Assembly: GCF_003432065.1 (NCBI RefSeq)
Contig: NZ_QWDE01000002.1
Coordinates: 124,001 to 188,000 of the forward strand
Direction of reading: 5' to 3'
Length of the DNA stretch: 64,000 bases
From: Mucilaginibacter terrenus
Lineage (GTDB): Bacteria; Bacteroidota; Bacteroidia; Sphingobacteriales; Sphingobacteriaceae
In this document: positions 1-64,000 of the stretch, in pieces
Layout of the letters: each line of letters starts with the position of its first letter
Numbering within the stretch: position 1 is the stretch's first letter
Translations under genes and position numbers: made by a program
The notes under the pieces: model-generated
Told to the model about the DNA's origin: nothing
Database searches by the model: none
The model's input: only the letters and a program-made list of their open reading frames with translations

Positions 1-317
1 GGGACACGTTGGCGGGTTTTGAGAATATGATAACAGGGGCTATTAAATCCCAATCTGCAGACCAACTGTTGGTATGGGCACAAAAACAGGCCTACATAGC
101 GTTAGGCGTATTAATTACCGCGGCTGCCGATTTGGGTGTAGACTCGACTCCAATGGAAGGATTTAACGCTGCCAAGTTTGATGAGATACTTGGTTTAGCC
201 GAGAAAGGATTAACATCAACCGTAATCGCGGCTGTTGGGTTCCGTGCCGAAGATGATGCTTATAGTAAGCTTACGAAAGTGCGTAAGCCTAAGAACGAGC
301 TGTTCATCCACATATAA
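1..317 (+). CDS. NfsB-like nitroreductase, C-terminal part (5' truncated by window)
   Basis: The reading frame is open from the first base, so the gene begins upstream and only about the last 104 codons are present. The segment QAYIALGVLITAAADLGVDS followed by TPMEGF matches the C-terminal half of FMN-dependent NfsB/NfnB-type NAD(P)H nitroreductases, in which this helix and the PxEGF turn shape the FMN and dimer pocket. The protein ends in a short basic tail (KVRKPKNELFIHI), as in the family. These enzymes reduce quinones and nitro compounds in the cytoplasm. The TTG at position 9 is not a credible start because family similarity continues upstream of it. Confidence 0.85.
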   Translation, partial: DTLAGFENMITGAIKSQSADQLLVWAQKQAYIALGVLITAAADLGVDSTPMEGFNAAKFDEILGLAEKGLTSTVIAAVGFRAEDDAYSKLTKVRKPKNELFIHI

Positions 318-346
318 ACAGTTTTCGGGTATTTGGCTATTAAGCC

Positions 347-354
347 TATCTTTG
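347..354 (+). promoter_or_regulatory. Possible -7 element (TATCTTTG) in front of gltX
   Basis: TATCTTTG matches the Bacteroidota -7 consensus TAnnTTTG exactly and ends 7 bases before the gltX ATG, which would give an almost leaderless transcript. No convincing TTG lies 19-22 bases upstream, so the match is unsupported by a -33 element. Confidence is limited. Confidence 0.35.
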
Positions 355-361
355 CCGCCAA

Positions 362-1885
362 ATGTCAGATAAAAAAGTAAGAGTTCGTTTTGCGCCAAGC
401 CCTACCGGCGGTTTACACCTGGGTGGGGTTCGCACCGTATTATTTAACTACCTTTTTGCGAAAAAAAATGGTGGCGATTTTGTGTTGCGTATTGAAGATA
501 CCGACCAAACCCGCTATGTTGAAGGCGCAGAAAAGTACATTGCCGACTGTTTGCAATGGTGCGGCCTTATTCCGGATGAAAGCCCTGCCATTGGCGGCAG
601 CTTTGCACCATATCGCCAAAGTGAACGCAAACCCATCTATCGCGAATATGCAGAGCGCCTGGTATCGCAGGGACATGCCTACTATGCTTTTGACACTCCG
701 GAGGAACTTGATGCAAAACGCAAAGAGTTTCCTAATTTCCAATATGGCCATCAGCACCGTGGCAGCATGCGTAATTCGTTAAGCTTGCCGCTGCAGGACG
801 TGGAGACGCTGTTGCACAATGGCACACCTCATGTCATCCGCATTAAGGTACCAGAAAGCGAAACCGTTACCTTTACTGATATGATACGCGGCGATGTTAG
901 TTTTGAAACATCGCTGGTTGATGATAAAGTGTTGCTTAAAGCAGATGGTATGCCCACCTACCACTTAGCCGTTGTGGTAGACGACTACCTGATGAAGATT
1001 TCTCACGCTTTCAGAGGCGAGGAGTGGCTGCCATCGGCACCTGTACACCTGTTGCTGTGGGAGTACCTCGGCTGGAAGGCTGATATGCCGCAATGGGCAC
1101 ACCTGCCATTGATTTTAAAGCCGGACGGACATGGCAAACTCAGCAAGCGTGACGGGGCCCGCCTTGGTTTCCCGGTATATGCGATGAGCTGGACCGACCC
1201 AAAAACAGGTGAACTTACACCCGGCTTTCGCGAGTTAGGTTTTCTGCCGGAGGCATTTTTAAACATGCTGGCTATGCTGGGCTGGAACGATGGCACAGAG
1301 CAGGAGATATTCACGCTGGATGAACTTATAGAAAAGTTCTCTATAGAACGGGTTAGTAAAGCCGGCGCTAAGTTCGATTTTGAAAAAGCCAAATGGTATA
1401 ATGCCGAATGGATAAAACGCCAGGATGCAGAATCGCTGAAACTAAAGGTAGCTGAAGTATTAAAGGCAAATGGTGTTATTGTTAACAATGAAGCGTACCT
1501 GCTTAAAATAATTGACCTGATAAAGGATAGATGTGTGGTTCTTGCAGATTTTGGACCGCAGGCATCATACTTTTTCCAGGCACCGGCCAGCTACGATGTC
1601 AACTCCGTTAAGCCTAAATGGACGGATGCAAAAACGGCATTTTTTAACGAGTTAAAAGAAACGTTAAGCTACTCATCGTTTGAACCGGCTGACCTTGAAA
1701 CACGCTTTAAAGCGCTTACAGAAGCCAAGGGGTTCAAGATTGGCGACGTAATGCTACCGTTCCGTATTATGCTGGTAGGTGGCAAGTTTGGGCCTCATGT
1801 GTTTGATATCGCCGCCCTGCTTGGCGAAAGTGAAACCCTAAGGAGAATTGATAAAGCGCTGGAAGTATTTACCGCTACTGAATAG
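362..1885 (+). CDS. gltX: Glutamate--tRNA ligase
   Basis: Charges tRNA-Glu with glutamate in the cytoplasm. The class I synthetase signatures are in place: the HIGH-type motif is the PSPTGGLHLGG segment at residues 12-22, and the KMSKS-type loop is KLSKRDG at residues 259-265. RIEDTDQTR (about 43-51) is the conserved glutamate-recognition region. The C-terminal third is the helical anticodon-binding domain. At 507 residues it has normal Bacteroidota GltX length. The ATG at 362 puts the HIGH motif at the usual distance from the N-terminus. It is followed by a strong palindromic terminator shared with the convergent def gene. Confidence 0.97.
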   Translation: MSDKKVRVRFAPSPTGGLHLGGVRTVLFNYLFAKKNGGDFVLRIEDTDQTRYVEGAEKYIADCLQWCGLIPDESPAIGGSFAPYRQSERKPIYREYAERLVSQGHAYYAFDTPEELDAKRKEFPNFQYGHQHRGSMRNSLSLPLQDVETLLHNGTPHVIRIKVPESETVTFTDMIRGDVSFETSLVDDKVLLKADGMPTYHLAVVVDDYLMKISHAFRGEEWLPSAPVHLLLWEYLGWKADMPQWAHLPLILKPDGHGKLSKRDGARLGFPVYAMSWTDPKTGELTPGFRELGFLPEAFLNMLAMLGWNDGTEQEIFTLDELIEKFSIERVSKAGAKFDFEKAKWYNAEWIKRQDAESLKLKVAEVLKANGVIVNNEAYLLKIIDLIKDRCVVLADFGPQASYFFQAPASYDVNSVKPKWTDAKTAFFNELKETLSYSSFEPADLETRFKALTEAKGFKIGDVMLPFRIMLVGGKFGPHVFDIAALLGESETLRRIDKALEVFTATE

Positions 1886-1900
1886 CGCTATAAAATACAT

Positions 1901-1938
1901 AAAGCAAAACGCCCCGGATATCCGGGGCGTTTTGCTTT
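1901..1938. terminator. Bidirectional terminator between gltX and def
   Basis: A perfect 38-base palindrome. The left arm AAAGCAAAACGCCCCGGA is mirrored exactly, giving a GC-rich stem core (CGCCCCGG) flanked by A-rich and T-rich ends in both directions. It sits between two convergent genes, 16 bases past the gltX stop and 12 bases past the def stop, so it should terminate both. Confidence 0.93.
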
Positions 1939-1949
1939 AGATTCGGCTA

Positions 1950-2522
1950 TTAGCGCCCTTTTTTGGCATCAGGGAACTTCATGCGGTAATCCACATCTAC
2001 CGCACCCTTAGATATATCAGTAAGTTTCTTTTCTATCAGGCGGCGGCGTAACGGGCTTAGCTTATCGGTAAACAGCTTACCCTCAATATGATCGTACTCA
2101 TGCTGTATAATTCGCGCGGCCATACCTTTGAAGGTTTCTTCATGGTGTTTCCAGTTCTCATCATAGTATGAAATACGGATAACCGGCTTGCGCATCACGT
2201 CTTCCCTAATATCGGGTATACTCAGGCAGCCCTCGTTAAACGGCCACTCTTCACCGGTTTCCTCCAGGATAGTGGCATTGATAAAAACCTTTTTGAAGTC
2301 CTTCAATTCAGGCTCATCGTCGTCAAACGGGGTGGCATCTACTACAAATAAACGCATGCTCATGCCCACCTGCGGCGCAGCCAGCCCAACTCCTTTTGCA
2401 CCATACATGGTCTCGAACATGTTGGTAACCAATTCTTTAATATGTGGATATTCCTCCGGCTCAATAGCTGGGGCTTTGCGCCTCAAAACCGGGTCGCCGT
2501 ATGCGATGATAGGATATTTCAT
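1950..2522 (-). CDS. def: Peptide deformylase
   Basis: Removes the N-formyl group from nascent proteins. All three metal and active-site motifs are visible: GVGLAAPQ (residues 44-51), EGCLS (97-101, metal Cys) and HEYDH (141-145, metal His pair and catalytic Glu). The length, 190 residues, is standard. The ATG start lies just after a good promoter that overlaps the end of the upstream M16 peptidase gene. In many Bacteroidota def sits beside ruvX; here ruvX is about 22 kb away. Confidence 0.97.
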   Translation of the reverse strand: MKYPIIAYGDPVLRRKAPAIEPEEYPHIKELVTNMFETMYGAKGVGLAAPQVGMSMRLFVVDATPFDDDEPELKDFKKVFINATILEETGEEWPFNEGCLSIPDIREDVMRKPVIRISYYDENWKHHEETFKGMAARIIQHEYDHIEGKLFTDKLSPLRRRLIEKKLTDISKGAVDVDYRMKFPDAKKGR

Positions 2523-2526
2523 TTTA

Positions 2527-2558
2527 CAAAAATAGGGGATTTATCTTTCAGGCTCAAA
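2527..2558 (-). promoter_or_regulatory. Bacteroidota-type promoter for def
   Basis: On the minus strand a TTTG (2555-2558) is followed after 20 bases by TATTTTTG (2527-2534), a full match to the TTTG-N19..21-TAnnTTTG promoter class. The def ATG begins 5 bases downstream of the -7 element. The -33 box lies inside the last codons of the preceding peptidase gene. Confidence 0.6.
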
Positions 2559-3773
2559 TAATAAGGTTATCATACCGTCATTATCAAAAATCTCGTTGCT
2601 AATTTCCAGTACATTATCTGCAGAAACCGCATTTATTTTGGCGAATATTTCCTCTAAAGAATCTATCCTGTTAAAGTCAAGCAAACTTTTAGCCACTGAT
2701 ATGATCAGGCTCATCCGGTTCTCCTCGGCAAGGGCTATCTGGCCGATAAATTTTTCTTTAGCTTGTTTTAATTGCAACGTACCAAGCTTTGTGTCGCGTA
2801 GCTTTTTAAGTTCTTTGTGAACCAGCTTCAGTGCCTTGTCAGCCTTTTCGGCATCGGTACCGAAGTAGATAGAAAAGAGGCCCGTATCTGTTAATGCCGT
2901 GTAGTTGGACTCGATGGTATATGCTATGCCATGCTTCTCGCGGATCTCCATGTTCAGGCGGTTGCTCATCCCCATTCCTCCAAGCACATTGTTAAGTAGT
3001 AGCAACCCGTATTTATCTTTATGTGATGATGGGTAAGCACGGGTGCCCAGCACACAGTGCGTTTGAGAAATGGTCTTCTGTACCCGGTAGTCGCCCCTGC
3101 CAATAGCATGCGGGGCAATCCTGTTTTTACTGCTATTATTTTCGGGTATATCGCCGAAGTACCGCTCGCAAAGCTTAATCAGCTTCTTCATTTCATAATC
3201 GCCGTAAACGGCGAAGATCATTTGGTGCGTATTATAATTTGCCTTGATGAACGTATCAATATCATACCGGGTAAACGCATCTACAGACTCTACCGTTCCA
3301 AGGATATTATTACCAAGCGGGTGTTTGGGGAACAGGTAACCCTCAAAGTCGTCCTGTATGGCTTCTTCCGGCTGATCCAGGTAAGAGGCAATTTCATCCT
3401 GCACTACGCCACGCTCTTTCTCTAACTCGTCTTGAGGGAACGTGGAGTTGAACACAATATCCTGGAACAGATCCACCGCCCGTTCCAGATGCTGTTTCAA
3501 AAGAGATGCATGTATACAGGTATACTCCTTGGTGGTATATGCATTAAGGTCTGCGCCTACCAGCTCAAGGTGGTTAAGTATTTGTACCGTGCTGCGTTTT
3601 GTGGTCTCTTTAAAAAGCATGTGCTCTATAAAGTGCGCTATCCCTTCTTTCGCCGGTTGCTCATCGCGGGAGCCTGCATTATAAATAAAGCAGCAGTGTG
3701 TGATTGGAGAAGCATAAGGTTTAAGTAATATACGGATGCCGTTTGGCAGGGTATGGATATAATGATCTGTCAT
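2541..3773 (-). CDS. M16 family zinc peptidase (pitrilysin/processing-protease type)
   Basis: The inverted zinc motif HFIEH lies at residues 47-51, with the third ligand Glu in the RGVVQDE segment near residue 127, about 76 residues later as expected for M16. A second, catalytically inactive M16 repeat fills the C-terminal half (about 180-400). At 410 residues it is the single-chain bacterial form related to YmxG/PqqL-small. There is no signal peptide, so it is probably cytoplasmic, clearing peptides. The next gene downstream on the same strand is def, which has its own promoter in the 3' end of this gene. Confidence 0.9.
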   Translation of the reverse strand: MTDHYIHTLPNGIRILLKPYASPITHCCFIYNAGSRDEQPAKEGIAHFIEHMLFKETTKRSTVQILNHLELVGADLNAYTTKEYTCIHASLLKQHLERAVDLFQDIVFNSTFPQDELEKERGVVQDEIASYLDQPEEAIQDDFEGYLFPKHPLGNNILGTVESVDAFTRYDIDTFIKANYNTHQMIFAVYGDYEMKKLIKLCERYFGDIPENNSSKNRIAPHAIGRGDYRVQKTISQTHCVLGTRAYPSSHKDKYGLLLLNNVLGGMGMSNRLNMEIREKHGIAYTIESNYTALTDTGLFSIYFGTDAEKADKALKLVHKELKKLRDTKLGTLQLKQAKEKFIGQIALAEENRMSLIISVAKSLLDFNRIDSLEEIFAKINAVSADNVLEISNEIFDNDGMITLLFEPER

Positions 3774-3896
3774 TGAGGTGCAAAGATAACTTTATAACAC
3801 GCGTTAAGTTTGTGCCAAATCGCCGATTAATTATGCATTTGGTTTATGGTGATAATTTTATCGCTTTTATAAACGTTTTTACATTATTTTAGTACA

Positions 3897-4436
3897 ATGA
3901 AACTGCAAATAGCCGACCTAGAATTTGAACCGCTGATACCTTACGAGCAGATACAACAACGTGTGGCAGAGCTTGCACAGCACATTAATACCGATTTTGA
4001 GGGGAAGACGCCTATCTTCGTGGGTATCCTTAACGGCAGTTTCATGTTCGCGTCTGACCTGGTAAAAGAGGTTACCGTTCCCTGCGAGGTTACCTTTACC
4101 AAGCTGGCCTCGTACTTTGGCGGATTATCACAAACGCGTACCATCCGCGACGACTTTGACCTGCATGTTACCATCGAAGGGAAAGATGTTATCTTGGTGG
4201 AAGACATTGTAGACACCGGTAACACGCTGAAATACTTGATAGAAAAGTTGTTGGTTCGTAATCCGGCATCTATCACCGTGTGTTCTCTTCTTTTTAAACC
4301 CGATAGCGTTATCCACAGCATTGAAGAGCTTAAGTACGTTGCTTTTCAGATCCCTAACGTGTTTGTTGTTGGTTACGGGCTTGATTACCAGGAATTGGGC
4401 AGAAATTTAAGGGGCATTTACAAGAAGATAGACTAA
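3897..4436 (+). CDS. hpt: Hypoxanthine phosphoribosyltransferase
   Basis: Purine salvage: converts hypoxanthine or guanine plus PRPP to IMP or GMP. The PRPP-binding loop VILVEDIVDTGNT lies at residues 98-110, and the short GILNGSFMFASDL segment (about 43-55) is the PPi-binding loop of class I phosphoribosyltransferases. The C-terminal VGYGLDYQELGRNL is typical of bacterial Hpt. Length 179 is normal. It is a stand-alone gene divergent from the M16 peptidase, with 123 bases between them. Confidence 0.95.
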   Translation: MKLQIADLEFEPLIPYEQIQQRVAELAQHINTDFEGKTPIFVGILNGSFMFASDLVKEVTVPCEVTFTKLASYFGGLSQTRTIRDDFDLHVTIEGKDVILVEDIVDTGNTLKYLIEKLLVRNPASITVCSLLFKPDSVIHSIEELKYVAFQIPNVFVVGYGLDYQELGRNLRGIYKKID

Positions 4437-4653
4437 GCACCGGTACCTAAAGCCGTCATTAGCGCGTAAATGCCTTTAAATCAAGGAGTTGCTACACCAG
4501 AGGTGTTGTGAAATCTTGTGCGATTTTTTTTGCAGATGATGAAATCTGTTTTACATTTACCACGCAATCGCGTACCGGTGATACCTTCCCCGAAGTCCAA
4601 AAATCCTCCCGGAATCTATAGGCAGGCGGTTCATTAACTAAACAAAAAATATC

Positions 4654-5421
4654 ATGTATTTACTTATTGCAGCAGCTATTGTGCTTGCTCTGGTGTTCAT
4701 CAGTGCGCATATAGCACAGGAGTATCAACGCGCTATTGTGTTCCGTTTAGGGCGTTATCACAGGACGGCAGGCCCTGGGCTTTATTTTATTCTACCGTTT
4801 ATAGACAGGCAGATAACGGTAGATATCCGTACACGAACTGTTGACCTGGAACAACAGGAAACCATTACTAAAGACAGTGTTACTATTAAAGTTAACGCGG
4901 TGCTTTGGTTTAAAGTGCTGAACCCGGAAAGCGCAATCATAAAAGTGGCCAACTACAACCAGGCGGTGTACCAGTTTGCCGTAACCGCCTTACGGAATAT
5001 TATTGGCCAGCACCTGCTGGACGAGGTATTGCGCGAACGCGAAGAGATAAATGCAACCATGCAAAAGATAGTTGATGCAGCTACCGAGCCCTGGGGCATT
5101 AAGATAGTTATGGTGGAGATGAAGGATGTAGAGATCCCCGAATCGATGCAGCGAGCCATGGCGCGGGAAGCTGAAGCCATCCGTGAAAAGAGGGCGCGTA
5201 TTATCAAGGCCGAGGCTGAACTGGAAGCGTCTATAAAGCTTACGCAAGGCGCCAAGCAAATGGAAGGCAGCCCAATTGCGCTGGAACTACGCCGGATGCA
5301 GATGCTTTCTGAAATAGGTATAGACAACAACACAACCACCATTGTGCTGGTACCGTCGGACTTTACCAATGCGGCTAAAAGCTTTACCGAGATGGTTGCC
5401 AAGCAATCGCCACAACAATAA
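4654..5421 (+). CDS. Slipin / stomatin-like SPFH-domain membrane protein
   Basis: One N-terminal membrane segment (about residues 2-20, LLIAAAIVLALVFISAHIA) is followed by an SPFH/band-7 domain (about 22-180), recognised by AIVFRLGRYHRTAGPGLYF and by the helical REREEINATMQ region. The C-terminal third is a charged coiled-coil helix (REAEAIREKRARIIKAEAE). Slipins are membrane scaffolds, often paired with NfeD-type proteases, but no nfeD is adjacent here. It is a single-gene unit ended by a clear terminator. Confidence 0.92.
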   Translation: MYLLIAAAIVLALVFISAHIAQEYQRAIVFRLGRYHRTAGPGLYFILPFIDRQITVDIRTRTVDLEQQETITKDSVTIKVNAVLWFKVLNPESAIIKVANYNQAVYQFAVTALRNIIGQHLLDEVLREREEINATMQKIVDAATEPWGIKIVMVEMKDVEIPESMQRAMAREAEAIREKRARIIKAEAELEASIKLTQGAKQMEGSPIALELRRMQMLSEIGIDNNTTTIVLVPSDFTNAAKSFTEMVAKQSPQQ

Positions 5422-5434
5422 TTGTAAGTAGTTG

Positions 5435-5473
5435 ACCAGGGCTTGGCTGATTTAGAGCCAGGCCCTGGTTTTT
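5435..5473 (+). terminator. Rho-independent terminator after the slipin gene
   Basis: ACCAGGGCTTGGCT (5435-5448) pairs with AGCCAGGCCCTGGT (5456-5469) across a 7-base loop with one G-T wobble, and is followed by TTTTT. It lies 13 bases after the slipin stop and just before the end of the convergent TlpA-like gene. Confidence 0.88.
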
Positions 5474-5485
5474 AAACCGCAGCAA

Positions 5486-6952
5486 TTACAATGCTAAAAG
5501 CTTTTGTATCTCCGCAACTAGTAATTTGTCGCCCGGACGCCTGGCATTGCCGTCAGCAACTTTTCCCTGCTTGTTTATCAGCACATAACGTGGAATTCCG
5601 CTGATCTGGAATTTTTCTGATAAGGCGCTAAACTGATTGTTGCTTAGCAGTACGTTTTCTCCCTTTATGTCCAGAGTCTTTATCATAGCTTTCCATTCAG
5701 CTTCTTTAGATTGTACACCCAGGTACAAAAACACGACGTCTTTACCCGCGAACTTAGCTCTTAGCACTTTGGAGTAAGGCATCTCCGCACGACATGGACT
5801 GCACCATGTTCCCCAAAAATCTATGTATATTACCTTGTTGCGGTATTTGGCAGTCAGGTTGTTTAGCACACTATCTCCCTCGCTGATTGCTTTTTTAAAA
5901 GAGCTTGCAGCCAATGGCTCTGCTATGTGCGCTGCCTGTCGGTAAGCCGCCAACACTTTATTCTTGAAATAGGTATCAGTTACATTTTTTTCAAGAACAC
6001 CGAGGTTTTGCTTTACGGCTTCCAGTTCCTTATCATGTATCAGCTTGTAGAATGCGTTGCAAAGCAGCACATCTTTAGAAAAGCTAAATGGCTGCCTGGC
6101 GAATAAAGCAATCGCACTACTTGCCGGATATTGCTTGCCAAGCTCCTTAGCGGCAAGATACAGGCGGTATTCGGCTATATATTCATTGAAATTAGATGTA
6201 AGCGCTTGTGACGGATCATTCACTGGGAACTGATCAACAAACTTATAATAACTGTCAGGCACTTTAAAGGAATTATCTTTGATCTGCGCATACCTTGGGT
6301 GCAGCCAGGGGTACCGCATCAGGTTTGATGCAAGCCGATACTTAAGGTCTGCCTTGGCCCAATTTACAAAAGTTGGCGAAAGCGCGTGTGCGCTTATGTA
6401 ATTAGCTAAAAATGCACTATCCGCTTTAAACTGCGTAACTACATAGCTTTTATATGCATCAGGGTTTGAGCTATCACGCACGGCAAAGTTGTTTTTTAGT
6501 GCGCGGGCATTGGGTTCCGCACCGTAAATACGGATACTCTCTTTATCAAACGCGGCCCCGTAGGCCAGCAGATCGTAATTGGTTTGTGAATTGCTGCCTT
6601 TAAAGGAAAGCGTTTGCTCCGGGTCACCGGCATTAAACAACAGTTGCATATGATCGCCCGGACTAACAATAATGGTGGAGAGCTTGTCATTATACTCCAT
6701 GTAAATGTCCTGGGTGCCTGTCTTTAGGAAAGCCGTTTTAAATGTACCATCGTTGTTTATCTTAACACGGAGTGTAAGCTCGTCGCCCAAAACAATGTCG
6801 TTGATGTAAAAAAGCACTGCATTTGCAGAATCTTTATACTTTTCAAAGTAATTTACCTTACCGCTTATGTAAACAGAATCGGTACGTAATGCAGATTGTG
6901 GAAATGCCTGTAGCGACAGCAGTATTGCTGCGGATAGGAGTAGGGCCCTCAT
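5486..6952 (-). CDS. TlpA-like thioredoxin-fold protein, exported
   Basis: A hydrophobic signal peptide (residues 1-about 18, ending near FPQS) is followed by about 330 residues of a DUF4369-like and helical region and a C-terminal TlpA/AhpC-TSA thioredoxin domain (about 355-488). The redox motif is WCSPC with cysteines 384 and 387, and the cis-Pro loop is SGIPRYV near 451-457. Such proteins act in the periplasm in disulfide reduction or cytochrome and envelope maintenance; the exact partner is unknown. It is convergent with the slipin and downstream of mfd on the same strand (47-base gap). Confidence 0.88.
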   Translation of the reverse strand: MRALLLSAAILLSLQAFPQSALRTDSVYISGKVNYFEKYKDSANAVLFYINDIVLGDELTLRVKINNDGTFKTAFLKTGTQDIYMEYNDKLSTIIVSPGDHMQLLFNAGDPEQTLSFKGSNSQTNYDLLAYGAAFDKESIRIYGAEPNARALKNNFAVRDSSNPDAYKSYVVTQFKADSAFLANYISAHALSPTFVNWAKADLKYRLASNLMRYPWLHPRYAQIKDNSFKVPDSYYKFVDQFPVNDPSQALTSNFNEYIAEYRLYLAAKELGKQYPASSAIALFARQPFSFSKDVLLCNAFYKLIHDKELEAVKQNLGVLEKNVTDTYFKNKVLAAYRQAAHIAEPLAASSFKKAISEGDSVLNNLTAKYRNKVIYIDFWGTWCSPCRAEMPYSKVLRAKFAGKDVVFLYLGVQSKEAEWKAMIKTLDIKGENVLLSNNQFSALSEKFQISGIPRYVLINKQGKVADGNARRPGDKLLVAEIQKLLAL

Positions 6953-6999
6953 GCCCTAAATATAGCAAATTGCTTGTTTAAAGCCGTACAGAGCAGTTT

Positions 7000-9900
7000 T
7001 TAAACATTAACCACTGTTAGCTCTTCCATGATTTCTATGGCTTCATCTATGCCCTGTACGTTATCTACACTCAGGCGAAGGGTATTCTTCACTTCCTTCA
7101 AGTTGGTGCGCCTTGGGTTACGTTGAACAAAATTAAGCACTTCCCGGAAAGCTTCTGTTTCGAAATAAGCAGACTGCTGATTGCTGATAAAATATCCGCG
7201 TAAAACATTCTTCTTCAGCGTCACTTTTTCAAAGCCGATAGCCTTACCCAGCCACTGCAGGCGCATAGAGTTAAGCAGGTTGTTTACCTGTGCAGGCACA
7301 GGCCCAAACCGGTCATGCAGCTGCTGTTTAAAAGCCTCCAACTCGGTTTCGTTCTCTAATTTGCTCAGGTCGGTGTACAGGTTATAACGCTCGGCTATGC
7401 TGGTCACGTACTCGTCTGGTATCAGCAGTTCCTGGTCGGTATCTATCTGGGTAAAAGAAATAAAAGGTTTCGGTTTTTCTTCAGGGAATACGCCTTTAAA
7501 TTCATCTTCCTTAAGCTCCTGGATGGCCTCATCAAGTATTTTGTGATACATATCAAAGCCAATCTCTGCAATAAAGCCGCTTTGCTCGGCACCCAATAGG
7601 TTTCCGCTGCCGCGAATGTCAAGATCGCGCATAGCCACGTTAAAGCCGCTGCCCAAATCGCTAAACTCCTCGATGGCGCTTAGTCGCTTCCGAGCCTCAT
7701 TGGTAAGGGTTGATAACGGCGGGCTCAGTAAATAACAATATGCCTTTTTATTGCTTCGGCCAACACGCCCACGCATCTGGTGCAAATCGCTCAAACCGAA
7801 CATATGGGCATGGTTGATAATGATGGTGTTTGCATTAGGGATGTCCAACCCGGCTTCAATAATTGTAGTGGCAACAAGTACATCATACTCGTGATTTACA
7901 AACTTCAGCATCACGTCTTCAAGCGCGTCGCCTTCTAACTGTCCGTGCGCAATACCTACGCGTGCTTTGGGCACCAGCTTGTGTATCATGCCACCCAGCT
8001 GCGGCAGGTCGGCCACACGGTTATGGATGAAGAACACCTGCCCGTCGCGCTCTATTTCATGCTCTACAGCTTCTTTTATCAGCTTATCGTTAAACACATG
8101 CAGCTCAGTAGATACGGGCTGCCTATTGGGCGGCGGTGTAGAAATAATAGAAAGGTCGCGCGCACCCATCAACGAAAAGTGCAGCGTACGGGGGATGGGC
8201 GTGGCAGTCAGCGTAAGCGTATCCACATTAGCCCGCATTTGTTTAAGCTTCTCTTTTGTAGATACGCCAAACTTCTGCTCCTCATCAATTATCATAAGGC
8301 CAAGATCCTTAAACTTCACATCCTTGCTTACCAGGCGGTGTGTACCAATTATAATATCCACCTTTCCTTCTTTAAGGTTGGCAAGCGTGTCTTTTACCTG
8401 CTTTGTACTTTTAAACCGGTTCACATAGTCAATGTTAACCGGAAAACCTTTAAGCCTGTCGCTAAAGGTTTTGTAATGCTGTGCGGCCAATATGGTGGTA
8501 GGCACCAAAACAGCCACCTGCTTGCTATCGGCAACGGCCTTAAATGCTGCCCTTACCGCTACCTCTGTTTTACCAAAGCCCACGTCCCCGCAAATAAGAC
8601 GATCCATGGGATGTGGCGATTCCATGTCCTTTTTGAAATCGGCAGTCGCTTTTTCCTGATCCGGCGTATCCTCATAAAGGAAGGATGCCTCTAGCTCGGT
8701 TTGCAGATAGCTATCGGGAGAAAAAGCATTACCGTCCTGCGCTTTGCGCAAGGCGTAAAGCTTGATCAGGTCGCGGGCTATGTCCTTAACTTTTTTTTTT
8801 GTGGTTTTCTTAAGCCGTTCCCAGGTATCGGTACCCAGCTTGTTCATGCGTGGCTCGTGACCTTCTTTGCCGCTGTACTTGCTTATGCGGTTAAGCGAGT
8901 TTATGTTTACATACAGCAGGTCATTATCGGCATAAATCAGGCGGATCATCTCCTGCGTTTTACCGTTTACATCAACCTTTTCCAGGCCAGCATATTTACC
9001 AATGCCATGGTCAATGTGGGTAATGTAGTCGCCGGGTTTCAGCTCACGTAATTCTTTAAGCGTAATAGCCTGCGAACGCTGGTAACCTTTACGTAGTTTG
9101 TACTTATAGTACCGATCAAATATCTGGTGGTCGGTGTAGCAGGCAAGTTTTTGTTCCCTGTCTATAAAACCTTCACGAATGGAGATACTTATCGGAGTAA
9201 ACTTAGCAGTCTTATCCAGATCCTCCAATATGGCGTACAGGCGTTCTACCTGGCGTGCGCTATCCGTTAGGATGTAATTCTCTATCTTCTCAGCTTCGTT
9301 GTTCTTAAAATTGTGTATCAGCAGGCTAAAGTCCTTGTTAAAGGATGGCTGCGGGCGCATGTCAAAAGATATCTGCGCGGCGTCATGGTAAAAGAACTGT
9401 TTGCCAAACTCTACCAGCGGGAAATCATGCAGTTGATCGGCTATAAGCTTTTCATCTGTAAAGCTGAACTTAGGGTCTATCCAATCCGGGTTCTGGTTCT
9501 TTTCTTCCGATGAAAGAGCTTTCCACAGCTGGGTTGCTTTTTTATGGCCGGTTTGGATAATGTCCAGCGTAAACTGTACATCTTTTATCCATACCTGCGT
9601 GCCGGCATCCACATATTCCAATAAAGAAATGTTATTTTCGGTCAAGAACTTTGATTGCACATTGGGCACAATTGTAATGTTCTTTACCTGCTCTACAGAC
9701 AGCTGGCTTTCTATCTCGAAAGTGCGAATAGATTCTATGAAGTCGCCAAAAAATTCAATCCGGTATGGCAACTCATGCGAAAAGGAAAATATATCTACAA
9801 TACCGCCGCGCACCGAAAACTGGCCGGGCTCGTATACAAAGTCTACTCTTTCAAAGTCGTACTCTACTAAAAATTCGGCAATAAAGTCGATGTTGAGCTT

Positions 9901-10350
9901 TGAGTTAACCGCTATTTCCAGTGTGTTCTTCTCCAGCGACGCGCGGTCAATCACTTTTTCGGCCAATGCTTCCGGGTAGGTAACTATAAGCTGGCCGTAT
10001 TCTGTCGAGTGATTAAGCTCGTTTAACACCTCGGCACGGGCCAGTACGTTGCTATTATCCGGCTGGGTAAACTCAAAAGGTTTGCGATAGGATGATGGGA
10101 AGAGAAGGACGTCCTTACCTGTAATATTCTCCAGGTCGCTTTGAAAATACGCTGCCTCTTCGCGCTCGGGCAGTACAAAAACAATATGCTTATGCTGCAA
10201 AAAGTACAAAGCTGCCGCCATAGCCGCATCTCCCGACCCGACCAGCCCACGTAGATGTACCCTTGGATTTTTGCCGGCATTAAGCGCCTGCGCCAATGCC
10301 TTTATCCGTTCGTCAGCCTTATACCTATCTAATATTTCCCTGATGTTCAA
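7000..10350 (-). CDS. mfd: Transcription-repair coupling factor Mfd
   Basis: Displaces RNA polymerase stalled at DNA lesions and recruits UvrAB. Domain order: UvrB-like N-terminal module, CarD-like RNA polymerase interaction domain (PGDYITHIDHGIGKYAGLEK), RecG-like superfamily 2 translocase (Walker A GDVGFGKTEVAVRAA, Walker B with DEEQ, motif III TATPIPRTL), and a C-terminal TRCF domain. Length 1116 is typical for Bacteroidota. The start is TTG at 10350, because no ATG or GTG lies nearby in frame and the N-terminus MNIREILDRYK matches the family. A TATATTTG -7-like box (10358-10365) lies directly upstream. Confidence 0.97.
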   Translation of the reverse strand: MNIREILDRYKADERIKALAQALNAGKNPRVHLRGLVGSGDAAMAAALYFLQHKHIVFVLPEREEAAYFQSDLENITGKDVLLFPSSYRKPFEFTQPDNSNVLARAEVLNELNHSTEYGQLIVTYPEALAEKVIDRASLEKNTLEIAVNSKLNIDFIAEFLVEYDFERVDFVYEPGQFSVRGGIVDIFSFSHELPYRIEFFGDFIESIRTFEIESQLSVEQVKNITIVPNVQSKFLTENNISLLEYVDAGTQVWIKDVQFTLDIIQTGHKKATQLWKALSSEEKNQNPDWIDPKFSFTDEKLIADQLHDFPLVEFGKQFFYHDAAQISFDMRPQPSFNKDFSLLIHNFKNNEAEKIENYILTDSARQVERLYAILEDLDKTAKFTPISISIREGFIDREQKLACYTDHQIFDRYYKYKLRKGYQRSQAITLKELRELKPGDYITHIDHGIGKYAGLEKVDVNGKTQEMIRLIYADNDLLYVNINSLNRISKYSGKEGHEPRMNKLGTDTWERLKKTTKKKVKDIARDLIKLYALRKAQDGNAFSPDSYLQTELEASFLYEDTPDQEKATADFKKDMESPHPMDRLICGDVGFGKTEVAVRAAFKAVADSKQVAVLVPTTILAAQHYKTFSDRLKGFPVNIDYVNRFKSTKQVKDTLANLKEGKVDIIIGTHRLVSKDVKFKDLGLMIIDEEQKFGVSTKEKLKQMRANVDTLTLTATPIPRTLHFSLMGARDLSIISTPPPNRQPVSTELHVFNDKLIKEAVEHEIERDGQVFFIHNRVADLPQLGGMIHKLVPKARVGIAHGQLEGDALEDVMLKFVNHEYDVLVATTIIEAGLDIPNANTIIINHAHMFGLSDLHQMRGRVGRSNKKAYCYLLSPPLSTLTNEARKRLSAIEEFSDLGSGFNVAMRDLDIRGSGNLLGAEQSGFIAEIGFDMYHKILDEAIQELKEDEFKGVFPEEKPKPFISFTQIDTDQELLIPDEYVTSIAERYNLYTDLSKLENETELEAFKQQLHDRFGPVPAQVNNLLNSMRLQWLGKAIGFEKVTLKKNVLRGYFISNQQSAYFETEAFREVLNFVQRNPRRTNLKEVKNTLRLSVDNVQGIDEAIEIMEELTVVNV

Positions 10351-10507
10351 AACTGTGCAAATATAAGTAAATGTGTGCTTTCGGGCGTCAGCCGTTTAAT
10401 TATCAGAAATTATAGCAAACAATTTAAGCTATTGTTTACTTTTTAATGATATTCAGCAAGATGCTTGAAATTGTATTTAAAACTTTTTCACCAAACTTTA
10501 TACAAAC

Positions 10508-10921
10508 ATGAAGAACTCAGTTTTATTCGGATTAATCATAGGTGTTTTAAGCCTTGTATGGCTTTTTGTAATGCGCAGCACTGGTTATAACCTTAACGAC
10601 AGCAAAGCCAACCCTATCGAATATGTGTCCGTACTTATTCCGCTTATCGGGCTGTTCTTCGGTGTAAGAAACTTCCGTAATGGCGAGCTAAATGGCAAAA
10701 TGGGCTTTTTTGAAGCGATCATCCAGGCATTTAAGATCCTGTTAGTAGGCGGTGCACTTTCTGTATTTGCCGCTATTGTATTCATCAACCTGAACAACTC
10801 CGGTAACGACACCAGCTTTCAGAGCTTCAGCGGTCGTATTTTCGGTGCATTACTGGTTGGCGTGATAGAGGCTATTGCCGTATCTTTATTGCTCACAACC
10901 AGAAGCAATAAAGTTGACTAA
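10508..10921 (+). CDS. DUF4199 family small membrane protein
   Basis: 137 residues with four predicted membrane segments (about 4-21, 38-53, 72-96, 106-127). The spacing and the short basic loop FRNGELNGKMGFFEAIIQAF match the DUF4199 family common in Bacteroidota. Function is unknown. The stop overlaps the likely TTG start of the next gene, so the two should be co-translated. Confidence 0.8.
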   Translation: MKNSVLFGLIIGVLSLVWLFVMRSTGYNLNDSKANPIEYVSVLIPLIGLFFGVRNFRNGELNGKMGFFEAIIQAFKILLVGGALSVFAAIVFINLNNSGNDTSFQSFSGRIFGALLVGVIEAIAVSLLLTTRSNKVD

Positions 10922-11222
10922 TAAAATCTTCAACCGTTATTTCGAACTTATTTTTTGGATAACTGCAATGGTCTGCCTGGCGTTTACAAACCCAGCGGGC
11001 CATTCGCATTTTAGCCTGTGCCCATTAAAGCTGCTAGGCTTTGGCTGGTGCCCCGGCTGCGGCCTTGGTCACTCTATCTCCTATCTTTTCCGTGGCGATG
11101 TACGTGGTTCTTTTCACGCGCACTGGCTGGGCATACCTGCTGTTGCTATCATCTTATACCGTATATACAGCCTCATTAAGCGCAAGCACGTTTTCACCGA
11201 TATGCAAAAGCAAGAGCTGTAA
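10914..11222 (+). CDS. DUF2752 family small membrane protein
   Basis: The core GWCPGCGLGHSISYLFRGD, preceded by CPLKLLGF, is the DUF2752 signature (two cysteine pairs between membrane helices), followed by a helix GIPAVAIILYRIYSLI. Starting at TTG 10914, which overlaps the DUF4199 stop, gives 102 residues; an internal ATG at 10968 would shorten it to 84. A TTG farther upstream at 10875 would overlap the neighbour by 47 bases and is less likely. Function unknown. Its coupling to DUF4199 suggests a joint membrane role. Confidence 0.75.
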   Translation: MTNKIFNRYFELIFWITAMVCLAFTNPAGHSHFSLCPLKLLGFGWCPGCGLGHSISYLFRGDVRGSFHAHWLGIPAVAIILYRIYSLIKRKHVFTDMQKQEL

Positions 11223-11277
11223 ACCGCACTTATTTCACCGTCAAATTTTCTGCGTTTACCGATGGTTTGGCTCTCGC

Positions 11278-11302
11278 CGCCAAGTTTGCATTGGCGTTTT
11301 TT
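11278..11302 (+). terminator. Rho-independent terminator after the DUF4199-DUF2752 pair
   Basis: CGCCAA (11278-11283) pairs with TTGGCG (11291-11296) over a 7-base loop, followed by six T. It lies 55 bases after the DUF2752 stop. Confidence 0.75.
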
Positions 11303-11360
11303 GCTGCGCGCTGTAGTTTTACATCATAATCATTAAACAAAAACACTAAAACCAAAGACA

Positions 11361-11726
11361 ATGGAAACTTACAATAATCCTTACATGGGCTTTCCTGATA
11401 TGACACCAGAGGAAATGAACTATGTGCAGCAAACCGTAAGCGGCCTTAACGATAAACAAAGGCAATACTTTTATATGGTTTATACCGGTAAACGTAAAAG
11501 TGTGCAAGACATGCTCATATTTTCGTTAGTTGGCTTGTTTGTGGTGCCAGGCTTACAGCGTTTTGTGACCGGGCAGATAGGTATGGGCTTGCTTTACCTT
11601 TTCACCATAGGTTTGTGCTTTGTTGGCTCTATCATGGACTTAATAAACCACAAGTCGCTGGCTAACGAGTACAACCAGAAGATGGCTTACGAAAGCTTCC
11701 AAATCACCAAAATGGCCGTTGCTTAA
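11361..11726 (+). CDS. TM2-domain-containing protein
   Basis: 121 residues. A charged N-terminal half (acidic, with GLNDKQRQYFYMVYTGKRKS) is followed by two membrane helices (about 52-70 and 73-95) joined by a short GQIGMG turn, the arrangement of the TM2 domain. TM2 proteins in Bacteroidota are small membrane proteins of unknown function. It is a single gene with its own upstream space. Confidence 0.8.
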   Translation: METYNNPYMGFPDMTPEEMNYVQQTVSGLNDKQRQYFYMVYTGKRKSVQDMLIFSLVGLFVVPGLQRFVTGQIGMGLLYLFTIGLCFVGSIMDLINHKSLANEYNQKMAYESFQITKMAVA

Positions 11727-12066
11727 TTAACTATAATATAATATTAACCTCTATATATTTACCACGATGAACACCGAACAGATAACCACCAGCACACTTA
11801 TAGCAAGCTTTGATAAAGAATTGCTGAATATTTTACAGAACGACCTTAAGGCTGTTAAAGCACAGTCACGATAACCTAAATCCAATACAATTAGATCAAA
11901 ACGATTGTAAGCATTGGTAAGGATAGCAGGCGCTACCCGGGGCGGTTGGCCACCAAAGAAAATATTACGGCCGTTTTGATCTTCTCCCTTATACCCATGG
12001 GAAAATAACTTAAACCAAAGGTTAACTTCGGCATGGGCTTTGTATAAACCTTTGAAACACACAGCC
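11727..12066. other. 340-base stretch without a convincing gene
   Basis: The plus strand holds a 35-codon frame (11767-11874, MNTEQITTSTLIASFDKELL...) preceded by a TATATTTA box. The minus strand is open for about 107 codons (11751-12074), with a segment reading NGRNIFFGGQPPRVAPAILT near 11925-11985. I recognise neither. They may be a small gene, a decayed remnant or chance open frames. No hairpin or repeat stands out. Confidence 0.3.
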
Positions 12067-12432
12067 ATGAACAAGAAGATACTAATAGTAGATGATAACG
12101 AGCTGATAGTAGAGCTGATGAGTTATATACTTTCTAATAATGGTTACGAAGTTTCTTCTTTAACCAGCGGTGAAAGCGTGGTTGCGGAAATTAGAGACAC
12201 CAGTCCTGATCTTGTGATAATGGATGTAATGCTCCCGGGAATTGACGGGCGCGATATATGCCGCATGATAAAACGCAACCAATCTACCAAAGACCTCCGC
12301 GTGATTATCTGTTCCGGCAATGATGATATTGCAGACGCGCTGAAGCAAGAAGGAGCTCCCGACGATGTATTGCCAAAGCCGTTTGACCTGTCTGTTCTAT
12401 TACACAAAGTAGAGCACCAACTTGCTGCTTGA
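12067..12432 (+). CDS. Single-domain response regulator (CheY-like receiver)
   Basis: 121 residues made only of a receiver domain. The acidic pair DD is in ILIVDDNELIV (about residues 8-9), the phospho-acceptor Asp is in VIMDVMLPG (about 52), and the conserved Lys is in LPKPF (about 103). There is no output domain, so it would act through protein contacts or a phosphorelay; no histidine kinase is adjacent. The ATG at 12067 is chosen over an in-frame upstream alternative because family alignment begins at MNKKILIVDD. Confidence 0.93.
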   Translation: MNKKILIVDDNELIVELMSYILSNNGYEVSSLTSGESVVAEIRDTSPDLVIMDVMLPGIDGRDICRMIKRNQSTKDLRVIICSGNDDIADALKQEGAPDDVLPKPFDLSVLLHKVEHQLAA

Positions 12433-12451
12433 TAACATCGAAGCTTAGCTG

Positions 12452-15211
12452 TTATTGAAAAATACTTTTTGCTTTCAGAATAGTCTTTTCAAGATCAATA
12501 CCTTCGCCAAGCACTCCTTTAAACAGATCTCCCTCTTTTTTAAGCCTGTCAACAGAGTTTTTGATGGTGAAGTCGCGCATGGTTAAGCCGGGCTTTACCT
12601 CGTCCCAATGCAAAGGCATAGACACAGTAGCACCGGGCTTAGGCCTTAACGAATACGGACCTGCGATGGTGGCGCCGGGTCGGTTCTGCAAAAAGTCGAG
12701 GTACATCTTACCATTGCGGTTCTTGATCATTCGCTCCAGCGAAGTGTACTCAGGAATCTGTTCGTGTACAATGTTCACAACAAGTCGCGCAAACATCTGG
12801 GATTGATCATAATCGTATTTAGCACCTAATGGTATGTAAATGTGCATACCGGTAGAGCCTGACGTTTTGCAAAACGCCGGTACCTCAATAGCATCAAGCA
12901 CCTTCTTTACTTCCAGTGCCGCTTCTATTACCTGGTCAAAAGTGTTCTTGTCTGGGTCAAGGTCTATCACGCAGTAATCGGGGTTATCCGGAGATTGCAC
13001 ACGGCTAAACCATGGATTCATCTCTATACATCCTAATGATGCCATCCATAAAAGCGTAGCTTCATCATGCCCTATCAGGTAGTCTTTATCTTCTCCCTCA
13101 CTGGTGGTATAAGGAAACTTCCGCACCCAGTCCGGTGATTTGCCACGCACATCCTTCTGGTAAAAACTCGAGCCGTGTATCCCGTTAGGGAAGCGGTTAA
13201 GCGATTGGGGCCTGTCTTTCAGGTAGGGCAAAATGTATTCAGCTACCTGGTAATAGTAGTTAAACATATCACGTTTGGTAACACCATCTTCAGGCCAGTA
13301 TACTTTGCTCAGGTGAGTAAACTTCAGGTCGTGTCCGCAAATGCTTTTTACCTGAGTTTCTTCTTTTGGGTTAAGCAGCGTACGCTTTACGCTTTCTTTT
13401 GGCGCCTGCACCAGCTTGTGCTTTACGAGTTTCTTATCTTCTTTAACCTCCGCAGCTTTTGATTTAGACGTGTTGTCACTTTCAGTGTCTTCTACCACCT
13501 CATCTGTGTGCGCTTCCGATTCGCGCACCACATCTGTTGCTTTTTTATCGGTGCGCATACCTTCGAAAGAAGGATGCCGGAAAACGCCGTCGCTGGTTAC
13601 CTCTGCAAAGCTTACTTCGCATACCAGTTCGGGCTTTAACCAGGTTGCCTTGGCCTTTGGCGGATTTGGCCTGAAACGGGATGGCTTATTTACATCCGGT
13701 TCGTAGCCAAATGGGCTTTCTTCGGTAATGAGCGGCTTAAACTGCGCCATCATTTCCTTTTGCAGCTTATCAGAAAAACCAGTACCAACTTTACCGACAT
13801 ACTGGAACTGGCCCCCCTCGTAAACACCCAGCAACAGCGAGCTAAACTGTTTGGCGGTACCTTCGTTTTTAGTAAACCCGCCTATCACAACTTCCTGCCG
13901 TTTGTTTATTTTTATCTTAAGCCAATCTTTAGAGCGGTTGTCTGATATGTACGTGCTGCTTGCCCTTTTAGCCATTATTCCTTCCAGGCCAATCTTTTCA
14001 GCTGCTTCAAAAAAGCCATTGCCATTTGCCGGGAAAACATTGCTCAGGCGTACACGGTCGTCATCTGTAGGCAGCACTTCCTTTAGAATTGCCTGGCGCT
14101 GTGTAAGTGGCAGTTCCATCAGGTTTTTGCCCTCGTACCAAAGTATGTCAAACACATAAAGCATCAGTTCGCCATCGGCTTCGCTACGCCAATTTTGCAA
14201 GGCACCAAAGTTGGATACACCTTTATCGTTCATTACGATAATCTCACCATCAATTACCACATTTATCTTCCAGCTTTCCAGCAGTTGGGTAATAGGGTAG
14301 TATTTCTCATTGAAGGATTTGTTATTGCGTGACAGTAATTGTACTTCTCCTTTTTCTACAAAGGCAAGCGTACGATAGCCGTCCCACTTTATTTCGTACA
14401 CCCAGTCCGGGTCGTCAAATGGTTTATCTACAAGGGTGGCCAGCATTGGCTTTATGCCTGTCGGTATCTTGCTTTTCGGTGCCTTCTTAAGTAATGCTTC
14501 AACGTCAGGCTTTTCGGCAGGCTCATCCTGCTCAACAGCATCGTCAAGAGCCTTCTCCTTTTTTTTTGAAGCCTTTTTAGCAGGTTTCATTTCTACGTCC
14601 TCTTCATGCCCGTGCTGCCATACCTTCTCGCTAGTCTTCTCCATCGTTTCGATGGTCTTGCCAGACAGTACCGATTTATCTTTTTTGGTGATATCCTTGT
14701 CAGATGCAAATTCATCCTTGTGCTTTATCAGCAGCCAGCCATTCTCTCCCATGCCGTGCGTTTTCACCAGGGCATACTCACCTTCCAACTTCTGGCCGTG
14801 TAGCTTTATTTTTAAAGAGCCCGAATGAAGCTGCTGCAACAAATGCTTTTCCTGCGCTTTCTTGCCGCCTTTAATTTCTTCTATAGGCTCGTAGGTACCT
14901 TCGTCCCACACAATAACGGTTCCGCCACCATATTCACCTTCAGGAATAATGCCTTCAAACAAGCGGTAGTCGTACGGGTGGTCTTCCACCATCATAGCCA
15001 ACCGCTTGTTCTTAGGATCGGTAGACGGGCCTTTTGGCACCGCCCAGCTTTTAAGCACCCCCTCCATCTCCAGCCTAAAATCGTAATGCAGCCGCGAGGC
15101 ATCGTGCTTTTGTATTACAAAGCGCAGTTTGTTCTTATCTTCACTCTTGCCGGCTTTTGGCTCAGCTGTTTTTGTGAAGTCCCGTTTGGCTGCATATTCT
15201 TTCAGGCTCAT
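12452..15211 (-). CDS. ligD: DNA ligase D (phosphoesterase-ligase-polymerase)
   Basis: Bacterial end-joining enzyme with the PE-Lig-Pol domain order. The N-terminal 3'-phosphoesterase is at about 30-165 (HDASRLHYDFRLEMEG). An acidic and lysine-rich linker covers about 170-245. The ATP-dependent ligase has the adenylated Lys275 in EIKWDGYR and runs to about 540. The C-terminal archaeo-eukaryotic primase-type polymerase is at about 630-919 (VYWPEDGVTKRD, catalytic VIDLDPDK). At 919 residues it is somewhat longer than the Pseudomonas form because of the charged linkers near 200-240 and 570-620. No Ku gene is in the window. It sits 11 bases after the small DUF3606 gene on the same strand. Confidence 0.96.
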   Translation of the reverse strand: MSLKEYAAKRDFTKTAEPKAGKSEDKNKLRFVIQKHDASRLHYDFRLEMEGVLKSWAVPKGPSTDPKNKRLAMMVEDHPYDYRLFEGIIPEGEYGGGTVIVWDEGTYEPIEEIKGGKKAQEKHLLQQLHSGSLKIKLHGQKLEGEYALVKTHGMGENGWLLIKHKDEFASDKDITKKDKSVLSGKTIETMEKTSEKVWQHGHEEDVEMKPAKKASKKKEKALDDAVEQDEPAEKPDVEALLKKAPKSKIPTGIKPMLATLVDKPFDDPDWVYEIKWDGYRTLAFVEKGEVQLLSRNNKSFNEKYYPITQLLESWKINVVIDGEIIVMNDKGVSNFGALQNWRSEADGELMLYVFDILWYEGKNLMELPLTQRQAILKEVLPTDDDRVRLSNVFPANGNGFFEAAEKIGLEGIMAKRASSTYISDNRSKDWLKIKINKRQEVVIGGFTKNEGTAKQFSSLLLGVYEGGQFQYVGKVGTGFSDKLQKEMMAQFKPLITEESPFGYEPDVNKPSRFRPNPPKAKATWLKPELVCEVSFAEVTSDGVFRHPSFEGMRTDKKATDVVRESEAHTDEVVEDTESDNTSKSKAAEVKEDKKLVKHKLVQAPKESVKRTLLNPKEETQVKSICGHDLKFTHLSKVYWPEDGVTKRDMFNYYYQVAEYILPYLKDRPQSLNRFPNGIHGSSFYQKDVRGKSPDWVRKFPYTTSEGEDKDYLIGHDEATLLWMASLGCIEMNPWFSRVQSPDNPDYCVIDLDPDKNTFDQVIEAALEVKKVLDAIEVPAFCKTSGSTGMHIYIPLGAKYDYDQSQMFARLVVNIVHEQIPEYTSLERMIKNRNGKMYLDFLQNRPGATIAGPYSLRPKPGATVSMPLHWDEVKPGLTMRDFTIKNSVDRLKKEGDLFKGVLGEGIDLEKTILKAKSIFQ

Positions 15212-15222
15212 GGTGGTTGTGG

Positions 15223-15396
15223 TTATTTCTTTAAATAAGCTTCTACCTTTTCGGCAGATGTACCAACTGCTTTAATAGCATCTTTAAGTTCCTGACGCGT
15301 TATGCCTAACTTTTTAGACCAGTATTGCAACTCGTATTCCTCGTGCACATTTATCCTGTCCCTGTCAGGGGAGCCTACATTGTTTTTGTTATCCAT
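15223..15396 (-). CDS. DUF3606 small protein
   Basis: 57 codons from ATG 15396 to TAA 15223. The translation begins MDNKNNVGSPDRDRINV and continues HEEYELQYWSKKLGITRQEL, which fits the DUF3606 pattern (DRxRINxxExYEVxYWxKxLGVSxxEL) over its whole length. These are short, probably DNA- or protein-associated helical proteins of unknown role. The gene lies just upstream of ligD on the same strand with an 11-base gap, suggesting co-expression. Confidence 0.85.
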   Translation of the reverse strand: MDNKNNVGSPDRDRINVHEEYELQYWSKKLGITRQELKDAIKAVGTSAEKVEAYLKK

Positions 15397-15471
15397 GGTA
15401 GTATGTATTGGTTAAATTTATTAACGTTATTACAACCGTATGGTTTGGAAAGTATTTTCCCAGTAAGAAAA

Positions 15472-15876
15472 TCAGCTGCCGGATTTATCTTCTATTACAG
15501 ACAGGATATTACCTGCAGGATCTGTAAACCACGCAATGCTTGGGCCTTTAAAACCACCGTCTCCCCGAAAAATATTGTTGTCATCGGTTTTAAGATACTC
15601 CGAGTCATAGCTTTCAAAATTCACGCCTTTTTCTTTCAATTGGTTTACGGCTTCGTCAATGTTGTCTACAACAAAATTCAACACTGTAAATGTTGCCGGG
15701 GTGTGGTTAGGCTTTGGGTAAACGATAAAGTGTCCGCCGCTTAGGTGTACCGTAAGGATGTTACCCATTTGTTCGTCCTGATCTACTTTCAGGCCAAGTG
15801 CTCCGGCGTAGAACTTTTTTGCGGCTTCTATATCATCTACCGAAAAGCTGCTGAAGGTTTTTGCATCTGCTAACAT
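15472..15876 (-). CDS. VOC (glyoxalase/bleomycin-resistance) family protein
   Basis: 134 residues with a single VOC beta-alpha-beta fold: the FSSFSVDDIEAAKKFYAGAL opening is the classic first module, and WFTDPAGNILSVIED is the closing metal-site strand with Glu. The internal GGHFIVYPKP resembles the second module. The specific substrate is unknown. The ATG at 15876 is preferred over more upstream in-frame starts because the VOC fold begins right after it. Confidence 0.85.
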   Translation of the reverse strand: MLADAKTFSSFSVDDIEAAKKFYAGALGLKVDQDEQMGNILTVHLSGGHFIVYPKPNHTPATFTVLNFVVDNIDEAVNQLKEKGVNFESYDSEYLKTDDNNIFRGDGGFKGPSIAWFTDPAGNILSVIEDKSGS

Positions 15877-15968
15877 AGTATTGTTGGTTTGGTGTAATAC
15901 AGTAAGCCACAAAATTGCTGCCATCAATACGGTTTCGCTTCAATGCAAATGCTTTATATATTTACGGC

Positions 15969-16595
15969 ATGCAAATAATACATCTGTTGCAGGATTGGTG
16001 GAATCACCAAACGTGGTTAGAGATAGCGGGAGTAATAACAGGTCTTATTTGCGTTTATCTGGCCGCCATTAATAATATTTGGAACTGGCCCATTGCTACA
16101 ATCAGCGTTACCATTTACATCTTTATATTTTTTGAAGCCCGGCTTTTTGCAGATATGGGTTTACAGGTATATTTTTTTGTGGTAAACCTATACGGTTGGT
16201 ACTATTGGAGCATGCGACCTGCGGACGAAAAGAAAGTTCCGGTTGCAACGATAACCAAACGGGAGATCCTACTTTCTGTGGGAGCGGTTATTTTCTTTAC
16301 TGTTTTGCTGGGGTCATTGCTAAAATACACCACCGCATCTTTCCCCTACCTGGATAGTTTTTGTACGGCCTGTAGTTTGGTCGCGCAGGTGTTTCTTGCT
16401 CGGAAGGTGTTAGAGAACTGGCTGATATGGATATTTGTGGACGTAATATACGTTGGCGTATACATTTATAAAGACCTGCACCTTACAGCTGTAATGTATG
16501 CCATTTATGTCGCAATCGCACTTAAAGGATATCTGGACTGGCGCCGCGACCTGCAAAGCCAAACTGCCACACTTAACAATAAGCATCAAGCATGA
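15969..16595 (+). CDS. pnuC: Nicotinamide riboside transporter PnuC
   Basis: 208 residues with seven hydrophobic segments. The core NIWNWPIATISVTIYIFIFF and the following LYGWYYW belong to the PnuC family (NxxxWPxGI... and GWYxW). It imports nicotinamide riboside. The next gene overlaps by the ATGA junction and encodes an NR kinase-like ATPase, which points to NR rather than thiamine as substrate. The ATG at 15969 is selected because upstream in-frame codons overlap the divergent promoter region. Confidence 0.92.
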   Translation: MQIIHLLQDWWNHQTWLEIAGVITGLICVYLAAINNIWNWPIATISVTIYIFIFFEARLFADMGLQVYFFVVNLYGWYYWSMRPADEKKVPVATITKREILLSVGAVIFFTVLLGSLLKYTTASFPYLDSFCTACSLVAQVFLARKVLENWLIWIFVDVIYVGVYIYKDLHLTAVMYAIYVAIALKGYLDWRRDLQSQTATLNNKHQA

Positions 16596-17137
16596 ATACC
16601 CCTGACATAATTAAAATAGCAGTTGTTGGGCCAGAATCTACCGGCAAATCTACCATGTCGGCGTTTCTGGCAGATCATTTTAATACGGTTTGGCTGCCTG
16701 AATATGCTCGGGAATATTGTGAAAAGCTTACTGCACCGCCTACCTGGCAGGATGAGATCAACATGTTTTACGGACAGCTTGCGCTGGAGGAGGAATTGCT
16801 GCCGAAAGCCAACAGGTTACTGATATGTGATACCACCTTTATTACCGTAAAGGTTTGGAGCGATTACACCTTTGGCCAAACACCACAGGAGGTGCTGGAT
16901 GAGTTACCTAAACACCCCTATGACCTTTACCTGCTGCTAAACATAGACCTGCCCTGGGAGGAAGACCCATTACGCGATTTCCCGCACATGCGCGAACATT
17001 TTATGGGAGTGTGGTATAAAGAACTGCAGGCGCTTAATGCTAACTACGTCTTGATTGAAGGCTCCGGGCCTGAGCGTTATCAGCGGGCTGTTGCCGCGAT
17101 AGAACACTTTATAAATCAATCTAAAAAGCCGCTTTAA
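16592..17137 (+). CDS. NadR-like nicotinamide riboside kinase (AAA/P-loop ATPase)
   Basis: 181 residues. Walker A GPESTGKST at residues 13-21 and PEYAREY (about 38-44) match the ribosylnicotinamide kinase domain of NadR. It lacks both the helix-turn-helix and the adenylyltransferase domain of full-length NadR. It would trap imported NR as NMN. The start overlaps the pnuC stop (ATGA), so the two genes form an NR salvage operon. Confidence 0.88.
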   Translation: MNTPDIIKIAVVGPESTGKSTMSAFLADHFNTVWLPEYAREYCEKLTAPPTWQDEINMFYGQLALEEELLPKANRLLICDTTFITVKVWSDYTFGQTPQEVLDELPKHPYDLYLLLNIDLPWEEDPLRDFPHMREHFMGVWYKELQALNANYVLIEGSGPERYQRAVAAIEHFINQSKKPL

Positions 17138-17262
17138 ACGCACTTATGATCATATAATTATCCCGGCGTTAAAAAATAGTTGTATAAACAGGTGTTTTTT
17201 GTTGACCCGGTGCAACGTTGTGCAAACGCATGCGTCCTTTTAATTGAAACCTGTCATATAAT

Positions 17263-17823
17263 TTGGAAGCTGTATTTGTTGATAAGCACTATAACCTGGT
17301 GGTTGAGTGTAAGCAGGGGAGCAAAAAGGCCTGCTATGAGTTGTACCGGCTGTATTCTAAAGCAATGCTAAACATTGCCTTTAGAATAGTGGGCAACGTT
17401 GCCGAAGCGGAAGACGTTTTGCAGGAGGCTTTTACAGATGCTTTTAAACGGCTTAAGGATTTTAGGCAGGATACCACCTTTGGTTTGTGGTTAAAGCAAA
17501 TTGTGGTGCACCGCGCTATAAACCTGCTGCGTAAGCGCAAGCTGGACCTGGTAGAGATTGAGGACGGGCATATTGACAGCCTGCCTGCCGAGGAGCCCTG
17601 GGATGATGAAGATATACAATACAAAGTTGCACAGGTAAAAGAAGCTATTAAGCTGTTACCTGACGGTTACCGGGTAGTTTTATCGCTTTACCTGCTGGAG
17701 GGGTATGATCATGAAGAGATTGGGCAGGTGATGGGCATATCAGAAAACACATCAAGGACACAGTTCCTGAGAGCTAAAAGAAAGTTGAACGAGATATTGA
17801 TACAGAAAGGAATAACACGATGA
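17263..17823 (+). CDS. ECF-type RNA polymerase sigma factor
   Basis: 186 residues. Region 2 is CYELYRLYSKAMLNIAFRIV and the following GNVAEAEDVLQEAF, and region 4 is LPDGYRVVLSLYLLEGYDHE with the HTH IGQVMGISENTSRTQFLRAK. The start is TTG at 17263; no in-frame ATG precedes region 2. It forms an ATGA overlap with the next gene, which has anti-sigma-like layout, so an envelope-responsive sigma/anti-sigma pair is likely. Its target promoters are not evident. Confidence 0.9.
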   Translation: MEAVFVDKHYNLVVECKQGSKKACYELYRLYSKAMLNIAFRIVGNVAEAEDVLQEAFTDAFKRLKDFRQDTTFGLWLKQIVVHRAINLLRKRKLDLVEIEDGHIDSLPAEEPWDDEDIQYKVAQVKEAIKLLPDGYRVVLSLYLLEGYDHEEIGQVMGISENTSRTQFLRAKRKLNEILIQKGITR

Positions 17824-18395
17824 GCAAGAGGTTAGAAGATTTTATGGACGAGCACAGGGAAGAGTTTGATGACCTGCAGCCCCGTGCAGACATATGGGAC
17901 AACATCTCCAAAGAACTTGATGCCTGGGATACACAGCAAGCGCCAAAAAAGCGCGAGGCCAAAACCTTTTCGCTTGGCTTTGTGCTAAGGGTGGCCGCCA
18001 TGATAGTAGTAGTAATGGGTATAGGGTTCGGCATATACATACAAAGCCAAAAAGAAGGCAAGCAGGGAGTAGACGTTACCGAGATTAACCCGGTTTATGC
18101 ACAGCAACAAATTCAACTAACATCAATTATTGAAACGAAAAGAACTGAGCTTAAACAAATTGCCAAAAGTGACCCCTGGCTTTACAAAGAATTCAACAGA
18201 GAGCTAGTCAAAATGCAGGCGAACTATAAGAAACTAAGCAAGGATTTAGCAACCAGCCCGGATCCAGACCGTGTCCTAAAAGCTATGATTCAAAACCTTG
18301 AGATACAAACCGAAGTACTTAGCCAGCAATTAAGCGTGATAGAACAAATTGATCAAAGCAAAAAACAACAGCAAAATGGAACTAAAGATATATAA
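17820..18395 (+). CDS. Putative anti-sigma factor, one membrane segment
   Basis: 191 residues: about 55 cytoplasmic residues rich in acidic and aromatic positions (LEDFMDEHREEFDDLQPRAD), one membrane helix (about 56-76, FVLRVAAMIVVVMGIGFGIY), then an external helical region of about 110 residues. Gene order after an ECF sigma with ATGA overlap and this topology fit an anti-sigma factor, although no zinc-binding HxxxCxxC motif is seen. The last 20 bases overlap the start of the following gene. Confidence 0.7.
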   Translation: MSKRLEDFMDEHREEFDDLQPRADIWDNISKELDAWDTQQAPKKREAKTFSLGFVLRVAAMIVVVMGIGFGIYIQSQKEGKQGVDVTEINPVYAQQQIQLTSIIETKRTELKQIAKSDPWLYKEFNRELVKMQANYKKLSKDLATSPDPDRVLKAMIQNLEIQTEVLSQQLSVIEQIDQSKKQQQNGTKDI

Positions 18396-19686
18396 ACGCG
18401 CGTTATTGGCAGCTATGGCAACGTTCGCTATAAGCATGACATCGTTTGCACAGACCAAAGCACCGCAAACACCCGAGCCACCATCGTCGGAACAGTTTGA
18501 CGATAAGGCTTTACAAAAACAAATGGGCGACCTGCAAAAGCAGATGGCTAAACTTCAAGCCCAGATGAGCAGGTTGCGCGTAGAAAAAACTAAGCAGCAC
18601 ATTACCTTTAATGCTGATAAGTTTAGCAAAGCCTTCAAGGAAACATTTAAGGACTTTGGTAAAGATTTTTCCGGCAGCTTCAAAGGGATGGTTCCGGATA
18701 TGAGCGAAAGCTTTAAAGACCTCGGCAACCACGTCAGCATCAGCTCGGGCGATAACGAGGAGTACAAAAAGAAGGTTGCCAGCGGCGAGATCGAAGAAAA
18801 AGTTAAGAACTACAGCAAAACGTACGCTGTAGATGGCAACGATATTTTGCAGATCAGCAACAGCTTTGGAAAAATTACGGTAAATACCTGGAACCGCAAT
18901 GAGTTTAAAGTTGATGTGCAGATGAAATTTGGTGGTGATAATGCAGATGCAGTAAACGATATGCTTAACGGCTCAAGTATCAGCGACAGCAAGTCGGGAT
19001 CTGTGGTCTCTTTTAAAACCAGCCTTTTCAAAGGAAATACCGGTCGCAATAATCATCAGAATATTGAGATAAACTACACGGTTTACATGCCGTCAGGTAA
19101 CGGCATCGACATTAATAACAGGTTTGGCGGCGTTAACTTGCCCGAGCTAAGCGGAAAGGCAGTTGTTAAAGTTAGTTACGGCGCTTTAAACGCCGCAGCA
19201 CTCACCAACAGCCAAAATGAGGTTGATGTACGCTTTGGCGACGCTAACATTACCAACTTTAACAGCGGGCGCGTGAGCGTTTCTTATGGCAAGTTAAAGA
19301 CCGGTGCAGTAAATAACATTGATGCCGACATCAAGTTCTCTTCTATAGGTATAGAACGGTTAAGAGGCTCGGCAGATGTACATGTTAAGTATGGAGATGG
19401 TTTCCGTATAGGCACAATAGACAAGAGTGTTAAGAATATAACTGTTGATGCATCTTTTACCAAGATTAATTTTGACCTTAGTCAACTAGATAACTTCAAC
19501 TTTGACGTAACTACAAAGTTTGGCGACTTTAACTATGATGACCGCATAAAGATCACATCGAAAAGTCCTTCAGATGAAGAGCGTGGCTGGTCATCCACAA
19601 AAAGTTACAAGGGCTATGCAGGAAACAGTAACTCTTCAAACAGAATCGTTATTAATGCAAGCTACACCGGCGTAAATTTTAATTAA
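18376..19686 (+). CDS. Exported beta-repeat protein (DUF4097-like)
   Basis: 436 residues from ATG 18376. A signal peptide (about 1-25, ending SMTSFAQ) is followed by a helical QMGDLQKQMAKLQAQMSRLR coiled-coil segment and a long beta-rich region with repeated KVSYG/RFGD/VKYGDG motifs, like the right-handed parallel repeat of DUF4097/adhesin-type proteins. It is probably the envelope output or sensor of the sigma operon in which it is third. The start overlaps the upstream gene by 20 bases; an in-frame codon at 18349 is less likely because the signal peptide begins at MELKIYKRALL. Confidence 0.8.
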   Translation: MELKIYKRALLAAMATFAISMTSFAQTKAPQTPEPPSSEQFDDKALQKQMGDLQKQMAKLQAQMSRLRVEKTKQHITFNADKFSKAFKETFKDFGKDFSGSFKGMVPDMSESFKDLGNHVSISSGDNEEYKKKVASGEIEEKVKNYSKTYAVDGNDILQISNSFGKITVNTWNRNEFKVDVQMKFGGDNADAVNDMLNGSSISDSKSGSVVSFKTSLFKGNTGRNNHQNIEINYTVYMPSGNGIDINNRFGGVNLPELSGKAVVKVSYGALNAAALTNSQNEVDVRFGDANITNFNSGRVSVSYGKLKTGAVNNIDADIKFSSIGIERLRGSADVHVKYGDGFRIGTIDKSVKNITVDASFTKINFDLSQLDNFNFDVTTKFGDFNYDDRIKITSKSPSDEERGWSSTKSYKGYAGNSNSSNRIVINASYTGVNFN

Positions 19687-19712
19687 GCGTTAAATTTCCA
19701 CTTTTTTGCAGC

Positions 19713-19748
19713 ACCCTTGCCCAACGGCAGGGGTTTTGCTATTTTTAA
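19713..19748 (+). terminator. Terminator after the sigma operon
   Basis: ACCCTTGCC (19713-19721) pairs with GGCAGGGGT (19726-19734) over a CAAC loop with one G-T wobble, followed by the T-rich TTTTGCTATTTTT. It lies just past the DUF4097-like gene. Confidence 0.75.
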
Positions 19749-19766
19749 GGCGCATACACTTACCTT

Positions 19767-20552
19767 ATGGAAATATTTACCGACCCGGAAACCTGGGTAT
19801 CCCTCGTTACACTTACTGTTTTAGAGATCGTCTTAGGTATTGACAACGTAATATTCATTTCAATCCTGAGCGACAAGCTCCCCAGAGAGCAGCAATCCAA
19901 AGGCCGCAGGGTGGGTATGGGTATGGCCATGATCACCCGTATACTGCTGCTACTGTCGATTAGCTGGGTAATGACGCTTACCAAGCCGCTGTTCAACCTT
20001 TCCGGCATTATTGGTGCTACAGATCCGGACTGGGTAGAGAAGCTGGCAATATCCGGAAGGGACCTGATCCTGCTAATAGGAGGTTTATTCCTGATCTATA
20101 AAAGCACTGCCGAGATACACCACAAGATTGAAGGTGAGGAAGAAGACACCGGCACAGCTAAAGTGCATTCTTTTTGGGGCGTTATCTTCCAGATAATGCT
20201 GCTGGATATTGTTTTCTCGCTGGACTCTGTTATTACTGCCGTTGGTATGGCACAGCACGTAGAGGTAATGATAGCAGCGGTAGTAGTAGCTGTAGGCATC
20301 ATGATGTGGGCATCAAACAGCGTGGCCAACTTTGTAAACAAGCATCCAACCGTTAAGATGCTGGCACTGTCATTCTTGTTACTTATAGGTGTATCGCTAC
20401 TAGCCGAAGCAATGGAACAGCACATACCTAAAGGCTACATTTACTTTGCCATGGCTTTCTCAATACTGGTTGAGCTGCTTAACCTTAAAATGAGATCTAA
20501 GAGAGCGGCTCGGTCTGCGCAAAAAGGAAAGAAAGTACCTGCTGCAAAATAA
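19767..20552 (+). CDS. TerC family integral membrane protein
   Basis: 261 residues, about seven membrane segments. The conserved intramembrane acids appear in EIVLGIDNVIFISIL (about 16-30) and LDIVFSLDSVITAVGMA, the paired signature of the TerC/Alx/YkoY family. Related proteins export manganese or support metallation of secreted proteins. It ends with a basic tail (RSKRAARSAQKGKKVPAAK). It is convergent with the DUF3078 gene 5 bases away. Confidence 0.9.
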   Translation: MEIFTDPETWVSLVTLTVLEIVLGIDNVIFISILSDKLPREQQSKGRRVGMGMAMITRILLLLSISWVMTLTKPLFNLSGIIGATDPDWVEKLAISGRDLILLIGGLFLIYKSTAEIHHKIEGEEEDTGTAKVHSFWGVIFQIMLLDIVFSLDSVITAVGMAQHVEVMIAAVVVAVGIMMWASNSVANFVNKHPTVKMLALSFLLLIGVSLLAEAMEQHIPKGYIYFAMAFSILVELLNLKMRSKRAARSAQKGKKVPAAK

Positions 20553-20557
20553 TATTG

Positions 20558-21574
20558 TTACGGGAATTTGTACAACACACCTAAGGACAGGCCTTCTGTA
20601 CCCTGTACGCTATTAGAGGTATTTTTATCGAACAACAGCGTCCCGTTGATAGATACGTTTATAAGGCGGTTTACTTTTGCTGCCAGTACCGCGTCAACAC
20701 GGTGGCGGGTGTATGCTAACGGCTGGCCATAGGGCACAAACATGTCATAACGTGCATTAAAGTGCATGTTCTTGGCAATGTCTTTATCAAATATGGCAAC
20801 CAACTGAAACGCTATATCGTTGCGAACCGTTTTACCACTATCTACACCATAATTGGTTGGCAGGTTTTTAACAATATTCTTGTCCAGTACAAAGGTCTGG
20901 CGTGCGGTACCGGTACCCAGGCGCAGATCAAAAAATTTACTTGGCTTGTACTCAAAACCGATTGATTCCGTCAAATAGCCCGGCGACATGAAGTTAGATA
21001 TAAGCAGGGGCGGGTTAACGTTGTTGGGGTCATATTGAAAACCTTTATCAAACTGCGACTCAAAGCTGAGCGATCCGAAAAAGAACCAGCTTTTTGACAG
21101 CTGCGTAGCTACTTTATTATCCAGGAAAATACGGTCGTTGGTTTTGCGGGAGCCTAGCCCTTTGCTTTTTGATTTACCGTAAAGCAGGTTAAGCTCGGTG
21201 GAATAACTAAATGGCGCTTTGTTATATTCTATCCGGTAAATAAAATTTGTTCCCAAAGCGATGGAGTTTACACCACCGGCCGCATAATTATTGCTAAATG
21301 CTGCCTGGTTAAAGTTGAGTCCGAAAGTGATATAGCGATGCCAGTAACTTACCTTATAATCCAGCATGGTTACAGGTATTAGTTCCGGCCGTATTTGCAA
21401 AGGCTTTGCTGTTACCGGTATTGCGTTATATTTTGGTAATATGCGGTACCTGTTGATGAGGTTGGTGTCAATCTTTACCGTGTCGCGCCTTGTGGTATCT
21501 GTTGTTTGAGCCCTTAACGAAAGTGCTGCTGAGAACAAAAATGCAAAAAACAAAAAAGCCCCTGTTCTTCTCAT
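20558..21574 (-). CDS. DUF3078 outer-membrane-type protein
   Basis: 338 residues from ATG 21574 (an alternative ATG at 21592 adds six residues). A signal peptide (RRTGAFLFFAFLFSAALSLRAQ) is followed by a beta-strand-rich body with alternating aromatic residues (YRIEYNKAPFSYSTELNLLY) ending in VLYKFP, consistent with a small outer-membrane beta barrel of the DUF3078 family. Function unknown. Confidence 0.82.
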   Translation of the reverse strand: MRRTGAFLFFAFLFSAALSLRAQTTDTTRRDTVKIDTNLINRYRILPKYNAIPVTAKPLQIRPELIPVTMLDYKVSYWHRYITFGLNFNQAAFSNNYAAGGVNSIALGTNFIYRIEYNKAPFSYSTELNLLYGKSKSKGLGSRKTNDRIFLDNKVATQLSKSWFFFGSLSFESQFDKGFQYDPNNVNPPLLISNFMSPGYLTESIGFEYKPSKFFDLRLGTGTARQTFVLDKNIVKNLPTNYGVDSGKTVRNDIAFQLVAIFDKDIAKNMHFNARYDMFVPYGQPLAYTRHRVDAVLAAKVNRLINVSINGTLLFDKNTSNSVQGTEGLSLGVLYKFP

Positions 21575-21638
21575 ATTGCAAATAAAACGCAAAAATCTGT
21601 TATTTCAGTACATAAAGTGCAAAAGGCTGCGGTAACTG

Positions 21639-21962
21639 CTACAGGAAACGCAACCAGGTATACCACCTGCGATTGACCAGGTAGCCCATCTCACGCTCAT
21701 GATGGTAAGCCTCTCTTTCAAAAGAAATTGCCATATACGCTTTGTGGTGATTGCGAAAGCGTATGTAATTGTACAAGTAATTCAACAGGTATAACGCATA
21801 AAACGGAAGCACCAGCAGTTCTAATTGCTGCTGTAAGTGTATCCGCTCATGGTTTATCAGCACTTTATCTTCCAGCGCGGCTTTGTTGTACACAAGGATA
21901 AACGGGAACAAGGCCATCCCTGCTACATTCAAAAATGGCACTACAATAACTAACGGCCTCAT
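21639..21962 (-). CDS. Small membrane protein with HExxH motif (putative gluzincin-like)
   Basis: 107 residues. Two hydrophobic stretches (about 4-24 and 46-62) surround HERIH at residues 38-42, a formal HExxH zinc motif, and FEREAY with Glu 82/84 sits about 40 residues later, where a gluzincin third ligand would be. I do not recognise a named family. It overlaps by ATGA with the upstream CarboxypepD_reg-like gene, so the two should be co-translated. Peptidase activity is an inference from the motif alone. Confidence 0.7.
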   Translation of the reverse strand: MRPLVIVVPFLNVAGMALFPFILVYNKAALEDKVLINHERIHLQQQLELLVLPFYALYLLNYLYNYIRFRNHHKAYMAISFEREAYHHEREMGYLVNRRWYTWLRFL

Positions 21963-22711
21963 TTTACCTCCATAAAAATTGAGGGTAGTGGCGCAAGTTC
22001 AAAAGCGCGCGGGTTTTTGCGGTATCGTTTAAAGCTATTGCGTACATAAGTAACAAACTCGTACTCACTGGCGGTAGTAACCAGGTAATATCCTGGGCGA
22101 TACTTCAGCATAAAATCACTTAATTCAGGTTCCTTTAAATAGGTAATGCCTGCCACATAGCTTTTATTAAACCGTGCGTCGATAACCGATTGCAGGTAAT
22201 CACGTTCCATTACCTCCCGCAGGTGTTCGGCATTTTTGCCGCGGCGGCTAAACAGGTTGTAAAGTGCATCTATGCTTATGCCGGCACCCACACCGGGGCT
22301 TGCGGTAAGTAAATCGCGTTGATTAAGTGTACCGAAAACCTGGTTGTAGTCACTCTTTAAGGCGCGGTACCTTTTCATCGGACTAAGTAGCGTATCCCTA
22401 ATGCTCACCTCATTCAGCTGAATAGCGACAGCTTTCATATATACAACTAAGGGCAAAAAGCTCTTTACCGTTAAAGTGTCAGAGTGATGATCTGTTTTGC
22501 TGAAGATGAGCACGTCGCCAACGGAAACCTTAATACTGAATTCTCCCTTAAAGTTGTTGTATACTGCCTGGCCCGAGGTTGTATTGCGTACGTTCACTTT
22601 AGCTATACGTGCTTTGCTTTCTTTATCAAAAACAATCCCGGTAACTTCCTTTTGTTGGGCAACAGAAGTTAGCGTTACAATGCAAAGTAAAAAGGCACAC
22701 CATAATTTCAT
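21959..22711 (-). CDS. CarboxypepD_reg-like domain exported protein
   Basis: 250 residues. A signal peptide (about 1-18, CIVTLTSVAQQ) is followed by a carboxypeptidase-regulatory-like beta-sandwich (about 19-95: EVTGIVFDKESKARIAKVNV, GEFSIKVSVGDVLIFSK). A C-terminal half of about 150 residues, helical and basic, has no family I recognise. Such domains in Bacteroidota are envelope-located. It shares an ATGA overlap with the small HExxH protein downstream. Confidence 0.8.
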   Translation of the reverse strand: MKLWCAFLLCIVTLTSVAQQKEVTGIVFDKESKARIAKVNVRNTTSGQAVYNNFKGEFSIKVSVGDVLIFSKTDHHSDTLTVKSFLPLVVYMKAVAIQLNEVSIRDTLLSPMKRYRALKSDYNQVFGTLNQRDLLTASPGVGAGISIDALYNLFSRRGKNAEHLREVMERDYLQSVIDARFNKSYVAGITYLKEPELSDFMLKYRPGYYLVTTASEYEFVTYVRNSFKRYRKNPRAFELAPLPSIFMEVK

Positions 22712-22772
22712 CAGGACGTTAAAGCTACACGTTTGCCGCTGCTTTGCACATAAATTAACAAATTTTAACAGG

Positions 22773-23603
22773 CTATTTTACCACAACCAGTTTCTGGCCT
22801 ATTCGGATCCCGGAATCAGAAAGATTGTTTAGTGCACGCAGTTCGTCAACAGTGATACCAAAACGCTTGGATATGCTGTATAGTGTATCGCCCTGTTTTA
22901 TGGTGTAAATTTTATCGTCAGGAGATACTTTCGCTATCGAATCTTTTGCAGGTTTACCTATGCTGTCATTTATCTCATCAAGCACACGGTCTTCACGCTT
23001 AATCTTGGCTATCTCGCCCTCCGGCCTGTCGTACTGGTCCAGGTTATACTTAACAATTATATTGATAAGCAACTGTGGGTATTTCGGGTTAGTAGCATAG
23101 CCGGCGGCTTTAAGGCCATATGCCCATCCTTTATAATCGTTTCTGTCCAGCTCAAATAAGCGGGCGTAGTTCTTTTTCTTTAAGAATTCAGAGTGATCCC
23201 GGTAAGAATCTTCGGGGTTACTGTATACTCTAAAGCAATCGTTAACGGCATCGTCGTCCTTATAGTAGCTTTCACCATTCCAGGTGGTGCCGCATTTAAT
23301 GCCAAAGTGGTTATTGGCTACCCTGGCCAAATCGCTGTTGCCCGCACCCGACTCAAAAAGCCCCTGCGCCAGGGTGATACTGGCGGGTATGCCGTAGGTG
23401 TTCATTTCCTGTACGGCAATATCTTTAAACCGGTCTATGTATTCAAGTGATGTATAAGTATGCGCATTGGCAATAGCTGCGCTGTTTCTCTTGTGAATGG
23501 TTTGGTTATTCTTACGTGCCTTTTTACTGCTGATGGTGCTTTTGTGTGCCGAGCACGAAGAGAATACACCTAAAGCTATAAATAGAATAAACAGTTTCCG
23601 CAT
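22773..23603 (-). CDS. Glucosaminidase-domain lipoprotein with LysM
   Basis: 276 residues. The lipobox-like N-terminus has VFSSCSAH with Cys 17. An FlgJ-type N-acetylglucosaminidase domain (about 50-205) has the catalytic Glu in GLFESGAGNSD and NHFGIKC. A C-terminal LysM repeat (about 230-276) reads YTIKQGDTLYSISKRFGITV. It cuts or remodels peptidoglycan in the periplasm. It is paralogous to the next gene upstream on the same strand. Confidence 0.92.
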   Translation of the reverse strand: MRKLFILFIALGVFSSCSAHKSTISSKKARKNNQTIHKRNSAAIANAHTYTSLEYIDRFKDIAVQEMNTYGIPASITLAQGLFESGAGNSDLARVANNHFGIKCGTTWNGESYYKDDDAVNDCFRVYSNPEDSYRDHSEFLKKKNYARLFELDRNDYKGWAYGLKAAGYATNPKYPQLLINIIVKYNLDQYDRPEGEIAKIKREDRVLDEINDSIGKPAKDSIAKVSPDDKIYTIKQGDTLYSISKRFGITVDELRALNNLSDSGIRIGQKLVVVK

Positions 23604-23647
23604 TACTTGCTAATGTAGGATTGATTATGGGCCGGAAGATATGTGGA

Positions 23648-24190
23648 TTATTGGTTGTCGGCCAGCTGTTTTTTTTCTGCCGGCTTTTCGTCAAGCTCGT
23701 TAAGGTTGTAGCGCTTTATAATGCCCATTACCTGTGAGGCCCAGGTACGGCTGCTGCAGTAACCGCTTCTTTGTATCCCTTTTGCCCAACCTTTGTAATC
23801 GTATTGGGTTAGCTTGTCGGCCAGGTGGCTAAACTGCTTACGTTCGGTCATTATACGGGTAAAGTCCTGAAACGACTCCATTACCGACTCGTACTTTTTA
23901 TAGGATGTGCGTACTTTTTTGTTGTGTTTGTAATAAACTGCACCGCCTCCGCCTTTTACGCCAAACTGGTTGTTCAGGTTCTGCGCAATCGAGCTTTTTC
24001 CGCTGCCAGACTCGTGCATGGCAACCCCTAAAATGATGCTTGCAGGTACGCCTGTCTCGTGCATCAGTTTTATGGCATTATCTTTGAACTTATCGATGTA
24101 AGATTGTGAAGCGCTTTGAGCCGAAACGGCTGTGGTTGTTGCAACTAGTGCACATACTAACAGTAGAGTAGCAGTAAAGAGTTTCTTCAT
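23648..24190 (-). CDS. Glucosaminidase-domain secreted protein
   Basis: 180 residues. A signal peptide (about 1-25) is followed by one FlgJ-like glucosaminidase domain with the catalytic Glu in AMHESGSGKSS and the conserved NNQFGVKG and YDYKGWAKGIQRSGYCSS. It is a paralogue of the neighbouring 276-residue protein, sharing the YIDKFKDNA... opening and the YDYKGWA core, but it lacks LysM and a lipobox. The pair probably arose by tandem duplication. Confidence 0.92.
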   Translation of the reverse strand: MKKLFTATLLLVCALVATTTAVSAQSASQSYIDKFKDNAIKLMHETGVPASIILGVAMHESGSGKSSIAQNLNNQFGVKGGGGAVYYKHNKKVRTSYKKYESVMESFQDFTRIMTERKQFSHLADKLTQYDYKGWAKGIQRSGYCSSRTWASQVMGIIKRYNLNELDEKPAEKKQLADNQ

Positions 24191-24193
24191 AAT

Positions 24194-24832
24194 TTATTTT
24201 TTTCTGATCATTAGCAGTCCGTCGCGAACCGGGAGAATTAATTTTTCAACCTTCGTGTTAACAGCTATGTGGTCATTTAGTTTGCGGATATTTACGGTAT
24301 CAGCGTCATTTTCGTTGCCGTACACCTTTCCTTTCCACAAAACATTATCAATTATTATCAACCCACCGGGCCTTACTTTATCAAATACTAACTCAAAATA
24401 AGTCAAATTATTTCGTTTATCCGCATCAATAAACACGATGTCGAAATTATTATGCTGAATATCAGCTATAATTCGCTCTGCAGGGCCAATATGCAGCTTT
24501 ATTTTTTTATCCACATTTGTTGACTTAAAATGTGAATTCAGCATTTCTTCCATTTCTGCGTTCACTTCGATGGTGTGTAAAACGCCGCCTTCTGCCAAAC
24601 CTTCGGCCAGGCAAATAGCAGAATATCCTGTAAATGTTCCTATCTCTAAAATGAGCTTTGGCTGCATCATTTTACTGAACATGCTTAATATCCGGCCCTG
24701 ATAGTGGCCCGAAAGCATGTTTGGCTTTAGCACTTTTAAATGCGTATCGCGGTTTATCTTTTGCAACTCGGGCGCTTCAGCGTCTATGTGTGCGTCCAAA
24801 TAGGCCTGCAAGGCGGGGTCAAGAATTTCCAT
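24194..24832 (-). CDS. Class I SAM-dependent O-methyltransferase (CCoAOMT/TrmR type)
   Basis: 212 residues. The SAM motif is LILEIGTFTGYSAICLAEGL, motif II is VFIDADKRN, and IIIDNVLWKG carries the metal-binding Asp-Asn of the caffeoyl-CoA O-methyltransferase-like family. Bacterial members include the tRNA methyltransferase TrmR (YrrM) and catechol methyltransferases; the substrate here cannot be chosen from sequence. It ends 3 bases before the glucosaminidase start and starts 6 bases after ruvX. Confidence 0.9.
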   Translation of the reverse strand: MEILDPALQAYLDAHIDAEAPELQKINRDTHLKVLKPNMLSGHYQGRILSMFSKMMQPKLILEIGTFTGYSAICLAEGLAEGGVLHTIEVNAEMEEMLNSHFKSTNVDKKIKLHIGPAERIIADIQHNNFDIVFIDADKRNNLTYFELVFDKVRPGGLIIIDNVLWKGKVYGNENDADTVNIRKLNDHIAVNTKVEKLILPVRDGLLMIRKK

Positions 24833-24838
24833 AGGTGT

Positions 24839-25243
24839 TTATTTTTGCATCCACGATTGTAGTAATATTACGGCAGAGATGGTGTCTACCAGCTCTTTAC
24901 TTTGACGTGCTTTTTTTCCCATACCACTTTGTGCAATAACTGCCGATGCCATTTTAGAGGTAAAGCGCTCATCAAGCATCTCCACTGGAACCGCAGGAAA
25001 ATTCTTTTTCAAAAGGGTCACAAAACCTTTCACGTGCTGGGCAGATTGTGACGGCGTATTGTCCATCTGCTTTGGTTCGCCAACCACAAAGCGCTCTACC
25101 TGCTCCGTCTCCATATACTTCTTCAAATAATCTATAACCTTGAGCGGATGTATGGTGTCCAAACCGGTGGCAATTATTTGCATCGGGTCGGTAACAGCAA
25201 TGCCTATGCGCTTGGTACCATAATCAAAAGCCATTACTCTCAT
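24839..25243 (-). CDS. ruvX: Putative Holliday junction resolvase / pre-16S rRNA nuclease YqgF
   Basis: 134 residues with an RNase H fold. MRVMAFDYGTKRIGIAVTDP carries the first catalytic Asp, VVGEPKQMD the central strand, and DERFTSKMA the second acidic site. The family processes 16S rRNA ends and has been proposed to resolve Holliday junctions. The ATG at 25243 follows an in-frame TTG at 25246 that adds one residue. It is co-directional with the O-methyltransferase (5-base gap). Confidence 0.93.
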   Translation of the reverse strand: MRVMAFDYGTKRIGIAVTDPMQIIATGLDTIHPLKVIDYLKKYMETEQVERFVVGEPKQMDNTPSQSAQHVKGFVTLLKKNFPAVPVEMLDERFTSKMASAVIAQSGMGKKARQSKELVDTISAVILLQSWMQK

Positions 25244-25252
25244 CAATTTCTA

Positions 25253-25376
25253 GATTTTAGATGTACTGTTTTGGTTGGCATAGCGCCAATTTATCCGCTT
25301 GCAAATGTGCGGATTATTTACGTTTGAACAACTTGCGTAAGGTAAATCGTACATCCGTAACGTTACATCTAAAATC
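25253..25376. repeat. 124-bp element bounded by a perfect 13-bp inverted repeat
   Basis: GATTTTAGATGTA (25253-25265) and TACATCTAAAATC (25364-25376) are exact inverse copies facing each other across 98 bases, filling most of the divergent gap between ruvX and holB. Inside are the palindrome GTAACGTTAC (25357-25366) and a hairpin ATCCGC...GCGGAT near 25290-25313. No target-site duplication is visible. It could be a miniature inverted-repeat element or a divergent regulatory region. Confidence 0.5.
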
Positions 25377-25395
25377 AATTCATTAATTTGCACCA

Positions 25396-26541
25396 ATGCA
25401 GTTTAAGGAGATAATAGGTCAGGAAGCCACAAAGCAACGCTTGATAACCGCCGTAAAGGAGAACCGGGTTAGTCATGCGCAGTTGTTTTTGGGTCCGGAA
25501 GGAAGCGGGAGCCTGGCGCTGGCCATTGCATTTGCACAGTACCTTTCTTGCGAAGATAAGCAGCCTCAAGACTCCTGCGGTGTGTGTTCGTCATGCCGCA
25601 AGTACCAAAAGCTGATGCACCCCGATCTGCACTTTTCGTATCCTTTCTTCGCCAAACATAAAGACGATACAGCTTTAACCTTTATTGAGCAATGGAGAGA
25701 AGCTATAACTGCCAACCCGTATTTAAGCCTCGACACCTGGCGCGGCTACCTGGACGCCGAAAACAAACAGGCCAACATTAATATAGCCGAGTGCCACCAG
25801 ATCATCAAGAAACTCAGCTTTAAGCCGTTCGAGTCTGCGTACAAAATATTGATCCTGTGGTTGCCCGAATACCTGGACAAGGTAGGAAACTCCCTGCTTA
25901 AGGTGATAGAAGAGCCTCAACACAATACATTGTTCCTGTTAGTCGCTCAAAACCAGGATCAAATACTAAACACCATTCTTTCGCGCACACAGCTGATAAA
26001 GGTTCCGGCATTGGGGTATGATGATGTAAAGCAATTCTTGATCTCTCAGCATAATCAAACCGAAACTGCCGCCGCAGAAATAGCTTACCTGAGCAATGGA
26101 AACATCACCGAAGCACTGAGTATGCTGCAAAGCGATACCAAGGGCTATCATCAGTCGTTTGTGAACTGGTTAAGGTTGTGTTTTGCCAATAAGGGTCTGG
26201 ATGTTCTTTCTTTTGTAGATCAGGCTGCCAAAATGGGCAGGGAAAACCAAAAGAACTTTTTACGTTACGGCATCAGCTTTATTCGCGAATGCTGCCTTAT
26301 ATCCGCAGGAGCAGAAAATATTGTGCACCTGCCGGCACAGGAACTTGAAACTGCACGTAAGATGGCCAAAGTGATGAACATTGCACAGGCCGAAACTATA
26401 ATTAACGAGCTTGAAAAGGCTCACTATCATATAGAACGCAATGCGAACCCTAAGATCTTATTTTTAGATGTATCTTTGCAGATTATAAAAGTACTAAATT
26501 TAAAAATCGTCCCTTCGGGGAATCATTATATACCAAATTAA
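25396..26541 (+). CDS. holB: DNA polymerase III delta-prime subunit (clamp-loader)
   Basis: 381 residues, AAA+ clamp-loader fold. It shows the VSHAQLFLGPEGSGSLALAI P-loop position, in which the lysine of the Walker motif is replaced (GPEGSGS), as in non-hydrolysing delta-prime subunits. A four-cysteine zinc module follows (C-x8-C-x2-C-x2-C around CEDKQPQDSCGVCSSC). KVIEEPQHNTLFLLVAQNQD and LSRTQ correspond to the VEEPP and SRC regions. It loads the beta clamp with gamma/tau and delta. It is followed 2 bases later by the PSP1 gene. Confidence 0.93.
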   Translation: MQFKEIIGQEATKQRLITAVKENRVSHAQLFLGPEGSGSLALAIAFAQYLSCEDKQPQDSCGVCSSCRKYQKLMHPDLHFSYPFFAKHKDDTALTFIEQWREAITANPYLSLDTWRGYLDAENKQANINIAECHQIIKKLSFKPFESAYKILILWLPEYLDKVGNSLLKVIEEPQHNTLFLLVAQNQDQILNTILSRTQLIKVPALGYDDVKQFLISQHNQTETAAAEIAYLSNGNITEALSMLQSDTKGYHQSFVNWLRLCFANKGLDVLSFVDQAAKMGRENQKNFLRYGISFIRECCLISAGAENIVHLPAQELETARKMAKVMNIAQAETIINELEKAHYHIERNANPKILFLDVSLQIIKVLNLKIVPSGNHYIPN

Positions 26542-26543
26542 TT

Positions 26544-27980
26544 ATGGGATGCGGAAGTTGCTCATCAGGCGGATGTTCGCCTGCGGGCTGCAAAAGTAAC
26601 GGCTCTTGCCTTACTAACGGTTGCAGCAAACTTGATGTTCACGATTGGCTGTCACATATGGATATGCCGACTAATTATAAGCCTTTCCCGATAGTTGAAG
26701 TTAAATTTAAGGGATCAAGAAAGGAGTTCTACCATAATAACGACAACATTTACCTGGAAGCAGGTGACCTTGTTGCCGTGGAGACCACTACCGGCGGCTA
26801 TGACATTGGCCACGTATCTATAACCGGCGAGCTGGTGCGTATGCAAATGGTTAAACGCCATGTGAAAGAGGCTGACGTTGTTAAAAAAATATACCGCCGT
26901 GCAACTCCTGCTGATGTTGACAAATGGAAAATGGCGAAAGACCTGGAATGGGAAACCATGCATAAATCCAGGACGTTGGCGCTTGACCTGAACCTCAGCA
27001 TGAAAATAAGCGATGTTGATTACCAGGGCGACAAAACCAAAGCTACCTTCTATTATACGGCCGAAGGTCGCGTAGATTTTCGCGAGCTGATTAAAAAAAT
27101 GGCGGAAGCTTTTCGTATAAGGATTGAGATGCGCCAGATTGGTATGCGTCAGGAAGCAAGCCGCTTGGGCGGGATAGGATCCTGCGGACGTGAGCTGTGC
27201 TGCAGCACCTGGCTTACCGACTTCAAGACAGTATCTACTTCTGCCGCTCGTTATCAAAACCTTTCTTTAAATACGCTTAAACTTGCGGGCCAGTGCGGTA
27301 AGCTTAAATGCTGCCTTAACTATGAGTTGGACACATACATGGATGCCTTAAAACACATCCCTGATAATGTAAATGTACTAAGGACCGAAAAAGGTGATGC
27401 CCGCCTGCAAAAGACCGATATTTTTAAACGGATTATGTGGTTTAGCTATCCTAAAGAGGAGAACTGGATACCACTACCCATTGCCCGGGTAAAAGAAATT
27501 CAACAAATGAACCGGGAAGGTGCTATGCCTGCAGACCTGGGTGAAATAGTAGAGATAGAGACCAAACCGGTAAAAGTACTGGATTACGAAAACGTTGTTG
27601 GCCAGGATAGCCTTACCCGTTTGGATGAGCGCCGCAACAATAATAATAACAAGAACAAAAACAAAAACCGTAACAAAGGTGGCAAACCAGGCTCTGCCTC
27701 TAATCAGCAGGCAGATAACAACCGCCCGCAGAAGCAACAATCCAGCGCTCCTGCCGGTCCGCGTCCTGAGGGTAGCCGTCCGGAAGGAAACCGCCCGAAG
27801 GGGCAGCAAGCTCCTGCACAGAATGCTGCACAGGCCGGTCCAAGGCCTGAAGGTGGCCGTCCGGAAGGAAACCGTCCGCAAGGTGAGAACCGTAACAGGC
27901 GTAACAACCGAAACAGACCGAACCGTAGTGGCGGAAATAACAATGGCGGAAACAATAACCAGCAAGCCAGTCCCGAATAA
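26544..27980 (+). CDS. PSP1-domain (RicT/YaaT-like) protein with disordered RN-rich tail
   Basis: 478 residues. The N-terminus is cysteine-rich (cysteines at 3, 6, 11, 16, 22, 27, MGCGSCSSGGCSPAGCKSNG). The PSP1 domain (about 50-270) carries family motifs RIEMRQIGMRQEASRLGGIG, CGRELCC and LAGQCGKLKCCLNYEL. The last 115 residues are a disordered tail with repeated GPRPEG/GNRPxG and NRNRRNNRNRPNRSGG tracts. RicT-type proteins form iron-sulfur complexes controlling RNase Y-linked RNA decay in Firmicutes; a role in Bacteroidota is not established. Its stop overlaps the gldH start (TAATG). Confidence 0.88.
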   Translation: MGCGSCSSGGCSPAGCKSNGSCLTNGCSKLDVHDWLSHMDMPTNYKPFPIVEVKFKGSRKEFYHNNDNIYLEAGDLVAVETTTGGYDIGHVSITGELVRMQMVKRHVKEADVVKKIYRRATPADVDKWKMAKDLEWETMHKSRTLALDLNLSMKISDVDYQGDKTKATFYYTAEGRVDFRELIKKMAEAFRIRIEMRQIGMRQEASRLGGIGSCGRELCCSTWLTDFKTVSTSAARYQNLSLNTLKLAGQCGKLKCCLNYELDTYMDALKHIPDNVNVLRTEKGDARLQKTDIFKRIMWFSYPKEENWIPLPIARVKEIQQMNREGAMPADLGEIVEIETKPVKVLDYENVVGQDSLTRLDERRNNNNNKNKNKNRNKGGKPGSASNQQADNNRPQKQQSSAPAGPRPEGSRPEGNRPKGQQAPAQNAAQAGPRPEGGRPEGNRPQGENRNRRNNRNRPNRSGGNNNGGNNNQQASPE

Positions 27981-28453
27981 TGAAGAATAGGTGGATATTA
28001 GTCTTCTTGTTTGCAGCTATAACATTCACACAGGCATGCACAGACCCGGATGCGATTGTTGATCTTAACGCAGGGATCACCAACCGCAACTGGTCATACG
28101 CAAACCGCATCAAATATGATGTGAAGATAGACGATGAAACGATTCCCTATAACTTATACCTCAATTTACGGGTAACAGGTGAATACCGGTACTCTAATCT
28201 ATATATTGTATTTTCACAAACTGCTCCTGATAAAAAGAGATTGGCAACTCGCTACCAGTTTACCCTGGCTAACCCTGATGGTGAATGGCTGGGCAGCGGA
28301 AGCGGCAACCTGTATAGCTATCAATTGCCCTTAAAAACCACTTACAAGTTCCCGGCTAAGGGTACTTATCACTTTGAAATAGAGCAGAACATGCGCGATA
28401 ACCCACTGCACGAAGTTAGTGACGTAGGGTTGCGGGTAGAGAAGGCTAAGTGA
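27980..28453 (+). CDS. gldH: Gliding motility lipoprotein GldH
   Basis: 157 residues. A lipoprotein signal with Cys near 14 (FTQACTDPD) is followed by a beta-rich domain with ITNRNWSYANRIKYDVKIDD and YQFTLANPDGEWLGSGSGN matching GldH. GldH belongs to the gliding machinery of Bacteroidota, linked with the type IX secretion apparatus. No other gld or por genes are in the window. The TAATG junction shows coupling to the PSP1 gene, an arrangement I associate with other Bacteroidota (from memory). Confidence 0.88.
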   Translation: MKNRWILVFLFAAITFTQACTDPDAIVDLNAGITNRNWSYANRIKYDVKIDDETIPYNLYLNLRVTGEYRYSNLYIVFSQTAPDKKRLATRYQFTLANPDGEWLGSGSGNLYSYQLPLKTTYKFPAKGTYHFEIEQNMRDNPLHEVSDVGLRVEKAK

Positions 28454-28831
28454 TTAGTTGACGGTAAAATCAACAAACGTTTTGGTGTAAGAGCTCAGCT
28501 CCTTGTCTGTTTGCTGCGCCGCTGTAGCGCCATTATCCGTAATGGTGTACGATACTACGTTCTCTCCAGTTGTTTGTATCTCAAAATGCACCCGGTCGCC
28601 CGAGCTAAGCGGTGTACTAAACTCATACGACCCGGTGGTTACAGCCTTTGTATCTAGCGTACTGCTGGTAGTAGACGTGCTTTTTATAACTGAAAGCAAG
28701 GCGGTAAAGTTAGCAGACCCAGTAGCAACCACTTTAATATTGTGCGGAACAGGGCCTGTGTCGTTTTTCTTACCGCATGAGGTAAACATGGCTAAACCCA
28801 ACAGTACAGCTGTGATATATAAATACTTCAT
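28454..28831 (-). CDS. Hypothetical lipoprotein
   Basis: 125 residues. A signal peptide with lipobox MFTSCGKK (Cys at 19) is followed by a beta-strand-rich, Thr/Ser-rich domain (IKVVATGSANFTALLSVIKS ... VHFEIQTTGENVVSYTI) that looks like a small beta-sandwich of the kind found in Bacteroidota surface lipoproteins. No specific family is recognised. It is convergent with gldH with no gap. Confidence 0.7.
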   Translation of the reverse strand: MKYLYITAVLLGLAMFTSCGKKNDTGPVPHNIKVVATGSANFTALLSVIKSTSTTSSTLDTKAVTTGSYEFSTPLSSGDRVHFEIQTTGENVVSYTITDNGATAAQQTDKELSSYTKTFVDFTVN

Positions 28832-28905
28832 CTTTCAGGAAATTAAGATTATCTAAAACATGTAAATATGCCAATTGTAGTTAACTATAACAACAATATG
28901 CGGGC

Positions 28906-29175
28906 ATGAAGGCAATACTTTCTTATTTACTGGTAATGATAGCTGCAGCTATGCTGCTGTTAACAGCCTGCAAAGGCAATAATACAGGCCAAACAGGCGG
29001 CGCACAGGCAGATTCCGGGCAAACTAATGTAGGCAGCTCAGGAGCTACAGATAGTGCAGCTATAGGATCAGGTGCCGGCTCTCCTCAGCAAGGTGGCACA
29101 TCCGGTAGCGATACTAGCAGCAATGGTAAAGGAGTGGCTACCCCAACTGTCGACAGCACCAAAACAAACCCATAA
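28906..29175 (+). CDS. Low-complexity small lipoprotein A
   Basis: 89 residues. A lipoprotein signal (MLLLTACKGNN, Cys near 22) is followed by a tail rich in Gly, Ser, Thr, Asp and Gln (QADSGQTNVGSSGATDSA), almost certainly unstructured. It resembles the next gene downstream in lipobox (CKG) and the DSGQT element. No function can be assigned. Confidence 0.65.
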   Translation: MKAILSYLLVMIAAAMLLLTACKGNNTGQTGGAQADSGQTNVGSSGATDSAAIGSGAGSPQQGGTSGSDTSSNGKGVATPTVDSTKTNP

Positions 29176-29185
29176 ATTATCCTTC

Positions 29186-29419
29186 ATGAAAAAGCTTCTA
29201 TTTGCCCTAGCTATTTTATTATCCTGCTATGCTTCATCTTGTAAAGGAGATAAGAGCAAAGATGCAGACAGCGCCGACTCAGGCCAAACACATGTAAACA
29301 GCGCCCAGCCTGCTGACAGTAGCAAGTACCCCGTATCTCCCGTGGAAACCGGAGGTCAGGACACCAGCAGCAGCGCTATAGATCCTGCTAAACCGGCAGA
29401 CACCATAAAAAGGAGGTAA
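29186..29419 (+). CDS. Low-complexity small lipoprotein B
   Basis: 77 residues from ATG 29186. The signal peptide with lipobox (LLSCYASSCKGDK, Cys near 19) is followed by an unstructured Ser/Asp/Pro/Thr tail (DSADSGQTHVNSAQPADSSK) ending in KRR. The shared CKG and DSGQT features suggest duplication with the preceding gene, 10 bases upstream. The upstream frame to 29072 overlaps its neighbour and lacks a signal, so the ATG at 29186 is chosen. Confidence 0.65.
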   Translation: MKKLLFALAILLSCYASSCKGDKSKDADSADSGQTHVNSAQPADSSKYPVSPVETGGQDTSSSAIDPAKPADTIKRR

Positions 29420-29478
29420 TAATAATTTTCTTAGTAAATACTTTTTCTTACATTCGTTATGCTAATTTTTTTATCATA

Positions 29479-30846
29479 ATGGATATAGCTGTATTTATAG
29501 TTGCAGAAGTTGTTTTACTGTGTATTGTAATACTTTTTATCAGGAGAAATAACAACCGCAGTAATGCTGATGAAATAAATGCGGTTTCTGCAGAAAATGG
29601 ATCACTTAAAATAAGCCTTGCCCGGGCGGAAGAACGCTCAGCAAACCTGCTTGCGGAAAAAGAAACCCTCATCAAATACCACCAGGACGAAAAGACCCGT
29701 TTGCTGGATGAGCTATCTTACGAGCGAAATCAACTGGCCCAGGCTAATCAATCGCTGGAGTCTTCACGCTCTTATTTTAAAGCACAGCAGGAAAAACTTA
29801 CAGAACAAAAGCAGGAAATTGAGCAAACCAAGCAACATTTCCAGCGCGAATTTGAGAATATTGCTGAAAAACTGCTGAAAGAAAAGTCACGTGAGTTTAC
29901 TGATGTTAACAAGATGAGCATCGACAATATTCTTAACCCTCTTAAAGAGAACATCAAGGCCTTTGAAGAAAAAGTAGAAAAGGTTTACAACACCGAAGCT
30001 GCTGAACGCCACTTACTTCGCGGAGAAATAAGCAAGCTGATGGAGCTTAACCAACTCATTAGTACCGAGGCTTCTAATCTCACAAAAGCGCTTAAAGGCG
30101 ATAATAAAAAGCAGGGAAACTGGGGTGAAGTCATACTGGAAAAAGTACTGGAACGCAGCGGCTTAGTCCGCGACCAGGAGTACCGTATCCAGACAAGTTT
30201 AAACCATGCCGACGGAGGCCGTTTTCAGCCGGACGTAATAATAGATCTACCGGATAATAAGCATCTGATAATCGACTCTAAGGTTTCGCTTATAGCTTAT
30301 GACCGGCTGGTAAACTGTGAAACTGAAGACGAGCGAAAGCTTTACTCAAAAGCACACGTCGAATCTATACGTAACCATGTTCATGGCTTATCTTCAAAGA
30401 GTTATCATAGCCTGAATGGCATTAACTCCCCAGACTTTGTGCTGCTTTTTGTACCGATAGAATCATCTTTTAGCTTTGCTGTACAGCTGGACAGTGACTT
30501 ATTTGCTGATGCCTGGGACAAGAGGGTGGTAATAGTGAGCCCAAGCACGCTATTGGCTACATTGCGCACCATAGCAAGCATTTGGAAGCAGGAACGTCAA
30601 AACCGGAACGTACTGGAAATTGCCCGGCTAAGCGGCGAAATGTACGACAAGTTTGTCGGCTTTGTTGGTGACATGGAAGGCATCGGCAAGAACATTAAAC
30701 AAAGCCAGGATGCTTACGATAAAGCACTTAATAAACTTACCGACGGCAGAGGAAACCTCACCATTACCGCAGAAAAAATTAAAAAGCTTGGTGCAAAAGC
30801 GAATAAACAAATTGACCAAAAGTATATAGATACCGAGGTCTCTTAA
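29479..30846 (+). CDS. rmuC: RmuC-like DNA recombination protein
   Basis: 455 residues. One N-terminal membrane helix (about 3-19) is followed by a long coiled coil (about 35-140) and the RmuC nuclease-like domain (about 175-400), marked by GDNKKQGNWGEVILEKVLER, QPDVIIDLPDNKHLIIDSKV and SPSTLLATLRTIASIWKQE. RmuC limits aberrant inversions at repeats; the domain has the PD-(D/E)XK fold. It is a single gene with no overlap to neighbours. Confidence 0.95.
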   Translation: MDIAVFIVAEVVLLCIVILFIRRNNNRSNADEINAVSAENGSLKISLARAEERSANLLAEKETLIKYHQDEKTRLLDELSYERNQLAQANQSLESSRSYFKAQQEKLTEQKQEIEQTKQHFQREFENIAEKLLKEKSREFTDVNKMSIDNILNPLKENIKAFEEKVEKVYNTEAAERHLLRGEISKLMELNQLISTEASNLTKALKGDNKKQGNWGEVILEKVLERSGLVRDQEYRIQTSLNHADGGRFQPDVIIDLPDNKHLIIDSKVSLIAYDRLVNCETEDERKLYSKAHVESIRNHVHGLSSKSYHSLNGINSPDFVLLFVPIESSFSFAVQLDSDLFADAWDKRVVIVSPSTLLATLRTIASIWKQERQNRNVLEIARLSGEMYDKFVGFVGDMEGIGKNIKQSQDAYDKALNKLTDGRGNLTITAEKIKKLGAKANKQIDQKYIDTEVS

Positions 30847-30861
30847 CCTATTAGCAGCTTT

Positions 30862-31911
30862 TTACACCGCCGGAGGCGTAAACGCATTCCAGCCTTGTGC
30901 TTTTAATGCATGTACATTACCCGACTTGGTAATGAGATTACATCCAGCACCAGGCTCGGTAATATAACCTATGATAGTAAAATCCATTTTAAACTTTATA
31001 CGATCGTAATCCGCTTGTTTAACGGTAAACAACAATTCGTAGTCTTCGCCGCCGCTTAATGCACAAACCGTAGGGTCAAGGTTAAACTCACGGGCGGTTT
31101 CATACGTCATCGGATCGATTGGGATCTTCTCTTCGTACAAGTTACATCCTTTATCGCTTTGCTTGCATATATGCAAAATCTCAGATGCCAAACCATCAGA
31201 TACATCTATCATTGCAGTTGGTTTAACCTCTATATCTTTAAGCAAGTCTATAATGTCTTTTCTAGCTTCCGGTTTTAACTGGCGTTCAACTATATAGTCC
31301 TTTCCTTCCAGATCAGGCTGTATGTTAGGATTCTCCAAGTAAACCAATTTTTCCCGCTCAAGCAGTTGCAGGCCCGTGTAAGCTCCACCCAGATCACCTG
31401 ATACGCATATCAGGTCTCCTTCTTCTGCACCGTTGCGATAAACAATATCCTGTTCATCAGCATAACCCAATACAGTAACGCTAATTACCAGGCCCTGCTT
31501 AGAAGCCGTTGTATCGCCTCCAATCAAATCTACGTTGTAGTTGCCACACGCCAGGTAAATACCCTCGTACAGCTCTTCTATAGCTTCTAACGGGAACTTG
31601 CTGGACATGCCTATAGAAACAGTTACCTGGGTAGCTATGCCGTTCATAGCATATATATCGCTTAGGTTTACCTGTATAGCTTTATAACCCAAATGTTTTA
31701 GCGGTGTGTAAGCCAGGTCGAAATGAATACCTTCCAAAAGCATATCAGTAGACACCAGCACCCTTTTACCTTCAGGATTAAGTACAGCAGCATCATCACC
31801 AACTCCTTTGATAGTTGTGCTTTGAGTAAGCTTGATATTCTTGGTAAGATGATCTATCAGCCCAAATTCCCCCAACTGATCTAAATGCGTCCGCTCCTGA
31901 TTTTCAAACAT
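30862..31911 (-). CDS. thiL: Thiamine-monophosphate kinase
   Basis: 349 residues. The GVGDDAAVLNPEGKRVLVST motif (ATP/Mg site) and LIGGDTTASKQG are family signatures, and the C-terminal ALSGGEDYELLFTVK region completes the PurM-like fold. It phosphorylates thiamine monophosphate to the cofactor TPP. It lies convergent with rmuC (15-base gap). A minus-strand TAATTTTG -7-like box at 31935-31942 is 23 bases upstream of the ATG. Confidence 0.95.
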   Translation of the reverse strand: MFENQERTHLDQLGEFGLIDHLTKNIKLTQSTTIKGVGDDAAVLNPEGKRVLVSTDMLLEGIHFDLAYTPLKHLGYKAIQVNLSDIYAMNGIATQVTVSIGMSSKFPLEAIEELYEGIYLACGNYNVDLIGGDTTASKQGLVISVTVLGYADEQDIVYRNGAEEGDLICVSGDLGGAYTGLQLLEREKLVYLENPNIQPDLEGKDYIVERQLKPEARKDIIDLLKDIEVKPTAMIDVSDGLASEILHICKQSDKGCNLYEEKIPIDPMTYETAREFNLDPTVCALSGGEDYELLFTVKQADYDRIKFKMDFTIIGYITEPGAGCNLITKSGNVHALKAQGWNAFTPPAV

Positions 31912-32030
31912 GATTACACTTAATTATTAAATCGCAAAATTACCAATAATAATTGAACGTGTAATAGCAAGCGCAATTGTAAAATTCATCGTACATAAAA
32001 CTATTTAACAGATAGTTAACACCAGAGCAT

Positions 32031-32038
32031 TACTTTTG
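32031..32038 (+). promoter_or_regulatory. -7 element in front of the NUC1 nuclease gene
   Basis: TACTTTTG is an exact TAnnTTTG match, 19 bases upstream of the ATG. No TTG stands at the right -33 distance, so an activator or a weak promoter is possible. Confidence 0.45.
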
Positions 32039-32057
32039 CTTTTCTAAATATATTTAT

Positions 32058-33503
32058 ATGAAAAACAGAAAGTTACTTATTTATCTTAGCTGTGCTGTGC
32101 TATTTATAACCGGCTGTGCCAAAGATTACCGGGGTGGAATAGACATTGATCCTTCTCCTCCTGTTGTGCCGGTTGTACCAAAGCCATATACTATTGTTGA
32201 AGGTTTTGAAACTGGAACAAAAGGGGGATACCTTATAGCAGATGTCCAACTAAATACTGGCCTATGGAGTTTTGATGATGCTTTGATAGGAAATTTAGCA
32301 GCTGACCTTAAAAGCGGTGCAAAAACTGTGCGTTTGAGAGCTGGCGAATTGACAATGAAATTTGATATAAGCGGGGTAACACAAATAAGCTTTAAACATG
32401 GCAAATATGGTAATGATGCACCATCTGCATGGCAGTTATTGATGTCTGTTGATAGCGGTAAAACCTTCACTCAATTAGGAAACGATTTTAATGAAACAAA
32501 TACAACTTTAGTAAGCGATTCTTTTAAAGTTGAAACAACCAAAAAGGTGCGCTTTCAATTTAAAAAAGTTGGTACGGCTACTACACGCATCAATATAGAT
32601 GATATCACCTTTAAAGGAACAGGAGATGCTGGCATAGTGGTTGGTGTGCCCGATACGCAAGGGCCAGACACAACTGCTTCAACAAATAACTCAGCACCAC
32701 GAGGAGTAACCGTAGGAGTAGATGCCCCACCAACTAATGGCGATAATAGCGACTTATTAATGGGAAATCCATCACAGGCTCAGCCAGCAATAGTTATGAT
32801 GGATAATTACCTTATTGATATGGGATATTATACAGAATCATACAACAGCACAAAGGCCGAACCTAACTGGGTAAGCTGGCACCTTGATGCAACTAACATA
32901 ACAAACGTTTCATCAAGGTTAAATAATTTTGCAGCTTTTAATGGCTTACCTGCGGGATGGTCAGCAGTCCAAAGCGGCAGTTACAACTACAACACTTACG
33001 GTTTCGACAGGGGCCATAATTGCCCGTCAGCAGATAGAACAAGTTCAGCTAATGCTAATTCAGCTACTTTTCTGATGACTAACATGATTCCACAAGCACC
33101 ACAGAACAATCAGCAAACATGGAACAATTTGGAAGGCTACCTTAGAGAACAAGTAGTTGCAGGAAACGAGGTATACATAATAATGGGAAGCTACGGCACG
33201 GGAGGAAGCGGCTTACATGGCGCATTCAATACTATTATTTCTGGCGACGTAAAAGTTAATGTACCCAGCAATGTATGGAAAATAGCTGTAATAGTGCCAG
33301 CAGGCGATAACGATGTAAGCCGAATTGCAGCAAATACCAGAGTTATAGCGGTTAATACGCCGAATGTTAATACTATTAACACAGACTGGAAGCAATACCG
33401 CGTAACAGTACGCGATATTGAAAAAGCTACTGGTTATAACCTTCTTTCATCACTCCCTCAAGGCATCCAGGACGTTGTAGAAACGAAGAAAGATAATTTG
33501 TAA
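32058..33503 (+). CDS. Secreted DNA/RNA non-specific endonuclease (NUC1), lipoprotein
   Basis: 481 residues. The lipobox LFITGC puts the lipid-modified Cys at 20. An N-terminal beta-sandwich (about 45-190) with DSGKTFTQLGNDF is probably a carbohydrate- or surface-binding jelly roll. A linker (about 190-225) leads to the NUC1 domain, with catalytic DRGHNCPSADR at 317-327 and the following TNMIPQAPQNNQQTWNNLE. This Serratia-nuclease type uses Mg2+ to cut DNA and RNA. It likely acts at the cell surface for nutrient release or defence. Confidence 0.92.
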   Translation: MKNRKLLIYLSCAVLFITGCAKDYRGGIDIDPSPPVVPVVPKPYTIVEGFETGTKGGYLIADVQLNTGLWSFDDALIGNLAADLKSGAKTVRLRAGELTMKFDISGVTQISFKHGKYGNDAPSAWQLLMSVDSGKTFTQLGNDFNETNTTLVSDSFKVETTKKVRFQFKKVGTATTRINIDDITFKGTGDAGIVVGVPDTQGPDTTASTNNSAPRGVTVGVDAPPTNGDNSDLLMGNPSQAQPAIVMMDNYLIDMGYYTESYNSTKAEPNWVSWHLDATNITNVSSRLNNFAAFNGLPAGWSAVQSGSYNYNTYGFDRGHNCPSADRTSSANANSATFLMTNMIPQAPQNNQQTWNNLEGYLREQVVAGNEVYIIMGSYGTGGSGLHGAFNTIISGDVKVNVPSNVWKIAVIVPAGDNDVSRIAANTRVIAVNTPNVNTINTDWKQYRVTVRDIEKATGYNLLSSLPQGIQDVVETKKDNL

Positions 33504-33513
33504 ACGTTGTTTT

Positions 33514-33554
33514 AAATAGAAGCTTAGTGGAAAACCTACACCAGGCTTCTATTT
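33514..33554. terminator. Terminator between the nuclease gene and nadA
   Basis: AAATAGAAGC (33514-33523) pairs exactly with GCTTCTATTT (33545-33554), with a 21-base loop between. It lies between convergent genes and is A/T-flanked on both sides, so it may serve both. The loop is long, so it is less certain than the other hairpins. Confidence 0.55.
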
Positions 33555-33565
33555 AGACTGCCTTT

Positions 33566-34558
33566 CTATAAACCTAGCCTTGCTGATATTTCCAGCATTC
33601 TTTCAATAGGTTTTACAGCTCTTTCAATGATGTGCCCGGGGACAGTCACCTCGGGCATTTCATTTTTCATACACAGATACAATTTTTCCAATGTATTGCG
33701 CTTCATGTGCGGGCAATCGTTACAGGCGCAAGTATTGTTAGGCGGCGCAGGTATAAACTTTTTACCAGGGTTATCCTTCTCCATCTGGTGGATAATACCG
33801 CTTTCTGTTGCTACAATAAACTCCGTCTCAGGGCTGCTGGTAGCATATTTTAGTATTCCTGTGGTAGATCCTATGTAATCTGCTAATTCTAATATAACCT
33901 GCTCACATTCCGGGTGGGCCAGTATCTTGGCTGCAGGATAACGCTCTTTAAGCTTTGTTATCTTTTCCCTGCTAAATATCTCGTGCACCATGCAGGCGCC
34001 ATTCCACAATACTAAATCTCTGCCAGTTTTCTTTGCGACCCAAGCCCCTAAATTCCTATCCGGTCCGAAGATGATCTTTTGCTCGGGTGGCAGGCTTTCC
34101 ACAATTTGCACCGCATTACTGCTGGTACAAACAATATCGCTAAGTGCTTTTAGTTCGGCAGTGCAATTCACATAGGTAATCACCAGGTGATCAGGGTATT
34201 GCTCTTTAAACTTTTTGAACAAATGCGGGGGACAGCTATCGGCCAGAGAGCAGCCGGCTTTCAGATCCGGTAATAAAACCTTCTTATTTGGTGATAAAAT
34301 TTTAGCTGTTTCGGCCATGAAATGTACACCGGCGAAGACGATAACATCCGCGTCAGTTTTAGCAGCTTGCTGAGAAAGGCCAAGGCTATCGCCAATATAA
34401 TCGGCAATATCCTGAATGTCTCCTTCCTGGTAGTAATGGGCAAGCACAACTGCATTTTTCTCTTTTTTTAACTTTTCTATTTCAGCAAAAAGGTCCAGCG
34501 ATGGGTCTATGTACTCATCATGAAAACCTTTCATTTTTATTTCTTCGAAGATATCCAT
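33566..34558 (-). CDS. nadA: Quinolinate synthase A
   Basis: 330 residues. It condenses iminoaspartate with dihydroxyacetone phosphate to quinolinate in NAD synthesis. The [4Fe-4S] ligand cysteines are visible in [11 protein letters not shown] (Cys103), WNGACMVHE (Cys189) and CACNDCPHM (Cys282). [20 protein letters not shown] is the NadA N-terminal signature. It is divergent from nadB, the enzyme supplying its substrate, across a 408-base AT-rich gap. Confidence 0.97.
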
Positions 34559-34966
34559 TCAACAGTTCAATTAATAATAACTTAATTTTATATAAAGAAA
34601 AAAGCTATTGTTATTAAGGTGTTAGTTATGTTAAGAATTTGTGATACGTGTTACGCTAAAAGTTGTTTTTCCATTTTTACTAACAATTTTAAACGCTTTT
34701 TTATTTTTTACATAGCTCATTTTTAAGCAAGTACAACATTCAAATATTAATTTAAAAACTTATTTGTTAATAATTACTTGCCTAATAAAATGTTAATATT
34801 CACAAAAAAGCGTCGTACAAATTTCTGATAAGTATTAGAAAAATGGCCGCAAAACCGAGTTGTTAACGTGTTAAACTATTTCTAAGTTTTTACTTACACA
34901 AATTTAACACCTTTTGTACCGCTTATCCACATAAGTACTAATTTTACACACCATACATAGATATAC
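34559..34966. other. 408-base AT-rich divergent intergenic region nadA/nadB
   Basis: No credible gene. The stretch is strongly AT-rich, with several TGTTAA/TTAACA copies (34629, 34765, 34791, 34861-34874, 34904) and a TTATCCACA sequence at 34923-34931 that equals the DnaA-box consensus but also forms the inverted repeat CTTAT-CCAC-ATAAG (34922-34935). It must hold the promoters of nadA and nadB and probably their shared control sites. Confidence 0.5.
34913..34946 (+). promoter_or_regulatory. Putative nadB promoter
   Basis: TTTG (34913-34916), 22 bases, then TAATTTTA (34939-34946), a one-mismatch TAnnTTTG. The nadB ATG follows 20 bases later. The CTTATCCACATAAG inverted repeat lies in the spacer, where a repressor would block the promoter. 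Confidence 0.5.
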
Positions 34967-36559
34967 ATGGATAGAACTGTTGATTTCCTGGTTATAGGGT
35001 CGGGCATTGCCGGATTAAGTTTTGCTCTTAAGGCAGCAAAGCACGGTAAGGTTCTGATAGTTACAAAGGCTAATGAAGACGAAAGTAACACTAAGTACGC
35101 CCAGGGCGGCGTTGCGGTAGTTGTTGATAAAAAAGAAGATTCTTTTGAAAAACATATAAATGATACCCTGATTGCAGGTGATGGCCTTTGCGATAAGGAA
35201 GTTGTTGAAGCAGTTGTTAAAGAAGGGCCTGAGCGTATTAGGGAGATTATAGACTACGGGACTAACTTTGATAAGACCAATGATGGTATTTATGACCTGG
35301 CTAAAGAAGGTGGCCACTCCGAATTTAGGGTACTACATTATAAGGATATTACCGGTTTCGAAATTGAGCGGGCCTTGCTGGAAGAGATACACAGGGAACC
35401 TAACATAGAAATATTAACTCACTACTTTGCGGTAGATCTGATAACCCAGCATCACTTGGGTGAAATGGTTAAGAAGTCTTCAGATAACATTACCTGTTAT
35501 GGTATATATGCTTTTAATACCGAAACAAACCAGGTAGAAAAGATACTCTCCAAGGTAACGGTTATGGCATCTGGTGGTGCGGGTCATATCTATTCAGTTA
35601 CTACCAACCCAACCATTGCTACCGGTGATGGCGTGGCTATGGTTTACCGGGCAAAGGGAAAGGTCCGTAATATGGAGTTTATTCAATTCCATCCAACGGC
35701 TTTGTATAACCCTGGTGAATATCCGTCTTTCCTTATATCAGAGGCGGTAAGAGGCTTTGGAGGTATCTTAAAACGTACCAATGGAGAAGAGTTTATGCAG
35801 GAGTATGATCCGCGTAAATCTTTGGCTCCTAGGGATATTGTTGCACGTGCTATAGACGCTGAGATAAAGAAGTCTGGTGAGGACTTTGTCTATCTGGATA
35901 TTCGGCATAAAAAGAAAGCAGATATAATGGAACATTTCCCAAACATATATGCTAAATGCCTGGAAATAGGCCTGGATATGACTAAGGATATGATACCAGT
36001 AGCGCCTGCTTGCCACTATATGTGTGGCGGTGTACTGGTAGATCATGTGGGCAAGTCTTCTATAAAACGTTTGTACGCCTGTGGCGAATGCTCTTCTACC
36101 GGTTTGCATGGCGCTAATCGTCTCGCATCTAATTCATTGCTGGAAGCGCTGGTCTTTGCCCACCGTATATATCAGGATGCTGTTGTGGATTTCCAGGCTA
36201 ATGTGTTGCCGCCAGCTATTCCGGATTGGAACGAGCATGGGGTAAAGTTATCAAACGAGGATATTTTGGTAACGCATAACATTCGTGAGATGCAAAAGCT
36301 GATGAATGATTACGTGGGTATAGTACGGTCTGATTTTAGGCTGGAAAGAGCCATGCGCAGGCTGCGTTTGTTATACGAGGAAACTGAAGATTTTTATAAG
36401 CAAACGAAGTTGTCTGTAAAGCTTTGTGAACTAAGAAACTTAATACAAGTAAGCTATATAGTTGTTAAATCGGCTATGATGCGTAAAGAGAGCCGGGGTT
36501 TACACTACACAACTGATTATCCTGAACATGCTCAGGTACTGGAGGATACAGTATTTTAA
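34967..36559 (+). CDS. nadB: L-aspartate oxidase
   Basis: 530 residues. It oxidises L-aspartate to iminoaspartate for NadA. The FAD-binding dinucleotide fold IGSGIAGLSFALKAAKHGK starts at residue 9. The family active-site segments are SNTKYAQGGVAVV, EFIQFHPTALYNPGE and HYMCGGVLVD, and the substrate and FAD segment is STGLHGANRLASNSLLEALV. A C-terminal helical domain completes it. The pairing with nadA on opposite strands is typical. Confidence 0.96.
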   Translation: MDRTVDFLVIGSGIAGLSFALKAAKHGKVLIVTKANEDESNTKYAQGGVAVVVDKKEDSFEKHINDTLIAGDGLCDKEVVEAVVKEGPERIREIIDYGTNFDKTNDGIYDLAKEGGHSEFRVLHYKDITGFEIERALLEEIHREPNIEILTHYFAVDLITQHHLGEMVKKSSDNITCYGIYAFNTETNQVEKILSKVTVMASGGAGHIYSVTTNPTIATGDGVAMVYRAKGKVRNMEFIQFHPTALYNPGEYPSFLISEAVRGFGGILKRTNGEEFMQEYDPRKSLAPRDIVARAIDAEIKKSGEDFVYLDIRHKKKADIMEHFPNIYAKCLEIGLDMTKDMIPVAPACHYMCGGVLVDHVGKSSIKRLYACGECSSTGLHGANRLASNSLLEALVFAHRIYQDAVVDFQANVLPPAIPDWNEHGVKLSNEDILVTHNIREMQKLMNDYVGIVRSDFRLERAMRRLRLLYEETEDFYKQTKLSVKLCELRNLIQVSYIVVKSAMMRKESRGLHYTTDYPEHAQVLEDTVF

Positions 36560-36564
36560 GATTG

Positions 36565-36637
36565 AGCGGAAAACGGGATTCGAACCCGCGGCCTTCAGTT
36601 TGGGAAACTGATGCTCTACCAGCTGAGCTATTTCCGC
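36565..36637 (-). tRNA. tRNA-Gly (anticodon CCC)
   Basis: Read on the minus strand, the 7-bp acceptor stem GCGGAAA/TTTCCGC, D-arm GCTCAGCTGGTAGAGC, anticodon arm TCAGT-TTCCCAA-ACTGA (anticodon CCC) and T-arm with GGTTCGAATCC fold completely. The discriminator is T. CCA is not encoded, so it is added after transcription. Confidence 0.97.
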
Positions 36638-36713
36638 TTGTATTATGCATCAAACATAGATAAAATGTCGTTTAATCGCTAATTCACTCTTTCAATATTT
36701 ATTAATTACAACC

Positions 36714-37226
36714 ATGCCACTAATCCTGCCAGTAAAAGACAAAACTCCGGTTTGGGGAGATGATTGCTTTATTGCTGAAAACGCTACTATAGTGGGCGAG
36801 GTAGTAATGGGCGCTAACTGTTCAGTGTGGTTTAACGCTGTAATACGTGGCGATGTACACTATATTAAAATAGGTAATAACACCAATATACAGGATGGGG
36901 CTTGCATACACGCCACCTATCTAAAGGCGCCTACTAACATCGGCAATAATGTATCAATAGGGCACAACGCAATTGTACACGGCTGTACCCTGCACGATAA
37001 TGTATTAATAGGTATGGGCGCTATAGTAATGGACAATGCAGTTGTAGAGCGTTATGTGATTATAGGTGCAGGATCTGTAGTGCTTGAACGAACCATTTGT
37101 GAAACGGGCTATTTATATGCGGGTTCCCCGGCAAAAAAAATAAAGCCGCTAACCGATGAGCAAAAAGCTTTATTAGATAAGCTGCCGCAAAATTACATTA
37201 TGTACTCTGGTTGGTTTAAGGATTAG
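36714..37226 (+). CDS. Gamma carbonic anhydrase family protein
   Basis: 170 residues of left-handed beta-helix hexapeptide repeats. Zinc-ligand histidines are in CIHATY (66), GHNAIVHG (84 and 89), the γ-CA pattern, and a C-terminal helix follows (LTDEQKALLDKLPQNYIMYS). Bacterial members (YrdA/PaaY-like) are hydratases or metal-binding trimers; activity is not certain. The stop overlaps the convergent neighbour by 11 bases. Confidence 0.9.
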   Translation: MPLILPVKDKTPVWGDDCFIAENATIVGEVVMGANCSVWFNAVIRGDVHYIKIGNNTNIQDGACIHATYLKAPTNIGNNVSIGHNAIVHGCTLHDNVLIGMGAIVMDNAVVERYVIIGAGSVVLERTICETGYLYAGSPAKKIKPLTDEQKALLDKLPQNYIMYSGWFKD

Positions 37227-38856
37227 TTTGTTCCTTAGGAATATCCAGCACTTCTTCTGCTTCCCAATTTGGCCTTAAGGTTATCTCTTTAGGACTAAGC
37301 CATATGTTCTCCGGATAGGCACGTAGCTTTACATTACCGCTATCCCAGCGGCCATTCTTATTTGCGTCATAAATAACCCTCACAAGGTATTTGCCGGTTA
37401 TATAATTGGTGTATACCAACAAAGTATTTTTTGTTACTACGTCGCTTCTAAGCAGCATTTTATTCGCGTCCAGTAATTCAACTACATAGTTCTTATCAGC
37501 CTCTGGTACATTAACCTTTATAGTAAGCTGACTATAGTTTTCAGGCTTATCAGCTGTGAATGCTTTGCTTGTTCGTTTGTTCTTATCTCCGTATATATTA
37601 GTGAATGCACCTTCATTAAAAATCAGCTGATATTTGCTGTTCTGCCGCCAGCGGTATTTTAAGACATAGCGCCTTATGCTGCCAGTGTCTTTCTGAATTG
37701 TATAGTTAACTGCTGCAGAATCTTCCGTGAGTGATATTTGAGACTGATCAAAACTTTCGATAGGGAAGGAGGCTGTAATAAGCAAGTCGGCATTCGGCCT
37801 CAACCTGTTATCACGATTGATATTGTAAGTAAATAGTAAGTTCCTTTGGAAGCTTTCTTTCCGGCCTTTTAAGAGGCTGGTGGTATCTAATGGCTGTCCG
37901 TTATTAGTAAATGCTACCCTAATAGAGTCGAAATCCATGTTGCGCATGTAAACCAGGGCAGTATCTTTTGTCCTGCTGAATTCTACTATCTTTTGAGCAT
38001 CAACGTTGGCTGGATAAATAATCTTTAAAGCAGGCTTGTCTACCGGTTTGTTAAATACAAAGGACATCTTACCATCTGGTGTAAACTTTCTCTCCGCGAG
38101 CCGGAATTTCTCTGGCGATTGTTTAAATAGCTTTAGTTGTATGTTTGATGTATCCTTATTAACTACAATCGGATTTTTTAGAAACGCAATAAGATCATTA
38201 TCATTATTGAAGATTTTATCGGGACTTACTTCTTTTAAGGCGTAAATACGATAAGTGTCCTCCCGGAGATTATTCAATGAGAAATGGCCAGCTGTATCCG
38301 TAGTCGCGAATATAGAGGGCTTCTTCTTACCGAATAAAAGAGAATCCTGACTTATCGGAAATAAGAAAACTGTAGCATCTTTTTCTTTCTGCTGGGTTGA
38401 TGTATTGATTACATCGCCAGAGATACTCAACGAATCGATATGGTTACCTGTCGAGAAAACGTAGGTGAAGTTTTTGAGGACATTACCCTCGTTAACGTCA
38501 ACTATAGCCTTCCCGAAATTGATAACGTAAGTAGTATTTTTTTGAAGCGTGTCCTTGAAATCAATGATCAGGCTTTTGCTACTGATGTTATATTCCGGTT
38601 GCTTTTCTTGTGCTGGTGTTACGCTTATTTCCTGGTACTGATTTGTCAGTTTGAAATACTCGTCGAAATCCAACCGAATTTGTTTACTCTTAAAATTTCG
38701 GGTCTCATTTTCCGGAGTAGCTTTTAAAACCTTCGGTGGTGTAAGGTCGCGGGGCCCACCCTGCGGCCTTTGCTGAGCAGCGCAGCCTGCAAGTACCAAA
38801 ACCAGGGAAATGTATAAGAGAAATGTAGGTAAATAAAACCGTTTTGATTTTAACAT
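37216..38856 (-). CDS. SbsA-type Ig-like domain lipoprotein
   Basis: 546 residues. The signal peptide ends in a lipobox VLAGCAAQQRPQGGPRD (Cys near 25). An SbsA-like Ig domain (about 35-130: PPKVLKATPENETRNFKSKQ) is followed by further beta-sandwich repeats, including an SdrD B-like or CarboxypepD_reg segment (about 145-215) and a C-terminal Ig-like piece with YDANKNGRWDSG. This layout is common in Bacteroidota envelope lipoproteins; the partner is unknown. It overlaps the gamma carbonic anhydrase stop. Confidence 0.85.
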   Translation of the reverse strand: MLKSKRFYLPTFLLYISLVLVLAGCAAQQRPQGGPRDLTPPKVLKATPENETRNFKSKQIRLDFDEYFKLTNQYQEISVTPAQEKQPEYNISSKSLIIDFKDTLQKNTTYVINFGKAIVDVNEGNVLKNFTYVFSTGNHIDSLSISGDVINTSTQQKEKDATVFLFPISQDSLLFGKKKPSIFATTDTAGHFSLNNLREDTYRIYALKEVSPDKIFNNDNDLIAFLKNPIVVNKDTSNIQLKLFKQSPEKFRLAERKFTPDGKMSFVFNKPVDKPALKIIYPANVDAQKIVEFSRTKDTALVYMRNMDFDSIRVAFTNNGQPLDTTSLLKGRKESFQRNLLFTYNINRDNRLRPNADLLITASFPIESFDQSQISLTEDSAAVNYTIQKDTGSIRRYVLKYRWRQNSKYQLIFNEGAFTNIYGDKNKRTSKAFTADKPENYSQLTIKVNVPEADKNYVVELLDANKMLLRSDVVTKNTLLVYTNYITGKYLVRVIYDANKNGRWDSGNVKLRAYPENIWLSPKEITLRPNWEAEEVLDIPKEQTNP

Positions 38857-38971
38857 CGTTTTTTTGCCTTATGAGGCATTTTTATGTTTTTATGAACGCT
38901 GATATCAAAAATTAGAAAAAGCGTCTTAAATCAAGTATTTTATAAGGTATTGATTATTAGTATCTTATGTA

Positions 38972-40834
38972 TTATCTTGACACATGTACCATTAAAACAG
39001 ACACATCAGACGGGGATACACCCGAAATTCGTGAAGCCTGGCCTAACGTTCTCGGCTTTATCTTCATCAGTTTTTCGCGCGCTTCCTTTGACAAAGAGAC
39101 AAGTTGATGATAATTAAAATTAGGATCAATTGAACGGTCTTCCATTTTCTTCATCTTATCTACAATCTCCAGTTCCTTGATGAAATAACTCTCGTATTTA
39201 ATTTTTATTTCAGCTTGCTCAATTGTTTCTTTATCATAGTTAGCTAAAAGGTCTTGTAATGAGTTATCTACCGATCTCATCTCAACAAAGCCTAATTGCG
39301 GTCGGCTAATCAGGTTAAAGATTTTAGTGTTTTGATTAAGCGGACTTGTACCAACCTGTTCCAATAAACTATTTACTGTAGATGGCTCAATGGTTTTGGC
39401 TTTGGTATAGGCAACTATATCGTCGCTGTCCTTTATCTTTTTATTTACCTTTTCAAGCCGTTCATCTGATATCAAGCCAAGTTCGTGACCCATTGGGCTT
39501 AAACGAATATCTGCATTGTCCTGCCTTAATAATAGGCGGTGTTCTGCACGTGAAGTAAACATTCGGTAAGGCTCTTCTGTTCCCTTGGTAACCAAGTCAT
39601 CTATTAATACACCTATATAAGATTCTGATCTTTTAAGGATCAATTCATGCTGATCATGTATTTTTTGATGTGCGTTTATACCTGCTATAAAACCCTGCGA
39701 TGCGGCTTCTTCGTAACCAGTAGTGCCATTTATTTGTCCTGCAAAATATAAGTTGCTTACCAATTTGGTTTCGAGCGTTAGCCCTAGCTGCGTAGGAGGG
39801 AAGTAATCGTACTCAATAGCATATCCGGGGCGGAACATTTTAGCTTTTTCAAAGCCTGGTATTTGTATCAGCGCGCGATATTGGACATCTTCCGGAAGCG
39901 AGGTAGAAAAGCCGTTTACATAAATTTCTACCGTGTTCCAGCCCTCTGGTTCTACAAATATCTGATGACGGTCCCTTTCTGCAAAGCGATTGATCTTGTC
40001 TTCTATAGAAGGGCAGTAACGAGGACCCAAGCCTTTAATGCGTCCCGTAAACATAGGCGACTTTTCGAAGCCTTCTTTTAGTGTCTCGTGTACTTTATCG
40101 TTAGTATAGGTTATCCAGCAACAGCGTTGGTCAGTAGCCAGCTCAACATCTGTGAAAGAAAAACGGCCACGTTCTTCATCGCCCCATTGTTCTTCCATCA
40201 GGCTGTAGTTTAAACTGCGACCGTCAACGCGCGGCGGGGTACCAGTCTTCATTCTGCCAGATTCAAAACCCAAAGAAACCAACTGCTCAGTTAAACCTGT
40301 AGCTGCTTTCTCACCCGTTCTTCCTCCGCCAAAACGCTTTTCACCTATGTGGATTATTCCATTTAGAAACGTGCCGTTTGTAAGAACTACAGCATCGGCT
40401 TCAATCTCGACACCTATAGATGTGCGTACGCCTGCAACTGTATTGCCTTTAACCAGAACAGATGTTACGGTGTCTTGCCAAAAGTCTACATTAGGTGTTT
40501 TCTCCAGTGCAATACGCCATTCTTCCGCAAAACGTATACGATCACTTTGTGCTCTTGGGCTCCACATTGCAGGACCTTTAGAACGGTTTAGCATTCTAAA
40601 TTGAAGCGATGTTTTATCCGTTATAATACCTGAATATCCGCCTAGTGCATCAATCTCACGTACTATCTGTCCTTTAGCTACGCCACCCATGGCCGGGTTG
40701 CAACTCATTTGGGCAATTGTACCCATATTCATTGTAATCAACAATACAGATGAACCCAGGTTAGCTGCAGCTGCAGCTGCCTCACATCCGGCATGGCCGG
40801 CACCAACTATTATTACGTTATATTTTTTAAACAT
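38972..40834 (-). CDS. mnmG: tRNA uridine-5-carboxymethylaminomethyl modification enzyme MnmG
   Basis: 620 residues. With MnmE it builds the cmnm5 group on wobble uridine. The N-terminal FAD fold [19 protein letters not shown] and the family motifs [20 protein letters not shown] and YCPSIEDK are clear, and the C-terminal helical domain ends in SDVSVL. The ATG at 40834 is chosen because it puts the FAD motif at the family distance; an ATG at 40843 (3 residues longer) starts inside a parS site. mnmE is not in the window. Confidence 0.96.
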
Positions 40835-40842
40835 ACTATTCA

Positions 40843-40858
40843 TGTTCCACGTGGAACA
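40843..40858. promoter_or_regulatory. parS site 1 (ParB-binding centromere palindrome)
   Basis: TGTTCCACGTGGAACA is a perfect 16-bp palindrome and a form of the bacterial parS consensus, extended to 18 bp by flanking A and T. It lies 9 bases upstream of the preferred mnmG start. parS sites near mnmG/gidA are common. No parA or parB is in the window. Confidence 0.88.
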
Positions 40859-40875
40859 TACCTCATTAAGTGTAT

Positions 40876-41115
40876 CTATGTTCCACGTGGAACTTTAACA
40901 AACGAGTAAATTGCGAAACTTGCCCAAATGGCTTCTAAAACGATGAAAGGGTAGAAACTTATCAGGTAAGATGAATAACAGCAAAGCCCTGCACCAACAA
41001 AATTCATCCCACTATACCAGCGGCTGTTTGCACTTAGCTTTTTATTCAAGTTCAGCACAAACGCAATAAGTAACACAATAACGCCTGCCGAAGCAATGAT
41101 ATCCGACGCTTTCAT
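40876..41115 (-). CDS. Small membrane protein, CBU_0592-like
   Basis: 79 residues with three hydrophobic helices (about 5-22, 36-53, 56-74). The segment [20 protein letters not shown] and the ending [16 protein letters not shown] match the CBU_0592-like domain of small bacterial membrane proteins. Function unknown. The gene starts directly after the ABC-F stop (TAAATG), and its last codons (VPRGT, stop) are made of the second parS palindrome. Confidence 0.75.
40879..40894. promoter_or_regulatory. parS site 2, embedded in coding sequence
   Basis: TGTTCCACGTGGAACT matches the parS palindrome with one change at the last base. Its centre is 36 bp from that of parS site 1. It encodes the Val-Pro-Arg-Gly-Thr end of the small membrane protein on the minus strand. 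Confidence 0.82.
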
Positions 41116-42981
41116 TTAGGCTTCTTTTAATTCTGTTAGTTCCATCCACCTTAACGATTTTAAGTCTAGTTCATTGCTTATTTTCTCTGCTTCTTTAGAT
41201 AAATCTATAATCTCTGCATTGTTGAGTCCCGTTGTGTTTAGTTTATCGCTTACAGCTTTCAATTTAGCTTCCAGATCTGCAATTTCTTGTTCTACTGTTT
41301 GGAGTTCTTTCTCCTCTTTATAACTGAGCTTTGATTTTTTTACAGCCTCAACAGCTTTCACCGGTTCAGGTGCAGGCTTTTTTGCTTGTTGTTTAATTTC
41401 TTCAAGCTCTAACCGGTATGACGAATAGTTTCCGTTGTAAATCTTTACCTGTCCGTTTCCTTCCATGATGAACAGTTGATCTGTCATTTTATCAAGTAAG
41501 TACCTGTCGTGCGATACCAGCATTAAAATGCCGGGATAATTAGTTAAGAACTCTTCCAACACATTCAGTGTGTCAATATCCAGGTCGTTTGTTGGCTCAT
41601 CCAGAATCAGGAAATTTGGATTCTTCATCAGGATGCTCATTAAGTGCAGCCTTTTCTTTTCACCACCGCTCAGCTTGGCTATCATGCCGTACTGCTTATT
41701 AGGCGGAAATAAGAATAACGTAAGCAGGGCAGAAGCTGATATCATTTTACCGTCAGCCATTGTTATAAACTCGGCAACGTTTTTTACAACATCAATTACA
41801 CGCTCATCGTCTTTAAAAGATAACCCTGCCTGGTTAAAATAGCCGATAACAGTTGTTTCTCCTTTTACTATTTCGCCTTTGTCCGGGTGGAGTAGTCCGG
41901 TAATCAAATTAAGCAGAGTAGATTTACCGGATCCGTTTTTACCTGCAAGCCCAATACGATCTCCTTTTTTGAAGATATAGTTGAAGTCGTTTATATACGT
42001 ATTGCCGTTAAAGCCTTTTACAACATGGTGCAGTTCCATAATTTTATTTCCCTGCCTTGCTGTTTTTACGCTAAGCTCTACTGTTTGCTTGCCGCCATTA
42101 TTCTTCGTCTTTTCTTCCAGGTCGTAAAAAGCATCTATTCGCGATTTGGATTTGGTTCCACGAGCCTTTGGCTGTCGCCTCATCCATTCCAACTCTTTAC
42201 GAAGCAAGTTGCTGTTCTTTTGAAAAGTAGCCTCGTCAGCGGCTTCGCGCTCTGCCTTCTTCTCAAGGTAGTAAGCGTAGTTACCTACATAAGGGACTAT
42301 TTTACCGCGGTCTATTTCTAATATTTCGTTACAAACATTATCCAGGAAATACCTGTCGTGAGTTACCATTAAAATGGTTTTGTTGCCTTCGGTAAGTAAC
42401 TTCTCCAGCCATTCAATGGTATCAATATCTAAATGGTTGGTTGGCTCATCCAGCACATACAACTCAGGGTCTTCTATCAACAGCTTAGCTAAAGCCAAAC
42501 GTTTCTTTTGTCCACCTGATAAGGTGTTAATGTGCTGATTAAGATGATGGATGTCCAAACGACCCAGGATGGTTTTAATTTGATATTCATATTCCCAGGC
42601 ATCTATTTCGCTCATCTCCTCCATCACCTTATCTAAAGCTTTGGAATTTTCAGGATCATTTTCCAGCAGCTCTTCATATCTGCGTATAAGCTGCTGCTGT
42701 ATGTTGTCTGCATGGAAAATATAATCGCTGATAGTAACCGCATTCTTAAAATGCGGATCTTGCTCCAGGTAACCTATCTTAAGATCCCGTGCCTGAGCTA
42801 CTTTACCTTCTGTAGGTTTTATAGCGCCCGACAAAATTTTTAACAATGTGGACTTGCCTGCGCCATTGATGCCCACCAATGCTACGCGACGGCCGCGATT
42901 AATGCCGATGGTAAGGTTTTTAAATAACCAAACATCATGAAATGACTGTCCTAAATTCTCTGCTGAAATAAATGTACTCAC
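41116..42981 (-). CDS. ABC-F family ATPase
   Basis: 621 residues with two ABC modules. Walker A GINGAGKST (37-45) and GKNGSGKST, and LSGGQKKRLALAKLL and LSGGEKKRL signatures. A charged interdomain linker (RKELEWMRRQPKARGTKSKS) and a C-terminal coiled coil mark an ABC-F (Uup/EttA-type) ribosome factor rather than a transporter. The start is GTG at 42981 overlapping the previous stop (GTGA). Uup-type members can affect transposon excision or translation; the exact subclass is not certain. Confidence 0.93.
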   Translation of the reverse strand: MSTFISAENLGQSFHDVWLFKNLTIGINRGRRVALVGINGAGKSTLLKILSGAIKPTEGKVAQARDLKIGYLEQDPHFKNAVTISDYIFHADNIQQQLIRRYEELLENDPENSKALDKVMEEMSEIDAWEYEYQIKTILGRLDIHHLNQHINTLSGGQKKRLALAKLLIEDPELYVLDEPTNHLDIDTIEWLEKLLTEGNKTILMVTHDRYFLDNVCNEILEIDRGKIVPYVGNYAYYLEKKAEREAADEATFQKNSNLLRKELEWMRRQPKARGTKSKSRIDAFYDLEEKTKNNGGKQTVELSVKTARQGNKIMELHHVVKGFNGNTYINDFNYIFKKGDRIGLAGKNGSGKSTLLNLITGLLHPDKGEIVKGETTVIGYFNQAGLSFKDDERVIDVVKNVAEFITMADGKMISASALLTLFLFPPNKQYGMIAKLSGGEKKRLHLMSILMKNPNFLILDEPTNDLDIDTLNVLEEFLTNYPGILMLVSHDRYLLDKMTDQLFIMEGNGQVKIYNGNYSSYRLELEEIKQQAKKPAPEPVKAVEAVKKSKLSYKEEKELQTVEQEIADLEAKLKAVSDKLNTTGLNNAEIIDLSKEAEKISNELDLKSLRWMELTELKEA

Positions 42982-43637
42982 TTGATCTCCTGTATCTTAT
43001 CTGTAGTGTGTATAAATACACCTTTACTGTTATCTAATGATTTCCTGAACATTGCATACGCTACCTGGCTGGTTTTAATGCTTCTATATTTTTTTAGACT
43101 GCTAACCAGTAAAGGATTAATTACCGACATCACTTTGGTAAGCAATCCTTCCATGACCCTGCTGTTTTCCTTTCTGTCGCCAACCAATAAGGATGGTTGA
43201 TAAATGTGCAGCGTATCTAAACCAACTTTTTGGATGTCTTCCTCCGTTTCGCCTTTAATTTTGCTATAGAAGTTCATCGAAGAACTGTTTGCTCCAATAG
43301 CAGATACCAGGTGGTACTGGTCTACTCCGTTTTGGCTCGCAAGTTGTGCCAATATCAACGGATAATCATGATCTATTTTGCGATAGTCTTTCAAATCTGG
43401 TGTCTTAGCTCTGGTGGTACCAAGACAGCAAAACAGCGCGTGCCCGGTTATAGATCCGGCATATTCAGCCAACTTGTTGTAGTCTATCACCAGCTGAACC
43501 AGCTTTTTGTGCTGTATAGGCAGCTCTTTACGTACAATGGCCAGCACCTCGTCATATTCGTCATGTTGCAGCAGTACCTGCAGCAAGTCTCCACCTACCA
43601 ATCCGCTTGCTCCTGCTATAACTGCCTTGTATGCCAT
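42978..43637 (-). CDS. NAD(P)-binding SDR-like oxidoreductase (atypical, HTATIP2-like)
   Basis: 219 residues. The Rossmann glycine pattern is AVIAGASGLVGGDLLQVLL at the N-terminus. A Y-x-x-x-K-like site (NFYSKIKGE) follows HLVSAIGANSSS. C-terminal SVINPLLVSSLKKYRSIKTS resembles Bacteroidota proteins grouped with NAD-dependent epimerases or oxidoreductases of the HTATIP2/TIP30 type. Substrate unknown. It overlaps the ABC-F gene by 4 bases. Confidence 0.82.
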   Translation of the reverse strand: MAYKAVIAGASGLVGGDLLQVLLQHDEYDEVLAIVRKELPIQHKKLVQLVIDYNKLAEYAGSITGHALFCCLGTTRAKTPDLKDYRKIDHDYPLILAQLASQNGVDQYHLVSAIGANSSSMNFYSKIKGETEEDIQKVGLDTLHIYQPSLLVGDRKENSRVMEGLLTKVMSVINPLLVSSLKKYRSIKTSQVAYAMFRKSLDNSKGVFIHTTDKIQEIK

Positions 43638-43980
43638 TGAAGTTCAATTGAAAACGCAAAAATACGCATAAATAAAATAGTACAATCGGCAGATGTGTTG
43701 TTAAACTGTCAGGAAGGGCTAAACTAAACTTTTGAGAATAGTGTGTATTTTAAGTTAACTAGCTGATTAATAGTATTCTATAAAAAATGCACAAGGTGGT
43801 GAAGTTGAAATCAGACGAATTTAGCGGTGTAAACAAACCTCTATCTTAAACGTTTATACAACAACCAATTATAAACGTCTATCTCTTACATGCCTTAACA
43901 CAAACTGTGAGAGTATAATAGCAGTTCCGAAAAACATTCGATAATATAATTGTTTATAAGCGTCAAGTAACAAAAGCATT
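43638..43980. other. 343-base intergenic region upstream of the Mla operon
   Basis: AT-rich gap between the divergent SDR-like gene and mlaE. No credible gene, tRNA or terminator is seen. A repeated element TAAACGTTTAT / TATAAACGT occurs near 43850 and 43871, probably part of the promoter for the transporter operon. Nothing else is recognisable. Confidence 0.4.
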
Positions 43981-44754
43981 ATGGCTGAACAGGTAGTACC
44001 CGGGTACAGGAAATGGCTGGAAGACATTGGAGAACAAGGCGTTTTCTTCTCCAGGTTTATCCGCAATATATTTATGGGCGGTTTCGAATGGTCTGAATTC
44101 GTTCGCCAATGTTATGAAATAGGCTACAGATCTTTTATGCTGGTAGGGCTAACGTCATTTATAATGGGGTTGGTGTTAATTCTTCAACTAAGGCCCTCTA
44201 TGGTTGAAATGGGTGCCGAAAGCATGTTGCCAAAAACACTTGCTGTTGCATTTATAAGAGAAATGGGCCCGGTAATTACAGCCATAATTTGCGCTGGTAA
44301 AATAGCGTCCAGCATAGGTGCCGAACTGGGGAGTATGAAGGTTACCGAACAGATAGATGCGATGGAAGTATCTGGCGCAAACCCCACGCAGTACCTGGTA
44401 GTAACGCGCATACTCGCAACCAGCATTATGGTACCAATACTCGCCTTAATGGGCGACGTGATCGGGCTTTTTGGCGGCTTTCTGGCCTTAAACTTTAGTG
44501 ATGATGTTAGCTTCTCCTTATACTTCAACAAGTGCATAGCATCGTTGGAATTTATAGACTTTTTACCTGCTTTAGTAAAAACCGTATTCTTTGGCTTTGC
44601 AATAGGTTTTGTAGGCTGTTATAAAGGTTTTCACTCTGATAAGGGCACCGAAAGCGTTGGACTGGCGGCAAATTCGGCGGTGGTAACAGCCTCGCTGTGG
44701 ATTTTTGTTATAGATGCCATTGCTGTACAGATCACCAGTATTTTATTCTATTAA
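43981..44754 (+). CDS. mlaE: MlaE-type lipid ABC transporter permease
   Basis: 257 residues with about five membrane helices. The MlaE family regions are visible: LILQLRPSMVEMGAESMLPK, REMGPVITAIICAGKIASSI, GAELGSMKVTEQIDAMEVSG and the C-terminal GCYKGFHSDKGTESVG. It forms the membrane core of an Mla-type phospholipid transporter with the ATPase and MCE genes that follow. The symbol is by family; it may be an Mce/Mkl relative rather than a strict orthologue. Confidence 0.93.
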   Translation: MAEQVVPGYRKWLEDIGEQGVFFSRFIRNIFMGGFEWSEFVRQCYEIGYRSFMLVGLTSFIMGLVLILQLRPSMVEMGAESMLPKTLAVAFIREMGPVITAIICAGKIASSIGAELGSMKVTEQIDAMEVSGANPTQYLVVTRILATSIMVPILALMGDVIGLFGGFLALNFSDDVSFSLYFNKCIASLEFIDFLPALVKTVFFGFAIGFVGCYKGFHSDKGTESVGLAANSAVVTASLWIFVIDAIAVQITSILFY

Positions 44755-44755
44755 G

Positions 44756-45541
44756 ATGGCAGAGGTAAAATACAAAGGAGAAAATGCCGCCACTGGCCAC
44801 GAAGGGGAAATTGTTGTGGACATTGACCATATATCTAAAAGCTTCGGCTCAAAAGAAGTATTAAAGGATATTTCTCTTCAGCTTAAAAAGGGTGAGAACA
44901 TTGTGGTGCTTGGTAAATCAGGGCAGGGTAAGTCAGTTACCATACAATGCATAGTAGGGCTTTTAACGCCCGATAACGGCACGGTAAAGGTGTTTGGAGA
45001 TGATGTGGCCGGCATGGATGAAGATGAGCTTAAAAAGCTTCGTACAAGGGTTGGCTTCCTTTTCCAAAGCGGTGCACTGTACGACTCAATGACGGTGAGG
45101 GAAAACTTGGAGTTCCCCCTTACCCGCGTGCTTAAAATGGCTGACAAAGCGGAAATAGACACAAGGGTAGAAGAAGTGCTTGAAGGCGTAGGGTTGATGG
45201 ATGCAGTAGACAAGATGCCATCAGACTTGTCCGGAGGGATGCGCAAACGAGTGGGCCTGGCTCGTACCCTTATCGTAAAGCCCGAAATAATGTTATACGA
45301 CGAACCAACAACCGGATTAGACCCCATTACCTCGCGGGAGATAAGTGAGTTGATCCTTAATATGCAAAAGAAATATCAAACATCATCCATCATCATTACC
45401 CATGATATGGAATGCGCAAAGATAACCGCAGACCGCGTAGTAGTTATGCGTGATGGTACCTATATAGCTGAAGGTAATTTTGACGAGCTACAGCACTCAG
45501 ACGACGAATTTGTAAGATCTTTTTTCACAGAAACAAAATGA
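44756..45541 (+). CDS. mlaF: MlaF-type ABC transporter ATPase
   Basis: 261 residues from ATG 44756, directly after the mlaE stop. Walker A GKSGQGKSV, signature DLSGGMRKRVGLARTL, Walker B EIMLYDEPTTGLDPI and the H-loop THDME. The serine/glycine-rich P-loop and GMRKR form of the signature are typical of MlaF. The frame is open farther upstream to 44714 but that part overlaps mlaE. It ends in an ATGA overlap with the MCE gene. Confidence 0.94.
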   Translation: MAEVKYKGENAATGHEGEIVVDIDHISKSFGSKEVLKDISLQLKKGENIVVLGKSGQGKSVTIQCIVGLLTPDNGTVKVFGDDVAGMDEDELKKLRTRVGFLFQSGALYDSMTVRENLEFPLTRVLKMADKAEIDTRVEEVLEGVGLMDAVDKMPSDLSGGMRKRVGLARTLIVKPEIMLYDEPTTGLDPITSREISELILNMQKKYQTSSIIITHDMECAKITADRVVVMRDGTYIAEGNFDELQHSDDEFVRSFFTETK

Positions 45542-46314
45542 GAACAACATCCTCCCAAAAAATAAAAATTGGCGTATTTACCTTAGTTGGTTTTATAATA
45601 TTGCTATTGGCCGTGTTTTTTATTGGCAATCAAAAAAGTCTGTTCAACTCCACCTTTAGAGTGTATGGTGTATTCCGGAACGTTAGCGGGCTTACCGTGG
45701 GCAATAACGTGCGTTTTGCCGGTATAAACGTAGGCGTGGTGGAATCTATTAACATCGTAACCGATAGCTCTGTCAGGGTTGATCTGAGCCTGAACAATTC
45801 GGTAAAGAAGTTTATCAAAAAGGATTCAAAGCTTAGCATTGGTAGCGACGGCCTTATGGGCGATAAACTTGTGGTAATTGCCCCGGGCGGCGTAAACAGT
45901 ACCGAGGAAGTAGGCGAGGGTAATGAACTTACTTCGGTTAACCCCGTAGATGTAGACAAGATTATAAATAAGCTTACCCGTGTGGCCGACAACGCGGAGA
46001 CACTTACCAGTAACCTATCTCAGATTGTAGCCAAAGTAAACAACGGGAAAGGCAGCATAGGGCGTTTATTGAACGACGACAAGATAGCCCGAGACTTGGA
46101 AGGTACAGTACGCCAGGCAAAAACAACAATGAAAGGCGTACATGCTACAACAGCCACCTTAAACGAAGATTTAAAGGCAGCACAACATAACTTCCTGCTG
46201 CGTGGGTTCTTCAAGAAGAAAGAAAAGGCAAAAAAGGCTAAGCAGGACTCAATACGGAAAGCGCAAGAGGATATCCAAAAAGCTAAGGAAAAAGCAGCGA
46301 AAAAGAAGGATTAA
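45538..46314 (+). CDS. mlaD: MCE-domain lipid-binding protein (MlaD type)
   Basis: 258 residues. One N-terminal membrane anchor (about 11-30, IGVFTLVGFIILLLAVFFIG) and a single MCE domain (about 37-115: YGVFRNVSGLTVGNNVRFAG, INVGVVESINIV, LSIGSDGLMGDKLVVIAPG), then a helical region and a Lys-rich tail (KKKEKAKKAKQDSIRKAQED). It should cap the MlaEF complex in the periplasm. No mlaB or mlaC is adjacent, as is usual outside Proteobacteria. Confidence 0.93.
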   Translation: MRTTSSQKIKIGVFTLVGFIILLLAVFFIGNQKSLFNSTFRVYGVFRNVSGLTVGNNVRFAGINVGVVESINIVTDSSVRVDLSLNNSVKKFIKKDSKLSIGSDGLMGDKLVVIAPGGVNSTEEVGEGNELTSVNPVDVDKIINKLTRVADNAETLTSNLSQIVAKVNNGKGSIGRLLNDDKIARDLEGTVRQAKTTMKGVHATTATLNEDLKAAQHNFLLRGFFKKKEKAKKAKQDSIRKAQEDIQKAKEKAAKKKD

Positions 46315-46338
46315 AACTCTTTTCAAATTATCCAAACA

Positions 46339-46372
46339 AAAAGAGCGACGTGGCATCCCACATCGCTCTTTT
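46339..46372. terminator. Terminator after the Mla operon
   Basis: AAAAGAGCGACGTGG (46339-46353) pairs with CCACATCGCTCTTTT (46358-46372) over a CATC loop, with one mismatch. It has A-rich and T-rich ends on the two sides and lies between the mlaD end and the convergent gpx-like end, so it may work for both. Confidence 0.9.
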
Positions 46373-46391
46373 CGTTTAAGCTCTATTTATA

Positions 46392-46907
46392 TTAAAGAGC
46401 GCTTGTTATAGCTGGATCCAACGGCTTAGTAGTAGAACGGTAACGGTGTATCAATTTACCATGTTCGTCTATCAGGAATTTTTCAAAATTCCATTTTATC
46501 TCGCCGGTAAAATCTGGATTTGTCTCAGTAGTAAGATACTTGAATAATGGATCGATATCATCTCCTTTAACACTTACTTTAGTGCTTAAAGGAAAGGTTA
46601 CACCATAGTTTTTTTCGCAGAAGGTTTTAATCTCGGTATCCGCACCCGGCTCCTGCTGGCCAAAGTTATTAGCAGGAAAGCCAACCACTACTAACTTATC
46701 TTTGTATTGATCAGCAAGTTTCTGTAATTCAGCGTATTGCGGTGTAAATCCGCACTTAGATGCCGTATTTACAATAAGTACCTTTTTGCCCTTGTATTTA
46801 GCAAGCGAAAAAGGCTTGCCATCAATGTTTTTAAGTTTAAAATCGTAAACTGATGATGGCGCAGCAGTAAGGAACGTCAGCGTTAAAATAAGCGCGAGTG
46901 TTTTCAT
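46392..46907 (-). CDS. Glutathione peroxidase (Cys type), exported
   Basis: 171 residues. A signal peptide (about 1-16) precedes the thioredoxin-fold domain. Cys52 in VNTASKCGFTPQY is the peroxidatic residue (Cys in place of selenocysteine), with FPANNFGQQEPG (Gln) and IKWNFEKFLID (Trp, Asn) completing the site. The family reduces hydroperoxides, often using thioredoxin rather than glutathione. Export suggests periplasmic peroxide defence. Confidence 0.93.
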   Translation of the reverse strand: MKTLALILTLTFLTAAPSSVYDFKLKNIDGKPFSLAKYKGKKVLIVNTASKCGFTPQYAELQKLADQYKDKLVVVGFPANNFGQQEPGADTEIKTFCEKNYGVTFPLSTKVSVKGDDIDPLFKYLTTETNPDFTGEIKWNFEKFLIDEHGKLIHRYRSTTKPLDPAITSAL

Positions 46908-46951
46908 GGTTTCAAAAAGTTGTTGTGTGTGAATAGTTTACGAACGTAAAA

Positions 46952-47383
46952 TTAGACATTAAAGTTTCTTAGCGCCAAATATTGGTCTTCTTTTAATGTC
47001 ATTTTTTTCTTGTCCGCTGCAGATTTGTCTTTGTAGCCCAGCAAGTGCAATGCTCCGTGTATCATCACGCGGTGTAGTTCATGCGCTTCCGGAACTTCAA
47101 ACTTTTCAGCGTTCTCTTGTATGCGTTCTACCGAGATGAAAATATCTCCTGTAATAACACCATCTTCTTCCGAGTTATCAAAAGTGATGATGTCTGTGTA
47201 GGTATCGTGATCTAGATACTGCTGGTTAATCTGTAGCAGGTAAGCGTCTGAACAAAGGATATAATTCAGTTCATCCAGCTTAAATCCTTCGGCAACAACG
47301 GTCTCTTTTATCCATTTACGGATAGCGATTTTATCTTTTACCTTATAAGAGACATCCTCTGCAAAAAAATTAATTGCCGGCAT
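46952..47383 (-). CDS. ybeY: Endoribonuclease YbeY
   Basis: 143 residues. 16S rRNA maturation and ribosome quality control. TYTDIITFDN matches YbeY. The metal motif IHGALHLLGYKDK has His109 and His113, but the third ligand position (residue 119) is Asp where E. coli has His. The gene start overlaps the stop of the HATPase (TAATG), so the pair is coupled. Confidence 0.92.
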   Translation of the reverse strand: MPAINFFAEDVSYKVKDKIAIRKWIKETVVAEGFKLDELNYILCSDAYLLQINQQYLDHDTYTDIITFDNSEEDGVITGDIFISVERIQENAEKFEVPEAHELHRVMIHGALHLLGYKDKSAADKKKMTLKEDQYLALRNFNV

Positions 47384-47817
47384 TATATCTTAAAGTGAAG
47401 TTCCACCTCGTTGCCTTTTGCATTGAAAATACACTGATCGGCAAGGTGTTTTAAAATAAATACGCCGCGGCCAGTAAGTTCTTCCAGCCGGTCAGGTGCA
47501 GTTGGATCGGGAAGGTGGTTATAGTCAAAGCCGGGACCTTCATCTGTTATGGTCCATATAATGCGTTTAGCATCAACATCTGCGTTAACAATAACTGTTT
47601 TGCTTTCATCCAGCTTATTGCCATGTACTATCGCGTTTATGGCAGCCTCGTTAAGGCAGGTCATCATATTGGCAAATGTATCTTCGCTAACCTGGTATTT
47701 ATCGGCAATCTCTTCTATTAAAGCCTCCAGCTGTGTTATGCTTTCGTACTTTGAGGGAAGTTGTAGTGTATATAGTTGGCCTGTCCGAACATCTGCCTGT
47801 TCCATGTCATTTTCCAT
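47383..47817 (-). CDS. ATP-binding regulatory protein (HATPase_c_2, RsbW-like)
   Basis: 144 residues from ATG 47817 (ATG 47805 is an alternative). GHKL ATPase boxes: N-box NEAAINAIVHGNK, G1 box DEGPGFDYNHL, G2 box TGRGVFILKHL. Without a sensor or DHp domain it resembles anti-sigma-factor kinases of the RsbW/SpoIIAB type. No STAS partner is adjacent. It overlaps the DUF4175 stop by 11 bases and the ybeY start by 1 base. Confidence 0.85.
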   Translation of the reverse strand: MENDMEQADVRTGQLYTLQLPSKYESITQLEALIEEIADKYQVSEDTFANMMTCLNEAAINAIVHGNKLDESKTVIVNADVDAKRIIWTITDEGPGFDYNHLPDPTAPDRLEELTGRGVFILKHLADQCIFNAKGNEVELHFKI

Positions 47818-50800
47818 TAAGTTGATCAAAGTATAGTTTAATTTTTTGCCTGTAGTACAAATTCAGTGCCGACGGAACAGTTCTTATCTGTTCTGTTTGC
47901 TTTGCCTTCACCTGCTCATACTCCTGCAAAGCCTTAATGTACCCTGGCGGCATATCCGTTGCTGCGCGACTTTCGCGCTTTTGGTCCTGTTCCCGCTGCT
48001 GTTCGGCCTTTTCAGCCTCCAGTAAGCGGGTTTGTATTTGCTGCTGCCGTTTAAGCGTTTCTTCTGTAATCCGTCTGTTTACGAGATCGTTTTCGGTTTG
48101 TTCCATTTCTTTTGAAATTTTATCCAGGTTACCCGTCCCGTTTGTTCCGTCTTTGTTCTGTTCGCGATTAAGCTGCTGCATGGTTTGCCGCACCATCTGC
48201 TGCTGCCGCGCTAGTTTAGCCAGCTGTTCACTCATCCCTTCACTGCCATTACTGCCCGGGCTTTTACCTTTTTGTTGCCCCTGCTGCTGCATTTGGTCGC
48301 GTGCTTTTTGCATATTTTGATTAAGCTGCTGCTGCATTTTGCTTAGCTGACTCATAGATGGCTTGCCATTTTTGCCTTTGCCACCTTTATTCTTGTTCAT
48401 CATCTTTTGCAACTGCTCCAAAGCTTCGCTGAGCATAAGGGCCAGGTTGTTCATAGATGTCATAGCAAACTGCTGATTGCGGGTTGCTTCGGCAGTGCGC
48501 CGCTCGCCAAGGTTTTCCAGCGACTGGTCTATCTTAGTGTTGATTGTTGTAATCTCTTTATTAACAGTAGATTGTATCTGCGGTATCCGTTTGCTTAACG
48601 AATATAAGCTGTCTTCGGCAGTTTTAAGGTTATCCTTAATGTCTTTTTGTGTTTGTGCCAGGCGGGTATAGCTGGGATCCATCGGTCCGATAGAACGCAA
48701 TTGCTGCATCAGCTTTTCCTGCCCAAAGGAACTATTCACCAGGGATTTTAACAACTCGCGCAGCTGGCGTGCATCAACAGCACTTTGGCTGCTTTCGCCT
48801 TCCTGTTCCTGCTGTTCCATTTTTGCGGCCAGCTCTTTCATTTGTTTAGCGGCAGATTGCTGCGATTGCGACGCCTGCTGCTTGTTGTTTTTTTTTAAAC
48901 TTTGGCTGCTCTCGTCCATCTGCTGATCTATAGCCTGCTTATCTTTTTCAGGATTTTGAAACTGCTCTTTATTGCCGTTCTGTTCGTTAAGCTTTTGCAG
49001 ATCATCCAGTTGTTTTTTAATCTCCTGAAAGTCGCTGCTCAACTTTTGCTGTTGTTGCTGCAACTGCTGGTTATTGGCGTTATTTTGCTTGGTTTGTTGG
49101 CTAAGTTGCTGCTGCTCGTCTGCCAGCTTGTTTAACTGGTTGATGTTTTGATTAAGTTTTTGTTCAAAGTCCAGCTTTTTATAAAGCTCCAGCATGCGGT
49201 CCAGCTCCTTTTTCATGGACCGGTTTTCCGTCTGCATTTTAGAAAGTTCGTCCCGCGTTTGGTCCTTTTGTTCCTGTTCCAACATTTGCTGTAGCTTATC
49301 CAGCATCTGCTTTGTTTTCTCATCCAGCATGCTGTTGAGTAAGGCTTCTATCTGCTTTTGTTTTTCGGTAAGGCTTTCGTTTTGTTGCTGGTTCTCCTGC
49401 CGGTTGTACAGGTTCTTTTTGTTTTCTTTCTGTACATCTTTAATCAGGCCGTCTAAATCCTTGCGCTTCTGGAGTAATTCCTCTATTTGCTTCTTTTCAT
49501 CGAAGGAAAGGTTGTTCTTGTCCAGCAAGGCCTGGTTTAGCTTTTGCGCATCTTTCTCCACCTGTCCGGCAAGCTTGGCCGCAGATTGCATTTTTTGCTG
49601 AACAGCCTGTGTGCCCGCATTTAACTGTTCGGCTAGTGCTGCCGCATCTGGTACCATGAGGGTACGCTCCGGTGAGCGTGTTGTTTTAGGGCCATTAACG
49701 CCGTCGTTGTCGGCCACCTCAAAATAGTAGGTTACGTTGTCCTCGGCAGAGATACCCGCTTCTTTCAAGTTCCAGAAATAGAAGAAGCTACCCTGGCTGC
49801 CGGATAGATCGGCCTTAACGGATTTAGTTAAAGAGCGTTCGCTGCCTTTTGCGCCAATTTTATAATGGAAGGTTAACGATGAAAAACCATGGTCGTCCTG
49901 CACTTTACCATTAAAGTAAAACGCTTTAAGGCTTACACTGTCCGGCCGTTCCTGTACTTCTATAGATGGAGACTCATCCGCTACCACATTGATGCGGTAC
50001 GCGGCAGAATCGGCATGGTTAACGCTGTTGTTAAGCGGACTCACCGTATAACTTGTAGCTTTTAATATCCTTTCGCGGTATTCAAACAAATTATCTTCTG
50101 AAGCCCGCACGGGCCGCTCCGTGCCGCCAAGGGTAAACTTAAGTGCCGATGCATTTTGTGTGTGGAACTGCCAGTTTACAACAGTACCTGCCGGCAGGGT
50201 AAGATCGCCGGCATTGGTAATAGTTTCGGCCGCCTTGTGCAGGTAGGTAGGGTAAGTAAGCTTTGCATCAAAATTTAACAGCACGGGTTTTGGGTTCACT
50301 TTTATCTGATACGGCGCAGATGTAAAACCGTTGCCTGTAAGCCTAAATGTTGTGGTTTGCTGTAAGTTGCTAAACGTGTAGTGGAATCTGGTGATATTGT
50401 CTTTATCCAGCTTAAAGGTGGTGTTTGCTGTTTCTACATAAACGTCGGCAGGCAGCTTGTCGCCGGTTAATTTTAATTCCAGCTTTACATCTTCGCCCTG
50501 CACTGCAGAGAGAGACTTGTTTAACACCACAAACTGAAAAGGTGCTACGGGAGCAAAATACTGGTTGTGGTGGATTAGCCTTTTAGTGCTTTCTGTAAGA
50601 ACAGACGGCGCCGCAAAGGCGATAATGCATATAACGGCGGCAGGCGGGATAACATATTTAAGGTATTTATTATTCTCCCGAAGGTTTACCGCCGATGGGA
50701 AGCTTACCGGTTTTAACGTCTCAATCCGTTGATTAATGCTGGCTTCTAACAGCTCACAGTGCTGCGGATTTTCCTGTGCCTGTTTTTTTAGCTGAAGGGT

Positions 50801-51139
50801 GTTAAGCAGCCGGTCGCTCACGTCGCTAAAGTGCTTGCCAATGATTTCGGCGGCCTGGTCATGCGAGAGTGTCTTCCCAAGTTGCAGCCGTGCCAAAAGG
50901 GGCGGAACAACCAGCCAGGCAAGCAAAGCAACATTAAGCAATATGAAAAAGTAGAAAAGAACCGTACGGAAAGTAGTATTGAAATTACCGAAGTACTCGC
51001 CAAGCGTGATAATAACGTAAGCCGAAAATAAACCCGCAGCCAAAAATAGCAGCCCGCGCAGCAGGTTGTTGTAGTGGTACTTACGAATAAAGGTGTTGAT
51101 CTTGTCGATCAGCAGCTCGTAATTATCAGCAGGGGTCAT
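47807..51139 (-). CDS. DUF4175 family large membrane protein
   Basis: 1110 residues. Membrane helices near 29-46, 56-75 and about 165-182 come first. An extracytoplasmic beta-rich region (about 190-500) follows, then a very long Gln/Lys/Glu-rich coiled-coil region (about 505-1060), with long runs such as QLQQQQQKLSSDFQEIKKQL. This is the DUF4175 layout seen widely in Bacteroidota. Function unknown; its size and coiled coil suggest a scaffold across the periplasm. It is the first gene of a run continuing with the HATPase and ybeY. Confidence 0.88.
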   Translation of the reverse strand: MTPADNYELLIDKINTFIRKYHYNNLLRGLLFLAAGLFSAYVIITLGEYFGNFNTTFRTVLFYFFILLNVALLAWLVVPPLLARLQLGKTLSHDQAAEIIGKHFSDVSDRLLNTLQLKKQAQENPQHCELLEASINQRIETLKPVSFPSAVNLRENNKYLKYVIPPAAVICIIAFAAPSVLTESTKRLIHHNQYFAPVAPFQFVVLNKSLSAVQGEDVKLELKLTGDKLPADVYVETANTTFKLDKDNITRFHYTFSNLQQTTTFRLTGNGFTSAPYQIKVNPKPVLLNFDAKLTYPTYLHKAAETITNAGDLTLPAGTVVNWQFHTQNASALKFTLGGTERPVRASEDNLFEYRERILKATSYTVSPLNNSVNHADSAAYRINVVADESPSIEVQERPDSVSLKAFYFNGKVQDDHGFSSLTFHYKIGAKGSERSLTKSVKADLSGSQGSFFYFWNLKEAGISAEDNVTYYFEVADNDGVNGPKTTRSPERTLMVPDAAALAEQLNAGTQAVQQKMQSAAKLAGQVEKDAQKLNQALLDKNNLSFDEKKQIEELLQKRKDLDGLIKDVQKENKKNLYNRQENQQQNESLTEKQKQIEALLNSMLDEKTKQMLDKLQQMLEQEQKDQTRDELSKMQTENRSMKKELDRMLELYKKLDFEQKLNQNINQLNKLADEQQQLSQQTKQNNANNQQLQQQQQKLSSDFQEIKKQLDDLQKLNEQNGNKEQFQNPEKDKQAIDQQMDESSQSLKKNNKQQASQSQQSAAKQMKELAAKMEQQEQEGESSQSAVDARQLRELLKSLVNSSFGQEKLMQQLRSIGPMDPSYTRLAQTQKDIKDNLKTAEDSLYSLSKRIPQIQSTVNKEITTINTKIDQSLENLGERRTAEATRNQQFAMTSMNNLALMLSEALEQLQKMMNKNKGGKGKNGKPSMSQLSKMQQQLNQNMQKARDQMQQQGQQKGKSPGSNGSEGMSEQLAKLARQQQMVRQTMQQLNREQNKDGTNGTGNLDKISKEMEQTENDLVNRRITEETLKRQQQIQTRLLEAEKAEQQREQDQKRESRAATDMPPGYIKALQEYEQVKAKQTEQIRTVPSALNLYYRQKIKLYFDQLNGK

Positions 51140-51273
51140 AAACAGGTTTAGTTACCGGCATACCGGATAAACGAAAATAACGGATTAAATAATATGTAAT
51201 GCAGTTTATTTGTGCGAATTACATCCGCTTAACTGAAAGATATCTCTGTAAACGTACTTAAGCTGTAAATCTT

Positions 51274-52311
51274 CTATTTACGTTCTTTCGCCAACCACGC
51301 CTGGTACGCGGCTTTCCCGCGTTCAAAGTCGGCTGCAGATGAGTAAAAGTTATGCGACTTGTCGTTCTTTTCTACGTTTAAAACGTAATAGATATAGTTT
51401 GTGCTGGCAGGGTAAAGTGCGGCTTTAATGGAGCTTTTAGAAACTGAAGAAATGGGTCCAGGAGGAAGGCCAACAACTTTCCTGGTGTTATAGGGCGATG
51501 CCGACTCCAGATCGCTTCTATTTATAACGCCATCCCACCGGTGTTCCATCTTGGCTATGTAAACAGCGGTTTGGTCTATACCAAGCGGCATCCCTTTTTT
51601 GAGCCGGTTATAAATTACGGAGGCAACAACGGGCCGCTCTTCATCCAAACGTGATTCTGTTTCAATAAGAGAAGCAATGGTAATAACCTGGTGAGATGTC
51701 AGCTTCAATTTGGCAGCCCTGCTTGCGTATTCCGGTTTCCAAACCTTTCTAAACTCCTCAACCATTTTTTTTAAAATAGCCTCGGTGTTAACGGCGCGCG
51801 GAAAATCATAAGTATTCGGGTACATATAGCCCTCAAGACTTTTAGCTTCCGGGGCGATGTCTTTAATGAGGGAATTATCATTCATCAGGTCCAACACAGA
51901 ATCCTCACCAGCCGGTTTATTTTGAGGGAATTCACCGACAATCCTTTTTGCGATATCAAAGCGGGTGAAACCTTCCGGGACGATCAGCTTAACCGTCCTC
52001 AGTTTTCCTTTTCTCAATTTTTCCAATACCTCAAGCGGCGTAATAGGGGAATCGAACTGGTATTCACCGGCCTGCATCTCATTGCCGGTGCCGGTAACTT
52101 TCATGTATATTTTCAACGGAGTCTGCGAAGAAATGATCCCTTCTGCAGCAAGCTTGGCAAGTATTTGGCCCGGAGATGAGCCATGTTGTATTTGTATGTA
52201 CTGGTTGCCCTTGTCATGGGCGTTAGGCGTGTGCAAAGAGCTATACACCCAATAGGAAAAGGCAATTACGGCAAGGATAACTGCAACAATAAGAAACTTT
52301 AAACCCTTCAT
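51274..52311 (-). CDS. mltG: Endolytic peptidoglycan transglycosylase MltG
   Basis: 345 residues. One N-terminal membrane helix (about 5-23), a LysM-like subdomain, then the YceG catalytic domain with VPEGFTRFDIAKRI, SLEGYMYPNTYDFP and the active-site Glu217 in TIASLIETESR. LGIDQTAVYI and PYNTRKVVGLPPGPISSVS are family motifs. It ends glycan chain elongation in the inner-membrane space. It is divergent from the AT-rich module downstream. Confidence 0.95.
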   Translation of the reverse strand: MKGLKFLIVAVILAVIAFSYWVYSSLHTPNAHDKGNQYIQIQHGSSPGQILAKLAAEGIISSQTPLKIYMKVTGTGNEMQAGEYQFDSPITPLEVLEKLRKGKLRTVKLIVPEGFTRFDIAKRIVGEFPQNKPAGEDSVLDLMNDNSLIKDIAPEAKSLEGYMYPNTYDFPRAVNTEAILKKMVEEFRKVWKPEYASRAAKLKLTSHQVITIASLIETESRLDEERPVVASVIYNRLKKGMPLGIDQTAVYIAKMEHRWDGVINRSDLESASPYNTRKVVGLPPGPISSVSKSSIKAALYPASTNYIYYVLNVEKNDKSHNFYSSAADFERGKAAYQAWLAKERK

Positions 52312-52385
52312 TTGACTAAGCCCCTGGTTATATAAAGATGAATTAATTTCGGCGGCAATATAAAAATTAACTGTCTATTTGGACG

Positions 52386-52404
52386 ACGCATTAACATGAT
52401 GCGT
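52386..52404. promoter_or_regulatory. Operator-like inverted repeat upstream of the DGQHR/HEPN module
   Basis: ACGCAT (52386-52391) and ATGCGT (52399-52404) are inverse copies separated by seven bases, between mltG and the first module gene, 16 bases upstream of the -33 box of its putative promoter. Consistent with a regulator site, but short. Confidence 0.35.
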
Positions 52405-52419
52405 GGTCAGGGTAAACAG

Positions 52420-52451
52420 TTGTTTATTTTAGTACCTTTAGTTAATATTTG
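52420..52451 (+). promoter_or_regulatory. Putative promoter of the DGQHR/HEPN module
   Basis: TTG (52420-52422), 21 bases, then AATATTTG (52444-52451), a one-mismatch TAnnTTTG. The ATG follows 8 bases later. Short leader as for other genes in the window. Confidence 0.5.
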
Positions 52452-52459
52452 AGATATCT

Positions 52460-53485
52460 ATGGTAGAAATTTTTAAAGCGTATCCTGATAACGTAATTAA
52501 AAGCACTGTTGGCAACGGGTTTAGTACATATGCTTATGCTTTGGAGAAGATTTATCCACTAGTTAATCGTTTTACAGCTCAAAGGAAGTTGTTGGATACT
52601 AAATTCTACTCTCGACTTGAAAGAGACTTGATAAGTGGTTGCGTTATGCCACATATTACTTTAGCGTTTGTCAAAAAAGACATTTCTGAGCTAGAATATA
52701 AATCAGATGTAATCGCCGACTTTGTAAACAAGAATATCGATTCAGGATACATTTTAGATGGAATACAACGACTTAATACCTTAAAAAGGGCATCTGGAAA
52801 CCCTAAACTTAATTATAATAGTCCACTGTTGTTGAATATCATTATATCTCCTAACAAGGATATGCTTTTGTATCGCATGATTACTTTAAACAATGGTCAG
52901 AAACCAATGACAGCAAGGCATCAAATTGAAATTTTAACTCAAGAGCTGTTCAACTTTGAAGATTACAGTATGGATGTTCAAACAGAGAAGGAGAGATCTG
53001 AAAAGATAAAAAGGGGAGCTTTCAACCTTGGTGATATTTCTAAAGGGTATTTAGCTTTTCTTACAGGAAACGTTCACAATGAAAATAACAAGATAATTGA
53101 CGAGAAAATGGATCAAATTCTTGTTGGACGCATACTTGATTCAAACCTTGAAGATGTTAACGTAGAGTTCACTGAAGTATTAGATTTAATCGATAGGCTA
53201 TCAAAAGATGAATCGATAAAACAATGGTTGATGGTGAATAACAATCTAATTGGATTCTGCGTAGGTGTTAAAAGTTATTATCAACAGCTAAAGAACGTTG
53301 AACTTAACGTCTTTAAACAGCAAATAGAAAAGTTTGAGAGTGCTTTCAAGGGGGTTAATCCATCAAAGGTCAATTTAGGTAAAATACGGAGAGATTTATC
53401 ATTTTACTTCATTACGCATTTTAATGATATAATAGAGGAAAATGTTGATGGTTTGATTGAGAGGTTCGCAGAAGTCACACTCTAA
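52460..53485 (+). CDS. DGQHR/DndB-like domain protein
   Basis: 341 residues without membrane segments. Residues 41-70 (QRKLLDTKFYSRLERDLISG then MPHITLAF) and ILDGIQRLNTLKRA (98-111) match the DGQHR-type nucleotide- or DNA-related fold, in which the canonical DGQHR reads DGIQR here. The second element is NNGQKPMTARHQIEIL (144-159), equal to the family's INxxQKPV segment. Known relatives include DndB of DNA phosphorothioation and ParB-like enzymes. No dnd genes are nearby. The gene is AT-rich (line 52801: 18 of 60 G/C) and one base before its partner, consistent with recent acquisition. Confidence 0.7.
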   Translation: MVEIFKAYPDNVIKSTVGNGFSTYAYALEKIYPLVNRFTAQRKLLDTKFYSRLERDLISGCVMPHITLAFVKKDISELEYKSDVIADFVNKNIDSGYILDGIQRLNTLKRASGNPKLNYNSPLLLNIIISPNKDMLLYRMITLNNGQKPMTARHQIEILTQELFNFEDYSMDVQTEKERSEKIKRGAFNLGDISKGYLAFLTGNVHNENNKIIDEKMDQILVGRILDSNLEDVNVEFTEVLDLIDRLSKDESIKQWLMVNNNLIGFCVGVKSYYQQLKNVELNVFKQQIEKFESAFKGVNPSKVNLGKIRRDLSFYFITHFNDIIEENVDGLIERFAEVTL

Positions 53486-53486
53486 C

Positions 53487-54488
53487 ATGAGCAATATCTG
53501 CGAAGTAACAGACACGGTTCTTAATGAACTTTCTGTACCTGAAATAGGTGTACCTGAAGGACTACCACAAGAGACATTAGTCGATAAAGTGGCTGTTGCT
53601 GAAGTTGCGGCTTCTGATGTCGCAGCGCTTGACCGAAGGTATATGTTAAGTTCTAGCTCTCCATCTAAATATAGAATATTAAGAATATTGGTCGGGGAAG
53701 TCACTTTAAGGCACATAGCTACAGACACCACTTTCAGACAGGAAATTGATTATATAAGTAAAAGCTATTCCTCAGAGGAGGGAGTACATATTCATAGAAA
53801 GTTGGTCAGTTACATTGGAGATGAAATAAGTGAAGCTGAAGCGGCTCGCTACTTTTTTGAAATACCATATTCATTAAGAAACAAGGATTTCTTTCAACGT
53901 CTGGAAAATGAAGTCACCAACTATTTATTTTATCAATCGAAATCAAGCTTTACCACAGCTTATGTTTTTATTTACAGAATATTAGAAATGATCTCCTTTT
54001 CCTTTCCTATGATATATGCGGCTAAGACATACGATTTTAAACACACATATGGAACCCTAAAGGAATACTTTGCTGAAAACAAAGGTAATTCGGTTGGTGA
54101 GTTAGGCTTTTTGAAAAGCGCTATCCAAAGTATATTTAAAAGGCATGTACTGGCTGAGTCTACAGTGGACTTAATTTTAGATTATGAAAGTGAGGATACA
54201 CAAAGCCAAATTTATGAAGCTATCATGGGGGTGACTAAACCTGATCTTTACCACGGCGACACTGTAGCTAACAGGAAAATAGCGATTAGGTTCACAGAAG
54301 TAAGTTCTTTCATAATTATCATACGTAACCGCTTCTTTCATCTATTTAATAGAGGCGATAAGAACTTAGAGTCGATTGATATTGTGGATGCAGACATGCT
54401 TTTTTCAAAATTGAATGAGCCATTATTCAGTTGGATTGCAGTAGTCTATCTCGAAGTAATCCGGTTCACTTATGGAGAGTTGAGTTAA
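53487..54488 (+). CDS. HEPN-motif protein, putative ribonuclease effector
   Basis: 333 residues, soluble. About 45 N-terminal residues are low-complexity (VAVAEVAASDVAALD). The rest is mainly helical. The key feature is IIIIRNRFFHLFNRG with Arg280-Asn281...His285, the HEPN RNxxxH motif (R-x4-H), preceded by a helix pair (FTTAYVFIYRILEMISF, about 155-171) as in HEPN bundles. HEPN proteins are often metal-independent RNases in toxin and anti-phage systems. ATG 53487 follows the upstream stop by one base; an in-frame upstream start at 53457 overlaps it. Overall family not recognised. Confidence 0.65.
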   Translation: MSNICEVTDTVLNELSVPEIGVPEGLPQETLVDKVAVAEVAASDVAALDRRYMLSSSSPSKYRILRILVGEVTLRHIATDTTFRQEIDYISKSYSSEEGVHIHRKLVSYIGDEISEAEAARYFFEIPYSLRNKDFFQRLENEVTNYLFYQSKSSFTTAYVFIYRILEMISFSFPMIYAAKTYDFKHTYGTLKEYFAENKGNSVGELGFLKSAIQSIFKRHVLAESTVDLILDYESEDTQSQIYEAIMGVTKPDLYHGDTVANRKIAIRFTEVSSFIIIIRNRFFHLFNRGDKNLESIDIVDADMLFSKLNEPLFSWIAVVYLEVIRFTYGELS

Positions 54489-54652
54489 CTATTCTAAACA
54501 TAAGATACCTCATTAAATCTGAACTTATATATTTGTACTTGTTGTGCACATTTAGGTTAAAACAGATCTATTACAATTTATAGATTAACCGTTTTCGGTC
54601 CGTCAAGTACAATAAACAAATTACAACGACACCGTAAGTAAATTACCAAATA

Positions 54653-54726
54653 CGGGATGTAGCGTAGCCCGGTATCGCGCCAGCATGGGGTGCTGGAGGT
54701 CGTAGGTTCAAATCCTGCCATCCCGA
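54653..54726 (+). tRNA. tRNA-Pro (anticodon GGG)
   Basis: Acceptor stem CGGGATG/CATCCCG, D-arm, anticodon arm CCAGC-ATGGGGT-GCTGG (anticodon GGG) and T-arm GTAGG-TTCAAAT-CCTGC fold as a complete tRNA. CCA is not encoded. It sits downstream of the AT-rich two-gene island. Confidence 0.96.
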
Positions 54727-54739
54727 CGAAGTTTAAATC

Positions 54740-54768
54740 AAAGGCTGCTGTTTTTAGCAGCCTTTTTG
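54740..54768 (+). terminator. Terminator after tRNA-Pro
   Basis: AAAGGCTGCT (54740-54749) pairs with AGCAGCCTTT (54756-54765) around a GTTTTT loop, followed by T residues. It ends the tRNA transcript before the AraC gene. Confidence 0.88.
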
Positions 54769-54792
54769 CTTCAGAAAACCTACTTTTAACTC

Positions 54793-55680
54793 ATGTATGT
54801 ACTTAGCCGCGAGCAACAGCTGCCTGTTTATTATTTAGAGCCGGACAATATAGCTGCCAATAAAAATTTCAGGGTATACAATTTCGACGGGACATTGCCC
54901 AACCAGTCCGAATTGCTTATACCACACCGTAAAGACCATTACCTGTTTGTGTTTATCAGGAAAGCAGAAACCCGCCAATGGATAGACATGGTTCCGTATA
55001 CGCTCCGGGATAACGGTTTTTACTTCTCGGGGCCGAACAATGTTATTGTAAAAGAAGAATTTAAGCACCTGTGGAGCACGGGTATCGCGTTTACCGACGC
55101 GTTTCTGTCTATGCAGGAAAATGCGGCGCTAAGTAAGCTCCCGCTTATTCAAAATCCACGCAACGGCCATGAGCTGCTGTTGAACAGTGCTGATGTAGAT
55201 TTTGTGGAAGAAATGCTGGCTAAGATAAATACCGAATATCAGCACCCGGGCGAGTGGCAGCAACGGATGCTGGCCGCCCATGTAACCGTATTGCTTACCT
55301 ACCTGAGCCGGCTGTATGCCGAACAGTTTAAAGAGGATGCAACTGAAGATAAAGTTCTGCTGAAGCGGTACCAGGCGAAAATTGATGAAGATTTCAGGCG
55401 GTTGCACGAGGTGAGCGACTATGCATCTATGCTTAATATTTCTGCCGGGCACTTAAGCGAAGTTGTTAAAATGCAAAGCGGTAAACCCGCGATTAAGCAC
55501 ATTCACGACCGCCTGGTTATGGAGGCGCGGAGGCTGCTTTTCCATACCGGTAATTCATTAAAAGAGATCTCCTTTGATCTGGGTTTTGCAGACGCTTCTT
55601 ACTTCAGCCGGTTCTTTAAACGCGAGACCGGCGTTACACCGGCCGAGTATCGCTCCAGTATCCGCAAAATGTACCATTAA
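54793..55680 (+). CDS. AraC family transcriptional regulator
   Basis: 295 residues. An N-terminal cupin-like sensing half (about 15-175) and a C-terminal double HTH (about 195-290): LNISAGHLSEVVKMQSGKPA and SLKEISFDLGFADASYFSRF, then FKRETGVTPAEYR, the AraC/XylS signature. The effector is unknown. It lies directly upstream of an SDR gene on the same strand, a frequent regulator/target pairing. Confidence 0.93.
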   Translation: MYVLSREQQLPVYYLEPDNIAANKNFRVYNFDGTLPNQSELLIPHRKDHYLFVFIRKAETRQWIDMVPYTLRDNGFYFSGPNNVIVKEEFKHLWSTGIAFTDAFLSMQENAALSKLPLIQNPRNGHELLLNSADVDFVEEMLAKINTEYQHPGEWQQRMLAAHVTVLLTYLSRLYAEQFKEDATEDKVLLKRYQAKIDEDFRRLHEVSDYASMLNISAGHLSEVVKMQSGKPAIKHIHDRLVMEARRLLFHTGNSLKEISFDLGFADASYFSRFFKRETGVTPAEYRSSIRKMYH

Positions 55681-55692
55681 TGCCGTTGAATG

Positions 55693-55727
55693 TGTTACAT
55701 GCAGGTAACACCCGCGCTGTACATTTG
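55693..55727 (+). promoter_or_regulatory. SDR promoter with operator-like inverted repeat
   Basis: TACATTTG (55720-55727) is an exact TAnnTTTG -7 box 19 bases before the SDR ATG. The inverted repeat TGTTAC-N6-GTAACA (55693-55710) occupies the place of the missing -33 TTG, as expected for a regulated promoter. Confidence 0.55.
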
Positions 55728-55746
55728 TACTGTTAACAAAAACATC

Positions 55747-56484
55747 ATGAAAACAGCATTAATAACAGGAGCAAACAAAAGCATAGGCTTTGAAGCCGCA
55801 AAGCAATTACTACAACAAGGCTATTACGTGTACCTGGGCAGCCGCGACCTTCAGAAGGGCGCAGGGGCAGTAAGCCAGTTGCAGGCAGAGGGGTTAACAT
55901 CAGTAGAACCCATAGAGATAGACGTAGACAGCGCGGAGTCGATAAACGCGGCACGCGTGACGCTGGGGCAGAAAACCCAGGTATTGGATGTACTGATAAA
56001 CAATGCAGGCATAAGCGGCGGATTGCCACAGCCATCGTTAGAGACAGACATCAGCATATATAAAGAGGTATTTGAGACCAACTTTTTTGGCGCCATAGCC
56101 GTAACCCAGGCGTTTCTGGACCTGATGAAACCAGCGGCGGAGCCCCGGATAGTAAACGTAACATCGGGCCTTGGCTCACTCACCATGCAAACCACCCCAA
56201 CCTGGAAATACTTTATGGTGAAGCCTACGGCTTATGTAGCATCTAAAGCGGCATTGAATGCCTTTACCATTGTGCTTGCTCACGAACTGCGCGACACCGC
56301 CTTTAAAGTAAACGCTGTTGACCCGGGCTACACCGCTACCGACTTTAACCACCACAGCGGCCCCGGCACCGTGCCTGACGCTGCCGCGCGTGTTGTAAAA
56401 GCAGCTACGTTAGCACAAGACGGGCCAACCGGCCAGTTCTACAGCGATGATAACGCTCCGGAAACAGGCATTAGCCCCTGGTAA
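55747..56484 (+). CDS. SDR family NAD(P)-dependent oxidoreductase
   Basis: 245 residues from ATG 55747. Cofactor motif TGANKSIGFEAA (7-18), NNAGISGG, catalytic Ser in NVTSGLGS and Tyr-Lys in YVASK. The carbonyl-reductase-like form (VIDxxNxxxx... SxxSG) resembles plant-type SDRs and bacterial ketone reductases. Substrate unknown. Probably regulated by the AraC protein encoded just upstream. Confidence 0.93.
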   Translation: MKTALITGANKSIGFEAAKQLLQQGYYVYLGSRDLQKGAGAVSQLQAEGLTSVEPIEIDVDSAESINAARVTLGQKTQVLDVLINNAGISGGLPQPSLETDISIYKEVFETNFFGAIAVTQAFLDLMKPAAEPRIVNVTSGLGSLTMQTTPTWKYFMVKPTAYVASKAALNAFTIVLAHELRDTAFKVNAVDPGYTATDFNHHSGPGTVPDAAARVVKAATLAQDGPTGQFYSDDNAPETGISPW

Positions 56485-56501
56485 GAAACAATTTTTATAC
56501 G

Positions 56502-56534
56502 GAAGGCTGCCCAACAGGGTGGCCTTCTTTTTTT
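56502..56534 (+). terminator. Terminator after the SDR gene
   Basis: GAAGGCTGCCC (56502-56512) pairs with GGGTGGCCTTC (56517-56527) over an AACA loop with two wobble pairs, then seven or more T. Strong rho-independent form. Confidence 0.9.
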
Positions 56535-56639
56535 ATAAGAAACTCGGGTTTCAGGTACTAACCGGGATGCGAGTTGGAATTGTAAGAAAAATAAGCTATA
56601 TTGTAGTAACCGGCCTCAGGAGTTAGTTAATTAACAGTT

Positions 56640-56984
56640 TTACTGTAACCCAATTAATATTTTCAGCACCTCGCCGTTCTCGCCATGCAACTCATTGTCT
56701 GATATAATGGTGAACTGGAAATCCTGATTGAGATCCGGGACATGCACCTTAATTTTACTGCCGCTTATCTTATAACTGGCCGACCACATGATGTCCCCGC
56801 CGGGATTGATTAGCGCTGCACCACCGGGCTTTAAAGTAAGGCTCACGGCGTTACCCAGCAGCGGATCTGTCGTTGGAGCAGCGTTTACCTGGTGATAGCT
56901 TTTTTCTTCTTTGATTTGCAGGGCATCTTTTTTGCATCCCGCAAGGCTTAGCAGGACAACGAACAGGTAGAAAGCTTTTTGCAT
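56640..56984 (-). CDS. Hypothetical lipoprotein
   Basis: 114 residues. Signal with lipobox LSLAGCKKDA (Cys 17), then a small beta-rich domain (VSLTLKPGGAALINPGGDIM, WSASYKISGSKIKVHVPD) of the lipocalin-like or cystatin-size type. No family recognised. Single gene ahead of a 274-base gap. Confidence 0.65.
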   Translation of the reverse strand: MQKAFYLFVVLLSLAGCKKDALQIKEEKSYHQVNAAPTTDPLLGNAVSLTLKPGGAALINPGGDIMWSASYKISGSKIKVHVPDLNQDFQFTIISDNELHGENGEVLKILIGLQ

Positions 56985-57067
56985 GGCGTAAAGTTTTGTG
57001 CTTTATACCATTACGCTGAAGGCCAGCTGTTTGTAACAGCAAAATAAAATATTAACTGGTGTTTGCA

Positions 57068-57090
57068 TCAACATTTGTGAGGGATGTTGA
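57068..57090. promoter_or_regulatory. Inverted repeat in the gap upstream of the lipoprotein gene
   Basis: TCAACAT (57068-57074) and ATGTTGA (57084-57090) are inverse copies nine bases apart. They could be an operator, but no promoter box is clear next to them. Confidence 0.25.
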
Positions 57091-57175
57091 GCCATCTATC
57101 TCATTGGCGAAGGTGTAGTTAGATAATTACACGCGCGCTATCAAAAAAGTGTGGTTTTTGAAGATTTTGGTTCAT

Positions 57176-57231
57176 AAAACCTGCATTTTCCAGGTAAAAC
57201 ATGTTGTTTTTACGCTAAAAATGCAGGTTTT
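57176..57231 (-). terminator. Putative terminator of the glycosyltransferase operon
   Basis: AAAACCTGCATTTT (57176-57189) and AAAATGCAGGTTTT (57218-57231) are exact inverse copies across 28 bases, with a nested GTAAAAC/GTTTTTAC pairing. On the minus strand it lies 27 bases after the last gene of the operon and ends in TTTT. Less GC-rich than a classical terminator. Confidence 0.55.
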
Positions 57232-57258
57232 CTTTTTAGAAAGCCAATTTCAAGGGCA

Positions 57259-58359
57259 CTAGCTAGTATGCCGGGTTGCAGCAGTTTTTTTCACCTCAAA
57301 ATAGTACCCCACGAGTTCCTCTGCCCGGTGGCGGGCGGTGTGTTTCGATAGTATTTTTTGTCTTGCCCGCTCGCCAATGGCGCGGAGTTCATCTTCCGGG
57401 GTGTTCCTTAGAAAGGCCAGTGTTTCTTCACCAGAGTAGGATACAAGTATCTCTGTTCCAAGTTCAAAAATGCTGTCCAGGCCATCCCAATAGTCACTTA
57501 TGATTGGTACGCCACATGCTGCTGCCTCAAACAGCCTAACACTGGGGGAGTAGCCGGCCTTGATCATATCTGCCCGGGTAATGTTCAGCGTAAAGCGCTG
57601 AGCGTTATAGAAGTCGCGGTGCTCCGCCGGTGGCAGGTGATTGATATACCGCACGTTTGCAGGCCATTCCACCGATTGCGGATACTGCGGACCAGCTACC
57701 ACAAAGCGGCCGTTAGACCAGCCCTTTGCGGCATCAAAAAGAAGGCGTTCCAGTGGTGGTTGGCGGTCATCGCTATAGGTGCCCAAATAGCCAAGATCAT
57801 ATTCAATATCGACGTTCTCCGGGTAATATAAAGATGGGTCAACAGAGCAATAAAGTGCCCTGGCGCATGGAGAACCGTATTTTTGTTCCAGCAAGGTAAG
57901 GGTTGGTCCCCCGGTGAACGACAGGTAAAGGTCATACATCGGGATTACTTCTGGACTCAGGTACTCGTAATCATTTCTGTCGAGTTTGGCCAGAGTTACC
58001 GGGGTATCAATATCATAGAAGGCGGTTATGCCATTAGCTACATTACAGGCCCATTTACCGACTTCTACACCTTCAGGAACGTACGAGCCTACGATTACTA
58101 AATCAGCAGATTGCACGATATCTGCGTGTTGTTCCCTAAGTTCTGTAATATCTTTATAGAGAATGACTTTACAAAAGTCCGGGTTTGCCAGATCGCGATT
58201 AGAAGCGTACCACGGCACATCCCTTTCAAGAAAGGTTACTTTGTGCCCGGCAGCATTTAGTTCTTTCACCAACGCCCTAAAAGTGGTAGCATGCCCGTTC
58301 CCCCAGGATGATGTTATAGACAGCCCCAGAATGGTTATATTCAAAGAACTGCTGCTCAT
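57259..58359 (-). CDS. CgeB-like glycosyltransferase, last gene of the operon
   Basis: 366 residues. The N-terminal Rossmann half begins NITILGLSITSSWGNGHATT, the glycosyltransferase pattern; the C-terminal half (VRLFEAAACGVPIISDYWDG then LDSIFELGTEILV) is the GT-B donor domain in the CgeB/Glyco_trans_1-like group. No membrane segment. It overlaps its upstream neighbour by ATGA. It is one of three related glycosyltransferases in tandem; acceptor unknown. Confidence 0.85.
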   Translation of the reverse strand: MSSSSLNITILGLSITSSWGNGHATTFRALVKELNAAGHKVTFLERDVPWYASNRDLANPDFCKVILYKDITELREQHADIVQSADLVIVGSYVPEGVEVGKWACNVANGITAFYDIDTPVTLAKLDRNDYEYLSPEVIPMYDLYLSFTGGPTLTLLEQKYGSPCARALYCSVDPSLYYPENVDIEYDLGYLGTYSDDRQPPLERLLFDAAKGWSNGRFVVAGPQYPQSVEWPANVRYINHLPPAEHRDFYNAQRFTLNITRADMIKAGYSPSVRLFEAAACGVPIISDYWDGLDSIFELGTEILVSYSGEETLAFLRNTPEDELRAIGERARQKILSKHTARHRAEELVGYYFEVKKTAATRHTS

Positions 58360-59459
58360 ATCTCTCCGGCATTTATCTCCTGAAAATGCGCAGCAAATAG
58401 CTTCTGCACCTCTTTTGCCCTGTTTGCGTAAGTGTGTAGCGCCAGTACACGCTTTTTAGCAGCTTGTCCAATAGCTTTTGCATCTTCCTGGGAGAGATTC
58501 TTCAGTATGTCTGCAACCTCATCTCCATTTTGCGCTACGAGAATTTCCTTGCCTGGTTCAAAAAAGAAATCGATACCGAGCCAGTAATCGGTGATGATGC
58601 AGGCTCCTGCACCAGCGGCTTCAAATACCCGTGTAGCAGGCGAAAAACCCATTTTCGCCATGCTGTCGCGACTGATGTTCAGCACTGCCTTTGGCGTGCA
58701 ATTAAAAGCATTGTGATCATTGGTATAAACATGGCCTATGTACTCCACGTTAGATGGCATGTGCTTATCGCCCCAGCCGCTGCCGCCTATTTCAAAGCTT
58801 TGCTCTGGAGATTGTTTCGCAGCCTTTAAGAAAAACTCTTCTACACGGGCCTCACGATCAGGCAAACGGTTACCTAAAAAGGCAAGATCGCAGCTAAAAC
58901 GATCGTCTGGTGCAACCTGAAAGTGCGTTTCTGGATCAAGGGCATTGTATATTGGTACACAAAGTTTAGCGCCATTGGCTGTATAGGCGTTAACCACCGG
59001 ATCTCCGCCGCCATAGGTTAAGATCATATCGTATTGCGGAACCAGCGGCCAAAATGGATCATCTGGGTTTTGATCCATGCGCTCTAAAGTAGCCGGGGCA
59101 TCCACATCCCAGAATATTACCAGCTGGTTTTCTTTTCTTCTTTTAAGCACTTGCTCTTCCAGTAATTCGTCAAATACGCCGACGCCACTCGCCTTGATTA
59201 CCACATCTGCAGACTCTGCCTGCGATAAGGCCCAAAAGGCACTTTCCTCATTATTCTCGTAAACTACAACGGTCGCCCATTCAGGGTTAGGAATATCCCG
59301 GTGCTGTTGGCGCTCGTACGCGTCTGGCTCGTAAAAAGTGACGTCGTGCCCTAGTCTGCTTATTTCTTTAATTATGCCTCTGTAATAGGTTGCTGCCCCG
59401 TTCCAATAGGCAGATACAAGGCTGGAACCAAAAAAGGCTATTTTCAATTTCTTTTCCAT
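58356..59459 (-). CDS. CgeB-like glycosyltransferase
   Basis: 367 residues, GT-B fold. The N-terminus KIAFFGSSLVSAYWNGAATY parallels that of the next gene, and the donor-site region is RVFEAAGAGACIITDYWLGI followed by DFFFEPGKEILVAQNG, closely like the neighbour's. It is probably a tandem duplicate with changed specificity. It overlaps the downstream gene by ATGA. Confidence 0.85.
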   Translation of the reverse strand: MEKKLKIAFFGSSLVSAYWNGAATYYRGIIKEISRLGHDVTFYEPDAYERQQHRDIPNPEWATVVVYENNEESAFWALSQAESADVVIKASGVGVFDELLEEQVLKRRKENQLVIFWDVDAPATLERMDQNPDDPFWPLVPQYDMILTYGGGDPVVNAYTANGAKLCVPIYNALDPETHFQVAPDDRFSCDLAFLGNRLPDREARVEEFFLKAAKQSPEQSFEIGGSGWGDKHMPSNVEYIGHVYTNDHNAFNCTPKAVLNISRDSMAKMGFSPATRVFEAAGAGACIITDYWLGIDFFFEPGKEILVAQNGDEVADILKNLSQEDAKAIGQAAKKRVLALHTYANRAKEVQKLFAAHFQEINAGEI

Positions 59460-59477
59460 AGGTATAGTTGTATGCTG

Positions 59478-60596
59478 TTACTCTGCTGATGTAGTTGCAG
59501 AAACGTGAGATCTGAGTGATTGTATTATCTGTTCAAGCTCATCAACACGGTGCGCGCAGGTGTGCCTGCTCAAAGTTGTTTTTAACCCATTGCTGGCGAG
59601 AGTTTCCGCAGCAGATCGATCATTTATGATAGTTGAAAGATGCTGTTTCATACTTTCTTTGCTATCTGCCACCAGGAAGTCTTTGCCCGGCGAGAACAGG
59701 TTCTCTGCGTCGTCCCACTGAGAAGAAACCAGCGGTATTCCACACGCCATTGCTTCAAACGGGCGTATAGTAGGTATACCTGGCAGCGATTCAACATACG
59801 GCCGGCGTGGTACATGAACAGTTACCTTATATTTAGCAAAAACTTCCGGCGCTTTATAGTTTGGCAGCCAGTTGCCATATTCAATACCTGCATCTTCAAG
59901 TGCCTTTAGTGCATGATCGGGATAGCGCACACCGTAAATCTTAGCTTTTAATCCAAGCTCCTTAACCGGTTCTATCAAAAAGGTGTGCAGTTCACGTGTG
60001 CGCTCATCGTCGCCCCAGTTACCTATCCACACCAGGTCTCCCTCTTTTTCAGTATGTGGCATGGGGTGGAAAATGCGGGTGTCAGCTGCTTCGTGCCATG
60101 TCCAGGCGTTCTTTGTCCAGCCCTCCTTCAGGTAAATGTCGCGAATCACATTTCCAAACGCTAAAACGCCATCATAATACTGCAGATCGTACTTCATCAT
60201 ACTTTCTCTTTCGGTAACAGCACGATGATGGGTGTCATGAAAGATCAGTTGAAAACCACCTAAAGTATTGCGGTATTCTCCTATTTTCTTCACCAGGCTA
60301 TGCTCATTCCATTCATGTACAATAACCAGGTCCTGATCTTTAAGAACATCATGAAGGTCAATTGTATTAATATCATAGAAGGAAGACTTTAATTGTGGGT
60401 ACGAAACACGAAACTCTTGCAGGAACGAGTCCCCATGTCCGGCTATTAAATTAGCTAAGCTCCAATTATTTTCAGGCTCGTACACTTTTACATCGTGCCC
60501 GCGGCTTAACAGCTCGGCAACGACCCCGCGCAGAAAGTGTGCATTTCCATGATTCCAGTCGGATAGGAGGGAGTGGTAAAAAAGAGATATTTTCAT
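59478..60596 (-). CDS. CgeB-like glycosyltransferase
   Basis: 372 residues from ATG 60596 (in-frame codons to 60629 precede it but lack family support). GT-B: MKISLFYHSLLSDWNHGNAH at the acceptor side and RPFEAMACGIPLVSSQWDDA with ENLFSPGKDFLVA at the donor side. It is related to the two following glycosyltransferases but the most divergent of the three. Confidence 0.83.
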   Translation of the reverse strand: MKISLFYHSLLSDWNHGNAHFLRGVVAELLSRGHDVKVYEPENNWSLANLIAGHGDSFLQEFRVSYPQLKSSFYDINTIDLHDVLKDQDLVIVHEWNEHSLVKKIGEYRNTLGGFQLIFHDTHHRAVTERESMMKYDLQYYDGVLAFGNVIRDIYLKEGWTKNAWTWHEAADTRIFHPMPHTEKEGDLVWIGNWGDDERTRELHTFLIEPVKELGLKAKIYGVRYPDHALKALEDAGIEYGNWLPNYKAPEVFAKYKVTVHVPRRPYVESLPGIPTIRPFEAMACGIPLVSSQWDDAENLFSPGKDFLVADSKESMKQHLSTIINDRSAAETLASNGLKTTLSRHTCAHRVDELEQIIQSLRSHVSATTSAE

Positions 60597-60645
60597 GTTG
60601 GTTCTTCTATATAGGTGACAAGGCAACACCGGATGTTAAAAAATG

Positions 60646-61761
60646 TTAACTGGATATAGCAAACTGCTCCTCGCGAATAAGCGACTTATATAGTGAGACA
60701 TAGCTGTTAGCCATATTTTCAAGTGATAGGTTTTTTGAACGTTTTGATGATCTTTCTATCATTTGACCGCACTCAACGGGATGTAAAATAACATAGTCGA
60801 GCAGTTGATCTAACTCTAAAGGATCATTAGGGTTAAAGAATAATGCCGCATCACTCCACAACTCTCTAAAAGTTGGTATGTCAGCGAGTAAAAGCAGGCA
60901 TCCGGATAGAGCAGCCTCAAGCACCGAAAGACCGAACGGCTCGTATTTGGCTGGCATAATGTAGATGTAGCTTTCTGGAAGGTGCTCACTTACTTCAGCC
61001 GGGCTTAATATTCCTGCCAGGGTAACATTAGGTATACTAATGCTTGTACCTGTATCAGGATGATTGTTATTGCCGGCAATCACAATTGGAATATTGTGCC
61101 TATTAGTTAACTCGGCGAGCATCGGCAGGTTTTTAGCTTCGTCCCAGATCCTTCCCATGGCAAATGCCTTCATTTTCTTTTCGGCACTTCGAAGCAAGTG
61201 TGAATCGCGGCCGTTGTAAATAACCCTAAGATTATTGAGTGGTCCGTATATCCTTTGAATTTCGTTTGAATAGGATTGAGAGATGGAAACCACAGCATTG
61301 GCCGCACGCAGTCCTCGTTGCACCGCGTTTTTATACGCAGTCCATTCATTGGGGGCTGGTTCGTGCTTAACGGCCTGCCACCATGATAACACGCAGGAGT
61401 GAGCAACTACAACCACGGGTGCCGACCAAGCAATTGAGGCATGCACATAGCCATTAAGGTGAATAATATCTGGCTTAAATGTAGATTCAAGCTTCAACAA
61501 CCAGCCGGCCGCTAGTTCCACATCCGCCCAGGGCTCATGCATCCATTCAAGTTTATAATCGCTTTGATGGATAACAAGGTTGGGGATTTTGGCAGCTTCT
61601 TCCAGTTGCTTTTTAGATGCATGGGCACCCATTAAGGCAAGACAAACAGTAATTCCAGATTTATCTAAAGCGGAGCAAAGGTCAAGCGCATAAGTCCAAA
61701 CGCCGCCAACTGCATCGGCGGTCATCAGTACTCGTCTTATTGGCTTTTCCTGTGTAAGCAT
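60646..61761 (-). CDS. Glycosyltransferase family 4 protein
   Basis: 371 residues, GT-B. The acceptor region is ADAVGGVWTYALDLCSALDK; the donor loop is YEPFGLSVLEAALSGCLLLL with ADIPTFRELWSDAA, the GT4 E-x7-E pattern. It resembles sucrose/trehalose-type or glycogen-synthase-like GT4 enzymes. It lies 3 bases downstream of the oxidoreductase gene. Confidence 0.88.
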   Translation of the reverse strand: MLTQEKPIRRVLMTADAVGGVWTYALDLCSALDKSGITVCLALMGAHASKKQLEEAAKIPNLVIHQSDYKLEWMHEPWADVELAAGWLLKLESTFKPDIIHLNGYVHASIAWSAPVVVVAHSCVLSWWQAVKHEPAPNEWTAYKNAVQRGLRAANAVVSISQSYSNEIQRIYGPLNNLRVIYNGRDSHLLRSAEKKMKAFAMGRIWDEAKNLPMLAELTNRHNIPIVIAGNNNHPDTGTSISIPNVTLAGILSPAEVSEHLPESYIYIMPAKYEPFGLSVLEAALSGCLLLLADIPTFRELWSDAALFFNPNDPLELDQLLDYVILHPVECGQMIERSSKRSKNLSLENMANSYVSLYKSLIREEQFAISS

Positions 61762-61764
61762 TAA

Positions 61765-62775
61765 TTAACCTCGCTTGTATATTCTGTCCAATATTTCCGC
61801 AGACTTCACATACTGAAAAGCGTCGGAATTAAACTTATTGCCGTTTTGGCTTAGTTCCTCAACCCAGTTTACAGCCGCTTTGCCACCCCATGAATCACCT
61901 GGTGTGCTAATAGTTTGCCTTGATGTGCCGTAAAAGCGTTCGGTAGTAAAATCGTAAAATGAGCCGTTTATATTTTTAAAAGCAACTCCTCCGTTTGTGC
62001 CATAAAAGCTTACTTCGATAACAGCATCTACACCAGCGGGCAAATTCCATGAACAAGCCATTTGCACTGCAATACTGCTGTTTATCAAAAGCTGAGCCAC
62101 TGCGTAATCTTCTACCTGCTCATTGATATCCTGAAGTAATTTAGCCTTTGAGAATAGCTGACTGCTTACCTCGTTCACTTCGGGGTTGTCCAGAAGCCAA
62201 ACCAGCAGATCAACCAGGTGGATACCCAAATCCATTACGCAACCACCTCCAGCTAGCTTTGGATCAAAATACCAGGGTTTATCAGGTCCGTAAGCGTTAT
62301 GAAAGACAAGGTTTGCGCCGTAAATGGTTCCAAGCTCGCCAGAGTCGAGCACTTGTTTTAACGCTTTAATGCCGTTGGTAAAGCGGTATGAAAAGTCTAC
62401 ACTAAGCAGTACATCCTGCTTTTGCGCAGCTTGTACCACATCGTTAACTTCTTTTGCTGTGCGGCCAAGTGGTTTTTGGCAGAACACCGCTTTTCCTTTA
62501 TTGAGCGCTTCTATAGATTGAGCAGCATGCAGAGCGCTTGGAGTAGCTATTACTATTCCCTCAAGATCTGCGGATGCCATTTCATCAAGACTGCCGATTA
62601 CATCAGCGTTAGGGGTAACGCCAAGTGCGCCTTCTACAAAGGCTGGGTTCGGGTCAGATATGGCAGCTATTTCAGCTGTATTTTCTTTAGCGACAGCTTC
62701 AAGGCGGTTCTTGCCTATCCAGCCTACACCTACAAAGCCTATCCGCGGTTTGTTACCTGCTAGTACAGTATCCAT
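61765..62775 (-). CDS. Gfo/Idh/MocA family oxidoreductase
   Basis: 336 residues. NAD(P) fold RIGFVGVGWIGKNRL (11-25), the QKP active-site turn (100-102, in place of EKP) and the dimer/substrate domain with DLGIHLVDLLVWLLDNP. Gfo/Idh enzymes oxidise sugars or inositols at C3 or a similar position. Together with the MDR dehydrogenase and epimerase it suggests modification of a sugar nucleotide or cyclitol. Confidence 0.88.
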   Translation of the reverse strand: MDTVLAGNKPRIGFVGVGWIGKNRLEAVAKENTAEIAAISDPNPAFVEGALGVTPNADVIGSLDEMASADLEGIVIATPSALHAAQSIEALNKGKAVFCQKPLGRTAKEVNDVVQAAQKQDVLLSVDFSYRFTNGIKALKQVLDSGELGTIYGANLVFHNAYGPDKPWYFDPKLAGGGCVMDLGIHLVDLLVWLLDNPEVNEVSSQLFSKAKLLQDINEQVEDYAVAQLLINSSIAVQMACSWNLPAGVDAVIEVSFYGTNGGVAFKNINGSFYDFTTERFYGTSRQTISTPGDSWGGKAAVNWVEELSQNGNKFNSDAFQYVKSAEILDRIYKRG

Positions 62776-62780
62776 AACTA

Positions 62781-63794
62781 TTACCGGTTATTAAATGTGA
62801 TGAGTGCTTTTACAAAGCCTTCGGGATTTTGATGATGTGTTTCAAACGCTTTTTGAAGATCGGTTGCACTGAAAACATGCGTAAGCAACCGTTGTGGCGT
62901 AATCACGCCATCCTTAACGGCTTGCACAGCATTGCGCATTCCTTTTAAGTATTCTTCCGGATCGCGCTCATGGGCATTTATTACATCAATTCCGCGCCAG
63001 TTCCACAGCTGCACATTCACCTGGCGCATGCCATCCTGGTGATAGCCTGCAATAATCAACTTCCCGCGCACTGCGGTTAGCTCAGCAGCAAGATCAAGTG
63101 GCCACTGTTTGCCGGTGGCTTCAATCACCCGTTCGCAAAAGTTCCCGTTGGTAAGTTCTTTTACCTTCTCTATTATCTGCCAATGATCGTCAAGCTTAAT
63201 TACTTCATCAGCCCCCAGCTCTTTGGCTAAATTCAACGCCGAGTCTTTTCTGGCTAAGGCGATAACTTTTGCACCGGCGCTGTGAGCAAGCTGTACCAGT
63301 AGTGCACCCAAAAACCCTACGCCGATTATGGCAATGGTTTGCCCGGCTCGGATATCACTCCGGTCAAAGATGTTCATAGCGCAGCCTAACGGCTCGGCCG
63401 GGAAAGGCACATCATTTAACTCTGCTGGTAAACGAATCAGATTGCTTGCCTTTGTAACATCGTATTCGGCAAAAGCATTAAAGGTTATTGCGGCAACGCG
63501 CTCGCCCGGTTGATAATCGGTAACATTCTTACCTATTGCGTCAACCACACCCCAGCCTTCATGACCCGGGTTTCCTGCTTGTACAGGGTAGGTAAACCAC
63601 TCGCGGCCTTCCCACACCGGGAGGTTTGATGCGCACAATCCGCATCCTTCCATTTTAATCCTTACCTCATCATCGGCTGGTTCTGGTAAGGGTATATGCT
63701 TAACAGTGATTTGTTTCGGACTAGTAATCTCCAAAGCCGTCATTAACGGCGCCGTTGTATCTATTATTTGTTCTGTTTGCGTTGCTGTTTCCAT
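62781..63794 (-). CDS. Zinc-dependent alcohol dehydrogenase (MDR family)
   Basis: 337 residues. The catalytic zinc ligands are in GCGLCASN (Cys54) and GHEGWG (His78, Glu79); the Rossmann motif is IIGVGFLGALLVQLAHSAGA. The four-Cys structural-zinc lobe is absent. It resembles the threonine/sorbitol dehydrogenase-like group without a named substrate. It overlaps the upstream epimerase stop by one base (TAATG). Confidence 0.86.
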   Translation of the reverse strand: METATQTEQIIDTTAPLMTALEITSPKQITVKHIPLPEPADDEVRIKMEGCGLCASNLPVWEGREWFTYPVQAGNPGHEGWGVVDAIGKNVTDYQPGERVAAITFNAFAEYDVTKASNLIRLPAELNDVPFPAEPLGCAMNIFDRSDIRAGQTIAIIGVGFLGALLVQLAHSAGAKVIALARKDSALNLAKELGADEVIKLDDHWQIIEKVKELTNGNFCERVIEATGKQWPLDLAAELTAVRGKLIIAGYHQDGMRQVNVQLWNWRGIDVINAHERDPEEYLKGMRNAVQAVKDGVITPQRLLTHVFSATDLQKAFETHHQNPEGFVKALITFNNR

Positions 63795-64000
63795 TAACGT
63801 GTTTGCCCCGAGTATACTTTTTGAGTTTTGAAAGAGCTCCTGGTTTCAGATAGCCAATTATATAAGTTCTCTATACCCTGATAGGCAGATACTCCCGGAG
63901 CCCAGTTGCCTTGAGTTTTAAACTTGCGAATATCAGAAACATAGTAGCGTTGGTCGCCGGGGCGCCAATCACCAAAGTCTATGTCTACCGTATCGCCATG
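63794..64000 (-). CDS. NAD-dependent sugar epimerase/dehydratase, C-terminal part (5' truncated by window)
   Basis: The last 68 codons of a gene that continues beyond the window end. The segment DFGDWRPGDQRYYVSDIRKF, followed by a conserved GIENLYNWL helix, is the C-terminal signature of extended SDR epimerases such as CDP-paratose 2-epimerase-like proteins. It is the most upstream gene seen of the minus-strand operon and overlaps the MDR gene start. Confidence 0.82.
   Translation of the reverse strand, partial: HGDTVDIDFGDWRPGDQRYYVSDIRKFKTQGNWAPGVSAYQGIENLYNWLSETRSSFKTQKVYSGQTR

Follow-up and report, generated by a model that had tools for sequence, protein, structure and literature searches.

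Two parS sites lie beside the tRNA-modification gene mnmG (gidA) in the genome of Mucilaginibacter terrenus, and what is worth telling about them is the depth of the linkage between parS and mnmG in a phylum, the Bacteroidota, in which parAB and dnaA lie elsewhere. We consider it very probable that the pair is the chromosomal centromere, that it is served in trans by ParB from a distant parAB locus, and that its placement at mnmG is the remnant of an ancestral unit.

The general chromosomal parS consensus of ParABS systems is TGTTNCACGTGNAACA, a 16-bp palindrome. In the window analysed here, a stretch of 64 kb (positions 124001-188000 of contig 2, in an assembly of 4,615,028 bases in 15 contigs that is 99.93% complete), site 1 (40843..40858, strandless) reads TGTTCCACGTGGAACA, an exact palindrome that matches the consensus exactly and has no other exact copy in the assembly, while site 2 (40879..40894, also strandless) departs from the consensus by one change and reads AGTTCCACGTGGAACA on the minus strand. 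Both are thus found where the initial annotation had placed them, and both match the general bacterial parS as it had claimed. When the window is scanned with up to three mismatches, these two sites alone are recovered, against a mean of 0.20 matches in dinucleotide shuffles of the window, where two matches were reached in 1 of 100 shuffles. A genome-wide search for the 16-mer, which the annotation had proposed, shows that copies are not scattered: no third copy within one mismatch exists across the whole 4.6-Mb assembly, and the one extra match at two mismatches, on contig 1, lacks the core GTTNCACGTGNAAC. Likewise, no third parS was found in the gap 3' of mnmG (38857-38971). Judged by their sequence, the sites are a known kind of element, a real pair of canonical chromosomal parS sites that was rightly recognised and whose members are predicted ParB targets. 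For comparison, the parS pattern used in PMC10197239, in the sections drawn on here, is TGTTTCACGTGAAACA with two mismatches allowed.

The locus itself is a row of four genes on the minus strand. The first of these we take to be an NAD-epimerase-like gene; it is followed by an ABC ATPase gene (41116..42981; Pfam ABC_tran and ABC_tran_Xtn), presumably of the ABC-F type to go by its name and kept in many loci of the host family, by a 79-aa ORF (40876..41115), which is the small membrane protein of the initial annotation, and by mnmG (38972..40834; Pfam GIDA, 2e-159). The ORF matches no Pfam family at E 0.001. Site 2 makes up its last five codons (GTT CCA CGT GGA ACA, VPRGT), in agreement with the annotation, and homologues of the ORF adjoin parS in part of the host family; the frame through parS is identical in this ORF and in the 15 homologues compared with it, 16 in all, with some ORFs extending a few codons further. 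Site 1 occupies the gap just 5' of mnmG. The overlap that had been proposed for the pair therefore stands for the neighbouring coding end and probably falls for the start of mnmG, which is probably at 40834 rather than at 40843: the ATG at 40843, the first of the ORF and the one that overlaps site 1, is not kept in four relatives of the same genus, an in-frame ATG at 40834-40832 is kept in all four, and two of the four loci carry a GGAGG between the parS region and the equivalent of the latter. With the conserved start probably at 40834, site 1 would abut it. In three of these four loci the palindromes align while the spacer and the flanks diverge; the fourth (L050) has a longer gap, with the sites further upstream. 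Among the named loci listed, the most similar MnmG, with 91% identity over 554 aa, belongs to a Mucilaginibacter MAG. As a separate observation, the order nadA, nadB, a gamma-carbonic-anhydrase-like gene, a Big_5 protein, mnmG and parS (window positions 33566-42981) is kept in the relatives G051, G007, G029 and G058 (L090, L110, L170 and L326-L327), where nadA, nadB and carbonic anhydrase are what we take these genes to be.

The genome does encode a ParB, whose absence the initial annotation had named as an argument against its own reading: there is a single match (TIGR00180, 1.1e-51), on the same contig as the sites and 726 kb away from them, with a ParA-like ORF directly 5' of it. A full-length SMC is encoded as well (3.1e-304). 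ParB is found in 60 of 61 genomes of the host family, with exactly one match in 57 of them, and in every one of 39 sampled Bacteroidota families (one genome each); in none of the 39 does it lie close to mnmG, as compared by eye and with the distance undefined where the two are on different contigs. What characterises a chromosomal parS of a ParABS system is thus at hand in sequence (a 16-bp palindrome), small number, clustering (36 bp apart), nearness to the origin and the presence of ParA and ParB genes. The differences are that the genes for binding lie 726 kb off and that the pair sits beside mnmG without parAB. By comparison with the classical gidA-gidB-parA-parB origin operon, parS is beside mnmG here too, whereas parAB does not adjoin it and dnaA is distant.

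That the locus is close to the replication origin, as had been suspected from the pair alone, is supported by the turning point of the GC skew near it in three near-complete relatives (G051, G007 and G029), each sampled, like the host, at 20 stretches of 20 kb per genome. In G051, which belongs to the same genus, the skew changes sign at the locus, from negative to positive, and along a contiguous stretch of 400 kb the cumulative skew is lowest 30-50 kb away from parS; in G029 the change of sign occurs between 0 and +220 kb of parS and in G007 between +216 and +432 kb. The locus is therefore placed near the origin to within about 50 kb in one relative and 0.2-0.4 Mb in two. The contig of the window agrees weakly with this placement, as skew is slightly below zero in the three samples to the left of parS and positive in the parS sample and in 15 of 16 to its right. 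Skew at third codon positions proved too noisy to sharpen the position.

The expectation that dnaA would serve as a landmark near parS was not borne out. In the host genome dnaA is on another contig, and in the five relatives that have dnaA and parS on one contig it lies 0.36-1.0 Mb away (898 kb in G051, 1015 kb in G007, 735 kb in G029, 707 kb in G058 and 358 kb in G039). As a marker of the origin dnaA was rejected: neither G007 nor G029 shows a skew turn there, and in G051 the closest sample has negative skew, a single positive one standing isolated about 170 kb past the gene. The window contains 8 DnaA boxes, where 7.2 are expected. The window is richest in AT in the gap between the divergent nadA and nadB (34559-34966), 6 kb from parS, where the best 300 bp reach 78% AT and a perfect DnaA box is present (TTATCCACA at 34923); we do not call this gap oriC, as the aligned bases in G051 (TTATTAACA) differ from the box at two positions. 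The picture of skew and dnaA fits what is described in the sections of PMC10197239 considered here, namely parS clusters at the origin in 12 gut bacteria, including two Bacteroidetes, with an origin that need not coincide with dnaA, though it should be borne in mind that its authors chose the origin among skew turns by nearness to parS.

Linkage to mnmG is the rule in the host family. The motif TGTTYCACGTGRAACA is present in 102 of its 151 genomes, and in the 30 loci examined, from 30 genomes with the exact motif, mnmG is beside the site every time. Of the 49 genomes in which no exact copy occurs, ten were searched at one mismatch, and eight of these ten have a near-match beside mnmG; of the other two, G016 has two near-matches, the examined one lacking mnmG, and G052 has no site within one mismatch in its genome, yet ParB is present. 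At the other extreme, G058 carries seven cores in 2.2 kb, the last of them about 8 bp before the mnmG match.

The same holds across the phylum. The consensus TGTTNCACGTGNAACA occurs in 145 of 198 genomes drawn from it, and in 23 of 30 loci examined mnmG is within 1.5 kb; of the remaining seven, one is at a contig end, and another (L072, from G221) comes from a genome with a second core 153 bp from mnmG. For a sample not chosen by its result, we took the first-listed genome of each of 39 families and located mnmG and the core GTTNCACGTGNAAC, reading the core sites of five genomes (four without listed sites, one incomplete) from their DNA. The core is found in 37 of the 39 genomes, 94 times in all, against 5 matches in the 39 genomes for a reversed-pattern control. 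In 31 families a core is no more than 200 bp from the mnmG match, and the number rises to 33 if distances up to 5 kb are admitted; 72 of 91 located cores fall within the latter distance, and in 13 families mnmG has a core at up to 200 bp on each of its sides. The six families without linkage within 5 kb all have ParB. In two (G186 and G256) the cores are on another contig, in G324 a core is 12 kb from mnmG, with one of its three cores unlocated, and in G162 none lies within about 9 kb, with both of its cores unlocated; in G335 and G325, a whole-genome search returns no core anywhere, which reflects either a diverged centromere or an incomplete assembly. We also observed loci in which six to seven parS cores are packed into about 0.5 kb beside mnmG (L075, L077 and L081, of the same class and one family), and cores inside the mnmG coding region (L313 at position 10420, from G292, and L233 at position 5697).

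Outside the phylum, parS at mnmG mostly comes with parB in the loci compared. A scan of named genomes for parS just upstream of mnmG gave at least 120 stretches, 80 of which are listed; 31 of these 80 are from outside the Bacteroidota, with taxa as named in the records and with Chlorobi and Ignavibacteria counted with the Bacteroidota, and the outside taxa among the matches listed include Alphaproteobacteria, Bacteriovoracaceae, Clostridia, Nitrospirae, Zixibacteria, Calditrichaeota and others. For those listed loci that extend 4.5 kb or more beyond the mnmG start in the downstream direction, a search with the host ParB (tblastn) shows parB following mnmG in 15 of 16 loci outside the Bacteroidota versus 0 of 12 inside, a contrast that is conditional because the loci were selected for parS at mnmG. 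The exception, L192 from a Calditrichaeota MAG, resembles the Bacteroidota in having parS on both sides of mnmG and no parB downstream within the locus. Flanking on both sides is seen in 11 of the 23 outside loci that hold the whole of mnmG, again among the matches listed. The M. terrenus pair shares with the gidA-gidB-parA-parB loci of Bartonella, Sphingomonas, Bacteriovoracaceae and Clostridia a parS just upstream of mnmG, and in part of those loci parS is also found just downstream; what sets the Bacteroidota apart is that parA and parB do not come after mnmG.

In the sections of the literature drawn on here, classic chromosomal ParBs are said to tend to be encoded with GidA, MnmE and GidB (PMC10653881), and gidA, gidB, parA and parB figure in what may have been an ancestral origin cluster (PMC2099444). 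These sequences are most simply read as descendants of an ancestral unit that had parS at mnmG as its head and that the parAB of the Bacteroidota would have left. The placement of parS at mnmG is old, and we infer that the Bacteroidota kept it there after parAB had left. In the proposed ancestral unit, mnmG-(rsmG)-parA-parB, rsmG would take its place between mnmG and parA.

The mechanism that we propose extrapolates binding, spreading and loading from the family to which the system belongs. We infer that the product of the genome's one parB, encoded in a parAB locus 726 kb away, binds the pair in trans, where it would presumably close as a CTP clamp and slide over mnmG and its neighbours. ParA would then move ParB, bringing about the separation of the origins, and ParB may help to load the SMC of this genome; by ParA movement and SMC loading together, the origin region would therefore be separated first after replication. 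The sites would be next to mnmG because this gene headed the ancestral origin-region unit, whereas in the Bacteroidota parAB and dnaA may have come to lie elsewhere, parS staying with mnmG near the origin. The sites may also have an effect on mnmG expression.

Such an effect could also be the chief role of the sites, as an operator in the mnmG leader through which ParB, or another regulator of the same palindrome, tunes mnmG, with segregation secondary. Site 1 does end right before mnmG both here and in many relatives, and the gene is flanked on both sides within 200 bp in a third of the families sampled (13 of 39). One operator would not be expected to form arrays of as many as seven sites, to lie within mnmG or as far as kilobases from it, or to vary in start-to-start spacing from 20 to 705 bp, however, and six phylum loci have an exact site without mnmG within 1.5 kb. 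Moreover, mnmG is apparently read from the same-strand genes upstream, and the gidA promoter region of Pseudomonas aeruginosa showed no regulation by ParA or ParB when tested in E. coli, a result cited as unpublished in the part of PMC3909081 considered here; on balance we find an operator role improbable. More improbable still is a role of the palindrome as an RNA hairpin. The transcript of a perfect palindrome in a leader could form such a structure, but sites also occur downstream of mnmG or kilobases off, and in the 38 of 130 upstream sites whose halves are unlike, the C-A orientation (pairing broken) is found 22 times and the U-G orientation (pairing kept) 16 times, so that there is no preference for RNA pairing; the central CACGTG, where the loop and its closing pairs would be, was fixed in the search pattern, and conservation there is not informative.

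Chance, or a by-product of the coding of the 79-aa ORF, might be considered since site 2 is coding (VPRGT). Against this stand the shuffle mean of 0.20 even at three mismatches, the core in 37 of 39 families, near mnmG in 33 and often without the 79-aa ORF, and the palindromes that are kept at the genus level while spacer and flanks diverge, and we give this explanation practically no weight. A further idea goes beyond the centromere reading that we prefer: mnmG and parS may be held together across the Bacteroidota by selection of their own, beyond inheritance, with ParB, loaded next to mnmG or at both of its ends, coupling mnmG expression to origin copy number or segregation. We regard this as rather unlikely; if true, it would account for the survival of this pair alone when the origin operon broke up, and for the flanking of mnmG in distant phyla.

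The main survey of parS sites is reportedly that of Livny et al. 2007, which may already list such sites. Our search by title and the start of abstracts found no description of parS at mnmG in Bacteroidota, which is weak evidence of absence; gidA and gidB do not occur in the main text of PMC6315104. A close comparison is with the gut Bacteroidetes B. caecimuris and M. intestinale, which, according to the sections of PMC10197239 considered here, share with our host a parS cluster at the skew-defined origin and dnaA as an unreliable landmark. They differ in having no recognised condensin, whereas the host genome encodes a full-length SMC, and mnmG does not figure in those sections' account of origin-marking parS clusters.

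For the Bacteroidota, where dnaA fails, parS sites beside mnmG provide a simple candidate landmark of the origin region. The locus illustrates clearly how a centromere can stay put while the partition genes come to lie elsewhere, and whether the link between mnmG and parS is a relic or selected becomes testable.
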